Source: Halichondria panicea (taxonomy: Eukaryota; Porifera; Demospongiae; Suberitida; Halichondriidae). From it: DNA of 64,000 nucleotides. Both the position numbers and the translations under genes were made by a program. Shown one piece after another: positions 1 to 64,000 of the stretch. The notes beneath the pieces were generated by a model that searched no databases, was not told the DNA's origin, and saw nothing but the letters and a program-made list of their open reading frames with translations. Every line of letters starts with the position of its first letter. Within the stretch, counting starts at the first letter, position 1. The stretch lies in the NCBI RefSeq assembly GCF_963675165.1, contig NC_087377.1:12634632-12698631 (forward strand), in the 5' to 3' direction.

Positions 1-486
1 CGCCCACACGTTTATGAATCTAATTAGCGAGGTGCCGTATATGACACCTGATCCGCCAAGTGTTTCTCAGACTAAAGAGACTGCACTGCACTGGGCCAGT
101 ACAGTAGGCTTGTGGAATGATATTTTGGGGTACATTTGCACTCTTTGTAGACAAGTAGCACCAATGTACTTTCTTGAAGTGCCTTCTATAAAGATGCAGA
201 AACACAGCCTTCACAATTGCTTGCTTGAATCATAGACGCTTGCTTGAATCAGCCATCGCTTTTTAAAAAAATAGCAAATTCATTGCATAGCTATAGCAAC
301 AGTGACGTCAAACAGTAGTTATAAGCATATTCATTGAAGAAGCATGACAGGAAGTAGCTAAACATAGTAGTACAGTTCTAAACATAGTACAAGCCAGTTA
401 AACTATGTTTAACTATAACTTATAGCCAGTATACATGTACAGGATATAATTATTATACTTACTATAATTATACTAAAATTATACGT

Positions 487-1174
487 TCATGTAGAGTTCA
501 GTTTCTTCCTCAGTGCCTTGCTCTTTTGAAGGCTTGTTTTCGTTGAAGACTTGTAATTCTCTACCCAAACACTTGCAAAAGAGAAACCTCTTATTGTGAT
601 ATATAAATCAGTAGCTAGTTTTAGTAATTGTTGGCTCTCTTCTTGTTCCCAATCTCCTCCCACAATCGACCAATAAAACAAAACGTCGTCATTACCTACA
701 ACAAACTTGCATATCTGCTCCAGATCAAAACATCGTTTTACTGTTAAATGCTTTCGTAACTCCAATTCCATGGCAAGAAATACCTGAAAAACGTCATTTC
801 ATTTACACGGGTCAATCCCCCACGATCAATGGCATCAACCCAATCATTTGCTGTGCCACCTTCTTTTTCATCATCAAGGAGGTCCCAGATACAAAGTTGT
901 AGTTCTTCTTTGAGCAGATTAGCAGATTTCTTTAATTTTTTTCTTGACTTCTGACTGGAGACTTTGGTGAACATGTCATCATTAACAACTCTTTGAACAG
1001 CAGACAGAACAAGAGAAACAGCTGCAAAAAGTACAAGGAAATGGGGTTAAGGCTACTATACTACCATACACTTGAGCTTTATAGTCTAAGGAATTATAAT
1101 AGCTAGGTGACTTTGTAGAATAATAAAAACTTACACGGAGAGACACTCATACTCGTATGCAAAGTAGTAGCCAT
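487..1174 (-). pseudogene. two-exon gene with a DRGGL motif, frame broken; possibly transposon-derived
   Basis: Exon 1 is read from an ATG at 1174 to a GTAAGT donor at 1134. Exon 2 starts at 1021 after TTTTTGCAG and stays open in phase through VSLVLSAVQRVVNDD and a lysine-rich stretch to DAIDRGGLTRVNE. Near 790 the frame is lost by one base and the remaining 94 codons (FLAMELELRKHLT onward) continue in the next frame to a stop at 487. The pattern DRGGL-x-VNE...F-x-FLA-x-E resembles C-terminal parts of transposon-encoded proteins, from memory only. Treating 23 nt (GTAAAT...TTTCAG) as an intron also restores the frame, but it would be extremely short and would remove the motif. No function is assigned. 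Confidence 0.45.
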
Positions 1175-2114
1175 TCTCTTGCAAAGATTTCCAATAAAAA
1201 AGCATCAAGCTGTACTTCCTGTCAATTTCCGGTGCGACACGCATGGGCCGCGCGAAATCCATGTGTTTCCAATCCCTTCCCTTTACTATCTATGCTTGAA
1301 CTTGCTGCATGTTAGCAGCTAGCTAACACTATACACGCGGCCTTTATTCGAGGCACCCTCCATATTTACAGCTGAAGTGATCCCGTACCAAAAACAGTGG
1401 AAAAGGGTCACTACAATAGAAAGCTAGAATTGTGACTTGTTTGTTGCTCTGTTAGCTGACTCTGGGATCCTACTCCATCCAAGAGTCATACTTCTCTGAG
1501 ATTCTTTGCTGTGATCCTAGACTAGGACCTAGTTCACCTCATGTACCACTAAAACTCTGTTCTCAATGTTTCAGCATGTCTCCAGTCTGGTTTAGTTTTA
1601 TTGCTCCTGAGTTGCTGTGCTAGACAGCTCAGTCATACATCACTACATGCACTGCATTATATCACTCTTTTGGTTTCTTGTCACCAGCCGAGGGTTTGCA
1701 CTTCAGTGCTCTAGTTATATGTATGGATAAAATTACTTCAATTCAAAATCCTTCTTCACCAAGAAGTTGTGTGGCTATCCATGCTGTAAACGCAGTGCTG
1801 TGGCATCCATGCAGGTGAATAGAAAAGCTCATCACAAACAAACAAACAAACAGACCAACAGACTACTATGCCCGTGGTGGGTAATAATAATAATTAAAAA
1901 CAAAAGTTCAGCCTCTAATTAGTCAATCTTAAACGATGTTCGACAGCTATATAGGACCTCACAGACAATATTACTTCCTGCATAAAAAAAACATCAGCAA
2001 CTCAAGTAACAACAAACAGGTGATTCTATTTACGTAACAGTGCAATATTTGAGTGGATATATATATATATAAAGTTAAGAGCTTACCTGCAAATTTTGAC
2101 GAATAGGCATACAC
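1175..2114. other. intergenic, no gene seen
   Basis: No spliced or unspliced coding model could be supported here. A short AT dinucleotide run lies near 2060. The segment around 1265 (TTTCCAATCCC...) recurs near 15120, 43045 and 62245 and is probably a dispersed repeat. Confidence 0.6.
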
Positions 2115-4068
2115 CTAGATTATTGTTAGGACAATTGTTGCAGCTGAAAGAAGTACCCAGAACACGTATGCTGTTTTTATACCTGCAAGAATAGAATTGA
2201 TAGATGGTTCAACACTTTTTAGAAAAGCTTGAGAATGCGCCCTGGCAAATCTGGAAAAACCGTCAGGAGATTATTTACAATAAAAATTTGAGTAGCAATC
2301 AGGAAAAGTGAATAGTGTTTGCTAACCGCTCAATGTTAACAAGCCAGGATTTTGAGGAAGGGGTTATCATAGATGAAAGAGGGTATTAAGTGCCCGATTT
2401 TTAGCTGCGCAGTGTCGAAATTAATGGAAGCCATATATCTTATTAATGATGTCATAATCAACTTATCTACCTAGTTGGGCGTCGCCCATATAGAGCTAGC
2501 CTATTATTTTAGTAGATGTAAGCCAGAATAGCAAAGTTTAGAGTTTTGCTTGCCTACTAGCTAGCTAACTGCAGCGAAAGAGAAGGGGTGATCAGCCGGA
2601 TAATCAGATACATTTTCTTTGTGTTTGTAGGTGCTCGAGCACCCCTATTAGGCCATGATAAATTCTGCTCGTAGCATAATAGGTGTCAAAGGAAATAATA
2701 GGCTCAATGTTCATTTTTGGTAAAGATCATTACAGCAAGTTTTGCATAACGATGTTCTCATGGCAAAAAATGGCTGTAAGGTGGATCAGTTCAGTCAGCA
2801 AGAGATAACACTGAGAACCATGATAATTAATTATATTGTGTGTAAGCTGTGTGCTGTGTTTATGTCTACGTCTTAATTTTGTCTATAATTATTATGTCGC
2901 ATTTTTGGGAATAATCAGAGAATATTCGGATTTTTTCTGAGGCACAGAAAGAATAGGGTGAAAAAAAGCAGAGCCTAACCCCTATAGCACTCCCCCTGAA
3001 TGTATGCCATGTGAATGGAATTGTACAAGTAATCTGTTAATTGCCGGGGAAATTAATGAAATATTGGGCTACTTTAAATAGGAATTATTGCCCTAAATGC
3101 ATGGTTTTCGACCTTATTACTGTATATTAGCCACTAACTTTTATTTATCCGAATTGTGTCCGTCAAAACTCCATCGGTTGTCTGGTTACACTTGGATGTC
3201 ACTGTTATACGTGCGTAGACATCTATGGGAGCACTGATTGGTTCAGTAAGTATTGCTTCGTAACTATTCCTTTCTGCAGAAATATCGATGGATTTAATTA
3301 AAGTGTTATTCTCAAACACCTGGACCGTGAAGTGCCTACAGTCATAATTTCCATCATTATGTGTCCAGTTTATTCGCACACCAGCCATGTTATCTTTGTT
3401 AAAAGATCCTACCATAGGAGCCATCACATCTAAAGGAGGACCTATGGTAAAGAAATTAATGATTATGTTAATAGCTTGGTATATGCACCACACTTATCAA
3501 TCATCTCCAAGAGGATGATGAGTACACTTTAAATGCTTTGTTTACTGACTGAGTCTATCATAATTAATAGTACCTGAAGGTTTGTACCGAGCTACAGCTT
3601 GACCGGAAGTTGGGAGAACAGTGCATTGAACAACAAACTCTGGCAATGAAGAATTCACTGTCAAGTTTGCTACCATCAAAGGTGAATCAGTTGATATAAG
3701 AGTTATTACAATAGGGCCTCTTTGACGTGCTACTCCCGGAGAGTCCAATTCACGCACATACAACACAGGAGTGTTTGAGTTAACGTATGGTGGTGCTGAT
3801 AGCCTCATTTGATCTCCAGTTCCATTGCAGACATAGGTAACCTTCTCTCCTGGACAAACATACATTCTGTTTTGCAGAGAAGATGTAATGGTCATCTGAC
3901 CAGACACATTTACAATCAGATATCCTCCTAGAAGTAGAACTGACCAAATCACTGATCCCTATTAAAACGGCAGACAGTTGGGAAACAAGACAGATAGTAT
4001 TAGTATATAGCTAGTATGCTAGGACTCATTTATAGCTTCTATAATCGACTTACCATTGACATTGCCAT
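2115..4068 (-). CDS. gene A: small secreted/anchored Ig-FN3-like surface protein (4 exons, 256 aa)
   Basis: Exons: 4054-4068, 3574-3958, 3441-3139 and 2115-2182, all with GT-AG junctions and matching phases (0, 1, 1), giving one open frame of 257 codons including the stop. Residues 1-25 form a signal peptide (MAMSMGSVIWSVLLLGGYLI). Exon 2 carries an Ig-like domain beginning YVCPGEKVTYVC and ending with a second cysteine in VVQC. Exon 3 is FN3-like (GVRINWTHN...ITVTSKC) with several N-glycosylation sequons. Exon 4 is a 22-residue hydrophobic end (VFWVLLSAATIVLTII) followed directly by the stop, so the protein is either GPI-anchored or has one membrane segment and no cytoplasmic tail. It lacks signalling motifs and could act as ligand, co-receptor or decoy for the adjacent gene B; this is inference. 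Gene D at 27174 is its inverted, damaged copy. Confidence 0.8.
2649..2977. mobile_element. MITE-like element in intron 3 of gene A, TAGGCC...family copy 1
   Basis: Starts with a diverged GGCCATGATAAATTCTGCT and ends with GGTGAAAAAAAGCAGAGCC. The interior (GGTAAAGATCATTACA...TTTTGCATAACGA...GTGCTGTGTTTATGTCTA) recurs at 12963, 23862 and 25526. Ends are inverted repeats in the better-preserved copies. No coding capacity. Confidence 0.6.
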
Positions 4069-4397
4069 TGGAGTTTTAAGGATCTCTATGAAATATATCC
4101 AGCCTAGTCTAGTCTATGTCTACGCGCGCTCAGCTAGCTAGCTAGCTCTAGGTACGTTAATGGTTTGTGTACGTCATTAGTCTACTAGTCAGGTGCTCTG
4201 ACAACATGGGTATTGAACCTGAATAATATTTGTACATGTAACTAGGGGTAGTACACTGGTGCAAGCAGAGTGCAAGGTCCTAGAATTTGCTTGGCTTATG
4301 ACGTAATGTAATGATCGGGCATATAAGAAGCTAGGTTTCAGAACAGAGGAGGTCGGACATCACTTGCAGTAGAGCTCACTGCACTAGATATGCGAGT
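4069..4397. promoter_or_regulatory. shared upstream region of divergent genes A and B
   Basis: The first codons of A (4068, minus) and B (4398, plus) are only 329 bp apart, so this interval must hold both transcription starts if the gene models are right. Visible candidates are a TATA-like ATATAAG at 4321, about 77 bp before the B start codon, and a CRE/ATF-like TGACGTAA at 4299. A run of CTAG repeats lies near 4135-4150. Motif calls are by eye only. Confidence 0.4.
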
Positions 4398-7300
4398 ATG
4401 AGTCCACAGTCTCTCAGGTTCTACATCGATCTTGTGGTCATATTCTATGTATCTTCTCAGCTTGCCGTCACTGGTACATGGTATCTTGTATAGATAACAA
4501 GCTAGCTAGCTATAAGCTAGGTCGATTTATTCATTGATATGTGTGATTTATTTTCCTTTACAGAAGAATATTCAGTAAATGTGGAGAGACCATGTCCAAT
4601 GGAAACAGTCACTTTCACCTGCATTGCTGCTGGAAATCTCTTGAGATGGGAAGTGTCAGATAGTGATGATACTATCGAGATCCTCTCTACCTCTGATCTC
4701 AATGTACCCATCGGTGTATCAGGTTACACTGTGACACTAATTGCATTCAATGACACTACTTTAACATCTACTCTGTCAAGAACAGCAGAGAGTGTGATCA
4801 CTGTGTCCTGTGTGGGGCTTATGCCTGTAGGTACTATAGGGTCTATAACGATTCGTTTGGTTGGTGAGTTGCCGTTTATATATAAAGTATCTTTGTTGAG
4901 TCACGTTAACTATAGATCCACCGGGACCACCCTCCACCACAAGACACTCCACTTCAAGCAACTCGGCAGATGAAGTCAGTGTGACTGTTGATTGGAACCC
5001 TCCTACTGAGACTGGTGGTAGAGATGACCTCACCTACACAGTGACCATCTCACCTCTGGCCCAGCTCTCTGCAACTGTCCTCACATCCACCTCTGTCAAT
5101 GTGACTGCTCAATACAATGTGGACTACACTGTCAGTGTTGTGGCTACCAACTGTGCTGGGAACAGTACAACTGCTGACTACAACTTTACGATTGGTGAGT
5201 CGACATCGTCTTTAAACACCATACTATACCGTAATTACCGTATTTGATGTAATTACAGCGCCACCATAATTTAAGCGCCATGTCAGCATCAGTATAATTT
5301 TTTAGAAGCACCAACTGTTGCTGGAATTATTTTTTTCTGGCGCTTATAAAAAGGTTCGTTTGAGACATCAAGAGAACCATCCTGCACTTTTACCCTTCAC
5401 ACTTCGTCTTTAACCATTAATCAGGCTAGAAGAACACTACAACCAGCCCTTTGGGCTTCTAAATTATCCTAAACAGTGTCTAACTATTATGTAGAACATA
5501 AGCGCCACCATAATTTGCTGGGCTGAACGCAAGTTTTTTATGTTCTAAAAGATGCGCCACTCAGAAGTGGAATTAATTTTTTCTGGCACTGTAATTTCAT
5601 CAATTACGGTATTGACTCCCTCTCATGCAGGCAGCTGTCCTGTGTTGATCAACCCCATGAATGGAGCGTTTGGACCAACCACCAACAGTTTGCCAGGATC
5701 CACGGTAACCATCCAGTGCGACGCTGGGTATGTATCTGCTGTTACAATGGTGACATGTGAGGGTACACTGATGTGGAGTCCAGACCCTGAGGCTATTGAG
5801 TGTACATTACTAACCACACCTACTCCCACAATTCGTGAGTTAAGCTCTTGATTGTACAAATTATTATTTTTCACCTCACAGCTCCAATGAGCTGCACAAC
5901 TTCACTATCCCCACCACAGAATGGCACTATCAGTAATCGTTCAGCACCAGCTATTCCCGGTACACAAGTGACCTTCCAGTGTGATGATGGACTGTTCCCT
6001 GAGGGCATACTGACTGCCACCTGTCTAGTTACAGGAATGTGGGACAAGAACCCGGGGGAGATTATCTGCAGAAATGAGTCTAGTAAGTTTCCTGATTTAT
6101 GGTAGTTTGTCAATTATTTTGAATAACTAAAATTGAGCGTAACTTTTCAATTAACCTGTACCCAGTTTCATGTGCCCTGCCTGCCCCTCTACTCTATGGA
6201 GCTTTACTCAACACTAACTTTCAGAACACTAACCTAATGGAGGGCTCAGTCATTACCTTCCAATGTGATCCTGGGTTCTCACTGGTGGGTGCAGTGACTG
6301 CCACTTGTAACAACTCTGGTCTCTGGGATCCTGACCCGGCTGTATTGAGGTGTAAGTTCATTTTTGTTCTGTATGTGCATGTACATGTAACAGTGATGCA
6401 TAATGGCCTATTATATATAGGTGTGGCAGCGCCAACTGGTGGGAATGTTGCTGCTATAGCTGGAGGTGTTGCTGGTGGTATAATGGTCGCGTTACTTCTC
6501 ATTTTGTTGATAATAATTATCTTATTGGTGGTTCTCAGAAAGAGAAAAGGTGAGTTGACTAATTTTCTGGTACAAAAACTGATTACTTGTTTTCTCAGAG
6601 AGTGTGAGGCATAAATCAAATGACAGTATAGAAATGGATCATAGGTTTGATGTAAACGTAATGTGTGTAGTCTCTGTGTATTGTTATGAGCCATGCCTTT
6701 CATTACAGGGGGAATACAGTGCACTACAACACAATGGGCCGGTAAAGAACTCAAAGAAGGTTAGTTTTCTTGACTCGTTTTATACTCACTAACTCTTTAA
6801 TGCAGTGCCAGCCTCCAGCAGCGGATGAAGAAGGCTACAATAGAATCACTCATAATGTGGTGAGTATCAACGTATTGTGTGCATTAGCTTAATTATTGCA
6901 TCACCTCACAGAATCCTGCTTCACAGAATCCTGCTTCCCTCACCTATGATGAGGTTATCCTCAACAGTGATAAGGTGTATAGTATAACCTCATCAATACA
7001 CACCATTATGATGCTGCAATGATGACCATTCTTATAATTAACACAGAAAATAGCGGTCAATGAAGAGGGATACAGTGTGATGGACACTGGACAGGTATAT
7101 GAAACTCGTCTTGATCGACTCAATCATTTAACTCCACTGTTTGTATAGGGTGCTCAGAGGATGCCCGGCTATGGCCAGCTCGGCAATGTGGTGAGTGTGT
7201 GTGTGTACAGCCGTTAGTGAGAGTATTGTGACTAATGAGTGTTCGTTCTGTGGCATTATAACTAAAAGTTAAACAAATCATCAAAGTAAGTAAAGTAACT

Positions 7301-8484
7301 GTTTGTGTATAGTGTTAATTAGATGTGTCCTGTGTGGTGCATTAATTATACATTGCTTCACCGCAATATCCTAGCTGCTTTGCATTGTACAGATAGTCAT
7401 ACTAAATTGTTAATTTATATTGTAGGTACACTCTATAATTACAAGTAAGGCTATTCTTGTTCCCGACACCCCAGGCTACAGTGGAGCCGGTAATCTATGC
7501 TGCCCTTAGCACTAGCCAGCCTCGCAAGAAAGGGACTGCCACTGTGGATCATCATCAGGTGACCTACGCCACTGTGGATAGTGATGCTACCATACAACAG
7601 GAAGCTAAGGCAGCCATCCTCCCAACAGGTGAGTATGCTTGCGTAATTTTAAGATTCATTGTTCCATCATTGCACAAGCGCACAGCGGCATAATTATTGC
7701 TGGTATGTGTTTCACTTTGTGTGTCTGTCTGTATAGACTGCTATTATTATAATTATGATAGTCAATGAAGTGCGGTGGAAATTAGGTACCGTTCTAAAAA
7801 AGGAATAAACATAGCATGTTTACTCTAATAGCTTCAGGCCAGGCATCAGCACCCGTGGTGCTTTCGTTTTGATTATTGCATGTTTATTGTGTGTACTATG
7901 GTGCGTCCGTTCCGGGTAGTTTTGATTTAGAAATATCTATAGCGATCGAGTTGTGAGTTTTTCCCATTTTGAAATCTAGTGTTGTCTGTTCCTGGTAGTG
8001 AGGTCCCTAGCGAGTTATGAGTTTTTCCCATATTGTATGATTAAGAAGAAGTGTGCTTATAATGTTGTCTGTTCCTGGTAGTTTTGATTAGGAAGTTTCT
8101 ATCTTGTCTTCCCTAGTGTTTGTTTTGTCTGTCTGTTTCCTGGGTGTGTACAGCATGTCATTTCATCAGCTGATTAGGAGACAATGGGAAAACACAGAGT
8201 GCATCCCTGATAAGCTGTCAGCTTTATGGCTTCTGGTTTTACCCTTACCTTTTAAGGCACATAACCTTGTTATTGTTCATGAGTTACAAGCTGGTACTCA
8301 CTACTGCTATAGAGTCCCCAAGGCCATGATAGTGTTCATGGTTTGAGTGTTGTGAGTTGTAGCTTTCATTGCTTCCTCTAGTACTGGCTTGTAGTGCTGC
8401 CCTGAAGCTGTAGCATTGCCTACTGCAGTTTTAATAGTTAGTGCAGATGTTATCATCATTAGTGTTCAGCTTATGAGTTTTTGT

Positions 8485-8515
<31 letters not shown>

Positions 8516-8594
8516 AACACACACACACACACACACACGCACGCACGCACGCACACACACACACACACACACCACACACACACCACACACACAC

Positions 8595-8680
<86 letters not shown>

Positions 8681-8740
8681 ACACACACACCACACACACA
8701 CACCACACACACACACACACACACACCACACACACACACA

Positions 8741-8810
<70 letters not shown>

Positions 8811-9592
8811 CCTCAGCCCCAGCCCTGCCTGATGTTGACAAGCTCCTGGACATTGACCAGGCCTTGGTCCAGATCAGGTCAATGCAGCACAAATGGAGGG
8901 AGCTGGCTGAGACTATGAGGGTGCCAGAAACAATGATTGAACAGGTATGTAGTTGAATCTATCAAGGGTCAAGCATTGATAGTCATCAGGAGTACATGAC
9001 ATTTACATGTACAGTACATGTAGTGTACATACATACATGTACTTAGTGGTGTGAAGGAATGTGTTGTTTACATAGATAAAGTAGAAGTGCACTCTATTGT
9101 TGATCAGCTACTCACTCAAATATCTCATTTTAGATCGAGGATTCATGTGGAATCAACCATGGTGGCTGTCTAACGGAGGTGATCGACCAGTGGATGAGGA
9201 GTTGCTCTGGGCGACCAACCTGGAGAGAGCTGGCTGGTCATCTCCATAATATTGGAGAGGAGCAATTGTCACAAGAACTCATGACTATCTACGATACTGG
9301 TGAATAGAATAGTGGTTTCACGTGTGTTGCTTGAAGTGTGGCCCTGCTACATGTATATGAAGTCATAATGATTATTGTTTGCTGTCCGATAGATTATGGT
9401 TTGCTCCTGACAGTAACGTATAACTTTCACTAATAAAATAATGTTATTGTATTAATTAGAGAGCTGTATATGGTGTGTGTATGGTGTGCTTAGAACAGAG
9501 ATCTTTGCTAAAAGGATTACTTCTACAACAAGGTTTATTTACTCCATGCATATTTAAAATTCCACATGTAGTGACACACACACACACTCACA

Positions 9593-9651
<59 letters not shown>

Positions 9652-9719
9652 ACACACACACTCACACACACACTCACACTCACACTCACACACACACTCA
9701 CACACACACACACACACAT

Positions 9720-9813
<94 letters not shown>

Positions 9814-9818
9814 ACACA

Positions 9819-9877
<59 letters not shown>

Positions 9878-10379
9878 CGTCTCCCAGTGGAGTTGAACAT
9901 GAAGGCAGTACCAAGTACCGTGTACAAGTACGACCGAGCCCCTCCCCCTCCCCTCCCCTCTCGATCACCCACAACGACAGATGACGACCCCGGACTACCA
10001 AAGCTTCCCTCACGTCCCCCTAAAGCGTAAGTTGATTGAATGCACGAACATGCTCCCATGCATGTAACTAATTACCACTATAATAATGTTTACAAAGTTG
10101 TTAATTGTGGGCAAACGTTAATCCAACGAAGGGATGGTGGTGTCAGTAGGTTGGGTTAATATCATTGTGCATCAAGTACACTCCCGTGTCCGAGTGCTAG
10201 CTACAACTATATAATGTGCATCAAACAACACACTTTTAATTAGCTTAGCTACTTAAACATTATTCCTTCCCCTATACAGAGCTGGTGCGGCAATGGTTCC
10301 AGCCCGTCCCCCTAAATCAGCCCATAACAATGAACCTCCAGTACCTGCACGCCCGTCCAAGCAATATGCGAAGCATTAG
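4398..10379 (+). CDS. gene B: Ig-FN3-CCP3-TM receptor with ITIMs, Death domain and proline-rich tail (18 exons, 796 aa)
   Basis: Exons: 4398-4473, 4564-4863, 4916-5194, 5631-5834, 5882-6082, 6166-6351, 6421-6549, 6599-6651, 6709-6759, 6806-6859, 6912-6974, 7047-7094, 7149-7190, 7475-7628, 8811-8944, 9134-9299, 9876-10026 and 10280-10379. All junctions are GT-AG and in phase, totalling 2391 nt. Domains: signal peptide 1-25; Ig-like 26-125 (RPCPMETVTFTC...LRW); FN3 126-218; sushi 219-286, 287-353 and 354-415; TM about 435-455 (MVALLLILLIIIILLVV) then RKRK stop-transfer; tyrosine tail 459-613; Death domain about 620-713 (HKWRELAETM...QWMRSCSGRPTWRELAGHL); proline-rich end 714-796 (RAPPPPLPSR, VPARPPK, PVPARPSK) suited to SH3 binding. 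Tyrosine motifs are YSAL 479, YNRI 504, LTYDEV 523, YSVM 541, YGQL 556, VIYAAL 570 and VTYATV 593. It is a type I surface receptor that could recruit SH2 phosphatases and Death adaptors. The ligand is unknown. The 5' end lies divergent to gene A. Confidence 0.88.
8487..8809. repeat. (CT)n followed by (CA)n microsatellite in intron 14 of gene B
   Basis: About 30 bp of CT repeats then nearly 300 bp of CA repeats with ACGC and CACCAC interruptions. Open frames of Thr-His or Cys-Val repeats across it are artefacts. The last CAG of the tract is the splice acceptor of exon 15, which starts the Death-domain segment. Confidence 0.95.
9577..9874. repeat. (CA)n microsatellite in intron 16 of gene B
   Basis: About 300 bp of CA repeats with CACTCA interruptions. 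As in intron 14, the terminal CAG at 9873-9875 serves as the acceptor of the next exon (9876, proline-rich tail). Confidence 0.95.
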
Positions 10380-10958
10380 GTACTGGAGGTACTGGGTCAT
10401 AACTTGTTAGTGCAAGAATCAACTCATATCCTTTAGGTGACATATTTTCATAGGTAGTAGCTAAGTGTGTGGTAGAATACAACAAACATTTTAGTGTTAG
10501 TACAAGAATCAACTCAATACATGAACTCAAGCTTATTATCCCCCGTAGTTCAGTCACAATCACTTAATTGTCAGCTTACATGTTTAACATGTTAAGAAAG
10601 TTTTAGGTTATTTCTCTCAATTCACTTTTACTCAAACATTTTTTATCGATCACTGCTTGTATCAAGAACATTATTTTGTGCACATACAATTATAGTGTAC
10701 TGTACATGTCTGCTGTCTGTTGGTTGATGGACATAATAATGCTAAACAGTCAACATACCCTATCAGGGTTTCATCTAGTATAACCTGTGTTTCATACGCC
10801 TCCATAAGTGTCCTCTGTTCTTGTGTGATGCATGTGTGTAGATGTGTATCCACTCACTATACATGTATGGCGTACTGTTTATGATCATGGCGTTATGATA
10901 TTATTATTTCTAACTCTGGTTTGTTTCTATAGATATAAATTGTATAGGAATTCCTGTT
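10380..10958. other. downstream flank of gene B, no gene seen
   Basis: Follows the stop codon of B at 10379. A phrase near 10425 (GCAAGAATCAACTCA) recurs near 10504 as a short imperfect direct repeat. No supported coding region. Confidence 0.5.
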
Positions 10959-11790
10959 TTGGTACTGTATACTCTGTTTGCTATACTGTATACTCTGTTT
11001 GCTATACTGTATACTCTGTTTGCTATACTGTATACCCTGTTTGCTATACTGTATACCCTGTTTGCTACTGTATACCCTGTTTGCTATACTGTATACCCTG
11101 TTTGCTATACTGTATACCCTGTTTGCTACTGTATACCCTGTTTGCTACTGTATACTCTGTTTGCTATACTGTATACCCTGTTTGCTATACTGTATACCCT
11201 GTTTGCTACTGTATACTCTGTTTGCTACTGTATACCCTGTTTGCTACTGTATACCCTGTTTGCTATACTGTATACCCTGTTTGCTACTGTATACCCTAAT
11301 TGCTATACTGTATACCCTGTTTGCTATACTGTATACTCTGTTTGCTATACTGTATACCCTGTTTGCTATACTGTATCCCCTGTTTGCTACTGTATACCCT
11401 GTTTGCTATACTGTATACCCTGTTTGCTATACTGTATACCCTGTTTGCTACTGTATACCCTGTTTGCTATACTGTATACCCTGTTTGCTACTGTATACTC
11501 TGTTTGCTACTGTATACCCTGTTTGCTATACTGTATACCCTGTTTGCTACTGTATACTCTGTTTGCTATACTGTATCCCCTGTTTGCTATACTGTATACC
11601 CTGTTTGCTACTGTATACCCTGTTTGCTACTGTATACTCTGTTTGCTATACTGTATCCCCTGTTTGCTACTGTACACCCTGTTTGCTACTGTATACCCTG
11701 TTTGCTATACTGTATACCCTGTTTGCTATACTGTTTGCTATACTGTAACCCTGTTTGCTATACTGTATACCCTGTTTGCTACTGTATACC
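10959..11790. repeat. minisatellite, about 40 units of 19 and 21 bp
   Basis: Tandem array of the unit TGTTTGCTATACTGTATACC (21-bp form) mixed with a shorter 19-bp form lacking TA (TGTTTGCTACTGTATACCC). Variants include CTGTATCCC, CTGTACACC and one ACCCTAATTG unit. Because the two unit lengths alternate, all three forward frames stay open for long stretches, producing Leu/Tyr/Cys-rich peptides that are not genes. The array ends with a diverged CAGTTTAATATAATT. Confidence 0.95.
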
Positions 11791-11799
11791 CAGTTTAAT

Positions 11800-12962
11800 A
11801 TAATTGTGTAGCCAATATCGGCCTGAGATTTGCCTGTCATTTCCTGTCTGCTTATGTCACTTCCTCTTATTATTGGGTGTGTCTGGAATTCACTGGGGAG
11901 CCCCTGTGATTATGGTCTACTCACTGATTGGTGTTTCCATAGCAAAGCTTGTGTATCTGAATTAAAATTGTGTACTCAGACTTTGAACATTGGTGGGAAG
12001 CTTGAGTGCTTTTATGGCATGTACTTTTAATGTTTCCGTAATGCATCGTTGGACTCTACACAGAATCTTATAATAGAATGCTATATATAACCTCTAATTG
12101 TTCTTTATATGTACACGTACATGACAAGGCTTTCAGCACATGACAATCAACACACTTGACACAATGCCGATTGTTCTCTACATTAAGTGCTGTACATAGC
12201 ATGTATCTATAGGTGGGCAGGCATGCACTAATGCATGTTGGTTTTTCCTGCTATGAAAGCAGTTAGTATGACCATGTTAGGTTATAAAGTGAACGTAAAG
12301 TCCGTTTACTTTCCTGCATGGTTGTTTATGTATGCATGTGATGCCAGCAGCTGTGTATGGGTGTGTATATAATAATGTATTGCACATGTTCACACGTACA
12401 TTATCGCTAGGAAATGTTGATGTTCAATACAATTAATAGTTGTTGTCATTCTCATGGGATAGTTATTATAGGAAGATTATTGTCTGTTTGGGGTAGTTGG
12501 CGTATACTTATTTCACTGAAAATAGTTTCTATAATAACATTAATTTTAATGGCTGGTGGTTTACCCTCTTTGAATGCTGTAAACGCATTCATTTGCCTAG
12601 TAACTATTGAAGGGGGGAGTAACTGCATCTAAGGACATTCATTAGTCTTCCTCCTTTCCAAGTAATGCTATGAATTTTCATATTTCTAGGGCAGCTCTCC
12701 AGATGTCCAGCCACAAAATCTTTCAAATGCCTAGGGGCCAACGGTGCCTAAAAATTAAAAGGGTCATTTAGCAAAGTGAGAGACTGTGATAACAAAGCTA
12801 TAGGGAGGGACGGGAAATAATAATAAACACACGCTTTGTTTTGACTACCACTATGACTATGGAGCAATAACACATTGTGCACAGTATGCTCATGCATGGC
12901 TGTATGCATGTTGACCTATATTTGCCTGTGGTAAGAGTCACTATAGTAGTTAAGTGAGAGTT
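11800..12962. other. intergenic, no gene seen
   Basis: Only short open frames without flanking splice signals or recognisable domains. GTACATGTAC-type palindromic words are frequent, as elsewhere in the window. Confidence 0.5.
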
Positions 12963-13170
12963 TAGGCCCTGATAAATTATGCTGGGAATAATTTTAGCAT
13001 AATAATTATGTCCAAAGAATAAAATAGTCATCAATTTTGACTCTTGGTAAAGATCATTTCATTAAGTTTTGCATAACGACGTCCTAATTCTGAAGGTGCA
13101 TGATCAATTCAGCAAGACAATAATTGTGTCAGTTGTGTGCTGGGTTTACGTTACCTCTTAATAATAGACG
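12963..13170. mobile_element. MITE-like element, TAGGCC family copy 2 (left part)
   Basis: Begins TAGGCCCTGATAAATTATGC and keeps the family interior (TTGACTCTTGGTAAAGATCATT, TTTTGCATAACGACG, GTGTGCTGGGTTTACG). The right inverted end seen in copies 3 and 4 is missing. Confidence 0.6.
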
Positions 13171-13380
13171 TAAGATAGGTGTCACTCTTTACCTAAGCAG
13201 CTCAATAGTGTCTAAAGTATATGTAGTATATATTCACTCGTGAACATACACAAGATGAATAGCTATGCTCATACCGGTACCATCATTATTTTGAACTTTA
13301 CAGCAATTGTACAAAAAATAATTTAAGTGATACAATTGGCATGGTGCAAGACTACAATAAAAAAATGAAGTACAATTAAC

Positions 13381-13510
13381 CGTCTCTTTAGGTGAAACTG
13401 GTGCATCAGATGGAAGTGATTTTTTTATCATATCATACTCAAATTTTGTTGAGGTGATCTTTCCATGATTATTATTGTCACTTGTGATGATAGAACTCCT
13501 ATAGATCTCC
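13381..13510 (-). other. possible orphan exon with tyrosine motifs
   Basis: On the minus strand a pyrimidine-rich acceptor (CCAACTCTCAG) is followed by 130 bp open in one frame reading EIYRSSIITSDNNN and KFEYDMIKKS, then a GTTAAT donor. The two tyrosine motifs resemble cytoplasmic-tail exons of the neighbouring receptors. No partner exon was found, so it may be a lost or unspliced remnant. Confidence 0.25.
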
Positions 13511-13889
13511 CTGAGAGTTGGTATGATATAGGTATGTACCAATTATTTATTATGACTTGGTGCCATCAATAATAATTATTGATACAAACGTGATATCTGT
13601 TCGATATTTAGTAAGCCAGTACCACAAAGAGAGTGTAATTCCCATGTTCCACTGCAATAGCTTTAGGATCATGTACAACAGTGTTAAAAGCTTTCTTAAA
13701 ATCTAGAAGTTCTCTAGCCTCATTTCCAAGCTGCAATACATCAGTACACTAACTTGAAATCGAGACTAGAGGACAGTTAGCCTCATGCAGGTTCCCTGCA
13801 TGAGACATTTTTCGTTTGTAACTCCTCTCGATCCGGTTCCTTTCCAATTATCAGCCTTCGTGGTTACGAGAGATCGAGTTCCTGGTCCA

Positions 13890-14740
13890 CCTCCCCACAG
13901 AGGAGAGACAACCACATCCATATACCCGACAAAAAATTGCATGACCCTTTATCATCTCCATCAAATGATGGTTGTAATTGCATGACCCTTTATCATCTAA
14001 TAATTATGTCCATCAAATGATGGTTATAGATTGCATGACCCTTTATCAGACCTTGTCTCACTTGATGTTTATTGTGTAGTGGGTCTTTACCTGCTGTTTT
14101 TGTCGATGCGTGCCCCCACGTGGAGGGAGTTGGGAGATCATCTCATGCTCAGTAAGATTCTCTAAATAAGCGACACTTGAACATTTCTCCCATAATTATA
14201 GCACAAAGCTTATATTCATTTTGTTGTGTACATTAAAACTCACTTTTGCAAAATGTAATTATTATTTTAAAAGTGTCGCTTTAAATTAAATCGAGGTTTT
14301 ACGGTGCATGCATGTATACATACGTGTACCTACATCGCAACCACAGTATGCATGAATCATCCTTAATTGGTTCTCATTTTAGTTGTTCCTACACCCCCCT
14401 CCCCTACACACTGTACAGTTATTAGAGCTACGATTGATGATTCATGCTTAGTGTAGTGGGTCTTTACCGTCTGTTATGGCTCTGTGTGATTATTGCTTAT
14501 CCATTCAAAAGTCTTTACCAAATCTACCCACCCTAGCAGAATGTGCATATTGGTTGACAGATGCTTACCGTTTACAAACCTTTCAAATGGACTGCTTTAA
14601 GATTAAGATACATGCATGTGCATATCCTAATAATTTTAGCAGTCTCAATCTTGCTGTGATGTTGATGTGTGTGTGTGTGTGTGTGTGTGCGTGTGTGTGT
14701 GTGTGTGTGTAGGTGGACTTCTACATCTCCCATGCAGAGC
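13890..14740. repeat. dispersed, exon-like repeat segments
   Basis: Contains direct copies of TTGCATGACCCTTTATCA (13937, 13979, 14033), of GTGTAGTGGGTCTTTACC (near 14077 and 14454), and of the CACAGAGGAGAGACAACCAC phrase (13898) and the AAAGTCTTTACCAAATCTAC phrase (14508). The same phrases occur at 61290-61440 and twice at 62441-62775. They look like fragments of one duplicated gene-containing segment scattered through the window. A short GT run at 14667-14710 follows. Confidence 0.5.
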
Positions 14741-15158
14741 TAGGCAGCCAACCATGCAGTGAGAGAGGCATGCAGTCTGCATCTGTACTGCAGAGCTGGG
14801 CACTAAGATTGATGAATGGTCATGTGATAATAGTGCCTGTGTAACCTATATCCTCTAAACTCCTTTTTGGAGCATCATAATTTTTGGGGTCTCATAACTT
14901 TTTCTAGCTTAGTGGCTGCGTTGCTTAATCGACCTTTTAGAGCTAGATTCTCTTTACTTTTTAGAATAATCAACATTAAAAGTGATCAATTTCACCATTT
15001 CTATGTACAGCACATTGTATGGCAGCAAGACAGGTAATGAGCATGCTGACTATAAATATAATCCTTTGTAGTTTTAGCCACACCCTATAACGCGGAGTGT
15101 TTCAGGCAAACATTTTCGTTTCCAATCCCTCTTACTGTTCTATCCATGGTATGATGTA

Positions 15159-15590
<432 letters not shown>

Positions 15591-15609
15591 GAAAGATATA
15601 TTCTTGACA

Positions 15610-15681
15610 CTGTTTGTAACTGCATGCCTCTGTCAGCTGCTGGGGAGATATCCTCAGAGGGAGAATAGAGAGTGGGTGGTC
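15610..15681 (+). pseudogene. short, truncated copy of a HEAT-like exon
   Basis: CTCTGTCAGCTGCTGGGGAG then ATATCCTCAGAGGGAGAATAG matches the 3' half of the exon at 21185-21294 with a small internal deletion. The 5' half is absent. Confidence 0.55.
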
Positions 15682-15783
15682 ATGCAATAATAACCTACAT
15701 GTATATCCCCTAAAGTCTGATATCATGTTTTCAGTAGCACACATAATAATAAATTTATTATGTTCACACATTACAGCTCAACA

Positions 15784-15798
15784 ATTCAACCCACCCCC

Positions 15799-15850
<52 letters not shown>

Positions 15851-15881
15851 AAGGATTGTCTGAAACCGTACGTGGGGACGG
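15784..15881 (+). other. (CA)n tract and exon-like segment VKDCLKPYVGT
   Basis: A CA run ends in CACAG at 15847, followed by an open segment reading VKDCLKPYVGT and a GTGAGC donor at about 15882. It has the same layout as gene B exons 15 and 17, where a CA run supplies the acceptor. It may be an exon of the nearby HEAT-like gene family; no parent was identified. Confidence 0.3.
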
Positions 15882-16427
15882 GTGAGCGTGCTGTTGTTGT
15901 TTTAGTGTTTCTATGACGATGTGTGCATGGAGCTTTATGGTGTATAGTGGGATAAAGGTAACAAAGGTGTAATAGCATCAATATGCCCCACATTGACGTC
16001 CTTTTTCAGCAATAGTAGTAGCAAAAAATTATCTCATTGTTGTATTGTATATTGTACATAACTGAAGATTCAACATATCTTCTAGATGTATGTGAAAGAG
16101 TCATTTAAAAGAGAAAAAACACATTCAGCAGCAGCAGAGGACCGTCCTATTTGTACCGAATTGACCAAATTCAAAATTTTAACCCTATTATGCCCTAAAT
16201 AAATGCCGGCATAATTTGCCAGGGCCTGATGTAAATAGAGCTATAATAATTATGCGCAATAACAATTTAAACCAAATCTAATCTTATGTTTCATTCTCCT
16301 GCTTGCTGAATGTTGTACTATCGATTGCGTGGGGTTGAAATTTCTTGGACAGCTAGATCACCTAAATTTCCTCAAAAGCTAACGTAAGAAACTTCTTGTA
16401 TTTTTGTAATTTACTCTGACTATACAT

Positions 16428-16475
16428 TAATGTAGGAAACACACTCAAATAAATTTGAGTGTGTTTCCTACATTA
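16428..16475. repeat. perfect 48-bp palindrome
   Basis: TAATGTAGGAAACACACTCA starts the left arm and the right arm is its exact reverse complement, with AA at the centre. No target duplication is evident. Confidence 0.9.
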
Positions 16476-16544
16476 TTTTAAGCTATTTCAAGATTTGAAA
16501 TCTGAATACTCCGCTTATTACAAGTACTCCCCCTCCACAAACAG

Positions 16545-16650
16545 AGCAGTGACAATGCCTTGGTGCAGTCTGCTGGAGTGGACTGTCTCACCTCACTCTG
16601 TCAGCTGCTGGGGAGGATGATCCTCAGAGGAAGAATAGAACAACACAAAC
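16545..16650 (+). pseudogene. duplicate of a HEAT-like exon
   Basis: The segment after CCACAAACAG reads SSDNALVQSAGVDCLTSLCQ and continues to GRIEQH before a GTGAGT donor. It is nearly identical to the exon at 21185-21294. The frame is intact and the splice sites are good, but no compatible neighbouring exons were found within 1 kb, so it is either an orphan copy or part of a gene whose other exons were missed. Confidence 0.55.
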
Positions 16651-17555
16651 GTGAGTCTTTGAATAATATCTACGTAGCTGCATGACTTAGGCCAACAACT
16701 CACGGCCTATAGAATGACTGTCAAATCATAATATTATGTCATTCATTCAGGATTCCTTTGTACATGCAAAATGCATGTAATATATATATTAGACGTTAGA
16801 CACTTTCTCCACATACCATTCTGAAGTGCCTCAGAGGTAGTAAGTTGATAATTAATTGTTAAGTACATGGGAAAATGCCTCAGAGGTATACTATGGGACT
16901 TAGTGCACCTACAACGTACTTAGTATCCTGTTGATAGTCAAGCCTCGAGGCAAGCTAGGTTTGTGCATGCATGCATACTGTAGTGTCTAAATGAGTTAGA
17001 CTTGGTGTCCGTGTGATTTAGAAGCCTTCAGCCACTTGTAGTACCCTCGCTACGATCGGGATACTAAAACAGTGCCTTTGGGCATCTTTCTAAATCCCAT
17101 AGACACCTCCAAAATTTGAGTGTATAACTTTTATATGATGTACATGTCACCATTGTGAGAAATGCCTTAGAGGTGGTAATCGTGTACTGCATATAGAGAG
17201 TAGGAGTGGCTGTTTTAATAGTTGCATGTTGCTAAACTGGAAGAAACCTAAGGGTGAATTTTCTTCCAAACAAAAGTTGAAGGTTTAAAACAGCGTACGT
17301 TCACAACTTTTTCAATTAGACATGTTTTGTGTGAACATTTTTTCATCTGCCAAACCATACCTGCAACCAATATTAAAAATGACAAATAATTGTTATAGCT
17401 TCTTTTAGTTGATACAAAACATGTATGGTGGCTTTTACTGAAAATGCAGAAATAATGATGTTGCTGTTTACATTGTTCTCTATAATGAACATGCAGACGC
17501 AGTAACTATTTACATATATAATTGAGCATGCAGTTGATGCACATCAACAGAAGTT
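16651..17555. other. intergenic, no gene seen
   Basis: Contains three spaced occurrences of GCCTCAGAGGTA/GCCTTAGAGGTG-type phrases (near 16830, 16876 and 17163). No supported coding region. Confidence 0.5.
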
Positions 17556-18210
17556 TTACAGTCCGACTGGTCCATACGCCTGGTTAGTGTTCAGCTCAAT
17601 CTCCTCTTTGGGTGACACCTCTTCATAAACAGGGCCAGCTGGTACAGTGGGTCTTAAGTTAGTTTGTCCTTCAGCTGCTGGGAAGTACACTGCTTTCTTA
17701 CGAGAGCAAAGGTGCATCACTAAGAGTCCAGTGAGGAATCCAATGACTGTGAAAGCAACTGCAGTGACAACCACACTGATAGAAAGAATCTCTCTGGTAA
17801 ATAGGGTGGGTGATTGAACTGTGCATGGGAGGAGGCAACATTTTTAGAGTGAAAAATATCAGTATAGAGAGTTCCAATAGACAATGGGAGGGTGTGCATC
17901 ACAAGAGTAAACTATATAAGACTATGATTATAGCTATTCATTTAGTTATAATCATAAAAGGTTCTTTCTTGCATCAGCTTATAATTATATAATTATAGTG
18001 TATACGTACAACTTCTAGATACACAATCCAATAGAGCCGGGTCAGGATACCAAAGACCAGAGTTGTTACAAGTGACAGTCACTGCACCCACCAGTGAGAA
18101 CCCAGGATCACATTGGAAGGTAATGACAGAGCCCTCAATTAGGTCAGTGTTCTGATTGTTGGTGTTGAGTAAAGCTCCATTGAGTGGAGGGGCAGACAGG
18201 GCACAGGAAA
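17556..18210 (-). pseudogene. gene C: 3' remnant of a CCP-TM receptor
   Basis: Two in-phase exons. 18010-18210 encodes one sushi domain (ALSAPPLNGALLN...SVITFQCDPGFSLVGAVTVTC...GLW), very close to exon 6 of gene B. 17556-17818 encodes a linker, a TM segment (VVVTAVAFTVIGFLTGLLVM), a basic CSRKK stop-transfer and a tail with VYEEV and NQAYGPVGL. Acceptors are GTCTCAG and ATGCACAG; the inner donor is GTACGT. Immediately upstream of 18211 the sequence is unrelated, so signal peptide, Ig and FN3 exons are missing. The exon frames are intact, so it could still be spliced into a transcript from elsewhere, but as placed it is a fragment. The TM/tail exon belongs to the same family as in F and G. Confidence 0.75.
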
Positions 18211-18560
18211 CTGAGACCCAGCCCACATCCTTCCCTGCTTCCTTCCAAACCAGCCACACCTCCAGCTCTGTCTTTGCAGCAACCAGCCCCACCTCCATAT
18301 CTGCTGCAGTAACCAGCCCCACCTTCCTATCTGCTCTCTCTGACCTGCAAGACAAGAGTTCGTAGACTATTTGCTCTCCTCCACAGCCAGTGAGAACCTA
18401 CTTACTGCTCCAGTGGCAAAGAAAACAAGAAAATTCGCTCCCCCAAAGTCAAGTAAAGAAGTAGAACAAGCAAAAAAGGAAACAACACCAAAGAAAACAC
18501 TCATTAACATCAAGTATTGCTTATTATTATGTACTTGGGTTATTATTTTATCTTGATCAG
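18211..18560. other. inserted segment of unknown origin
   Basis: Replaces the expected 5' part of gene C. The plus strand is open through a Ser/Thr-rich stretch (SFQTSHTSSSVFAATSPTSI) with a roughly 30-bp internal repeat (GCAACCAGCCCCACCT / GTAACCAGCCCCACCT), then after CTCCACAG a lysine-rich stretch (VAKKTRKFAPPKSSKEV). This could be a fragment of a transposon-encoded protein. No family was recognised. Confidence 0.3.
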
Positions 18561-18577
18561 CTACATGATTTTCTATT

Positions 18578-18778
18578 GAAGTACATGATTTTCTAAATTG
18601 GATAGAACATTTCCTCTAACCAATCAGATTGCAGTATTTATGACAAACATGATCTAAATTATACTTAGATCATGTTTGCCATTAAATACTGCAATCTGAT
18701 TGGCTAACGGAAGTGTTCTATCCAACTTATGTACTTAATTTAGAAAATCACGTACTTACTTAGAAAATCATGTACTTC
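18578..18778. mobile_element. foldback/MITE-like palindrome of about 200 bp
   Basis: Left arm GAAGTACATGATTTTCTA...GGATAGAACA...ACCAATCAGATTGCAGTATT...AACATGATC pairs with right arm GATCATGTTTGCC...AATACTGCAATCTGATTGG...TGTTCTATCC...TAGAAAATCATGTACTTC. Arms are about 95 bp with few mismatches and a short AT centre near 18657. Confidence 0.8.
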
Positions 18779-18902
18779 ACTTAGAATATCATGTTGCAAA
18801 GATTAGATAAGAACATTCAAATCTAATTGGCTAGATACTTATGGTTGCTATGATCTAAAATGTTTAGACACTCTGAGGATATTATAGGGTGTCATATACA
18901 GG

Positions 18903-19356
18903 CAGTGGAGTAGGAACAGGGGGGGCCAGGGGGCCAGTGGCCCCCCCAACTTCAGAGCAGGGGGGGCTGGCCCCCCCCCAACAATGAGAGTCACATGAAT
19001 TGGCCACACCCTTCCTGATAATTGATCTTGTCAGGAGTGCATGCACTCTAATTGACAAGATCAGGAAGTGCTAATTGACAAGATCAGGAGTGCTAATTGA
19101 CACTTTTTTTGGACGTTTCTAAATGATTATATTTTTGTGAGGAATTTTTATGAATGCAATTCTGCTGTATAATTATAATTATTATCAGAGCTAATAAGCT
19201 TGTAGCTAGGCCGTAGCTAATTATGATGTCATAATGAGGAGGTATGGCTTCCTGTCTAAAAAATTCCGGCGCTCTGCGCCGGGGTGGTGCCACTTGGGTG
19301 GTGCAAAGCACCACCCAAGTGGCCCCCCCAACTTTTGAACTGTTCCTACTCCACTG
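18903..19356. mobile_element. non-autonomous TIR element with 5-bp target duplication
   Basis: Inverted ends CAGTGGAGTAGGAACAG (18903) and CTGTTCCTACTCCACTG (ending 19356). Both sides are flanked by ACAGG, consistent with a 5-bp target duplication. The interior has G/C runs, a GGGTGGTGC/GCACCACCC hairpin and a direct repeat CTAATTGACAAGATCAGG. No transposase is present. Confidence 0.75.
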
Positions 19357-20535
19357 ACAGGGAGGGGGGGGGGTGACTGGGGGGGTGACTGAGTGTCCAT
19401 AGCTGGCAATGTTACATTCTAAGTTCACCCTCTGTTTTTAGCAACATTTTCTGGTTACTTGCCTATTTCCCCCTTTACATGTACTTCAAAATTTTGTATG
19501 ACACTCTGTTAATAAACTTGTACATGTAGGTTTTGTGTACATCAGGATGTACAGTACACGTGTATTTAGTAAGGTCACCTCTCTACAAGCACTTGTACAA
19601 CCCATGCAGTAGGTTGTGACTTCTGAGTCTACATCTGGATGCCATATAGTGGTGTACTGCGCTAAAAAGTTGCACGTTGGGTATCAGTAGAGCTAACTAG
19701 ATATAAAATTAATGGCTGCAACAGCAGAGCCTTGCAGCTCTCTTCTCACTCTTGCAGCTACCAATAGCTAGCGTTCTGGTGAAGAGTTAACTACATGTAG
19801 TACATGTAAGTAGAGTATATATAGCAACACTCCATGCATGGACACATTTTTCTACACACACAAAACTATAGGCATAACTCGAGAATCCAGCATTATTTTG
19901 CAAATCCACAAATTAAAAACATGACTAGAAGCTATAGCCTATATAGAAACTCTTACTTGCACTTCATTGATCATTGAGCAGCTGTAGTAGTCTACACACA
20001 AACACGCACTTAATAGTTACGGTGTATTATAGCTTCATTTCACTGAGGCATCAGCAACTCTCGTGGTGCTTTCATTTTCACATCATTTGTATAACACTCT
20101 GCATGGTCGTGAGATCGAGGGTTTACAGCACTTCACTTAGTTAGAATTTGCGAAGCGTTGTTAATCGATATATTAACGAAGACATGTACACGAACATTTC
20201 TTTTGAGGGCTCTGCAATGAAGCCAAATAGCGAAAATTTGCACCCGCGAAAATTTCCCGCTATACGGTTACATGTAGATTGTGTTTGTGTTCCTGATCAA
20301 TCTAACAGCTAATTTAATCAAAGTTGTATTTTATACATGTGTAATAATGTTGTAACGGATTGACGTATGCCTCTCTTCTTTTGCTCTTTTCGTGCTTCCC
20401 CAGCCAATCCTAATAATTTTTCACGTTGCAAAATTAATGTGGCTTTGAAAAAGTCCTTCAATAATTAATGGTTGTGGTGTGTAAAAATAATTATATAGAC
20501 AAACTACACTCTAGTCTTGCCCCCCTTCCCTCCAG
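19357..20535. other. intergenic with repeat remnants
   Basis: No gene seen. 20221-20272 resembles the right end of the GTATAGCGGG family (CGCGAAAATTTCCCGCTATACGG). 20349-20437 matches the repeat also found at 22318, 43840 and 44270 (GTTGTAACGGATTG...CCAATCCTA...TTTTTCACGTTGCA). Confidence 0.5.
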
Positions 20536-21939
20536 TGCCCTTCTCCTGCTTGGAGAGCTGAGTGGTGTGAGTGGGTGTGGTGACCGAGTGTCCTCCCTCC
20601 TCCCCCTCTGTGCCGAGACTCTACGACACAAACACTACCCTCAACACATCAACTTCCTGGAGACACTGCTCAAACTGGTGAGATGAGTAATGGCATGATC
20701 AAGGTGGTATGAAAGTACCAGTATTATCGGTATAATACATGTGTACATGTATATACGTTGGTTGTGATCGCATTGTGTAGTTAGTTACAGTATATACATA
20801 GGTCAACTGAAAGTTATAACATTTAACTTTCAGCAATTTTCAAAAGTAGAGATTCCACAGTGTTGTACAAATGTATATACTAAGCTGTGACTGCGCTATC
20901 TTGAGGGTGTTGAATGCTCTCTCTGTCCACAGTTGCCAGTGTTTGCCAAGTCTCTGGGTAAGAGAGTGTTCAAGAGACACCTCGAGCTATTTCTGGACTC
21001 CATCTTCTATGGACTGGTGAGTTAGTGGGACTGCCATTCTTTATCATAACGGAGTGTTTGCTTCAAAAGACTTGATCATTTTTTACCCAGATAGGCAAGA
21101 GTAGATAAGAGTACGGGTATATACATGTATACTATTGTAACATTAATTGTTAATTACATGTACATGTATACCCCCATCCCACAGAGCAGTGACAATGCCC
21201 TGGTGCAGTCTGCTGGAGTGGACTGTCTCACCTCACTCTGTCAGCTGCTGGGGAGAATGATCCTTAGAGGGAGAATAGAACAACACAATCCAACGTGAGT
21301 CTGGCATTGTGTAAATGTCTATAGTTTCTGTCTAAACTTGTGTGGCCATTATCAAACCCATTTTGCCGAGCTGCTGTGTGTCACTTCATCACTCGTTTAT
21401 AATATGAGTCCTATATAATTATAGTCAATGACTCCATTATAGGGAACAGCTGTTATACTGTAGGTCTTCGTTCAAGGGTTTGGATTACCCACCACATGCA
21501 TGTATATGCTCTGAGACAAGTCCTGCTGTGATCTGGGAGCTTTGCTACTACTTCTCTAGCTCACGAGCTACAGTTATAGGCTTCACGATTGTGCTATCTC
21601 AGCAAATACAATATTTGTCTGATAATTCTGAGCTTGGTTGTTCGTTTTGGGAGGTTAATTTCAATTGCTAAAGCTGATTGGGGACTAGAAAGCTGCTCGT
21701 TATGCAGAGTAGAGAGGTGGTCGCTCCTGAGAGGTTGCTTTACATTGAAGATATTTTAGTTTCAATGCGGACCTGAGCTCTTGGCCGTTATATAGCGTGT
21801 GGTTGCTCTTCGGAAGTGGTCGTTAATGGAGGTTCCGCTATAATTATGATGCTTTCATCATTTTAAATGCTGTGATGTATTTCCTTTTATTGGTTGCAGG
21901 TATCTGGACAAGTTTGACAGAACAGTAACTGTTGTATAG
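20536..21939 (+). CDS. 3' four exons of a HEAT-like repeat protein (partial)
   Basis: Exons 20536-20677, 20933-21016, 21185-21294 and 21900-21939 join in phase with GT-AG junctions and end at TAG. The product is helical and leucine-rich: LLLLGELSGVSGCGD...HINFLETLLKL, LPVFAKSLGKRVFKRHLELF, SSDNALVQSAGVDCLTSLCQ, then YLDKFDRTVTVV. Paired amphipathic helices with hydrophobic spacing suggest HEAT/ARM repeats, but I cannot name the family. The first exon needs an upstream donor that was not located; the 5' part may lie among fragments at 14-17 kb or be lost. Exon 3 is copied at 16545 and 15610, and exon 1 at 59137, so this gene has seeded several duplicates. Confidence 0.6.
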
Positions 21940-23022
21940 CTGCTCTTAATATTATTGTTTAGCTAATATAAATGAACAGATGCGCTATTAATTCTTATTA
22001 TTATAAATCATGATGAATAGATCATAATTCGTCAGTACATTCTTCAGTGCATGCATGTATGTATATATTTAGCACAGAAATATATGAGTTGTACTAGAAT
22101 ACTTCCCATGCATGCATAATAATTATAATCACCGTATATATAGGGGGTAATTTTCGTGGCGTTATTGTTGTGGGCAAACTGACCTCCTTTGTGACAACTA
22201 AATTCCATCAGTTGTAATTGGATTAGGCGCTTGGCTCTCACTCCCTGATCTGTTTACAGGCGGCATTTTCTGAAACCACCAACAAATAATTATTTCATAG
22301 TGAAAACTGACTATGTGATGACGTTGTAGCGGATTGGAATTATGCTCTCGCCAGATTCCATAATTGTTTCCACGCTTTTTGTTGTTTTCCCGCAATTTTT
22401 CACATTGTATTCTATAGCTCATTCCAAATCAGCAGAGTGTTGTACGAATGATGTGAAACCGCCAAGGGTTTAGTATTTCAGTGCATGCTCTATATATTTA
22501 AAATTTATAGAGCGTATAATATTATTATGTTGCAGCTATAGCTATGTGAATCATCATGTGTCCAAACTCTAGCTCTGCAGGGAAATATCAGATCAGCTTC
22601 ACAGCAAGTCTGTTTGTGTATATACAGCTGCAAACTATAGCAGTATAATTATAATATGTACTCTTGCTAACCCGGGACCAGACTCCATCCGAAATTCCTG
22701 ACGGTGGTTGGGCGTTGCCTATCCCTCTCTTTCGTATATGCCCCAATATCAAGAATAGCATGCAATAATTATCACGTAAAAAGACCAAGCTATTATAATT
22801 ATAACACTACCAAATCATCTGTAATTATTACACCTAGCTATATATATTTTATGCAAGCTATAATAAAATTTTTGTTCTTCAGCGCTATACAACTATAATT
22901 ATAATATATGCATGCAGTAGTTGTTCACTGTACGTGTCTACAGGACAGCAATTAACTAGTGCTAGGAACAGTGACATCATAACGGCCAGAGGCATGGCAA
23001 TGATCAGGGAAGCTCTTCAATC
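21940..23022. other. intergenic with repeat remnants
   Basis: No gene seen. 22131-22165 looks like a left end of the GTATAGCGGG family (ACCGTATATATAGGGGGTAA). 22318-22415 is a copy of the GACGTTGTAACGGATTGG repeat. Confidence 0.5.
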
Positions 23023-23111
23023 TTTACTCTATTGTGCAGCTGATTGCCGAACTCTGGAGGCACCTACGAAAAGAAAACAGCAATCAGCAATCAGCTGCAC
23101 AATAGAGTAAA
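23023..23111. repeat. 24-bp perfect inverted repeat, 41-bp spacer
   Basis: TTTACTCTATTGTGCAGCTG at 23023 is matched in reverse complement ending at 23111. The complete arms are 24 bp without mismatch. A partial extra copy of CAATCAGC lies in the loop. Confidence 0.85.
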
Positions 23112-23249
23112 ATTAATAAATTATTATAGACTAAAAGTACTTACAATTTCCTTGTTCCCAAGAAAGGGGAACTTTTCCAATATGGTAGAAATGTGCATCG
23201 GATGCTCGGATATTTCCTTTTGCCTCTGTGCGATGATTATAATACATCA

Positions 23250-23581
23250 GCATAGTGTTTAGTTGACTGGCACAACTGCTTGTTGGTGAGCAAAAAGTCT
23301 GCAGGTATCAAGATTGAAGGTCCCATCACGTTGCTGGAAAAATAATGGGACAAAAGTTATCTTCTATAATTGCACACAGTATAATAGAAGCTTAATGCAA
23401 TAGGTCTAGCTAGCTATATGCAGTGTGACTCACCAGGAGGACATCACTAGCTGAAGTCCTGCCTACAGGCCTCTGTGAGGGAGCTAAATCCGACGTTGGT
23501 CAAGAAACATGTGAACTGGGACTGAGACATAGCACCTGCCAAGCACAGGCCCAGGGTGAGAACAATTCCAATCACCTTCAT
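23250..23581 (-). CDS. small secreted peptide, 44 aa or longer if spliced
   Basis: The ATG at 23581 opens a signal-peptide-like start (MKVIGIVLTLGLCLAGAMSQ), then SQFTCFLTNVGFSSLTEACR and a stop at about 23448. This is the minimal 44-residue reading. A GTGATG donor just before the stop joined to the TTTTCCAG acceptor near 23338 would instead continue as YNVMGPSILIPADFLL...QLCQ, giving three cysteines in all. A stronger GTGAGT donor lies just after the stop and would leave the intron in the 3' UTR. No family recognised; start and secretion are reasonably supported, the end is not. Confidence 0.45.
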
Positions 23582-23861
23582 CTTGAAATTATTTTGCTTG
23601 TAAACTCAATTAAGATACAACTATAGCTATAGGACAAAATAATACACATGCAGAGCAGCTAAATAGTTTCCCGAGGCTAAATACAGGAATATTCCAACGA
23701 TTATTGCCTGCATGCAACTAGGAATAACCATGAATAACTTATAATTATTATAACGTATACTGCATGCATGATGTATAATATATATTATAGTGGGTGGTAA
23801 TTATATAGCTGTATACAATAGGTACATGCGTATAGTATTGTTAATTCTCACTATAATTATA

Positions 23862-24182
23862 TAGGCGCTCATAAATATTCTCGGAATAATTTTAGCACAG
23901 TAGGTGTCTAAAGAATAATAAGCATCTATGTTCATATTTGGTAAATATCATTACATTAATAACGATCGATGTTCTCATGGCAAAAAATACCTGAAGGTGA
24001 ATATTATGGATCAGTTCAAGTCAGCAACATAACACTGAGAATCATATGTCGTGTGTCAGTTGCATGTGTGCTGTGTTTATGTCTATAATTATATACGTCT
24101 TAATTTTGTTATGTCACATTTTTGGGGAATAATCATCTGATTTTTTATAAGGTGAAAAAAAAGCAAAATTTATCAGGGCCTA
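23862..24182. mobile_element. MITE-like element, TAGGCC family copy 3
   Basis: Left end TAGGCGCTCATAAATATTCT, right end AAAATTTATCAGGGCCTA, with the shared interior (GGTAAATATCATTACATTA...GTGTGCTGTGTTTATGTCTA...GGTGAAAAAAAAGC). It directly abuts the next element at 24185. Confidence 0.7.
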
Positions 24183-24184
24183 TA

Positions 24185-24399
24185 TACCGTATAGCGGGTA
24201 ATTTTCGGGGGACAAAATATTTGTGGTTCAACAATAATTATTGAGACATTTCGTGGGTAATATTTTCGTGGTTGCTGCTTGGATTGTAGGTAAAGGTAGG
24301 CAAGGTCGCTTCATTCGTGGGTAAAATATTTGTGGTCAGACCCAACCACGAAAACCACGAATATTTTGCCCACGAAAATTACCCGCTATATATACGGTA
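24185..24399. mobile_element. MITE-like element, GTATAGCGGG family
   Basis: Ends TACCGTATAGCGGGTAATTT and AAATTACCCGCTATATATAC(GGTA) are inverted repeats. The interior has repeated TTCGTGG / CCACGAA words. Related copies lie at 34091 and 45742, with partial ones at 20221 and 22131. Confidence 0.75.
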
Positions 24400-24838
24400 T
24401 AGTTCTCATTGAAAAAGCTTTTGTATACTCAGTCTGGTGCAGTATGATTATAGTCTATACGTACTTATAATAAACACTGCAGGTATATAGAATGTCTACT
24501 GCAGTATATATATTAAGGTATTATAGTCATCAAGAAAGAGGTATAGTGACTACTCGAGTTAATTCATAGGCCAGTTTATTGGGTGCACGCACATGTGACA
24601 GATTTACATACTCCCCATGCCGGCTGTCCTCGCACGCTGCAAAGTAGCTATATAATAAGCTAGCTTTTTGGTGTTTGCCCCGGCCAATTGTAGCAACTTT
24701 CACATTGCTTGAGCATGCAAGTGCTGCCTTTTAACAACTCGTATATTGCAAATGTTTACATGTGTGGTGTAGCAAGCAAGGGACTTCCGCCTATAGCTGA
24801 CCTCCCATCTTTGTGTTTACACATCATGTCATGTATGG

Positions 24839-24975
24839 CAGTGGCGTAGGAAGGGGGGCTCCAGGGGCTGGAGCTTTCTAGGCTATTAAGTAGAGCTGGC
24901 TGCACTATGTAGAATAGCCTTACTCTAAAAAAACTAGAGCCCCCCCCATTGAGAAATTGCTTCCTATGCCACTGC
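24839..24975. mobile_element. short TIR element (137 bp)
   Basis: Ends CAGTGGCGTAGGAAG and CTTCCTATGCCACTG, similar to the element at 18903. No clear target duplication. Confidence 0.6.
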
Positions 24976-25525
24976 ATATATAAATATAGTATACATGCAG
25001 CAGCACAGTCAGCAAGCAAGGGACTCTCCTAGATCATGGTACACACACAGAGTCACTGGCTCAAAGAAAAGAGCTCGTATTGATTATCAAGCACCCTCAT
25101 CATAAAATTACAATGTATGAAAACACACCTTCATGCAATGATCATTAGCACAATATTATTTGTCGAGTTTACTGTTGAATGGAAAGCTTGGAGTCAGTAG
25201 ATGAAAAAAGGGCTTAGCTTGCTTAGCATAATTATAGTAGTTTACATGCTGTCCCATAAAAATTTCGTAATTATGCGTTTTATTATTCATAATTAGCACT
25301 TAAAAGCGCTTAAAAATGTGCTAAAATGTGCTGAAATTATTAGTACCCGTTTAATATTCAGGTATACATGCATGTAATTGTGACATATTCAGCATGCAGT
25401 CACTGTCCTATAACTATATAATTATAATTATGCACTGCGCAGTTGTGCCTCGGTGCATGCATGTACAAGCAAGGTATACAGTATAATTATTTTAATATAA
25501 TTATAGCGTGTGTGTATATATGCAG

Positions 25526-26132
25526 TAGGTCCTGATAAATTATGCTCGGAATAATTTTAGCATATAATTATAGGTGTCTAAAGGTATCAATGTCCATTTT
25601 TGGTAAAATCATTACATTAAGTTTTGGATAGCGACGTTTTCATGACAAAAAATGCACCAGTTCAAGCCAGCAAGATAACACTGAGAGAATCAGTTGTGTG
25701 CTGTGTTTATGTCTATACGTCTTAAATAATAATATTACAGTAGAACCTCGATTATCCCACCTTGGTTCCAGAAGCAGGCCGGATAAGTGAATATGCCGGA
25801 TAATCGAATAGATAAACCACGCCTTGATCCACCCACTTTATTGATAAACAGCAGTGCCGCATGGTTGTCTGCGCATGCGCAGAAGATAAGCAGGCATGTC
25901 TCCATGGTAACTGCTGCAACGCGCATGCGCATTTTAGGGACACGCCCATTTTCTGAATTATTTAATCTGATAAAAAGAAAACTGCCAAGCCGGATAATCG
26001 AGGTTCCGGATAATGGAGGGCCGGATAATCGAGGTTCTACTGTATGTCATTTTGGCACTTTTTATGAGAATAATAGGCACATTTTCAAGAATAGAATAAT
26101 GGGTGAAAAAAAGCATAATTTATCAGGGCCTA
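25526..26132. mobile_element. MITE-like element, TAGGCC family copy 4, split by an insertion
   Basis: Left end TAGGTCCTGATAAATTATGC and right end GCATAATTTATCAGGGCCTA are near-perfect inverted repeats. The body is interrupted between 25738 and 26042 by a pogo/Tigger-like element; removing that restores the colinear order of copies 1 and 3. Confidence 0.8.
25738..26042. mobile_element. pogo/Tigger-like non-autonomous element (305 bp) with TA duplication
   Basis: TIRs CAGTAGAACCTCGATTATCC and ATAATCGAGGTTCTACTG are flanked by TA on both sides. CAGTAGAACCTCGATTATC-type ends are typical of the pogo/Tigger branch of Tc1/mariner (family knowledge). No transposase is encoded. Several GGATAATCGAGGTTC words are repeated inside the right end. 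Confidence 0.85.
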
Positions 26133-27173
26133 ATGTGCAGGTATATATAGACAGAAATATCAGCTAGTGCAGTCTTGCAGTATACACATAGATTGATTTT
26201 AATGGTCAAGAGTGGGAAATCACTATCACAATTAACACTATACACTCATATGGGGAGTACTGATCCTATACTGAACTTGGCATCAAACACGAAGGGCAGC
26301 GTCTGGAAGCAGATTGAGTGTTCATAATTTAATGTAAAGACTGTATAATCTCAACTCCCCGGATTCATGGTGGTATATAATTATATATAATGACCGACGC
26401 ATGCACAGATTGAGTGCATTGCAGGCCGTTTAATTCTTTGCGGCCAGCTCCTGAGCTCAAACCTATGTACTTCATTACAATCATAGTGTTTTCAAGAATC
26501 ATGCAGTGCTGGTTGCATGTGACATAGCCTAATTATACTATATGAATGTCATTACATATAGAAGTTACTCCCACCCAGTCTCACGGGCCAATAAATATGC
26601 TTAAAGTGTTTACAGCTGCGCCCTTTTGCGGTTGCACTGTTGATTCACTAAAAGACACCATAATTATACACACACAATAATTATCTTCCCATCTTCCTAA
26701 TAACTCTTGCAGAGAAACAAAAACAACTAGACATGAACATTTCAATGTACTATAGAGATCAGGGGTCACTTATGCAACAAGTTTCTCGGGTTTTCATTGG
26801 TCTGGAGCAAAACATGGCCGATATGGATGGCTTCGGAGCCACTATATACGTATAATTATAGACTTCAATGTAAACCGATGTCTTGAGATACCTATTATTA
26901 TGGTTATCACTTAATTGTTAGTCTTGCAAGCCACGCCCCTTCATATTGCGAGATTATAATAATTATGATTGTATATATACAAGATTCATAGACACTCACA
27001 CTACTCTCTAGAGAGTTTAAAAAACGTTACGTCATCGATCTAAATGTACATGTATAGCCAACTGTTGTCCAGACAAAATTATTGCCCCTGTTTATAAAAA
27101 GTACATTTGCAAGGCTATTTTGTAGTGCATGCAGTATAGAAAGACACTATTTCACAGATCTTCTATAAACCAA
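26133..27173. other. upstream region of gene D, no gene seen
   Basis: AT-rich, no supported coding model. Simple AATTATAATTAT runs are frequent here and in the first intron of D. Confidence 0.5.
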
Positions 27174-28617
27174 ATGACTCCAATACCAATTCCAGTGGTA
27201 CTGCTGGTAAGTACTTATACTAATGTAATTATAGTCCTATAGTTATAATATAATTATTAGTTATTATAATAATTATAGTATAATTATAATTATAATTATA
27301 CTTATAATTATACTTGTTTTCAACTCTCTGTATGCATGAATGCATGGTACAGGGTGCAGTTATACTTCTAGGAATGGATGTGTCTGGTCAGACGACCATT
27401 ATGTCTTAATTCTTTGCAAGCAACAAACAGAATGTATGTATGTCCTGGAGAGATTGTTACCTATGTCTGCAATGGAACTGGAGATCAAATTAGGCTATCA
27501 GCACCACCATACGTTACTGTGGGCCTTCCTTTGTCGTATGCGCGTGGAGACCTTCCTGGATTAGGAAGAATAAGAAATGGCTCTATTGTATCAAATCTTA
27601 TATCAACTGATTCACCTTTGATGGTAGCAGACTTGATAGTGCAAAATCCTTCATTGCCGGAGTTTTCTGTTCGTTGTACTGTTCCACCTTCTGATGAAGC
27701 TGTAGCTCAGCACAAACCTTCAGGTACTCTAAGACTCATGCATGCAGTCAGTAAACAAAGCCTTTGGAGTGTAATCTGCTCCTGGTATAATTACTCACCA
27801 TCCACTCAGTCACGGGATATGACGTACGTCTACATTGATAAGTGTGGTACATGTGGTCGGTCACACATAATATTTATTATTTATAGGTCCTCCTTTAGAT
27901 GTGATTTCTCCTATGATTGGATATTTTCCCCCACCAAACGAACTTAACACTGCTGGTGTGCGAGTTAATTGGACGCATAATGATTCAAATTCAAATTATG
28001 ACCCTAGTCACTTCACGATCCAGGTGTTTGAGAGTAACACTAGCACTGCAATTAAATCCATCGCTATTTCTGCAGAAAGCAATAGTTTCGAAGCAATACT
28101 TGCTGTACCCTTCAGTGCTCCCATGAAAGTCTATGCACGTATAACAGTGACGTCCAAGTGTAGCCAGACAACCAATGGAGTTATGACCAACACTATTCAG
28201 ATAAATGAAAGTTAGTGGCTATATATAATAGAGTAATAACTAATTTTTCTGTCGAATATACCATGCATTCAGACACGAATTCCTATAGGAAGTGTTTAGG
28301 CAAACCCTCGCAACTAAAGTCCAACGGTGTAATAATAAATTATTACCCGGAAATCAATATACATAATAATGTAACTTGTACAATTCCATGCAGTTACATG
28401 GCAATGATGGCATGCATTCTTCGTTTTCATCAATTTCTTGATTTCTAGTCAAGATTATCCTAAAATTTTCCAAGGAACATTCGTATCTTTTTTCTAAAAA
28501 CCTTGAACCGTAATAATTATTATTAATGCTATCAATTCTATTTTTGCAGGTATAAAGACAGCATACGTGTTCTGGGTACTCCTTTCAGCTGCAACAATTG
28601 TCCTAACAATAATCTAG
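27174..28617 (+). pseudogene. gene D: inverted copy of gene A with disrupted reading frame
   Basis: Four exons match gene A: 27174-27206, 27353-27723, 27887-28210 and 28550-28617, with the same phases and closely similar introns. The signal-peptide frame (MTPIPIPVVLLGAVILLGMD) runs through VSGQTTIMS and meets TAA at about 27407. The Ig-like domain (MYVCPGEIVTYVC) continues in another frame because about 10 extra bases replace a stretch of A's exon 2. Exon 3 (GVRVNWTHN...ITVTSKC) and the hydrophobic exon 4 (VFWVLLSAATIVLTII) are intact. Exon 3 is 21 nt longer than in A (FPPPNEL insertion). Unless an unseen 5' exon is used, D cannot make the full protein. It lies tail-to-tail with gene E. Confidence 0.75.
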
Positions 28618-28993
28618 GTGTATTATTATGCCTGCACTTTGCTGTGAACCAAAATTTGAATGTATGCTATTAAGAGACTATAATACTTTTAGTGTAGAAA
28701 AATTATTGTACTATAGCTGTTAATAAATTCACTGATGTTTTTATACAGGAACTAAATTTCTGTGATTCTAATAATTAGCTATTATGATGAAACGCAATAC
28801 ACTCAAATGTTACAGTTTGCTACATTGCAGTTCTTTGGGGAATGTCTTGTGATGAACTCGTTATACTAGGGGTCCACGTATATATAGTCGTACTCGTGCA
28901 GTGGTTCACATCCTCCTATCTGACCCACAGCACCTGTTAGCTGACAATACGATTGATTAGACTTCAACTCAATCTGCTCTTGCTCAATTGTAT

Positions 28994-29275
28994 TTAGTCA
29001 GGATGCTCGTTCTTTGGTGTCATTTTGATCTCGCTGTACTGATGACTTAATGACAAATGTTGCTGGATTTTGCTGCCTGGAGACAAACATAGTGAACAAG
29101 TAGCCACGTTGCTCTTGGCAGTTGAACACCTCTTGTCTGTGTGCCCGTAAGACTCGTTAGCTTTCAACTCAACTTCTGTCATATCCGAGACATTGCCTTT
29201 TATTTTCGCTAAACCAACCTCATCGTACAAAACGGTGTTGGAATGCTGACCTGACTTTCTTTCTTTGGGAAGTGT
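28994..29275 (-). CDS. possible alternative last exon of gene E with a two-tyrosine tail
   Basis: Open on the minus strand after CACCTATAG, reading RKCPPSTLPKERKSGQHSN, then VLYDEVGLAKIKGNVSDM, KANESYGHTD, a Cys-rich stretch, and a stop at 28994. YDEV followed about 25 residues later by ESYGH parallels the YEEV...AYGPV tail of genes C, F and G. It lies downstream of the stop-bearing exon 8 of gene E, so it would be used only by alternative splicing or may be a separate relic. Confidence 0.4.
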   Translation of the reverse strand, partial: TLPKERKSGQHSNTVLYDEVGLAKIKGNVSDMTEVELKANESYGHTDKRCSTAKSNVATCSLCLSPGSKIQQHLSLSHQYSEIKMTPKNEHPD

Positions 29276-29315
29276 AGAGGGTGGACATTTCCTACTATAG
29301 GTGTTGTGTCACTAG

Positions 29316-31354
29316 CTAGCTGTCATTCGAAAGCTTCTTCTGCATTGGAACCATTTCCTCAACGCCATCAGGATGCGTATCTTCCAAATGCTGGCACTCT
29401 TGAGAATCGGGTGGTTTCTGAATAGCAAATGCAAATGTATAATTCTATCACCTTAGATGACTCTTGAGCGTCATATTGAACTGTTTAGCTTATTTTTGGT
29501 TCCTATGCAAAATAAGAAAGTTTGAAAAAGAAAAACCTTATTTGTTCACTCTCCAAATTACCTTTAGTGCACTGTTTATATACTTTATATGTTATGAAGA
29601 CCCAATAGAGGAGAAGGATTTATCCCAACACATGCAATTACTATTATTGCATCAAGCAAACTGTTGGGAACTTGTTGGTTTGTGAAACACACATCTGTAA
29701 TGAAATAAACACAGAAAGTATTGTAAATGACAGTTGAATCTTCCAATACGTACCATTTGAAGTAATGGCAAAGGCTGTCAACAGAGTGCTACATCCAATA
29801 AACAGCATGAAGAGGATCAGTATTATCGAGATTTGAATGCGTTTGTTAGTAATGATGAACACATTCAATTGGGATATTGTATGAACACCTGTATGTGCAT
29901 GAAGTGGGGTGGCCTTTGCTTCATGTAGTGACGATAATATACTCACCGTTAGCATTCCGAGCTATTAAAAGGCACATAATTGTAGTGTGCACAATAAAGC
30001 ATCCTAAGAATGATGATACAATAGTAAGGACAGCACCCTCTCTTACACCCAGCTGGAACAACTCTGCATAGGTGAGAATTCTCAATATAGTATTTGGAGT
30101 TTAGTATACAAATGTGTATGAGTTCATTATACGACTCTTGCTCACAAAAGCAGTTGTTACTTTATATTCTCATACCTCCCAATCTTGTAATCATGTACTC
30201 TATTCGTTCCACAATCAACAGGGTCTCATTCATCAACATGGAGAACTCAAAGTAGTATATGGTACCAGGAGTAAGTGAAAGTGAGACAGCTGGTGCTGTG
30301 CCAACTAGAGTTGTGACAGCATTTCCATAATCCGGATCTGCAGTGTATCTAATGGTACACATTTGATGTATATTAACATCTCCTCTCATGGGTAAACACT
30401 GCACATGAATTTGGCATCTAGACAACTGGTTAACAGCAGCTCTAAAGTAGCGATTATTGTAATCTGTAAAAAAAAGTCGATAAATCTAAAAACTACTAGA
30501 TTAGTGCTCTCACCTACAGATGTGGGAAAAACTACTTCTTCACTCTCAATGTCAGCGATCTTGGCTTTTAGGGTAATTTTATTCACGTTTTCTGTACAAT
30601 TACTGAAAACGGACGAGCAAAAGTATCTTGACAGGTACTGTGGTTGAGCCACGTCCACCCACATCCAGTGACATTGATGAGGTATTCTTGGGAATTTTCA
30701 TATTCAAGACAATCTGGTTGCTATAGCAGCAATGCAGTGTGCATTCAAACATTTTGTGTCTAAGTACAGTACTATATACTTACCTGAAATTTCCTCCATG
30801 ATTACAAGTCCAGACTCATAACGTACGATCACACTTGTATAAACTTGCGGGCTAACAGAAGGAAAAGTTGGCTGCAAAATGCTGATATTCACTGCTATCT
30901 TGTTCGTAAAAAAAGAACCGCAAGAAATAATTTCAATATTCTGTTTTTTCAGATCTGACAGATCAACAGTGAGAATCGTTGAAGCATTAATCAGAGTCCA
31001 ATTCATATGATTTTTGTATACATTAAAGTTTGTTAACTCGTAAAATGGAAATGCTGGGATTGGTTGGTAGCGTACTACACTATCCGAGGGAAGAGCAATA
31101 ATTATGGTATTGTACGTCCATCGCAAATAAGGAGCATTTGTAACATTGCAGATCAGTTTAACAGTAGTAGGACAGTATGAACCAGAAAGTGTATCTTTTC
31201 CATCATCTGTAATTACACTTACTGAGGTTCCTATCATTGTTCACAAATATAGTGTATAACGTCTCTAGAATAATTATCTCTATCACATACCTTGGCAGTA
31301 GTGTAACCAGCTTAGCAGAAAGAGTACAAAGCATCTTGCATAACGTTGCATCAT
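29316..31354 (-). CDS. gene E: Ig/FN3 membrane protein with two hydrophobic segments (8 exons, one 1-nt lesion)
   Basis: Exons: 31291-31354, 30784-31230, 30514-30713, 30176-30463, 29947-30063, 29754-29888, 29642-29694 and 29316-29417. Phases agree except in exon 3, which is 200 nt, one base short of a multiple of three. It begins in the frame DCLEYENSQEYLINVTGCGW and ends in the frame NCTENVNKITLKAKIADI. Product: signal peptide (RCFVLFLLSWLHYC), Ig-like domain (YCPTTVKLICNV...LRWTY), two FN3-like regions, hydrophobic segment 1 (AVLTIVSSFLGCFIVHTTIM), hydrophobic segment 2 (ISIILILFMLFIGCSTLLTA), and a short acidic tail ending KKLSNDS. Two membrane passes would put both termini on the same side, which is unusual for this group. 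The one-base loss makes this a pseudogene or marks an assembly error. I could not find a splice alternative that rescues it. Confidence 0.6.
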
Positions 31355-31488
31355 ATCTCTTGTAAGTAATCCTCCTCTTTGGCAACAACTGTATGACTAT
31401 TATAGTCTCTCATGTTGTTATGCCTCGAGGCGTAGCCGCACGAGGGATACGGTAAAGCTGACTGTGTGTGTGTGTCTGTCTGTCTGTG

Positions 31489-33137
31489 CAGGGGCGTACA
31501 CAGGGTGGTGCTTAGGGTGCTCCAGCACCCCCATCCAGGCTCTGGTGCTCCAGCACTCTATCCAGACTCAGAGAAGCTCAAGTAGATAGTTCAACCATCA
31601 CTGGCTGGCTAGAAGGAAGCTACACTTACTGCAGCTATCTACAGCTTAATAGTGATAGTTACAATAACTTTATACCAGTTAGATCTAGCTAGCTAGCCTA
31701 AAAAACTTACTTTTCTTCGATCGTTACTGGGATATCCATGGGAACTAATAAAGAGTGGGGAGGGGCTCAATAATAAGGCTAGGCAGCAGGAAGTGGTTTG
31801 CTGTATCAAACACTTGAGCTTGCCTCACAACATGCAGCACAACAAGGTTCTTGGATCCAGGTACATGAGGTACATGAATGTATAGTATAATTATATAATT
31901 AAGCCTACATGTATGTACAATAAATTATAATAATAATCAATGTTTGCAATGTAAACTACAAAGTCTCTTTTCCTCAACATCAAGGTACGTACTGGTGGTC
32001 ATACTTTGTACGCTGCCTGTCACCTCCTGGTAAGCTGATCAATCTTTTAGTGGCCTGAAAAGAAAAGAATCAAGACTGTCGTCAGATCAAGCAAAGGAAC
32101 AAACGTTTATCATCACTTAATAACTTCTACATTTACACAGAGACTAGACATGATTGCATTGACATTTGACATACCTTAAGAAGAGTTGGCTAGAGTTTGC
32201 CATCCCAGGCGAATTGAGCTTCTGGTCGTAAACATTCTTGACTTGCTGTAGACTGGAAACCACGCCCCTTTCTTTAGGGAAAGAGACTGGCCAGGTGACT
32301 ATCAACGACTCGTCTTCATTGCGTACTGAATTTTGCGGAAGTGGTTCAGGGAAAAGGGTGTGGTCACCAGTGTTGCGGTTTAGTATACTTTGGCTAGATC
32401 GAGCTAGATCTACTTGTACTCTAGCAAGCTAGCTAGCTCAGCCACCTACCAAACTTAATTTCAATCACAAGTCAACTGCTGCAAAACTATGTCCAAGTCT
32501 GGAGCTAGCTGTCACCTGGATGTACCTAGTTCTTGTCCTGTCTGTGGCAATGATACCGCTGTAATAGAAACTCAAATGTTGCTGGCAATAGGGCAAAGCA
32601 AAGGGACTTTCCATAAACCAGTTGGCAGAGAGACAAATATATCTGATCTCTGCTACTGACTTCTGTCTGTTATTTTTGCAGTGGCCTTGTAGCCAGCCAG
32701 GTTATAGCAACTTTAGAATTGCTTCATTGGAGAAGTACTGATAGACAACTTATATCCAAACAGCTAGCTAAGTAGACATAACATTTATACTGCAACTGTA
32801 CAGCTAAAAATATTAATACTCACATAATAATAAAATTTATGCAATATTGTGGTTTAGATATCTCCCACGCATTCATGCACACACTACATTCCAAGCATTC
32901 CGTTGGGACGAGTCGTTGATAGTCACCTGGCCAGTCTCTTTCCCTAAAGAAAGGGGCGTGGTTTCCAGTCTAGACTTGCTGATGGCGCTGTCAGTACTGT
33001 GGCTGTGCACCATCTAGAAAACAGTGGGCGTTGCCGACAAAAGGGGACGTGACCCCGGAAGTGGGCGTGGTCTAAATTTTGCGGCGCGCTTCGCGCGCAA
33101 TGAGTACCCCATTGACTGAATCCTAGGATCGCCCCTG
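31489..33137. mobile_element. TIR-bounded element with nested inverted repeat (1.65 kb)
   Basis: CAGGGGCG at 31489 and CGCCCCTG ending at 33137 bound a segment that interrupts a GT-rich simple repeat. Inside, 66-bp arms at 32249-32314 and 32907-32972 are near-perfect inverted repeats (GACTGGAAACCACGCCCCTT...GACTATCAACGACTCGTC). No transposase ORF was recognised. The outer ends are short, so the outer boundary is less certain than the inner arms. Confidence 0.5.
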
Positions 33138-34090
33138 CAGTGTGTGTGTATTCCAGCTATAACTGCTCAAAGGTTACAATGCGACAAAAACTAACAGCTT
33201 CTATAGGCTTCTAGCCACGTTCTCTTGGATTTTGATTCGTGGATTAGCAAACTAAAACTTCTTTCTCGAGTTATGGCTAGTTTGACTCACATTGAAGGCT
33301 GTTGCAGTCTCTTCAGGATCTTTCATAGCATCATCTGTCCGCACAAACTTTCTATTCAACATATGAGTTAGCCTTGCACTCAAGCGCTAGCTTTTTGTTA
33401 GCTACAATACTCACAAAATATCTGTTAAAACAGCTAGCTAGCTAGCAGTAGCCATTTGTGAAATTGATCTCTTTGGACACACCCTTTAATTATTCCTATA
33501 TGGATGTAATGCGCATGCGCGCTCATTCCCCATGTGTGAGAAAATAATATCCAGATCCAGATCCTCCTGGCAGAATCAAGCCACAAAACACTACCATAAT
33601 TATAACAATATAGATAACAATATGCATGTACACAGGTCTTTTCTTCTTAGATATTATATACACTGAACTACAGATCCTGGAAGAATCAATTTTCTTCTTT
33701 CTTGAGGTCCTGGTAAGCCACATAATACAATAAATAACAACAATAGATGCATGTAAATAAGTCTTTTCTTCTCAGTGATCTGACTTTATATAGATAAGCT
33801 AACTTTAATATAAAATTCATTATAGAAACTAATAACACTCTAATACTTTAGAGTGAAAGCAAAAACATGGCGAGAGGCATTAGCACAGCGCCAGCTTGAA
33901 CACTAGTTCATTAATTGTTGGTGCATGTTTATAAAGTACATGCTTCCTGTTGCAATAATAATTGGTAATGTTTATGACATGTGTAACCAACTCTATTCAG
34001 AATTTAGTACATGCGAATAGATCACTTACACAATTATTACACCAACATGCAGTGAGAATTCTGAAAAATAAAATTAAGCACATATCTATA
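33138..34090. other. intergenic, no gene seen
   Basis: Upstream flank beyond gene E and its inserted element. GCTAGCTAGCTAGC runs occur near 33431. No coding model. Confidence 0.5.
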
Positions 34091-34308
34091 TACCGAGGGG
34101 CTTAATTTTCGCGGATTTCGTGGGTTAGAATTCTACACGAAAATTAAGTCCACAAAAAGTGTTCTTTAATTAGAATTACCTGCTATCATGCAAGATTTAA
34201 AGGCGTGGCTTCCGGTAAGCAGTCATTCCGCGAACATTGTGCAACGAAATGGTTTTTAGAGGCCAATCCACGAAATATAAGTGCCTCGAAATTTCGCGCT
34301 ATACGGTA
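34091..34308. mobile_element. MITE-like element, GTATAGCGGG family
   Basis: Ends TACCGAGGGGCTTAATTTTC and GAAATTTCGCGCTATACGGTA are diverged inverted repeats of the family seen at 24185 and 45742. Confidence 0.65.
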
Positions 34309-34451
34309 GTCTACATTTTCGTTAGACCTCAATCACAATCAAATTATGCACACAAATAATTTACTCTATCAGAACAAAAACACATGCAGGGAGTTTAGTA
34401 ACTTGGTGATGAGGCAAATAATTATGAGAAACCAGCAAAAGCTACTCAAGT

Positions 34452-34979
34452 GAATTAAGGACTGGGTCCTTCAATTATTGCTGATTCAGCTAAAACGAAG
34501 CTCCGCCCACGCTTTTTACCAGCAATTGTGCATAAAAATGGATCTCAAACTGCTTAAATCTTTAGCTCTAATTCCGGAGTCCTAAACGCTCCTTGAAGCA
34601 CTTACTTTTTAGTGTAGTAGTTAGTTCTAAGGCTAGTACACACAGTAATATTCGGAAGGAGCCGTCTGCACTACGTAGAGTAAGTTATTAGCTTTTACAT
34701 GTAAAAAATTAATTAAGCTAGAAAACTATGTTTTACAGAATATCTCACCTTTAGTTGAAGGAACAGCTCCTTCCGAATATTACTGTGTGTACTAGCCTTA
34801 CAACTAGCTACTACACTAAAAAGTAAGTGCTTCAAGGAGCGTTTAGGACTCCGGAATTAGAGCTAAAGATTTAAGCAGTTTGAGATCCATTTTTATGCAC
34901 AATTGCTGGTAAAAAGCGTGGGCGGAGCTTTGTTTTAGCTGAATCAGCAATAATTGAAGGACCCAGTCCTTAATTCACC
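34452..34979. mobile_element. long foldback palindrome, arms about 212 bp
   Basis: Left arm 34452-34662 (GAATTAAGGACTGGGTCCTT...TATTCGGAAGGAGC) and right arm 34766-34979 (GCTCCTTCCGAATATTACTG...AGTCCTTAATTC) are almost perfectly complementary, with a loop of about 100 bp. No coding capacity. The right end is interrupted by the element starting at 34980. Confidence 0.9.
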
Positions 34980-36522
34980 CATAGATGATACAGTACTGAC
35001 GTGGATGTGAAACGGCCTAGTATCCGGAGGGGTCCACGGGAATTGTCTGAAGCTATCATCGTAACGAGCAGATTATGTTAGAAACCCTGTAACTGTCATG
35101 TTTATATAGCAACCAGAGCGTAGTAAACAGTGTTCCGTGTCTGAAAACTTGTGAAAGTGACCGGCACACATTGATACTTGCAGTAGGCTTGTAGGTAAGA
35201 CTAGTTTCTCTAAGCTCATGGGAGAATATCATATTTTAGCATAAATTTTCCTGTAAAAATACTTTGTGTGAGATTTTTGGCTTGGACAGTAAATATTCAG
35301 GTTACCATTCAGTAGTAATACTTGAAGTACACTGTAAACTACGAGGAGAATCTATGTTTGACAACTGTTATGAAAGTTTAAGTGCTATAGAAAGGGCTAA
35401 AGCATGAGTTAGTTTCACTTTTTGCGTGAGATTATTTCTAAACCTGTTGAGCCTACTTTTTGCATATTTAGCTGATGAAAACCTTCGTGTATTGATGCAG
35501 CAGGAGAATCTATTAACTAAGCATACAGTAAAGTTATTGGAAAAATACAGCCTCAAGAAAAATATGTAAAATCCATGTACATGTACTGTTAAACAAAAAT
35601 TAATGCTACGTTCTTATTACAACTACAATTATGATTTCTATCAATAAGTTCACACGTACATGTACATGTCATTAACTTTCCAAATTGCAGTGTTGTCTTT
35701 CGCTGAGCTAAGATATCAATTGCCAAATGTTAGCTAATTATACTATCAAGTGAAATTTATCCCAGGACCTACTGGAGTGCTACTTCTCTAGGCAACACCA
35801 TCGGTGAAGACAGCATTAACGTCCAACCTCTTTTCAAGTGCCGTGTATCTACACTTGTATAGGAATTTCGAACCGGCAAGTTGGAATGTGTCTCTCTCAC
35901 AGCCACTTCGTAAACGATCAAGAAACAGTTTATCGTGTACTATAAATTAATAGTCTCAAGACTATTATAATATTAGCACGTACACGTACACGTACAGATC
36001 ATCAACAATTTCACCCGTTTGCTTATCTCATGCTAGTGTTATGAGTCAGCCACACTTCTTTTGATCTACATGCATGCTACCAACATTGAGTGGCTTGCTT
36101 TTTGGATATAATTACATGGGTACAGGGGTAGATCTACTATAAAATAATAATTATAGACTATTAAATTTTACTAGACTAATTATAGAATAGTTAATATCAT
36201 CTTGCACTGGACTGTACTTCCTCTACTCATTCTACCTCCTCACAGTCACTACTACTGTCTTCGCTTAATACACTTGCAGCATCAATATCCTTTCTGTTAA
36301 TACATAGATTCTCTTTTATCTGTCTCTGGCCAGTTCTGCCAACTCACTTACATAGCTGCTTGGTATAACTTCGATAATTTCCTCGGCGTTTATTTGGATC
36401 AAATTGCCTAATTTACGGAAACTAGTAAATTACCTCGGATATGCCCGTTACTATGATAGCTTCAAGCAGAATACCGGAATCTGGAAACGTTTCACATCCA
36501 CGTCAGTACTGTATCATCTATG
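34980..36522. mobile_element. TIR element (1.54 kb) inserted into the palindrome's right edge
   Basis: Inverted ends of about 34 bp: CATAGATGATACAGTACTGA at 34980 and TCAGTACTGTATCATCTATG ending at 36522. ATTCACC lies directly outside both ends (34973-34979 and 36523-36529), a 7-bp target duplication. Beyond the right copy the sequence ACCTGAG continues what the palindrome's left flank (CTCAAGTGAATT) predicts, confirming insertion into it. No transposase was recognised inside. Confidence 0.8.
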
Positions 36523-38398
36523 ATTCACCTGAGTATAATTATTGTGGTGTATATATAGAAATGCTCATTGTCCCGTGTTTAGATGTCAGGGTTAGCTGTA
36601 GCAATAAACTCGGAGTCAATTTCTCAGTGATGATTCTGATAAATGATAGGGAATCTTTTACCTTATAGAGTAAATCATTATGTGTGATATGTTAGATATG
36701 CAGGATGACATTGCCAAAATTGTGAAGTTAACACTGAAGTAATTTGAGAAAATCTGGCAGAGACAATAACATGACTGTTATTGTCAATTTAAGACCTCTG
36801 CCACATGCTTTGGAGGATGATGATTAGAACTGAAAAGCAGATCACGAGATTGGATTTTTGCTCTTTCCAATCATGCTCATGCACTTGGAAGTGACCATGG
36901 ATGGACAGCTTTCTTTGCTTCACATTCTTCCTCAATCCTCACACATGCAGTTTGACGATGCATGAGTTTCCATTGCTCCCAGGTTGTTCGACTGTACGTT
37001 TACTCAAATTAATTTGGGATCCTTGGACCTTGATAAAGGTTTAACCTTTCGAGAGGCAGAGTTTGTTATTAATTGGTTAACTTTGGGCCCGCAGTATGTA
37101 CTGAGTCATGGTCTCGGACAGGTGATCTATACTTCAAGTATATATACCATCGAGTTTGGAAAATGGTCGGAGAAATTCAGTTCATGGTAGTCGTGGACTG
37201 TTTGTGAGGGGGGAAACTTGATTTATTTGAAGCGATTTCTTCCAGATCACATGCATGCACTAACACCACCACAACTTGTGACCACAGGTTTGATTCCTCA
37301 ATTTATTCTGTTATCAGAAACACCGTACCCCTGATAGTTTAATAATGTTTGTAGAAAGGCCAAAGCCAGTGCTCATTGATGTCGGAGAAAAGTGCACGGG
37401 CGGTGTATTTCGTATCGAGGCGATGTTTGCTTTTGTGGTACGTACTTTCTCTTTCAGAGATGTTGAGATGAGAGCTGGAAAAGTCTGAACTCAATGTAGC
37501 TGACTAAGCTGAGTTTAGTTAATTAGTTCCAATTATTGACAAATTTATTCTCTTCGTAATTTTTTCAACATTCAGTTCTCAATGTTTATTTATTACTTCC
37601 AGTAAAAAGAGGCGTGCGATTCCACTGCATAGTATCAGGAGTACATAAAGGGAAGGAGCATCTACGGTAGTTGTGAAATATGTGAATATCATTACCATGT
37701 ACTAGTACTTGTAAGAGAAATGTTGCTGTGTTGTGGTTTTGTCAGCTTGTACTTATACTATATACACCACTTAGACAACAGCTATTCTGAGTAACTGTAT
37801 ATAGGGAGTTAGATGCTCCTTCCCTTTATGTGCTCCTGATAGTATATACTCTTTTTGTGTGCAAATTATATAATATAGTTTCTGGCCCTGTCCGTTTTGC
37901 TTTTGCTAGCCGTCGCGTGCTAAATCGTTTGAAAATTCATGTTGCTTGAAATTCCATAAGAACATTATCAGAAGTTTGAAATTCCATACTCTGGAGAACA
38001 TCATCACAAAAATACATGTGAATGATTTGTAAGCCCAAGTTTTCGTTTCACCGTTTTTGGTGTTTCCCCCAATTCTACCAATTTCTCACATTGCAAATAC
38101 CTTGTGGCCTGATTACTACACCATACACTTTTCCTATCTGCTATGCAATTAGACCATGGTTCAATTAGTTTTAGTTCATGGCTTCCAATTATTTAATAAT
38201 ATCAAGAGTTCACTAGAACTCTTGATAATATCTATAGATATACCACAAAACACGTGCTGGTTTTTCTAATGACCAGATGTTTCCAATGCTGCATGTTCTA
38301 TTGCTTGTAATAATTATTTATTCTCAAAATAACTGCAGCGAATAGCAATTAATGCACAGTTATAGCTATACCTTAAGTCACATGATCAAACTGACTGT
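36523..38398. other. intergenic with one hairpin repeat
   Basis: No gene seen. Inverted arms at 37633-37663 (TATCAGGAGTACATAAAGGG...) and 37811-37841 enclose about 150 bp. A shorter hairpin (ATATCAAGAGTTC / GAACTCTTGATAT) lies at about 38195-38230. 38040-38098 has a diverged copy of the TTTTTCACATTGCA repeat. Confidence 0.55.
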
Positions 38399-40212
38399 TC
38401 ACAGTCCCACTGGTCCATATGCTTGATTAGAGTTCAGTTTAATCTCCTCTTTGGGTAACACCTCCTCATAAATAGGACCAGCTGGTACAGTGGGTCCAAC
38501 GTTAGTTTGCTTCTTAGCTAGGAGATACACAATTTTCTTCCGCATGAACAAATACATTATCAGGAGACCAAGACCAAATCCAATGATCGTGAACAGAGCT
38601 GTCGTGACAACCACACTAACGGAAACAGCAGTACCAAGGTCAGTACGAGTGAATAAGGTGAGAGGTTGAGCTGTATAAGTGGATCCATCAATGTAGATAC
38701 ATGAATACAAGTGATGAATGAATATACACAGTAAAAACAGATACGTTATAATAACATAAAACATCTCAAATAAAATGCATCATTTGAAATTTAATGTAGA
38801 AATGACATAAATTTCTGTCATTTTAACACTAAAATACGATGATGCATCCCATATAACATATGTGTTTTTGCTGTGTACACTTGCCTCCGCAGATAATCTC
38901 CCCCGGATTCTTGTCCCACTCTCCTGTAGCTAGACAGGTGGCAGTCATTATCCCCTCAGGGAACAGTCCATTGTCACACTGGAATGTAACTTGTGTAGCG
39001 GGAACAGCTGGTACAGAATGATCACTAATGGTACCGTTCTGTGGTGGGCCTAGTTGAACAGTGCACCTCATTGGAGGACCTGCATGGAATTATAAGCGAA
39101 GAGAGAGCTAGCTAGATTAGCTTCTTAGAAGATTCTTATAACTCACGAGTTGAAGGAGGAGGCTGGATTATTGGTGAACACACAATAGCTTCAGGGTCAG
39201 GACTCCACATCAGTGTTTGACCATTACATGTCACCATAGTATTAGGAGACCCAAACCCAGCATCACATTGGACAATTACTTCAGATCCTGGCAATCTGCT
39301 AGTGACTGTTTCAAAGGCTCCGTTCATGGGGTCAGTAGTCAACACAGGACAGATTTCTGAGAGAAAAAATGGTACGTACTAATTGATAGGGAAAAGATTA
39401 CATTATAATAGTACCAATCCTGAAGTTGTACTCAACAGTTGTACTGTTCCCAGCACAATTGATAGCCATAAAACTGACAGTGTAGTCCACATTGTATTGA
39501 GAAGTCATAGTGACAGAGGTGGATGTGAGGACAGTAGTAGAGAGCTGGGCCGGAGGTGAGACAGTCACTATGTAGGTGAGGTCATCTCTACCACCAGTCT
39601 CAGTAGGAGGGTCCCACTGTACAGGTACACTAACTTTATTGGCTGAGCTGCTCAGAGTGAAGTGTCTTACGGTGGAAGGTGGTGCTGGAAAATCTATAAT
39701 GGGATGAACCCATTGTGCAAAGACCTCCAGACTAAAGTGCTCAGACGCTCTCCTGATAAAGTGCGACCGATTCATTATTTTATAGCTGCATGTATGCATG
39801 CAACTCACCAACCAAATTAATTGTTGAAGATCCTATAGTATTTAAAGTAGGCACAAACCCCACACAGGACACAGTGATCCCATTCTTTGCTGTTCTTGAC
39901 AGATTAGATGTTAATATAGTATCATTGGCTGCGATCAGTGTCACAGTGTAACCTGATACACCGATGGGTACATTGAGATCAGAGGTGGAGAGGATAGTGA
40001 TGCTAGTAACATCTGACGGCTCCCATCTCAAGGCATCTCCAAGAGCAGTGCAGGTGAAAGTGACTGTATCCATTGGACATGGTCTCTCCACACTCACTGA
40101 ATATTGGGCTTTACAAAGCATTCAATGCGGACATTCTAATGATGGAGTCGTTCTTACCAGTGGCACTGGCAGTGCTAAAGCCAGCCAGGAGGAGAACTCT
40201 AACCAAGTTCAT
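38399..40212 (-). CDS. gene F: Ig-FN3-CCP-CCP-TM receptor with two-tyrosine tail (6 exons, 436 aa)
   Basis: Exons: 40158-40212, 39809-40108, 39415-39693, 39147-39356, 38885-39079 and 38399-38670. Every junction is phase 1 and the sum is 1311 nt with no internal stop. Domains: signal peptide 1-18 (MNLVRVLLLAGFSTASA), Ig-like 19-118 (RPCPMDTVTFTC...LRW), FN3 119-211, sushi 212-281 and 282-346, TM (VSVVVTTALFTIIGFGLGLL) with RKK stop-transfer, and a cytoplasmic tail with IYEEV and NQAYGPVGL. The Ig and FN3 exons have exactly the lengths of those in gene B (300 and 279 nt). The last intron uses a GC donor (GAG|GCAAGT), the only choice that keeps phase and meets consensus. The tail could bind SH2 proteins but is not a strict ITIM. 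This is the cleanest complete member of the Ig-FN3-CCP2 subgroup here. Confidence 0.87.
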
Positions 40213-43200
40213 CTGGGACTAGATATTCTATGATAGTTATTAATGCACCTTTGCAAGTTAGCTATTAACTCTCATGCACTGTCAACATCCTGTGAAATTG
40301 AGTGGGCTATAGTGATGTCTTGCCTCGATTCCAGGCTGCCCTCGAAAATATAAATCCTGCCAAATATCAGATTTGGAGCTGATTGCATGCCAATGCATGG
40401 GAAGGAGTATACGGGAAAAATAATCTGAATTTCCACTTAATTGTCACTTGCTGTTATGGTGGATCAGTATGCTTCTTTTCCTTCATTCCTTAGTGGGAAT
40501 GCGTGAGACAAGAAACCCAATACACACCCTATAGATTCTTATCAAGGTAGAGTTCATAAAGAGGAGTACACCAACTCCTACCCACATTCCATTCTACTAA
40601 AAACGTCACTAGCACTAGTTGTGCACTGTTATATAGGTATCAGTACAAACCACAACTCATGCTGTGTCAGTGTGTGCTAATAGCATAATTGACCACTACA
40701 CCTATGCACCCACTTAAAATGTGATGTAGTATGACATAATTATACTTGTATCGAAACATGGTTTATACTACAACTATATACGGTTATTATAGTCAGTCAA
40801 ATAACCAGTATGTTACATTTACTCCACTTCAGGGTACTATTATATTAATGCAGCTGCTATAAATTATAGACACAACCTCCGGACACAGAAATTCTTTCTC
40901 GGAAATTATTATCTCAGATCATTGTGATCCATCCTCTGGTTCTAGTTGTTTGCCTAACCGTTATAAAAGCGAAAACTCGGCCTGGGATCGAGGCTATGCA
41001 TGGATATGCTACTAGACCTAAACATCAGTAGCTTGTAGGTGTCTTTCTGCGGACTGGAAAAAAATGGGCTCATGGAGTGCTCCGTGTTTAATGGACCTGG
41101 CCCACCTGATCGCCAAGATGGTGGATCTTAACAGAGAGAACTTAGCTTACATCTTATTAACGTTTTGCTGTAGGGGTGTCTTTCTTTTTGCATATCATTC
41201 CTGCTAATCGCTTGTAGAAGGTATAGTAGCCGATCTTCCCATTCCTCCCGAGACTGATAATACCAGGGGACCGCCGGAGTGAATGTTGAGTGTTCAATTT
41301 CTTTCATTCTCTGGTCATATTATTCCCGTTCTCCTGTTCGTGGCGCCTGTAGGTTGCTTGCAGAGTGGCCTGTTTGATTGAGCGCATGGGTTGAAAACCC
41401 TTACATAAAAAAATGCGCTTTCAAATCGACCACCCCAAAAACCATTGGCCGCAACATCAAGTTTCGAGTTGCATTCTGTGCAAAGCGAAGTCATTACCTC
41501 CTTAGAAAGGGGCTGTAAGTGTGATTTAGAATCAACATGCAGTTATAGTATGTTAGTAAATTGTCAAAACTGAAGCAAACATTGGCTGAAAAAACTTATT
41601 GAGAAGAAGTCGATGGCACTGACGAAATCAATAGAGCTGACAAAATAATTATGCTGCCGAAGGCCTCCCAATTCCCTGTATTCTCCACCAGTGAAAGACT
41701 TGCATTTGAGACAGACTCTGAAGTCAATATGTTCTTTCACCATGCACGCCTATGCTTGGAGTTGCTCAGGTTCCATTTAAATCACCTGATCCAATAAGCA
41801 AGCTGCAGGTGAGGCATTATTAGTAAAACCAGTACGTTTTACATAGGATTGGCAGTGGGTTTGCCCGTATTTAGCAAAATTTCACTTATTTTGACTCATG
41901 TTCAAACTGTTCATAGATTAAGGAGGGAGAGGGATTGGAAACGCAATAGAACCCGATGAAACCATCCGTGTTACGGCCTCGAAAAACCAGGCCTCCCGGC
42001 TTGAATCGAGGCTATACCAAAGGTGGCTGGCTATGAGTAGCAAAAAGACAGAAGACAGGGTTGATGAGCAGCAAATGTGATCGTTCCTGCATACATGCTG
42101 TAGGGGAGAGCTTGTAGCATCAGCCAGATTGAGCAAAACTCTCCTCTGGATCTCACCTAAGACACTATAGGCTCTATAAAGACAAAATTATATATTATTA
42201 TGCCTGTTGGCCATTTGGAAATAACAACTGTCTATTGGCCATTATTATTGTGATATTTATGACATCTTTGTGAAATATAAACTGAAATGAAGCTTGTATG
42301 GAAAAGTTTAAAAACAAAAAAACTACGAAAAAAACTTTCTTGTTCTTTTATGACTTTTTAACTTATATAGGGATCCCATAATCTTTCTGAAGTTATTTCT
42401 TTCTTGTATTTGCCTGATGATGTTGGAATTTGGGTCTTCAAGGCATATCTGCATACACAAACGATCGACATGTTAAACGTTTACCTACTAAATTGAGCAA
42501 GGTGTAACTTCTCACAAGAATGCATTCAGGTCATAGAAATAAGACATTACGATGAACCTATTCCTATGCTTGGCCTATAACTAAAAATTGTGAAATTATA
42601 ACCTCTTCACCTCTGCATAGAGGTACAAATAAACACATATATTAATTAGCGTAGTTGATACTTGAAATCAGCAACATATGTTTTTCAATCAACACCATTG
42701 TGGCTCATTACAATCACTAATGGAATACTTTGAAACACTATATACTTTTTCTAGGTTAAAGATTATTTAAACTCTGGTTCTAGGGAGAAAAAGCATATAA
42801 AAACTCACAAAAGTGTTGTAGGGTCGTCTTGAAACTCAAATTTGGACAAATTCACAGCTAATGTGGTTCCAAATGATGAACACTAGAGATTTATAGGCTG
42901 GGTTGTACTCAGCCTAACTTTAGAAGCTGGAGAAGAGGAGTTTTAGCATGGTTTTAGTTGCTGCTGGAGGTTAACGCCCACTGCCTATTGCACTCTGAAC
43001 CGTAACACTGGTTTCAAGAGGCAACGTTGGAGTCATTGTCGCACATGATCCCGTTTCCAATCCCTGTTAACTACTCAATCTATGAACTGTTCTATCTCTG
43101 CAGGGAAAGGCCACATCAAGAAACTGAATGGACAGATAGTTTATTTAGCCTTTTCTCTCTTTGTATCTCTCATTTCATAATCCATGAACGTTTTAAATGT

Positions 43201-43826
43201 ATGAATATTGTAATTTTAAAAATTGCACTATTTCGATGTTTCACCGCTCTTTGTCTGACTGACTAAGTACTAGTAAGTAAGTGAGTAAGTGAGTAAGTGA
43301 GTAAGTTTCTTGCCCAGCATTTGCTCCAAGTACAGCCCTCTCCAGGACATTCTGCACAGGGTTTCCAAACGACTACAACCTGGATTACAAAGCGCTTCTT
43401 CAGATTTGCGATTGCTTCCACGAGGCAGATGACCTCTCAGTCTCTATTTCTCTTACCTAGACAATTCCGCCATCTTTAATGACTCAGCAATTGCAGATAG
43501 GCGTGGCTAAGAAACCGTGCGCCTAAAATCAGTGCAGTGCTTTTCCAGAGCCTGGAGGTGTTGCTTTTCTTCACACTGTTCAGTTCTAGCTCCCTTTCTC
43601 TGACAAGCATGCTATATGCACTGGCTATATATATATCATGCTCTTAAAATGGCTGTCATTAATTTTAATACTGATTCACAAATTCAACATATCAAGCAAT
43701 AATTATTACTCAGTATAATTATTAGTCCAGAGATATTCGAGAAGATATTTGATTAGTCCTGTCTTCTCTTCTTGAACTTCTGTACTGCCTCTTGACGTTC
43801 CACTTGTATTGAAAAAGAAAGGGAAT
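40213..43826. other. intergenic, no gene seen
   Basis: Three and a half kilobases without a supportable gene. Diverged copies of the short motif GGCCTGGAATCGAGGCTA occur at about 40324 (reverse), 40979 and 41993. A GTAAGTGA tandem run lies at about 43273-43306. Short open frames have no splice context or domain. Confidence 0.5.
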
Positions 43827-44382
43827 CCGACTAGAAAAACATTTGCAATGTGAAAAATTGCTAGGATTGGCCAGGGGAACCACAAAAAAGCGTGGAAACA
43901 AGAAATCCGACGAGAGCATAACTCCAATCCGTTACAACGTCATGAACATGTACAATACATAGTATATAGCTGATTGTGTTCCAGATCCATCTCTACCAGC
44001 TTTATCCACCACATCATTCCATGCAGGTCACCAGTACGGTCCGTGCATGTTACTACGCATGGATGGACTGTGTGTACCTGTGCTCAACACTGCATGTATT
44101 AGGAACATCAATTCATCACAAATCATCATGATTATAATTATGCCCGCACAAAATGGGTGTATAATAAATATATATAGGGATTGGTCATCACCCCACCAGT
44201 AAAAATTGCGTGGTATTATTATATTGGCCATGCAGGAAAAAATGGAAAACTACAAGTACATGTGATTGACGTTGTAACGGATTGGAGTTATGCTCTCGTC
44301 GGATTTCTTGTTTCCACGCTTTTTTGTGGTTCCCCTGGCCAATCCTAGCAATTTTTCACATTGCAAATGTTTTTCTAGTCGG
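43827..44382. mobile_element. TIR element (556 bp) with arms of about 125 bp
   Basis: CCGACTAGAAAAACATTTGC at 43827 and its complement ending at 44382. The arms include GCGTGGAAACAAGAAATCCG, AGCATAACTCCAATCCGTTA and their complements. Single arms of the same family occur at 20349 and 22318, suggesting an abundant non-autonomous family. Confidence 0.85.
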
Positions 44383-45371
44383 ATAATTATACCATCTAAT
44401 GTTTTGTCTTATTATCCGGATCATGATCAAACCAGCCTTCCGCAATTCTAAATTCACAGGGAAAATTTTTAAAGTCGGCTGATGCAGGTTGCGTTCTAAC
44501 TAACAATAACAAAACAGGGTTTGGAATGGAAGCCATGTAAGTTATGCTGGAATTTCTTTGTGATAATTATTAGATCCTCATCAGGCTGCACATCTTGGGA
44601 TGACTTTTTTGTATGACAATAATTATCGAAGGGAGTGTGCCCAATTGCAAGCCCTGGAGATACGAAGGTCATTGCAAATGCTTGTGAGTCAGCAACTTTA
44701 ACATCACATATACAGTTCAACGTGAAAATTGATCAAAGTCCTACTCAATGCTTGCTAACAATTCACTTGTCGGCAGTTTGTCGGTAGGAGGTCTACCAAG
44801 CATTTTTTAAGCGCCCTCAGCTACCATCTATGGTACAGCCATGCACGTATACCAAACGAATCATTCAGTTTGATCATAATATCTGCTCTCCTGGTCGTCT
44901 CAGCTTCTAATAGGCTTTTTTCGACAAAAACATTTCTATTTTCTATTTTTAGGGTCTGATGCACTCTTTTTTTGTTTTAGACAAAGCCCTGCATGGGTGG
45001 ATACCATGGACAGCATACAGAATATAGAACGATCCAGAATAGGTCTTCTTTATCTATATTTTATCCGTCATCTCCATTTCAAGCTGCATGTGGCTGACAC
45101 CAGTATAATGGTACTCGTATTATATACCTCCACCGTTACCACCATCACTGAGGTTCCCTTTGAATGGCAGTGTTGTCACCTATTCCAGCAGAAGAAAAAT
45201 AGCAGCCACACAATCAATCACATGCAGTTGCTGATGGGTGAGTGAGCCAAAACAAAATTAATAATGCTGTATAATATAGAGTCTCCAATTTTACCTTCTC
45301 CATCAACTCCGATAATGGCTTAATTCACAGCACTCTATATACGTAGTGTTTCTATCAGCAAGCTATGTCAC
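44383..45371. other. intergenic, no gene seen
   Basis: No recognisable coding region. It may contain decayed upstream exons of the relic that follows, but nothing could be aligned by eye. Confidence 0.4.
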
Positions 45372-45690
45372 TATTAAATTTTACCAACACTTCTCTCCAA
45401 GTTACTGTCCCTGTGGAAGCTGACTACCTCGGCAGCGATATAATTATAACCATCCCCTATACAACACTCTCTACAATGAATGTGACTATCAGAGCTGACA
45501 TCCGTGCTCGAATGATGAAGCAAATTTTGTATCGAGTAAGACAACATAATTATACATGTATTCCTCCTCTTTATTGCTGTTGTGTGCTTCACACAATCTA
45601 CTGCTGCCGGTGTTATCATCACCATGCAACCTGTATCTACTAATGGATCCAAGCTCAGTCCCTGGGACGTTTGATTCACTACTACATCTA
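45372..45690 (+). pseudogene. receptor relic H1: FN3 and CCP fragments
   Basis: A stretch reading TNTSLQVTVPVEADYLGSD and MNVTIRADIRAR corresponds to the second half of the FN3 exon of gene G, and GCTGCCGGTGTTATCATCAC corresponds to the start of a sushi exon as in gene I. Stops, frameshifts and missing cysteines show it is dead. It is about 1 kb colinear with 49897-50960. Confidence 0.6.
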
Positions 45691-45741
45691 CAGACTACTG
45701 TATATAGGTAGCAGGTGCTGCTGGTTTTGTACCTATAATTA

Positions 45742-45990
45742 TACCGTGTAGCGGGAAATTTTCGCGGGTGCAAATTTTCGCTATTATTTTGGCTCCAGAG
45801 CCCTCAGCAGAAATGTTTGTGGGTTCTAATATTCGCGTTTCAATGCCAGGAAACCACACCCACCAATAGCTTTGCATGTGAAATACCCGTGCGTGGGAGT
45901 TTATCCCAGTTTTAATTTTCGCGTTAACTACTTTGCCCTCGAAAAACGCGAAATTTTGCATCCCACGAAAATTTCCCACTATATACGGTA
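45742..45990. mobile_element. MITE-like element, GTATAGCGGG family
   Basis: Ends TACCGTGTAGCGGGAAATTT and AAATTTCCCACTATATACGG(TA) are inverted repeats. It interrupts the segment shared with 49897-50960, so it arrived after that duplication or was lost from the other copy. Confidence 0.75.
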
Positions 45991-46626
45991 GCTGAAAGTT
46001 TTGTTGGCAGTCTGTTTGTGGTGACACTGATTTGTCGTAGTTTATAGTGTTAAAATAATTATATCCAAAAAGAAAAAGTGAACGACTTAAAATTATATAC
46101 CTTGAATTTTGTCACATTAATTTTGGCTTATGGACAACTGATCATGAATCAAGATGATTAAATGACTTTCATAATTATCTTAGAGGCCAAGACATGAGTA
46201 CTATATTGAAGTGTTTGTTTGTTTATCAAAATGGTTACGATTGCTTTCAATTCCTTTATGCATGATCACAGCAACTGGCTAAAAACAAACACCAACACTC
46301 ATTAAAAGACAAGATAGTGTGTTTCCAAGCACATCTTATTTCCAGACATGCTTCTACTTCCACTCTTTACCACATGCATAATTATGTTAGTAATGACATT
46401 ATGCTCATTGTAGCAATTTAGCAACTGTTTCATTAACGATCTTTACACGTACTAGCTTCCTACCACGCAAACTGGCTGGTGGTATATATCACGAGACTAT
46501 AAGGCGATAATAATTGGCTTGCGAGTCCATTAGCTCATGATTAGCTCTATCTGCAACTAGATATCTAGATCTACACAAGACAATACATTTTGCTTTTGGG
46601 CTTTATAAAAAAAAGTGGTGAACTTC

Positions 46627-48374
46627 ATGGTGGTAACAATAGAGAGAGCGATGCTGAGAGACACACTGATGTGAATTTTCTTCTTACACAATTCAATTCA
46701 GATCAAGTATCTTCTGTTAATAGCATTTATGATTAACTCTCAGACAGGAGGTATAAAATGAGAGTAATAAGGATTGTGCTGCATGTGTGATTGAATGTTC
46801 CATTTCAACAGAAGCCTCTTTAGTGTCCAACACAAGTGTGGCGTGTCCTGGAGAGGCAGTTCTGTTCACATGCTCTAAGCCTGCCACTGCATTAAGATGG
46901 CAAGTGGATCCTCCAGCGGAGTCTGGGTTGATGTCAGTACAAAGTACAATCTTCCTTGGTTCTAATGTCGGTCGAAGGGACACATTTGGATCAGGAGTGA
47001 TCACGTTTGAGGCTGTTCTTGTGAGCAATGATGGTAGAACTGTGACGTCCACCCTCATCAACCTCAGTGAAGTGTCTGTACTGGATGGTAGCAATGTCAC
47101 CTGTACTAGTACTGTTACTAATGGTGGTGTAATAGAGTTACAACAGACAGTCATAGTTGCTGGTAAGTATACTTACCCAATATTCTGTTGAGACAAATCT
47201 TGAACTTGCAGTTGCTCCAACTGCTCCACTCAACCCAAGACTGTCTGCCGCTCAAAATCAAATCAGTTCATCCATTGTCACTGTATTATGGGATTCTCCC
47301 TTCTTTACTGGTGGTGTGTCTGTCAGCTATATCCTCATCATCTCCCCAACACCTCTCTCCGGGTCACCAGTCACCGTGGAGACCACCTCGGCACAGATAA
47401 TCATCTCCTATAACACTCCCTACAATGTGAACATCAGAGCTGTCAACTGTGCTGGATCGAGCAGTGATGTGATGCCAATGATTCCTGCTATTGGTATAAT
47501 TATTTTGTACTAACCTTAACCCTAACTTTTGTCTACTGCAGTTACCTGCCCCTCCAACCCAACACCTGCCAACCGAGTGACCATCAATGGTGCTCCTCCA
47601 CTGCCTGCACTAGTAGGATCAACTCTTAGTTTCACTTGCAATGGACAGATGGTACTAGCAACCTGTGAGAGTGATGGACGATGGTCACCTGACCCCACCA
47701 CATATGACTGTCTCTCAGGTAAGGTGCATGTATATTATCATGACATCACTAGTTTTCCCCTTCCACGATTCGGTAGCTGATTAGTTGAATGCTTGTGCAT
47801 GTGCAGCTGATTGAGATGGTACTTTTTGGCCTTCCATATAATTATTACAGTGCACTGCTCTCTTCCTCTTGAGCTGTGCAACGGTGGTATAGTGGACTAT
47901 GATAGGTTGAACAAGACAGTGTTGGAGGGAACAGTGCTGACTTACCAGTGTGACAATGAATTCTCATTGACTGGACCCAACAACATCAATTGTACTAATG
48001 CTGGACTCTGGAGTATTGAGCCTGAGGCAATCAAGTGTGTACTTAGGACTAAAGGTTTAGGAGTTATTTATTCCATAATGAATAATTATGACTATCTGTT
48101 TTACAGGTTCTACAGTCGCCATCCTATCTACTGGTGAAGCTATCGCTATAAGTTTTGTCATAACTTTCATTGTTGCTGCAATTCTTGGATTCCTTGCTGG
48201 ACTCCTAGTGATGCACCTTTGTTCTCGTAAGAAGGCAGTATATACTCTCCAGCAACTAAAGAACAAGCTAATATAGGACCCACTGCACCAGTTGGTCCTG
48301 TTTATGAGGAGGTGTCACCCAAAGAGGAGATTGAACTGAATACTAACCAGGCGTACGGACCTGTTGCACTATAA
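46627..48374 (+). pseudogene. gene G: Ig-FN3-CCP-CCP-TM receptor, tail truncated by a frameshift
   Basis: Exons: 46627-46632 (tentative ATG GTG), 46702-46750, 46812-47162, 47212-47493, 47542-47718, 47851-48054 and 48107-48276. They are in phase and encode 412 residues: signal peptide (KYLLLIAFMINSQ), Ig-like (VACPGEAVLFTC...LRWQVDPP), FN3 (ILIISPTPLSGSPVTV), two sushi domains, and TM (ISFVITFIVAAILGFLAGLL). After CSRKKAVY the sequence GTATATAC has an extra TA compared with the C paralogue, shifting the frame to TLQQLKNKLI and a stop at 48276. The expected tail (VYEEV...AYGPVAL) is still readable in the next frame to 48374. The product may be a tailless, signalling-dead surface protein. The donor of the second sushi exon is weak (GTTTAG); an earlier GTGTAC is also possible. 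Confidence 0.78.
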
Positions 48375-49570
48375 CTATATGTATACGTTCCAGCCAGTAT
48401 TATATTATCAGTTATAGCTGGAGTACATGCATGTTTTACCTTGTATACCATTTATAATTTAGTCAAAATTGGTGTAAACAGCGAAGATTATGATGAATGT
48501 TCTGGCGAAGTTTTCCATACATGGAGATATATACCTGTAGTAAAATACGTTAGGTATAAACAAGTCATTTATAATTATAATGATAATAGTGTGTGCGTGG
48601 GATGATGTTCTAAGTAATATGGAAAGTGACACATAAATCAGAAACGCCTGCATGCATGACTTGTGTATTCACGGAAATATGGCCTTTCCACATGCAGGCT
48701 TCCCTTAACAAAATGTCACTGATTTGAGAGGAGGTATAATTATATTATAGTTTTATTTGATGTGGTATACATTATTGAAGTAAAAGGACCTATAGTGGTC
48801 TACTATACTATATAGATCTACGTACACAGGTTAGTTTGTGAGCCTCACCTCTGAGAGGCTGAGCTGCTGGAAACAGTCTCTCCTTGATCACCACAAAATG
48901 CTCTCTCCGAGCTTGATGGGGCACATTGAGATGGGGGAGTAGAGTGTATACACAGGTAAAATCTGCTTACTGTCATTGTGTGGGTATTGATAAGACAAGG
49001 AATGCATGCATAATAATTATTATAGTGGTGATTCATGCACATCTATATATAAATTATACAAAAACAAAATCAGTCTGTATACTCTATATATACATTATAC
49101 CACACTTACGTCACCACATGCAAATTGATCTCATTGGTCAACAGCTGTAGGATATATAGAATATTAGCATACAGCCCCAGGCATGCACAGTTTTCAAGTT
49201 GTTTTTTAGTTTTTTCATTTGTTCAAGAAAGTAAGCAAAGAGAAAAGAGCCATGCTTGACGGTACTAAGACTCAAAGCGACGGCAGAAACACGGAAGGTG
49301 CTCTCCAACAAGATGGCTCAGCTTCCATGGGTCCATGGGCGCGGTTTAGATACAAGAAGAGCTTGCAACTCCAGTAAGGGACGTCGAATGGTCAACGCTT
49401 GGACCAAGGAAGCTCTTGAGCATCTGTAGGAGTCAACATGTTGCTCAACTAGCTCTTTGACGGCTGCAAAATCCGGCATAGTCTTGTTCTTTTTTGCAAT
49501 CTACATCGTGATTGAATTGTTGCTAGGGGGAGGTCCTTTTATAGTGCTGCGGTCACGTGGTATAAGTCAG
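48375..49570. other. intergenic, no gene seen
   Basis: 3' flank of gene G. On the minus strand a short serine-rich open segment (CAPSSSERAFCGDQGETVSS) ends at a GTGAGG donor near 48848, but no partner exon was found. Confidence 0.4.
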
Positions 49571-49707
49571 ATATGCCACACCTACTCGGAGGATATGCAC
49601 CCTATATATCCTCCGCTACCGTGGTTACATACCCCTCGGCTCCGCCTCGGAGTAACCATGGTAGCGGAGGATATATGGGTGCATATCCTCCTCTTAGGTG
49701 TGGTATA
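49571..49707. mobile_element. foldback repeat of about 137 bp
   Basis: Left arm ATGCCACACCTACTCGGAGG...CCTCCGCTACCGTGGTTAC pairs with right arm GTAACCATGGTAGCGGAGG...TTAGGTGTGGTAT. The loop is about 25 bp (ATACCCCTCGGCTCCGCCTC...). Confidence 0.8.
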
Positions 49708-49896
49708 TCCTATACTTCTCTCACCAGACCTTGATGACGCTAGTGAGAGCAGTAGCTGCCCCTTGTCTAACGGCAGGGAACAGTGGGAACAGTTCTAATA
49801 GGCCTGTCTTTTTGTTTTTTGACCTATAGCCATACTTTGCATAATTTCTACATGCATGTATAATTATTTTACTCCACACTCTATATATATATACTC

Positions 49897-50340
49897 AGTC
49901 TGGTGGTGTGTGTCACCTAGCTATGTCCTTACCGTCTGTCCCCAACACCTCTCTCAGGGTCACCAGTCCCTGTCAGTATGGAGACACCTCGGCACAGATA
50001 ACCATCTCCTACAACGTTGCCTACAATACGACTATCGATATCAGAGCTATTAACTGTGCTGGAATGATGGAAGCAAATTTTGGATCTGATTAAGCCATTT
50101 TACAACATACATGTATTTCTCCTCTTTATAATGCTGCTGTGTGCCTCACACCATCTATACTGCTGCCGGTGTTACCATCACCATGCAATATACATCTCCT
50201 GTATACGTATCTATACTAATCGATCTAGGCTCACTGAGCCTGACAGGAATTATGTAGCAGTAGCAAGTGGTCCCCTAACCCTGGGACCTTTGATTCACTA
50301 CTACATCTATACTGTTAGGTGGCAGGTGCTGCTGCTTTTG
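49897..50340 (+). pseudogene. receptor relic H2: FN3 and CCP fragments
   Basis: SLPSVPNTSLRVTSPCQYGD, TSAQITISYNVAYNTT and IRAINCAGMM match the end of the FN3 exon of gene G, with frame changes and a stop soon after. GCTGCCGGTGTTACCATCAC marks a sushi exon start. The downstream 600 bp match 45700-46460 in order, for example TTTCCAGACATGCTT preceded by AAAGACAA. Confidence 0.65.
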
Positions 50341-51229
50341 TGCCTATATAGTTGACGTTTTTTGGTGGCAGTCTGTTTGTGGTGACACTTCATATCCTGC
50401 ATTTTGTCACTTAATGGATAACCGAGAAAATGAAGGTGCATGATCATACCCTATAGAGGCCAAAAAAACGTTGAGTTACAGTCGAAACTGGTTGAGAATT
50501 AAAATAACACTGAGATGTTTGTTTGCTTTTCATAATGGTTCTGAAATGTTCATCATCGCTTTCAATGCATGATCAACAGCAGCTGGCTAAACAAACACCC
50601 ACACTCATTAAAAGACAATAAGACAATGACCAAGTGTGTGTTTTCAAGCACATTTCATTTCCAGACATGCTTTTACTTCCATTTGCATTCTCCTTGCACA
50701 TGCAAATTATGTTAGGATAGGTATAAAGTATAATTAAATGTAGCAATCAACTATTTCACGATCTTTACATGCACACGTGCACTTCAATGAGAACCGGCTG
50801 GTATTATTATGTAAGGTGATAATAATGACAGCGTGATGGTAGATGATATCAGATCCTTCGGGAACAGGCGAGCTTTCTGGACTGATTATATCCACTGTCC
50901 TAATTGGCTTGAGATTCCATTATAATGATTAGCTCTATTTGCAGCTAGATGTTACTTAGCCTCCTTCACTAGCCTCCCCTGAAGAGCGGCCTGGAATCGA
51001 GGCTATACCTTACTATGATACAGCAATATCCCACAAAATCATATGGTTATCTGTGGTCAACCATAAAGTGAAGATCTATAGACAGCATCATGTCAAAAAT
51101 TGATTGCACTATTCTATACAAACACTTTAGGGTCAATTTGAAGATTCTCGGCAACACTTTGATAAGACAGTCCAAACAGCTCTGTCTTATATCCTCAGAA
51201 TATAATCCCAAATGTGTAAACATTAGATC

Positions 51230-51473
51230 TGAGATAACTTCAATAATTCATTAAATCAGAACTCTGATACATACAAAATACACAGGCTATTTATACAAAA
51301 ACAATACTAGAAAGAACCTTCTAGAACAATAGTACAGAAATGACTAAATAAGAACATGAAACCACTAGAACTAACACAACACAGTATTTACGGAATCACA
51401 GGTTTACAGTACAGTATTTACGGAATCACAAGTCTTTATCTTAATGTTAGTTCCATGTCGTAAGGATACCACA
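51230..51473 (-). repeat. 3' LTR of the Ty3/gypsy-type element
   Basis: 244 bp, TGAGATAACTTC...GGATACCACA on the plus strand (TGTGGTATCC...GTTATCTCA in element orientation), so it has TG...CA ends. It appears identical by eye to the copy at 55467. It contains a short internal duplication of CAGTATTTACGGAATCACA. The purine-rich ACAGGGGAGGAAA directly next to it inside the element is the polypurine tract. Confidence 0.95.
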
Positions 51474-51485
51474 TTTCCTCCCCTG

Positions 51486-54400
51486 TTAAATGTTAGTGTA
51501 CCCACCATATTGATCAGGCCTGTTGCGATTTCTTTGCGGATATTGTCGAGCTGTTAATGCACCAGTCGAGGGTGACTCATCAGGTGGGGTCGGAGACGGA
51601 TCAGTTGACTGATCAGGGGAAACTTCAAAATCTTGCAAATCCTTGTGAGCTGCCGTATCGTCGAAATCGTTTGGATTTGTTATATCGTCTTGTGACGACT
51701 CGGTGGTGGAAAGAGAATGAGTTCTATCACGTATGTGGTCGATATGTCGACGTAGTATCCTGCCATCACCAATTTCCACTTTGTAAGATACTGGTCCTGT
51801 CTGTTGTACAATGCTTCCTGGAAGCCATGTACCGTTTGTTCGGAAATCTTTGAGCATTACTTGTTGACCAACAGAGAACGTCCTTGGTTTAGCATGTTTG
51901 TTATGTTGCTGTTTCTGTTTCATCTGCTTGTCAGATACGTTTCCCTCTGTGTTTGGTTTGAGGAGATCGAATCGTGTACGTACTTTTCTTTGAAGGAACA
52001 GTTCACTCGGTGAGACGTTAGTGGTAGCATGTGGAGTTGAGCGGTATGACAGTAAAAACTGAGCCAATCTTGTTTTCAAACTCAGTCCTTCTCTCTCTCC
52101 AGCTTTCATGGCTCTTTTGAACGTTTGTACAAATCGTTCAGCTTGGCCGTTCGTGGAGGGATGGTATGGAGCACTTCGTATGTGTCTTATGCCATTGGCT
52201 TGAACAAAATCGCTAAATTCTTGGGATGTGAATTGTGCACCATTGTCGGAAACAATCTGTTCTGGTAGTCCATACCGAGCAAATAGTGCTTGCAGTGCCT
52301 CGATCGTGTTTTGAGACGTAGTGGAAGACATCTGAATCACTTCTGGCCACTTGGAATGGGCGTCTACAACCACTAGAAACATTTTGTTCAAGAATGGACC
52401 AGCGTAGTCAATATGGATCCTTTTCCATGGGCTGTTTGGCCAAACCCAAGGATGGAGTGGTGCTACTGCAGGTTTAGAGGCTTGTTCCTGGCACGATAGT
52501 CACGCTTTTGCTTGGTTTTCGATGTCTTTATCGAGTCCACTCCACCACACGTAACTGCGGGCAATAGCCTTCATTCGGGACATTCCAGGGTGGTTCTCAT
52601 GGAGAGCACGAAGGGTCTTTGCATGCAGGTTCTGTGGAATGATTGTGCGAATTCCCCACATCAAGCAACCACTTTCGATGCCAATTTCAAGACGGCGGTT
52701 GAAATATGGTTGTAGATCCGGTGTCACTTTCTGTGGCCATCCTGATTTGACATACTTTAACACCTTGCTTAAGGTTGGGTCACGTCGGGTAGCCGTCTGC
52801 ACCTGCTGAGATGTTACAGGAAGAGCTTCGATTTGAGCCACATTGAAAGTGTGAATAGCATTAATGTCAGCCGTTTCGTACGAATCTTGTACTGGCAAGG
52901 GGAGACGTGATAATGCATCAGCATTGCTGTGTGCTTGAGTGGGCTTGAATTGGATATTGTAATCATAACCTGAGAGAAAAATTGCCCAACGTTGGAGACG
53001 AGCAGCTGCTAGGGACGGTATTCCTTTCTTTGGGCCAAATATAGCTGTCAGAGGTTTGTGATCAGTGATTAACGTGAATTTCCTGCCATACAAATACTGG
53101 TGAAACTTCTTGGTACCAAATACCAATGCCAGTGCTTCTTTCTCGAGTTGAGCATAGTTTTGTTCGCTTGTCGTTAGCGTGCGTGAAGCAAAACAGATTG
53201 GTCTCTCAGCCCCGTCTGGTAGTACATGAGAAATAACGGCTCCAATGCCGTAGGCTGACGCGTCCGCAGCCATGTTGATTGGTAGGTCCGGGTCATAGTG
53301 GGTGAGCACATCAGATGATGTAAGTTGTTTCTTTGCTTCTGTAAAAGCTTCCTGACATTCCTGTGTCCATTCCCACTTATGACTCGCTTGCAGAAGTTGG
53401 TTGATTGGGTAAAGGATGCTAGAGAGATTCTTGATGAACTTTCCGTAGTAGTTCAGCAACCCGAGGAAGGAGCGAAGTTCTTGAACATTCTTTGGTTCTG
53501 GAGCCTGTGCAATAGCATCAACTTTACTTGGAAGAGCTTGGATTCCCTCTTTGCTGATCTGATGACCAAGATATTCTACCGACTTGGCCAAAAAGATACA
53601 TTTTTCCTTCTTCAATCGCAACCCGTGTTCCGTAAAAAGTTTGAGGACTTGCTCCAGATTGTGTAGGTGGTCTTCTTCATCCACTCCTGTTATCAACAGA
53701 TCGTCTAAGTAGCAGATAACGTGAGGCACTCCACGTAGGATGGTGTCCATCAGTCTTTGGAATATTGCTGGGGCTGACGCCACGCCAAAAGGAAGTCGGC
53801 TGAACTGGTATAACCCTTGATGGGTGTTGATAGTCACGTATTTGGTAGAGTCCTTATCGAGTTCGACCTGTAGATACGCTTGTGACAAATCAAGCTTAGT
53901 GAAAAGGGAGCCATTTGCTAGTGTTGCGAATAGGTCTTCGGGTTTAGGCAAGGGGTACTGATCAACTTCAAGGTCTTGGTTGATAGTCACTTTATAGTCG
54001 CCGCAGAGTCGAAAACGTCCGTCTTTCTTGGGAACTGCGACCAACGGTGCTGCCCAGTCACTGCTAGGTATTTTCTGGATGATACCTTGTTGCTCCATGC
54101 GGTCCAATTCATCTCCAATAGCCTCTTTGGTTGCATAAGGAACAGGACGTGGTTTGAAAAACCGAGGAGTAGCATCTGGCCGTACTCTGAGAGTGGCTTT
54201 GTGTGAGGTCACAGTACCTAACTCGTCCTTGAACAATGAATCGTATTCGTGTAACAAATTCTTTAGTGTACCTGCAGGGGGAGATTTGACAGTTGCAATA
54301 CATTTCCAGTCCAACTGGAGGTACTTCAGCCAATTGCGTCCAAAAAGACTTGGTCCACTTCCAGCAACCACCACCAGCACCAGCCGAGCCACCTGTTCTC

Positions 54401-55429
54401 CATAATTAACACACACATTAATCTGACCCGTTACCATCATAGCCTCATCTGTATATGTCTTTAGCAAAATATTTGACTTACGCAGCTTGAATTTAGAGAA
54501 CTTGGCCTTTCTGGTGGCCTCAGAGATAATAGATATTGCAGCTCCGGTATCGATTTCCATCTTGAGTGGAGTATCCTCGATCTTGACTGTAACTGTGATC
54601 GGCTGTGTAGAAGGCTCGGTCAATCGGTATAGGTGGTAAGTGTCAGCTTCTGAGTCGGTCGAGCTGTTCCCATCTGGTTCCACTAGGTGAGTTTTGAATC
54701 GTCTCTTCTCTGTCTTCTTGAACTGAGAGGGTGGGTTGGAGCGGCAGGCTGGTGCTATGTGTCCCTGCTTTCCACATGAGTGACACTCTGCATCCTTGAA
54801 ACGGCAATCAGCTGCAGAGTGATTCGACTTTCCACAGCGGTAACAAGGTTGGTTTGGCTGCGGTCTCCTTTTGCTTTGTATGCTCTTGATGGAGGGGTTG
54901 CTGGCCTTGAGTGCTCTGGTGTTGCTTTCTGCTGCTTCCATTCCCTGTGCGATTTCCATTGCTCTCTTCAAAGTAAGTTCTGTTTCGGCTAATAGTCTTC
55001 TTTGCATTGCTTCGCTTCGGAGTCCTGCAACGAAACGGTCACGTAGGGCTTCAGTGAGATACGCCCCAAAATTGCAGTGTGTTGCCAGCTTGCGTAGAGC
55101 TGCATCGTATTCTGCTAAAGATTCGTCAGGGACTTGATCCCTTTTTGAAAATGAAAACGTTCTGCGATCACCGCTCGTGTCGGTTCGTAGTGCTTCCGTA
55201 GTGCAGCAAATATTTCTCCCTTTGTCTTCGATTTGGGAGCCTCAGGTGCAAGCAAGTCACATAGAAGACTGTACGTCGTTGCACCAATGGAGCTGAGGAG
55301 AATAGGTGCTTGCTTATCATCAGGGACTGTATTCGCCGTGAAGTAGAGGTCTACCTGATCCAGGTAGGTCTTGATAGACTCTTGGTCTGGTCTGTAATTG
55401 TTGAGAGTTCCATAGTGTGTGGCTGCCAT
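51486..55429 (-). pseudogene. gag-pol of the LTR retrotransposon, two breaks
   Basis: Starts at ATG 55429 with a capsid-like region. After about 97 codons the frame shifts by one base in an A-run near 55137. The other frame then continues without interruption through two CCHC zinc knuckles (CYRCGKSNHSAADC, CHSCGKQGHIAPAC), a protease with IDTGA, reverse transcriptase with YLDD, RNase H (AADASAYGIGAV), and the integrase N-terminus with its two histidines. A TGA at 52500-52502 stands where the first zinc-binding cysteine would be. The same frame then runs on through the integrase core (DAHSKW, SDNGAQF, STNGQAERF) to a stop at 51486. The breaks make autonomous movement unlikely. Confidence 0.9.
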
Positions 55430-55466
55430 TGCTGTAGGCTACTTGATCCACAATCCTCGTCGCCAG

Positions 55467-55710
55467 TGAGATAACTTCAATAATTCATTAAATCAGAACT
55501 CTGATACATACAAAATACACAGGCTATTTATACAAAAACAATACTAGAAAGAACCTTCTAGAACAATAGTACAGAAATGACTAAATAAGAACATGAAACC
55601 ACTAGAACTAACACAACACAGTATTTACGGAATCACAGGTTTACAGTACAGTATTTACGGAATCACAAGTCTTTATCTTAATGTTAGTTCCATGTCGTAA
55701 GGATACCACA
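55467..55710 (-). repeat. 5' LTR of the Ty3/gypsy-type element
   Basis: 244 bp, same length and apparently the same sequence as 51230-51473. The primer-binding site lies directly inside it at about 55452-55466. Confidence 0.95.
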
Positions 55711-55776
55711 ATTTGGATACTGTTTGTAAATGTACTATAGGTCCGTATAAAAAGTGCTTAGTAGACAAAAAATATA

Positions 55777-57232
55777 ATGGCAGTTTCGAGTCCACCATCG
55801 TTCCAAGATTTAGTTACTTACGCCCTTGAGTCCTTAGATAGAGTTACATTCAAGTTAAGATCTCAACAGTTAGATAGTATTACTATTAAGTATATAGTGG
55901 AAGGTAATGATGTGTTTGTGTGGCTGCCTACTGGTTTTGGAAAATCGATTATTTATGAGAGCTTGCCCTTTGTGTTTGACCGACTAAAGAATGTTTCTAA
56001 TAGTGTGGTGTTGGTAGTTTCTCCCCTGATTTCGCTAATGTTGGACCAAGCGAAGAGTCTGGCAAAGAGAGGAGTGTGTTGTGCCATAATGAGTGACCGC
56101 AGTGTTGTCGATAAGAGCTTCCTCTTCTCTGAGAAGGACATTGATAAATATAAAATAGTATTTACTTCTCCTGAAGCTGTCATTGGAGTTGAAAGATGGA
56201 GAAGTCTATTGAGTACACCTACATTTTCTGACCGTATAGTGACCGTTGCCGTGAATGAAGCACACTGTGTGTCAAAATGGTATGCTTAACTTGTATCAGT
56301 ATCATATACCATGGTGTAATAAATGTTGTTTGTCCATGCAGATGGTATTATCTTTACCAAAAATTAATAATGTTTATTGTACAGGAGTCCGACATTTCGA
56401 CCTTCATACGCTCGTCTCAATGACATCAGAGCCTTAATCCCTCCTGGTGTCCCTATGGTTGCCCTTACTGCTACTGCTACTAGGTCAGTCAAGGCTGATG
56501 TTATAGCAAAGTTGGAACTTTGTGGATGCAAGGAAGTGTCAGTTTCTCCAAATTGTGATAACATATATTATGAAGTATAAGAAGGCGCAACACTATTGAG
56601 TCTGATTTTGCCTCCATTGTCTCATTACTAAAAACTCCCAAAATCAAAGCAACTTGAACTATTGTATATTGCCGTACAAAGAAGGTGTGTGCTGATTTAT
56701 ACCAGTATTTTCATAGAACACTTGGGGACAATAGTTATTACCCCCCTGATGCTCCCAAAATTAGTATGAATCGACTGTTATGTATGTTCCATGCTCAAAC
56801 TACTGATCACATCAAGGATCATATAATATCAAGTATGTCGCAAGCTTGTGGTACTGTTCGAGTTGTATTTGCCACTGTTGCTTTAGGCATGGGAGTGAAC
56901 TTTGTGAACTTGAACCATTATATTGTACACTATGGAGCACCAAGTAGTATTGACGATTACTTTCAAGAAAGTGGCCGCTCAGGACGTTCAGGTGATCATG
57001 CTACATCTGTTATCTACTGGAAGCCAATAGATGCTCCTTCAAGAAAGGACTTGAGTAATCCTTGCCATGTGTTGAGACATTGGCTGTTCGATCCTATCTC
57101 GAAAATGACAAGAATTGCAGGCGTTCTCAACTTGTCGGTTACTTTGGTATGAGCTCAATCCCAAAATCTGTAGACCCGCTACTCTGTTGCGATGTGTGTG
57201 CGCAATTAATTCTAGTTCTAGCACAAGATTGA
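55777..57232 (+). pseudogene. RecQ-like helicase relic
   Basis: Exon 1 (55777 to about 56279) shows FKLRSQQLDSI, Walker A-like PTGFGKS, VVSPLISLM and a motif II that reads NEAHCVSKW instead of DEAH. A TG|GTATGC donor joins GAGTCCG near 56385, giving WSPTFRPSYARL and motif III VALTATAT. After IYYEV at 56578 there is a frameshift and stop, then a TGA near 56655. Helicase domain 2 follows: VYCRTKK, FATVALGMGVNF and QESGRSGRSGD. A further frameshift near 57110 leads to CRRSQLVGYFGM and LLCCDVCAQ, the RecQ zinc-binding region, ending at 57232. In a live RecQ enzyme these parts unwind DNA using ATP; this copy cannot encode one polypeptide and also lacks the motif II aspartate. Confidence 0.85.
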
Positions 57233-57490
57233 CCCTGTAGGATTTGATGTTGAATGGTGAAGACATTGTGAACAGTTGGTGTGTTGAATTGTTAATAGAA
57301 AATTTAATGGTCTGTGATTACAAATACACGAGTTAATAATTATGTGTCATTATCGTTATCTTCTTCTTCTACATTTTCTCCTAAAGGAGTAAACAAACCA
57401 AATAAATACTTCCTAGATGTAGTTGAGGAACAAAGTCTGTAAGTAGAACTTCTGCCAGAAGCCATTCTGTGAGCTAGCTCCAGTTTTCAT

Positions 57491-57535
57491 CTAGCCTCGA
57501 GACCAGGCCGATAATGGGCCTGGTCTCGAGGCTAG
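57491..57535. repeat. short perfect inverted repeat, GGCCTGG...TCGAGGCTAG family
   Basis: CTAGCCTCGAGACCAGGCC, a 7-bp loop, then its exact complement. The half motif GGCCTGGAATCGAGGCTA recurs at about 40324, 40979, 41993, 50990 and 58089, so this is a dispersed family. Confidence 0.85.
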
Positions 57536-58727
57536 TTTTCACCACGTATTATCAGCTGAACACTTACTCCGGAGATTTAACCGCTAAGAATATTTGACGC
57601 ATGCGCATGCAATCCCTTCCAGGCCCAATTTTACGTTGGGCTTGGTTCGAGGCTAGTATAGATGTAGTACTAGTAGGAGACATCCTTGAAGCTAATTATC
57701 TACAACTCAGCTCTTGCTTCTGTACAACTAGTTACCCATGGAACTTCTCTCTCTTTGTGATCTTCTGGGATAGTCTTAGGGCATAAATAAGCCATTATTG
57801 TCAGTTGCATTTAGCTAGAAACTGTAGCAAGTTGGGCAACAAGAGGCTGCTTTGCATAACTATCTTTCCTTCTTTTTGCCTCCAGTTGACCGCAGCGGTT
57901 AACACGCCGAGAAATCTTCGGCGTGTCGGACACAACTTGTACATAGGAAGTTCACCAGACCCAGTTATCGACCTAGCGTTCAAATAGAAAACATCCGGGG
58001 CTGGCTGTGCGAGACTACCAGCTAGGCATAACGAATATTTTGCAAAAAATAATGCTGATCAGCAATAATTATGCACATAATCTTCAGTGCGGCCTGGAAT
58101 CGAGGCTAATCCTTTAATTATTGCTGACTGTGCACAATTGTTGCTGAATCAGCATTATATGTTGTGTCATGCCTAGCTGGGTGGGGCTCAGTGCTTCGTG
58201 GCACAGCTCTAACTAGTGAGCACTACTTGCAGGCAAAGCAGCGTTAGCTGCAGATCGAGCCCCACCCAGCTAGGCACGTCAGTACTTAGTAAGCGTGCAA
58301 AGACAGAGATAGATGTCTCACTGACAACAATTGATGAATTCGGCAGCTCACTTCTCATGACCACCACTCCGTCCGCAAGCGAGTTATTCTTTCCAAATTT
58401 TTGGGAGCAGTTACTTTCTTACTCATCTGTAGGTCCATGTAGTTAGTTTTGTGCAAAATCGTCTTGTGCTTCGAGCAATAGCCGCCGATTATAGGTATCT
58501 GGCGAAGATCGGTTAGTTACTCTACATCACTCAAAGTTTCTCTGTCTCTTTCTCTAACCTTGTGAGCTGCTGCTTGGCTTTCAATATTGTTGTACATTGA
58601 GCGCTGAAAGCTCTTTCGACTGTGTTACTACCTCAACAGCTTTCTGAAAGATGTAATACGCTTAGCTATTGATGATTGTGTTTACGATTGAATTGTTTTA
58701 CTATTGTTCATCCTCCCCCTTCCTCAG
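57536..58727. other. intergenic with hairpins, no gene seen
   Basis: Hairpin CACGCCGAGAAATCTTCGGCGTG at about 57902-57924, and 19-bp inverted arms at 58171-58189 and 58257-58275 (GCCTAGCTGGGTGGGGCTC and complement). An open stretch near 58280-58440 (EIDVSLTTIDEFGSSLLMTT) has no recognised family. Confidence 0.45.
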
Positions 58728-58885
58728 CTCCTGTGGTATTGATCCTGGACCGTCTGTATTTGGGATGGTACATCGTATCCCGACTCATACAGACCAGCAG
58801 ATGTACTCGTGTGGTTCACTGGCTCCCAAATGAGGAGGGGAGGATATATACACTCACACTATCACGAGCCGTGGGAGAAGAGTGA
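58728..58885 (+). CDS. terminal-exon-like segment, 52 codons
   Basis: A strong polypyrimidine acceptor (CCCCCTTCCTCAG) precedes an open frame reading APVVLILDRLYLGWYIVSRL, RVVHWLPNEEGRIYTLTL and SRAVGEE, then TGA. The hydrophobic and aromatic pattern looks genuinely coding. No upstream exon was identified, and the family is unknown. Confidence 0.35.
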
Positions 58886-59136
58886 GGGGTGAGAGTGTGT
58901 GCATGTTGTGTGTGGAGATGAGATTGAGTGTGGTATGGGGTATGTTGATGTGACATGTGGATTAGGTGCACTTTTGTAGATGTGCTGTATAGTAGGTAGA
59001 TAAATGTGGTGTGGTCACTGTATCAGCCAGTGACACAAGTGTTGTGTACAGCTTGTGAATATGTTGTGTATTGTTCATTGAGGTAGAGTACGTATAGTAA
59101 TAATGGTAGTTTTAACCCATTGTACACCCCCTCCAG

Positions 59137-59275
59137 TTCCTTCTCCTGCTGGAGAGCTAAGTAGTGTAAGTGGGTGTGGTGACCGAATGTCCTCCCTCCC
59201 CCCCTCTGTGCTGAGACACTACAACACAGACACTACCCTAAACACATCAACCTTCTGGAGACACTGCTCAAACTG
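59137..59275 (+). pseudogene. decayed copy of a HEAT-like exon
   Basis: Matches 20536-20677 base for base over most of its length, including the CTCCAG acceptor and CTG|GTGAGATG donor, but has small deletions and TAA/TAG codons (AGCTAAGTAG). It is not translatable. Confidence 0.7.
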
Positions 59276-59683
59276 GTGAGATGAGTAGATGTATGAAAGT
59301 AGCTAGCTCTCCAGTTGTTTTATAGTGATAGTGTGTGGGTTGAAATTTCTTAGACTTCACTGAAACAGAGTAGTGGATTCCACAGTACATTTAATTGCTT
59401 GTATTTGTGTTGCACTGTGACTACGCTACATTTATTGAGTGCATGCATGTGTTCAATGTTGTTCTAATACTCTCTTTCTGTTTCGTTATCCATTTTCTTT
59501 GAGTGTGTTCAATAATGTTGCTCCAACGCTGTATAGAAGACATTATTTACAATAGCACAGGTTAACGTTTGCTCCAAAACACTTTTGTGTCCATTGTTTA
59601 ATAGGTAATATTATTACATATATATATACAGACAGAAATTATTTTTTCGCAGGAAAATTTTGTTCTGATCAACTACATTTCAC

Positions 59684-60878
59684 CTGGTCTCTCCCTGCAC
59701 ATCAAGCTCCCAGGATTCTCCACCCACTCTCCCCTACCCCACACATCAGTGCATGTGCTGGTCTTCACATCAAAGGGGAACAGTCCCTCGTCACAGCGAT
59801 AGGTGACCTCTGAACCCAGTGAGAAGAGTGGTGTCCCACCACTGATGTCCACACTACCTCTGGATGGTGCATTAGGAGAGCCACAGGTGACTGGGGGATC
59901 TAATAAGGACACCAATGAAAAGAAGCATGTACAAATTTATGATTAAGATTATATACCTGTAATCGGACTGCTGCAGTCAAAGGTCCCAGGGTCAGGAGAC
60001 CATCCACTACTGCCACATGTTGAGGTTCTCACTTCATTGTCTCCACTGTAAGTGAAGGTGAGCATAGATCCACCAATAGTGACAGGAGGTGTGTTGGTGA
60101 TGGTCACACCAGCAGCAGTAGACGGTGTGGGGCACACAACTGTAAGAGAAGGAGCACAGATATATAATGTACATGACGTTTAATGAGCTTATACTCAGAT
60201 TTACAATTCTAGTTTCATTCATTCCAGCACAGTTGTCAGCTCTGATAGTCACATTGTATATAATGTTGTGTAGGAGACAGTGATTTGTGCTAAGGTGGTG
60301 TCCACAGTGACTGGTGACCCGGAGAGAGATGTTGGGGAGATGATGAGGGCATACCTGATAGACACACCACTAGTAGAGGAGGGAGCCTCCCAGTCCAGAG
60401 TGATATCAGAGGAACTGGGTTGATTTAGAGTGGAGGGTATTCTTGGGTTTAGTGGAGAGGTTGGATTACCTGTGTGTGACATCAATAAGAGACTGTGCTA
60501 GATTAGTAAAGATAGCTCCTCATCAGCAACCAATATTGTCTGCTGTAGTTCAACAACTGTAATACCATTTAAAGTGCAGGTCACAATGCTTCCATCCAGT
60601 ACAGACACTTCACTGAGGTTGATGAGAGTAGAAGTCAGGTTTACTCCGTCACTGCTCACAAGAACAGCCTCAAACATGATCACTCTAAACCCAAATGTGT
60701 CCCTTCGACCAACTAGAGAGGCCAATGAAGGGTGTACTTTGCATAGTCATTAACCCAGACTCTGCTGGAGGTTCGACTTGCCATCTCAGTACACTAGACA
60801 TATCACCAGGCACAGAGCATGTGAACAGAACTGCCTCTCCAGGACATGCAGCACTGCTGTTGGACACCAGAGAGGCCT
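59684..60878 (-). pseudogene. gene I: decayed Ig-FN3-CCP-CCP receptor
   Basis: Exon remnants: Ig 60524-60878 (AACPGEAVLFTC...LRWQVEPP), FN3 60195-60469 (ALIISPTSLSGSPVTV), CCP1 59957-60139 (STAAGVTITNTPPVTIGG) and CCP2 59684-59899 (VTCGSPNAPSRGSVDI). Lesions seen: a one-base insertion in the Ig exon near 60712, loss of the Ig exon donor (GCTG|ATGAGG where the G paralogue has GCTG|GTAAGT), a one-base frameshift in FN3 near 60256, and a first-pair cysteine of CCP1 changed to tyrosine (FTYSG). No TM/tail exon follows; instead a copied HEAT exon lies at 59137. Closest visible relative is gene G. Confidence 0.8.
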
Positions 60879-61342
60879 CTGTTGAAGTTAACGGTATGGA
60901 GATCTAGTATAATTATATATTTTAGATGCTGTATTGGACTCACCTGTAGCTGTGTGTCTATAAAGCAAAAGTAAAAAATAGGAAATTAGGCCAAGACATT
61001 ATCACAGAGCTACATCTAGCTCTATGATTTAACTAAGCTAAGTTCCAACTGTAAACAATGTCATATCATATGATATGACATAATTATTATATTTAGTTAA
61101 CACTCTTTACCAATCAACTAGATCTAGACAAGATTAGAGAAGTTGATTTAACTTGGTACGAGTGTTAACTAAACATCATGCTGGAGTGAAAAAAGCAGTA
61201 GACTATACTCTAGCTGCAAGCTATGTCTTTTTCTACTGTGACCCTTAAATTAATACTAATAATTACTTCAAATAATAGTTGTAGATTGCATGACCCTTTA
61301 TCAGAGCTAGTACCCTTGTCTCACTTGATGTTTATTGTGTAG
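60879..61342. other. 5' flank of gene I, no complete exon
   Basis: A 14-bp candidate mini-exon (ACACACAGCTACAG between TTTATAG and GTGAGT, near 60944) may be a trace of the signal-peptide region. A CATATCATATGATATG palindrome lies near 61062. Confidence 0.35.
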
Positions 61343-61442
61343 TGGATCTTTACCGTCTGTTTTGTGAAGGATGAAGAGTTGCTGGAGCTGGCGGATCATC
61401 TCAATGAGATCTCTCAGAAACTCTTGACTATTTGTGAGGCTG
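61343..61442 (+). other. orphan exon reading WIFTVCFVKDEELLELADHL
   Basis: After GTGTAG the frame is open for 100 bp and ends at a GTGAGT donor; it continues NEISQKLLTICEA. Diverged copies of its start (GTGTAGTGGGTCTTTACC) occur at about 14077 and 14454. The helical, acidic character would fit a HEAT-like protein. No partner exons were found. Confidence 0.35.
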
Positions 61443-62440
61443 GTGAGTATGCAGTCACTGTTAGAAGCATAGATTATTAAAGGGATTAGAAACAGAAGCG
61501 GATCACGTGCTAACATACATAGACTTGATGCTTGTGATTAGAATGCCCTTGATCTCATCTGTGTTTCACTTTTTAATTAGTGGAAACGATAGCGTTGACT
61601 TAAAACTCTGCTATAAGAGACGATCATTCAGGCATTCAGGCAGGTATTGTACCAGTGCTTTGTGCTGTTATTGGGAGGTAAGTGCGTCTTATAACAGCAT
61701 CAGGTTTTAAGCACTACATCTCCTTTAGCTGGATTAAGATTGGCTGGCAGAAAATTGCCCCCTCTGGATCTCACCCAAGACACAAAACATGGTATTTGGG
61801 GTTTTACTCTGACTTGCATCCAAAGGTCCTCTATATAACATCAATACAGCACCTCTAACAACGCTACTCGCCCTCACAGACACTATATAGTGACTGGTTC
61901 TAGTCTGTTGCAATTAATTTTCTTCATGTCAGTGGGGTAGGCAGAGGGGACTGACGGGGCTAGCTTGAAACTGTAATCTGTCGATCTATTCTGCAGTACT
62001 GTATGCGCATAGTTACTAGAATGATGTCATGTAATGGATATGTGGGCAGGGCCATCTGATGCGCATGCTTACTGCTGAGGAAAAGTGATGACCTTTTTTT
62101 AGTGAATAAGTTTCAGCGTCTATGCTTCAATAATTTGAGCCCTGCCCTTCCCAATCCAAAATTCAAAATCCTGGCTACACCACTGCATGTAAAATAACAG
62201 CCTCGGTTAAACCACGGGGAAACATGGATTGTACCGCTTCCATTTCCAATCCCTTTCCTTTATCTATGTTGGAAGTGATTGGCATGTTAGTGGTAATGAG
62301 TATACTAAAAGTGAGACGGTGTACAATCCATTCATTCTAACATACATGTACTTTGGTACATACTTCTTCGATATACAAAAGACCTGCATGGAAGTTCCCT
62401 TTATCAAGCATGAGACATTTTATTCTCTGAATCCCTTCCA
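61443..62440. other. intergenic, no gene seen
   Basis: No supported coding region. 62239-62260 contains the TTTCCAATCCCTTTCC repeat also seen at 1265, 15120 and 43045. Confidence 0.45.
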
Positions 62441-62775
62441 GTTGTGTATGTCCACAGAGGAGAGACAACCACACCTATACCTACAGTGACACTTGTGTGA
62501 TTGTTGCTTATCTGGTCTGAAGTCTTTACCAAATCTACCCACCCTAGCACAGTTAACTGATGCATATACATGATTGTACCATTTGTATTTCATTTTACGT
62601 GTATTCTTGTTGTGTATGTTCACAGAGGAGAGACAACCACACCTATACCTACAGTGACACTTGTGTGATTGTTGCTTATCTGGTCTGAAGTCTTTACCAA
62701 ATCTACCCACCCTAGCACAGTTAACTGATGCATATACATGATGTACCATTTGTATTTCATTTTACGTGTATTCTT
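62441..62775. repeat. tandem duplication, two units of 168 bp
   Basis: Units at 62441-62608 and 62609-62775 are nearly identical (GTTGTGTATGTCCACAGAGG...CATTTTACGTGTATTCTT). The unit also has diverged parts near 13890 and 14476. The second unit runs directly into the acceptor of the YqaJ-like gene. Confidence 0.9.
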
Positions 62776-62780
62776 TACAG

Positions 62781-64000
62781 AACGATGTGGAGTGACACAC
62801 TGGAAGACGACAACCCAAGTGTGGAAAAGGAAATCAGACAAGGGGAACTCATACCACAGAATGTTGATCCAAAAATGTTCCATGACATCCAAGTAATACT
62901 AGCAAGGCTTGCAGGAAAGGCACATCAACTAATAGGAAATGCAACGACTAACCTAGCTGAGTGCTGGATGCAGTAAATTTGATGGCGGGAAGGTCATAAA
63001 CCGATCACAAAGTGGATCGTGGGACCATCGATGTATGGGGGCTGGTTTACGCCAAAACCTTGGTCCAGAGTGGGGACCTGATGTCTGGAGAAGGGTTACC
63101 CAGGCTTCTCCAAACAAAGTTTTTACTGACGTGACAGCATCTATTACTAACAGTTTGGCAAAAGATAAAAAACGAAAGGCAACAGGCCCAGCCAAAGAGC
63201 AACGAAGGAAAAGTAAATATTTAAAACTAGATGACACACCAGCAGCTCGAAAGGCATATGACCGACATGACGACGGCATTTCACCTGATGATACTACAGT
63301 AGATGTTTCTCCTGCCCAGCTGCAGATCATGGTTGAGAGTTACTACGAATGAAGAGTCAAAGTTTCTGAGAAAAGAGTCAAAGAAATTGAAGGGAGTACT
63401 AGAGAACAATCTGATAGTGATCAATGGAGACAGGAACGAAGACAACGAATTACAGTAGGAAGTATTGCAAAAATGAGAGAGACTACAAAAAAAAGCAAAA
63501 AAGTTGAAGAAATATTGTACACTACTTTCAGAGGCAATGAGGCCACACGGTACGGATCACTAAATGAGTCAACAGCTACATCTCAGTACATAACTCACCA
63601 ACATGGCAATTGTCATCCTGGCCTTACAGTACAGCAGTGTGGACTGTTTGTATTTCATGTAAATCCCTGGCTAGCTGCCACTCCTGATGGCCTAGTAACT
63701 GATCCGAGCAGTGAGAATCCCTCAGGGTTACTAGAACTGTTTTTCAGTGTACGCGATGAAACTATCGATGATGCTTGCTCCAACAAAACATTCTGGTTGG
63801 AAAAGAAAGGGAGCAAATATCAACTAAAACGAAAACATGGGTATTATTATCAGGTGCAATGTCAGCTATACTGTACAAATACAAGCTGGTGTGACTTTGT
63901 AGTTAGAACAACGAAGGACATACATGTAGAACGAATCTACAGAGACCCTAAGTGGTGGGGACTACAGCTTACAAAATTGAGGAAGTTTTACTTTTCTGCT
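62781..64000 (+). pseudogene. YqaJ-type (PD-(D/E)XK) nuclease gene, broken, runs off the window
   Basis: After TTCTTTACAG the frame reads EIRQGELIPQNVDPKMFHDI and NATTNLAECWM. At about 62973 it meets TAA, and the sequence KFDGGKVINRSQSGSW continues in another frame into MGAGLRQNLGPEWGP. A TGA at 63350 interrupts; the same frame then stays open to the window end: RRQRITVGSIAKMR, NPWLAATPDGLV, CQLYCTNTSWCDFVV and DPKWWG. This arrangement matches YqaJ-type phage recombinase-like exonucleases found in many animal mobile elements (family knowledge). The usual E-x-K triad region after TPDG reads LLELFFSVRD, so the lysine is missing, apparently through a short in-frame deletion. Likely a dead, transposon-linked copy. 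Confidence 0.7.

Follow-up and report, generated by a model that had tools for sequence, protein, structure and literature searches.

The receptor gene at 4398..10379 of the window (the whole stretch analysed: 64,000 nt of Halichondria panicea DNA, GCF_963675165.1, NC_087377.1:12,634,632-12,698,631, forward strand) belongs to a long-tail minority within a larger complex that also has a second, short tail. One ectodomain plan (a V-set-like Ig domain and FN3, with three Sushi domains in the type-1 form) is joined to either of two main tails: a short one with two tyrosine motifs (YEEV and YGPL/V), or a long one with ITIMs, a Death domain and SH3-type prolines. We read the gene as a long-tail member of a sponge paired-receptor complex, with a new ITIM-Death output serving as a tyrosine-gated switch in non-self or microbe recognition, and give this reading a probability of roughly 0.6.

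Gene model of the long-tail receptor

The gene and its exons, in window coordinates, are:
4398..10379, +, whole long-tail receptor gene, 18 exons, 796 aa (predicted splicing; NCBI P0001)
4398..4473, +, exon 1, signal peptide (by inspection)
4564..4863, +, exon 2, V-set-like Ig domain (aa 26-125)
4916..5194, +, exon 3, FN3 domain (Pfam scan)
5631..5834, +, exon 4, Sushi 1 (Pfam, Foldseek of model)
5882..6082, +, exon 5, Sushi 2 (Pfam, Foldseek of model)
6166..6351, +, exon 6, Sushi 3 (Pfam, Foldseek of model)
6421..6549, +, exon 7, transmembrane helix (helix 426-462 in structure model)
6599..7190, +, exons 8-13, short, in phase; five YxxPhi tyrosines, one canonical ITIM (LTYDEV)
7475..7628, +, exon 14, two canonical ITIMs (VIYAAL, VTYATV); 19 genomic matches
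8811..8944, +, exon 15, Death domain first part (Pfam, family profile; pN/pS 0.20)
9134..9299, +, exon 16, Death domain second part (Pfam, family profile; pN/pS 0.22)
9876..10026, +, exon 17, proline-rich SH3-type motifs (motif scan)
10280..10379, +, exon 18, proline-rich C terminus and stop (motif scan)

The 18 in-phase exons proposed by the first-pass annotation were upheld: all introns are GT..AG, and the exons encode 796 aa plus stop, with the frame holding only if exon 8 ends at 6651. The same chain is present at NCBI as the H. panicea protein P0001 (LOC135347907 isoform X5, 812 aa); compared with the predicted 796-aa chain, P0001 keeps the 57-nt in-frame intron 8, and the ends of exon 10 differ by 6 nt and 3 nt.

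Long (CA)n tracts close introns 14 and 16, and exon 16 is trailed by an in-frame stop and AATAAA, as might be expected if the Death exons were a separate gene that an error of gene model or assembly had linked to the receptor across (CA)n introns. However, the ITIM exon is followed by both Death exons, in order, in 15 of its 19 genomic copies; nine of the ten NCBI clusters found with the tail also have Sushi; and the same exon order recurs in a diverged branch at 14.43 Mb that retains Sushi, an ITIM-type exon, tandem Death exons and the Pro tail. The co-linearity count covered 110 of the 119 type-1 Ig matches (the C32 copy and 8 fragments being set aside), and 17 first-half and 36 second-half matches of the 72 to Death. 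On paralogue co-linearity and the NCBI proteins we reject a separate Death gene, and we hold an artefact to be very improbable. The model of one paralogue, P0010, stops short of the second Death half.

Ectodomain

Pfam scans of the receptor chain identified three Sushi domains (E 3.9e-21) and fn3 at 20.6 bits, under the cut-off of 25; in paralogue P0022, fn3 reached 28.4 bits, over the cut-off. Pfam Ig models matched neither the receptor chain nor any other family protein scanned. The structure model of the Ig exon (pLDDT 86) is a V-set-like Ig with the V-set beta sandwich, and its Cys-Trp-Cys core (C19, W28, C82) is invariant among 21 aligned rows. Of the Ig, FN3 and Sushi matches that the first pass had suggested seeking in residues 26-415, Sushi was found directly, FN3 above cut-off in the paralogue, and Ig by structure model rather than by Pfam. 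In a Foldseek search with the full-length model, each of the 50 matches listed was a protein with Sushi domains; the top PDB entries include CD46 and CR2, matches that speak to fold only.

Cytoplasmic tail and candidate partners

Each of the seven tyrosines in the stretch from the membrane to the Death domain lies in a Yxx[ILVM] motif (shuffling gives a mean of 1.25, and none of 20,000 shuffles yields seven). The tail contains four ITIM-like motifs against 0.41 by shuffling (p 0.0002), one of the four, EGYNRI, being non-canonical, and six SH3 class I/II motifs against 1.4 (p 0.002). The ITIM pattern [ILVS]xYxx[ILV] is present in this type-I tail, and its forms recur in the family: VIYAAL/VVYAAL/VVYAVL and VTYATV in all ten long proteins, LTYxxV in eight of the ten.

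Against the Death model (PF00531), whose cut-off is 22.6 bits, the whole chain scored 16.7 bits, and a 101-aa piece just equalled the cut-off at 22.6 bits. This borderline result for the chain itself, from a check that the first pass had proposed, is backed by a Death match at E <= 0.1 in 9 of 9 family members scanned (best 5.6e-5) and by a profile built from seven members, which matches FADD (E 5.4e-6) and RIPK1 (E 0.0044) and so relates the family by sequence to solved Death domains; a single-sequence search reached FADD at no better than E 0.13. The AF2 model of P0001 places six helices at 638-728 with low confidence (block pLDDT 49-69). Pfam scans of the chain and nine members found no TNFR cysteine-rich repeats, excluding a TNFR-type death receptor, and no TSP1, ZU5 or UPA, excluding UNC5 membership.

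The architecture proposed by the first pass, with Ig, FN3 and Sushi outside and ITIMs, Death and SH3-binding prolines inside, stands; neither the same architecture nor ITIMs and Death on a single chain were found in the openly licensed literature searched. The genome encodes an SHP-type gene on C3 (SH2-SH2-PTP with HCSAGIGRTG) and a FADD-like candidate on C7, defined by two adjacent exon matches (DED, C7:1623085, then Death, C7:1623677). Genes of both partner kinds are thus present for the earlier suggestion that an ITIM switch connects to a death adaptor; the connection itself we infer.

Receptor complex on C1

The complex spans 3.7 Mb (C1 11.2-14.95 Mb) and contains 212 merged Ig-exon places, merged from 118 type-1 and 114 type-2 Ig matches. 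Type-1 Ig gave at least 119 matches (150 scored of 188 candidates), 118 on C1 and a copy on C32; type-2 Ig gave 114 (137 of 137 candidates scored), the short tail (YEEV...AYGPL) at least 150 (150 scored of 289 candidates) and the ITIM exon 19 (21 of 21 candidates scored), all on C1. Further family members in the window are:
17559..18229, -, family member fragment, Sushi and short tail (YEEV...AYGPV)
38402..40109, -, short-tail receptor: type-1 Ig, FN3, two Sushi found, TM, YEEV...AYGPV
46787..48371, +, short-tail receptor with type-2 Ig
49965..50315, +, type-2 ectodomain fragment
59685..60873, -, type-2 ectodomain; no tail located

Tail, Death and ectodomain searches returned H. panicea, to which the ectodomain search added Sushi proteins of vertebrates and insects as well as one further protein (source tag lgn); no other sponge appeared among the 7,990, 310 and 7,991 candidates scored, respectively.

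Tail shuffling and sequence constraint

Tail class does not track ectodomain lineage (p-AU 3e-30; 8 of 10 long proteins, P0003 and P0008 being omitted as they are without Ig-FN3, and 12 short proteins), and tails 84% identical lie beneath Ig-FN3 only 31% identical. Such independence of tail class from ectodomain lineage is the paired-receptor pattern. In the short tail, YEEV is followed after 13 residues by YGPL/V. The ITAM consensus is YxxI/L x6-12 YxxI/L, so this spacing is too long for a strict ITAM and the short tail is ITAM-like at most; its TM segment, as read from sequence, has no charged residue.

Pooled pN/pS was 0.67 for Ig, 0.46 for the short tail, 0.40 for ITIM and 0.20-0.22 for Death (20 of 119 Ig, 20 of 150 short tails, 15 of 19 ITIM exons, and 13 and 9 Death exons), values biased toward copies resembling the window gene because copies were taken among the best-scoring. 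Every pooled value is below 1, and we make no claim of positive selection. Ig variability is highest at residues 22-53, around C-C'. In 15-codon windows, pN/pS was 0.67-1.10 over residues 11-55 and also 1.0-1.2 at 71-90, where pS is low, so that single windows prove nothing.

Head-to-head Ig-FN3 neighbour

The long-tail receptor gene forms a pair with a neighbour that is transcribed in the opposite direction, away from it; this neighbour and a second copy of it are:
3134..4068, -, head-to-head neighbour: signal peptide, Ig-type domain, FN3, stop, 235 aa; no pre-stop membrane segment
4068-4054, 3958-3574, 3441-3134, -, exons of the neighbour gene (boundaries by eye)
27372..28212, +, second copy of the Ig-FN3 neighbour gene

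Such a neighbour stands head-to-head with 8 of 8 type-1 long-tail genes, only its Ig exon being matched at one (19 neighbour-gene copies; the weak match C1:14552927 omitted), although tandem duplication can move the pair as a unit and these are not eight independent events. A membrane-segment scan of three loci of the neighbour gene (L095, L096, L099) revealed a hydrophobic open stretch about 0.1 kb past the FN3 stop in L095 and L096, making a spliced membrane form of the neighbour possible.

Proposed function and alternatives

In the proposed mechanism, the V domain would bind a ligand, either secreted or on a surface, that the head-to-head gene may encode. Short tails would recruit SH2 kinases, leading to activation. 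Long tails, when ligand-bound and phosphorylated on their ITIMs, would recruit an SHP-type phosphatase that restrains signalling; on loss of restraint, the Death domain could recruit a FADD-like DED-Death adaptor for a death or NF-kB-type output. With an ITIM brake and a Death output, the receptor would act as a switch for death or inflammation that is gated by tyrosines. We are least sure of its sign: the consulted portion of PMC4778973 provides the SFK/SHP-1 switch of Fas as a precedent, and there SHP-1 promotes Fas death rather than restraining it, which counts against the proposed sign. ITIMs and Death on a single chain would put inhibitory and death outputs under one ligand, and the complex may serve to recognise microbes, or to tell self from non-self, in an animal lineage that is among the oldest.

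An adhesion or guidance receptor of the dependence type, UNC5-like, would signal death without ligand and have a developmental rather than immune role. It would share an Ig ectodomain and a Death domain with UNC5, and the Death domain is strongly constrained; however, the missing TSP1, ZU5 and UPA, together with more than 200 Ig-exon places and variability around C-C', in our judgement unusual for a developmental receptor, make this improbable. A better but still minority case can be made for a pattern-recognition or complement-type receptor, whose Sushi/Ig ectodomain would bind microbes or complement-like opsonins, with pathogen or symbiont pressure rather than allorecognition driving the expansion. 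LPS-regulated genes of H. panicea include Sushi or immunoglobulin genes and kinases with sushi or DEATH (PMC8242945, in part), and the CD46 and CR2 matches point the same way; yet those matches concern fold only, the LPS response is not tied to the C1 loci, and the linked Ig-FN3 gene is left unexplained.

We consider it rather unlikely that the complex is a sponge histocompatibility-type locus, in which each long-tail receptor and its head-to-head Ig-FN3 gene would form a receptor-ligand haplotype pair: the ITIM/SHP brake would hold as long as a matching self ligand is bound, and once self is lost the Death domain would be freed to kill or wall off the contact zone. If it is an allorecognition locus, ITIM/kinase-type paired recognition would occur in sponges, cnidarians, ascidians and vertebrates alike. 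According to a 2025 review, the mechanisms by which invertebrates achieve allorecognition are "a complete mystery", and sponges, cnidarians and ascidians have no conserved candidate proteins in common (PMC12065747, in the portion consulted). On the preferred paired-receptor reading, one mappable 3.7-Mb region of a 39-contig assembly combines V-set receptors of two main tail classes with a linked Ig-FN3 partner, and the origin of paired-receptor recognition becomes directly testable if the complex is polymorphic.

Comparison with known systems

Vertebrate KIR, LILR, SIRP and Siglec receptors carry similar ectodomains on inhibitory or activating tails and are clustered in one region; to our knowledge, none has a Death domain. 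Their activating forms usually use ITAM adaptors via a charged TM residue, whereas the sponge short-tail TM has none. UNC5 combines an Ig ectodomain, a single TM and a Death domain with TSP1, ZU5 and UPA, and we know of no ITIM cassette in it. Fas, TRAIL-R and TNFR1 likewise have a transmembrane Death domain, but their TNFR cysteine-rich ectodomain is absent in the sponge receptor. Sponge aggregation factors are recognition candidates with another architecture. Excerpts of PMC4778973 report that YxxL motif peptides bind SHP-1 and that Fas is under SFK/SHP-1 control. Sponge Ig-TIR receptors are immune or allorecognition candidates, but with TIR instead of ITIM-Death (PMC8242945, in part).

Compared by description, the Hydractinia Alr family (41 members) is also an IgSF gene complex with V-set domains in an early-branching animal; unlike the sponge complex it is cnidarian, and Sushi and Death are not mentioned in the portion of PMC11999971 consulted. 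ITAM and ITIM are reported on Hydractinia allorecognition candidate genes (PMC12065747, in part). For Botryllus, the same partial source describes 37 new FF and 53 FcoR loci. Membership in FcoR is excluded by architecture (V-Ig, FN3 and three Sushi here versus V-Ig, one Sushi and two C2 Ig, with no FN3, in a chordate, again by description), and "death domain" is absent from the text consulted. Like the sponge complex, however, Botryllus fester/FcoR consists of clustered paired genes side by side, and FcoR joins a V-type Ig and Sushi ectodomain to ITIM or other tyrosine tails in alternative forms (PMC12065747, in part).

Receptor gene and its model

The window was placed at G000:C1:12634632-12698631 of the H. 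panicea assembly (131 Mb, 39 contigs), where the following features were recognized.

Window 4398-10379, forward strand: receptor gene (V-set-like Ig, FN3, three Sushi domains, TM, ITIMs, Death domain, proline tail)
Window 4068-3134, reverse strand: linked Ig-FN3 gene encoding a signal peptide, an Ig-type domain and FN3, then a stop (235 aa, read by eye)
Window 8520-8809 and 9576-9874 (approximate): extended (CA)n tracts that reach the exon 15 and exon 17 acceptors
Window 9299-9437: read-through of the exon 16 donor, with an in-frame stop at 9305-9307 and AATAAA at 9432
Window 10960-11800: minisatellite 3' of the receptor gene, with units of about 20 bases (CTGTATACCCTGTTTGCTATA)

Splicing the exons proposed in the first-pass annotation bore out its claim of 18 exons joined in phase into 796 residues, and all introns were GT..AG. 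The same chain is predicted by NCBI as isoform X5 of LOC135347907 (P0001), which differs from the spliced model in keeping the in-frame intron 8 and in two small differences at exon 10; as far as can be told, the NCBI models of this family are predictions. The stop and AATAAA past exon 16 make possible an isoform that terminates after the Death domain and therefore lacks the proline tail. In the tail search, 10 of 10 matching proteins came from the demosponge Halichondria panicea and were encoded on one 18,138,809-base contig.

Size and composition of the complex

With 150 of 188 candidates scored, the type-1 Ig exon gave at least 119 matches: 118 are on C1, the contig carrying the window, and the other is on C32, a small contig. 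Type-2 Ig gave at least 114 (137 of 137 scored), every one on C1. Merged, both types occupy at least 214 distinct places on C1 (212 at 11.2-14.95 Mb), some of which are fragments or contain stops; these counts for large families are lower bounds. The short tail (TM, YEEV, AYGPL/V) was matched at least 150 times (150 of 289 candidates scored), exclusively on C1, and short-tail and type-2 relatives also lie inside the window. The ITIM exon had 19 genomic matches: 15 have both Death exons downstream on the same strand within 0.4-6.2 kb, and 8 have a type-1 Ig exon no more than 12 kb upstream. Other ITIM-exon genes carry type-2 Ig, as in the NCBI predicted models P0004 and P0005. Of 110 type-1 Ig exons, 86 had a short tail as the next one within 10 kb and 8 had a long one; for 16, no tail was found within that distance. 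Two further family proteins, P0012 and P0021, have a third tail type (YEEV, AYGQT, AYGEI/AYREI).

A tree of Ig+FN3 from 8 long-tail and 12 short-tail proteins, in which most type-1 branches lacked resolution and two rows had long branches, placed both tails on both Ig types. The tail label required 5 changes (shuffled mean 6.5), and forcing the long-tail rows together was rejected (p-AU 3.3e-30), a result driven largely by the deep type-1/type-2 split. P0001 and P0004 are 31% identical over Ig+FN3 and 84% over the tail, and two other family proteins, P0011 and P0022, are 31% and 84% (short tail) identical; this contrast is absent in other pairs, such as P0001 and P0006 (73% and 70%). The mixing of tails and ectodomains here matches the pattern that exon shuffling or gene conversion produces in paired receptors.

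Constraint and variability

Selection was measured as pooled pN/pS with resampling ranges.

Table. Pooled pN/pS of receptor parts (resampling range)
Ig: 0.67 (0.59-0.73)
TM + short tail: 0.46 (0.42-0.52)
ITIM exon: 0.40 (0.27-0.48)
First Death exon: 0.20 (0.14-0.31)
Second Death exon: 0.22 (0.18-0.26)

Because it is the most constrained of the parts tested, the Death domain is no relic. Ig diversity peaked at residues 22-53 (mean 0.34), which lie around strands C and C' in the predicted model; 4 of 99 circular shifts reached a value at least this high, counting the real position, and strands and loops overall did not differ in diversity. Diversity around C/C' of the model is compatible with, and short of proving, a putative binding face.

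Diverged relative and other Death loci

At C1:14427113-14431190 lies a diverged relative that has Sushi exons and an ITIM-type exon (VDYTTVDFEAT), as well as a tandem pair of Death domains, which share 55% and 44% identity with that of the receptor, and a proline tail. One of the pair, at C1:14428634, scored 29.6 bits in the genome scan, above the Pfam cut-off. The ITIM-Death-proline order thus looks old in the family, and this locus, with tandem Death beside Sushi and ITIM-type exons, is possibly an older form of the receptor. A second tandem-Death-exon locus lies at C1:14505117-14509241. Five Death-query matches fell on four contigs beyond the complex (C11:4784746, C11:5042532, C2:8609868, C14:3280668, C7:5225742); each spans 39-41 codons, is 56-59% identical and covers query residues 42-82, and they may represent a dispersed repeat with a Death-exon piece.

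Putative partner genes and proposed mechanism

An SH2-SH2-PTP gene with HCSAGIGRTG lies at C3:8406162 to 8404573 (reverse strand); its domain order suggests the name SHP-type, and it presumably resembles SHP2. On C7, a DED exon lies 446 bp 5' of a Death exon. Death matches numbered at least 148 across the genome, with 150 of 503 candidates scored, and many of them form runs on C12, C14, C15 and C1. Of 14 control genomes, 3 gave tyrosine-phosphatase matches and none gave Death, SH2 or DED matches. Tyrosine-phosphatase exons form dense runs on C4.

Our analyses demonstrate the architecture, the family, its constraint, the linkage described below and the presence of partner genes. In the proposed mechanism, the V domain would bind a ligand, the ITIMs would recruit SHP and the Death domain a FADD-type adaptor, and short tails would activate. 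Fas provides a precedent for a tyrosine-gated Death receptor: SFK phosphorylation switches the apoptotic signal off and SHP-1 switches it on (PMC4778973). If the Fas example applies, the ITIM/SHP arm could favour death instead of holding it back, and the sign of the switch may go either way.

Linked gene and comparison with known systems

Paralogues of the linked gene (38 exon matches, 19 copies counted) occur exclusively on C1. A copy stands head-to-head with 8 of 8 type-1 long-tail receptors, with Ig exons 587-2137 bp apart; at one pair (13802580) the Ig exon is the sole linked-gene match. Random placement reached 8 such pairs in 0 of 20,000 trials (maximum 3). Since pairs may co-duplicate, this represents linkage, not eight independent selections. 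Eleven further copies lie away from these receptors, three of them facing stop-containing ITIM exons. The frame ends after FN3 in all copies read (paralogues L095-L099, the copy at 27.4 kb of the window, and the window's own gene); hydrophobic stretches directly past the stop in L095 and L096 make a spliced membrane form possible.

Searches of the open-licence literature turned up no description of the complex, nor of any ITIM-Death receptor. The kind, a paired IgSF/Sushi recognition complex, is already known from other phyla; as far as these searches go, what is new is its ITIM-Death tail, its scale and its phylum. The linked Ig-FN3 product is a candidate ligand or co-receptor of the long-tail receptor, and the FF and FcoR genes of Botryllus are likewise adjacent cognate pairs (PMC12065747).
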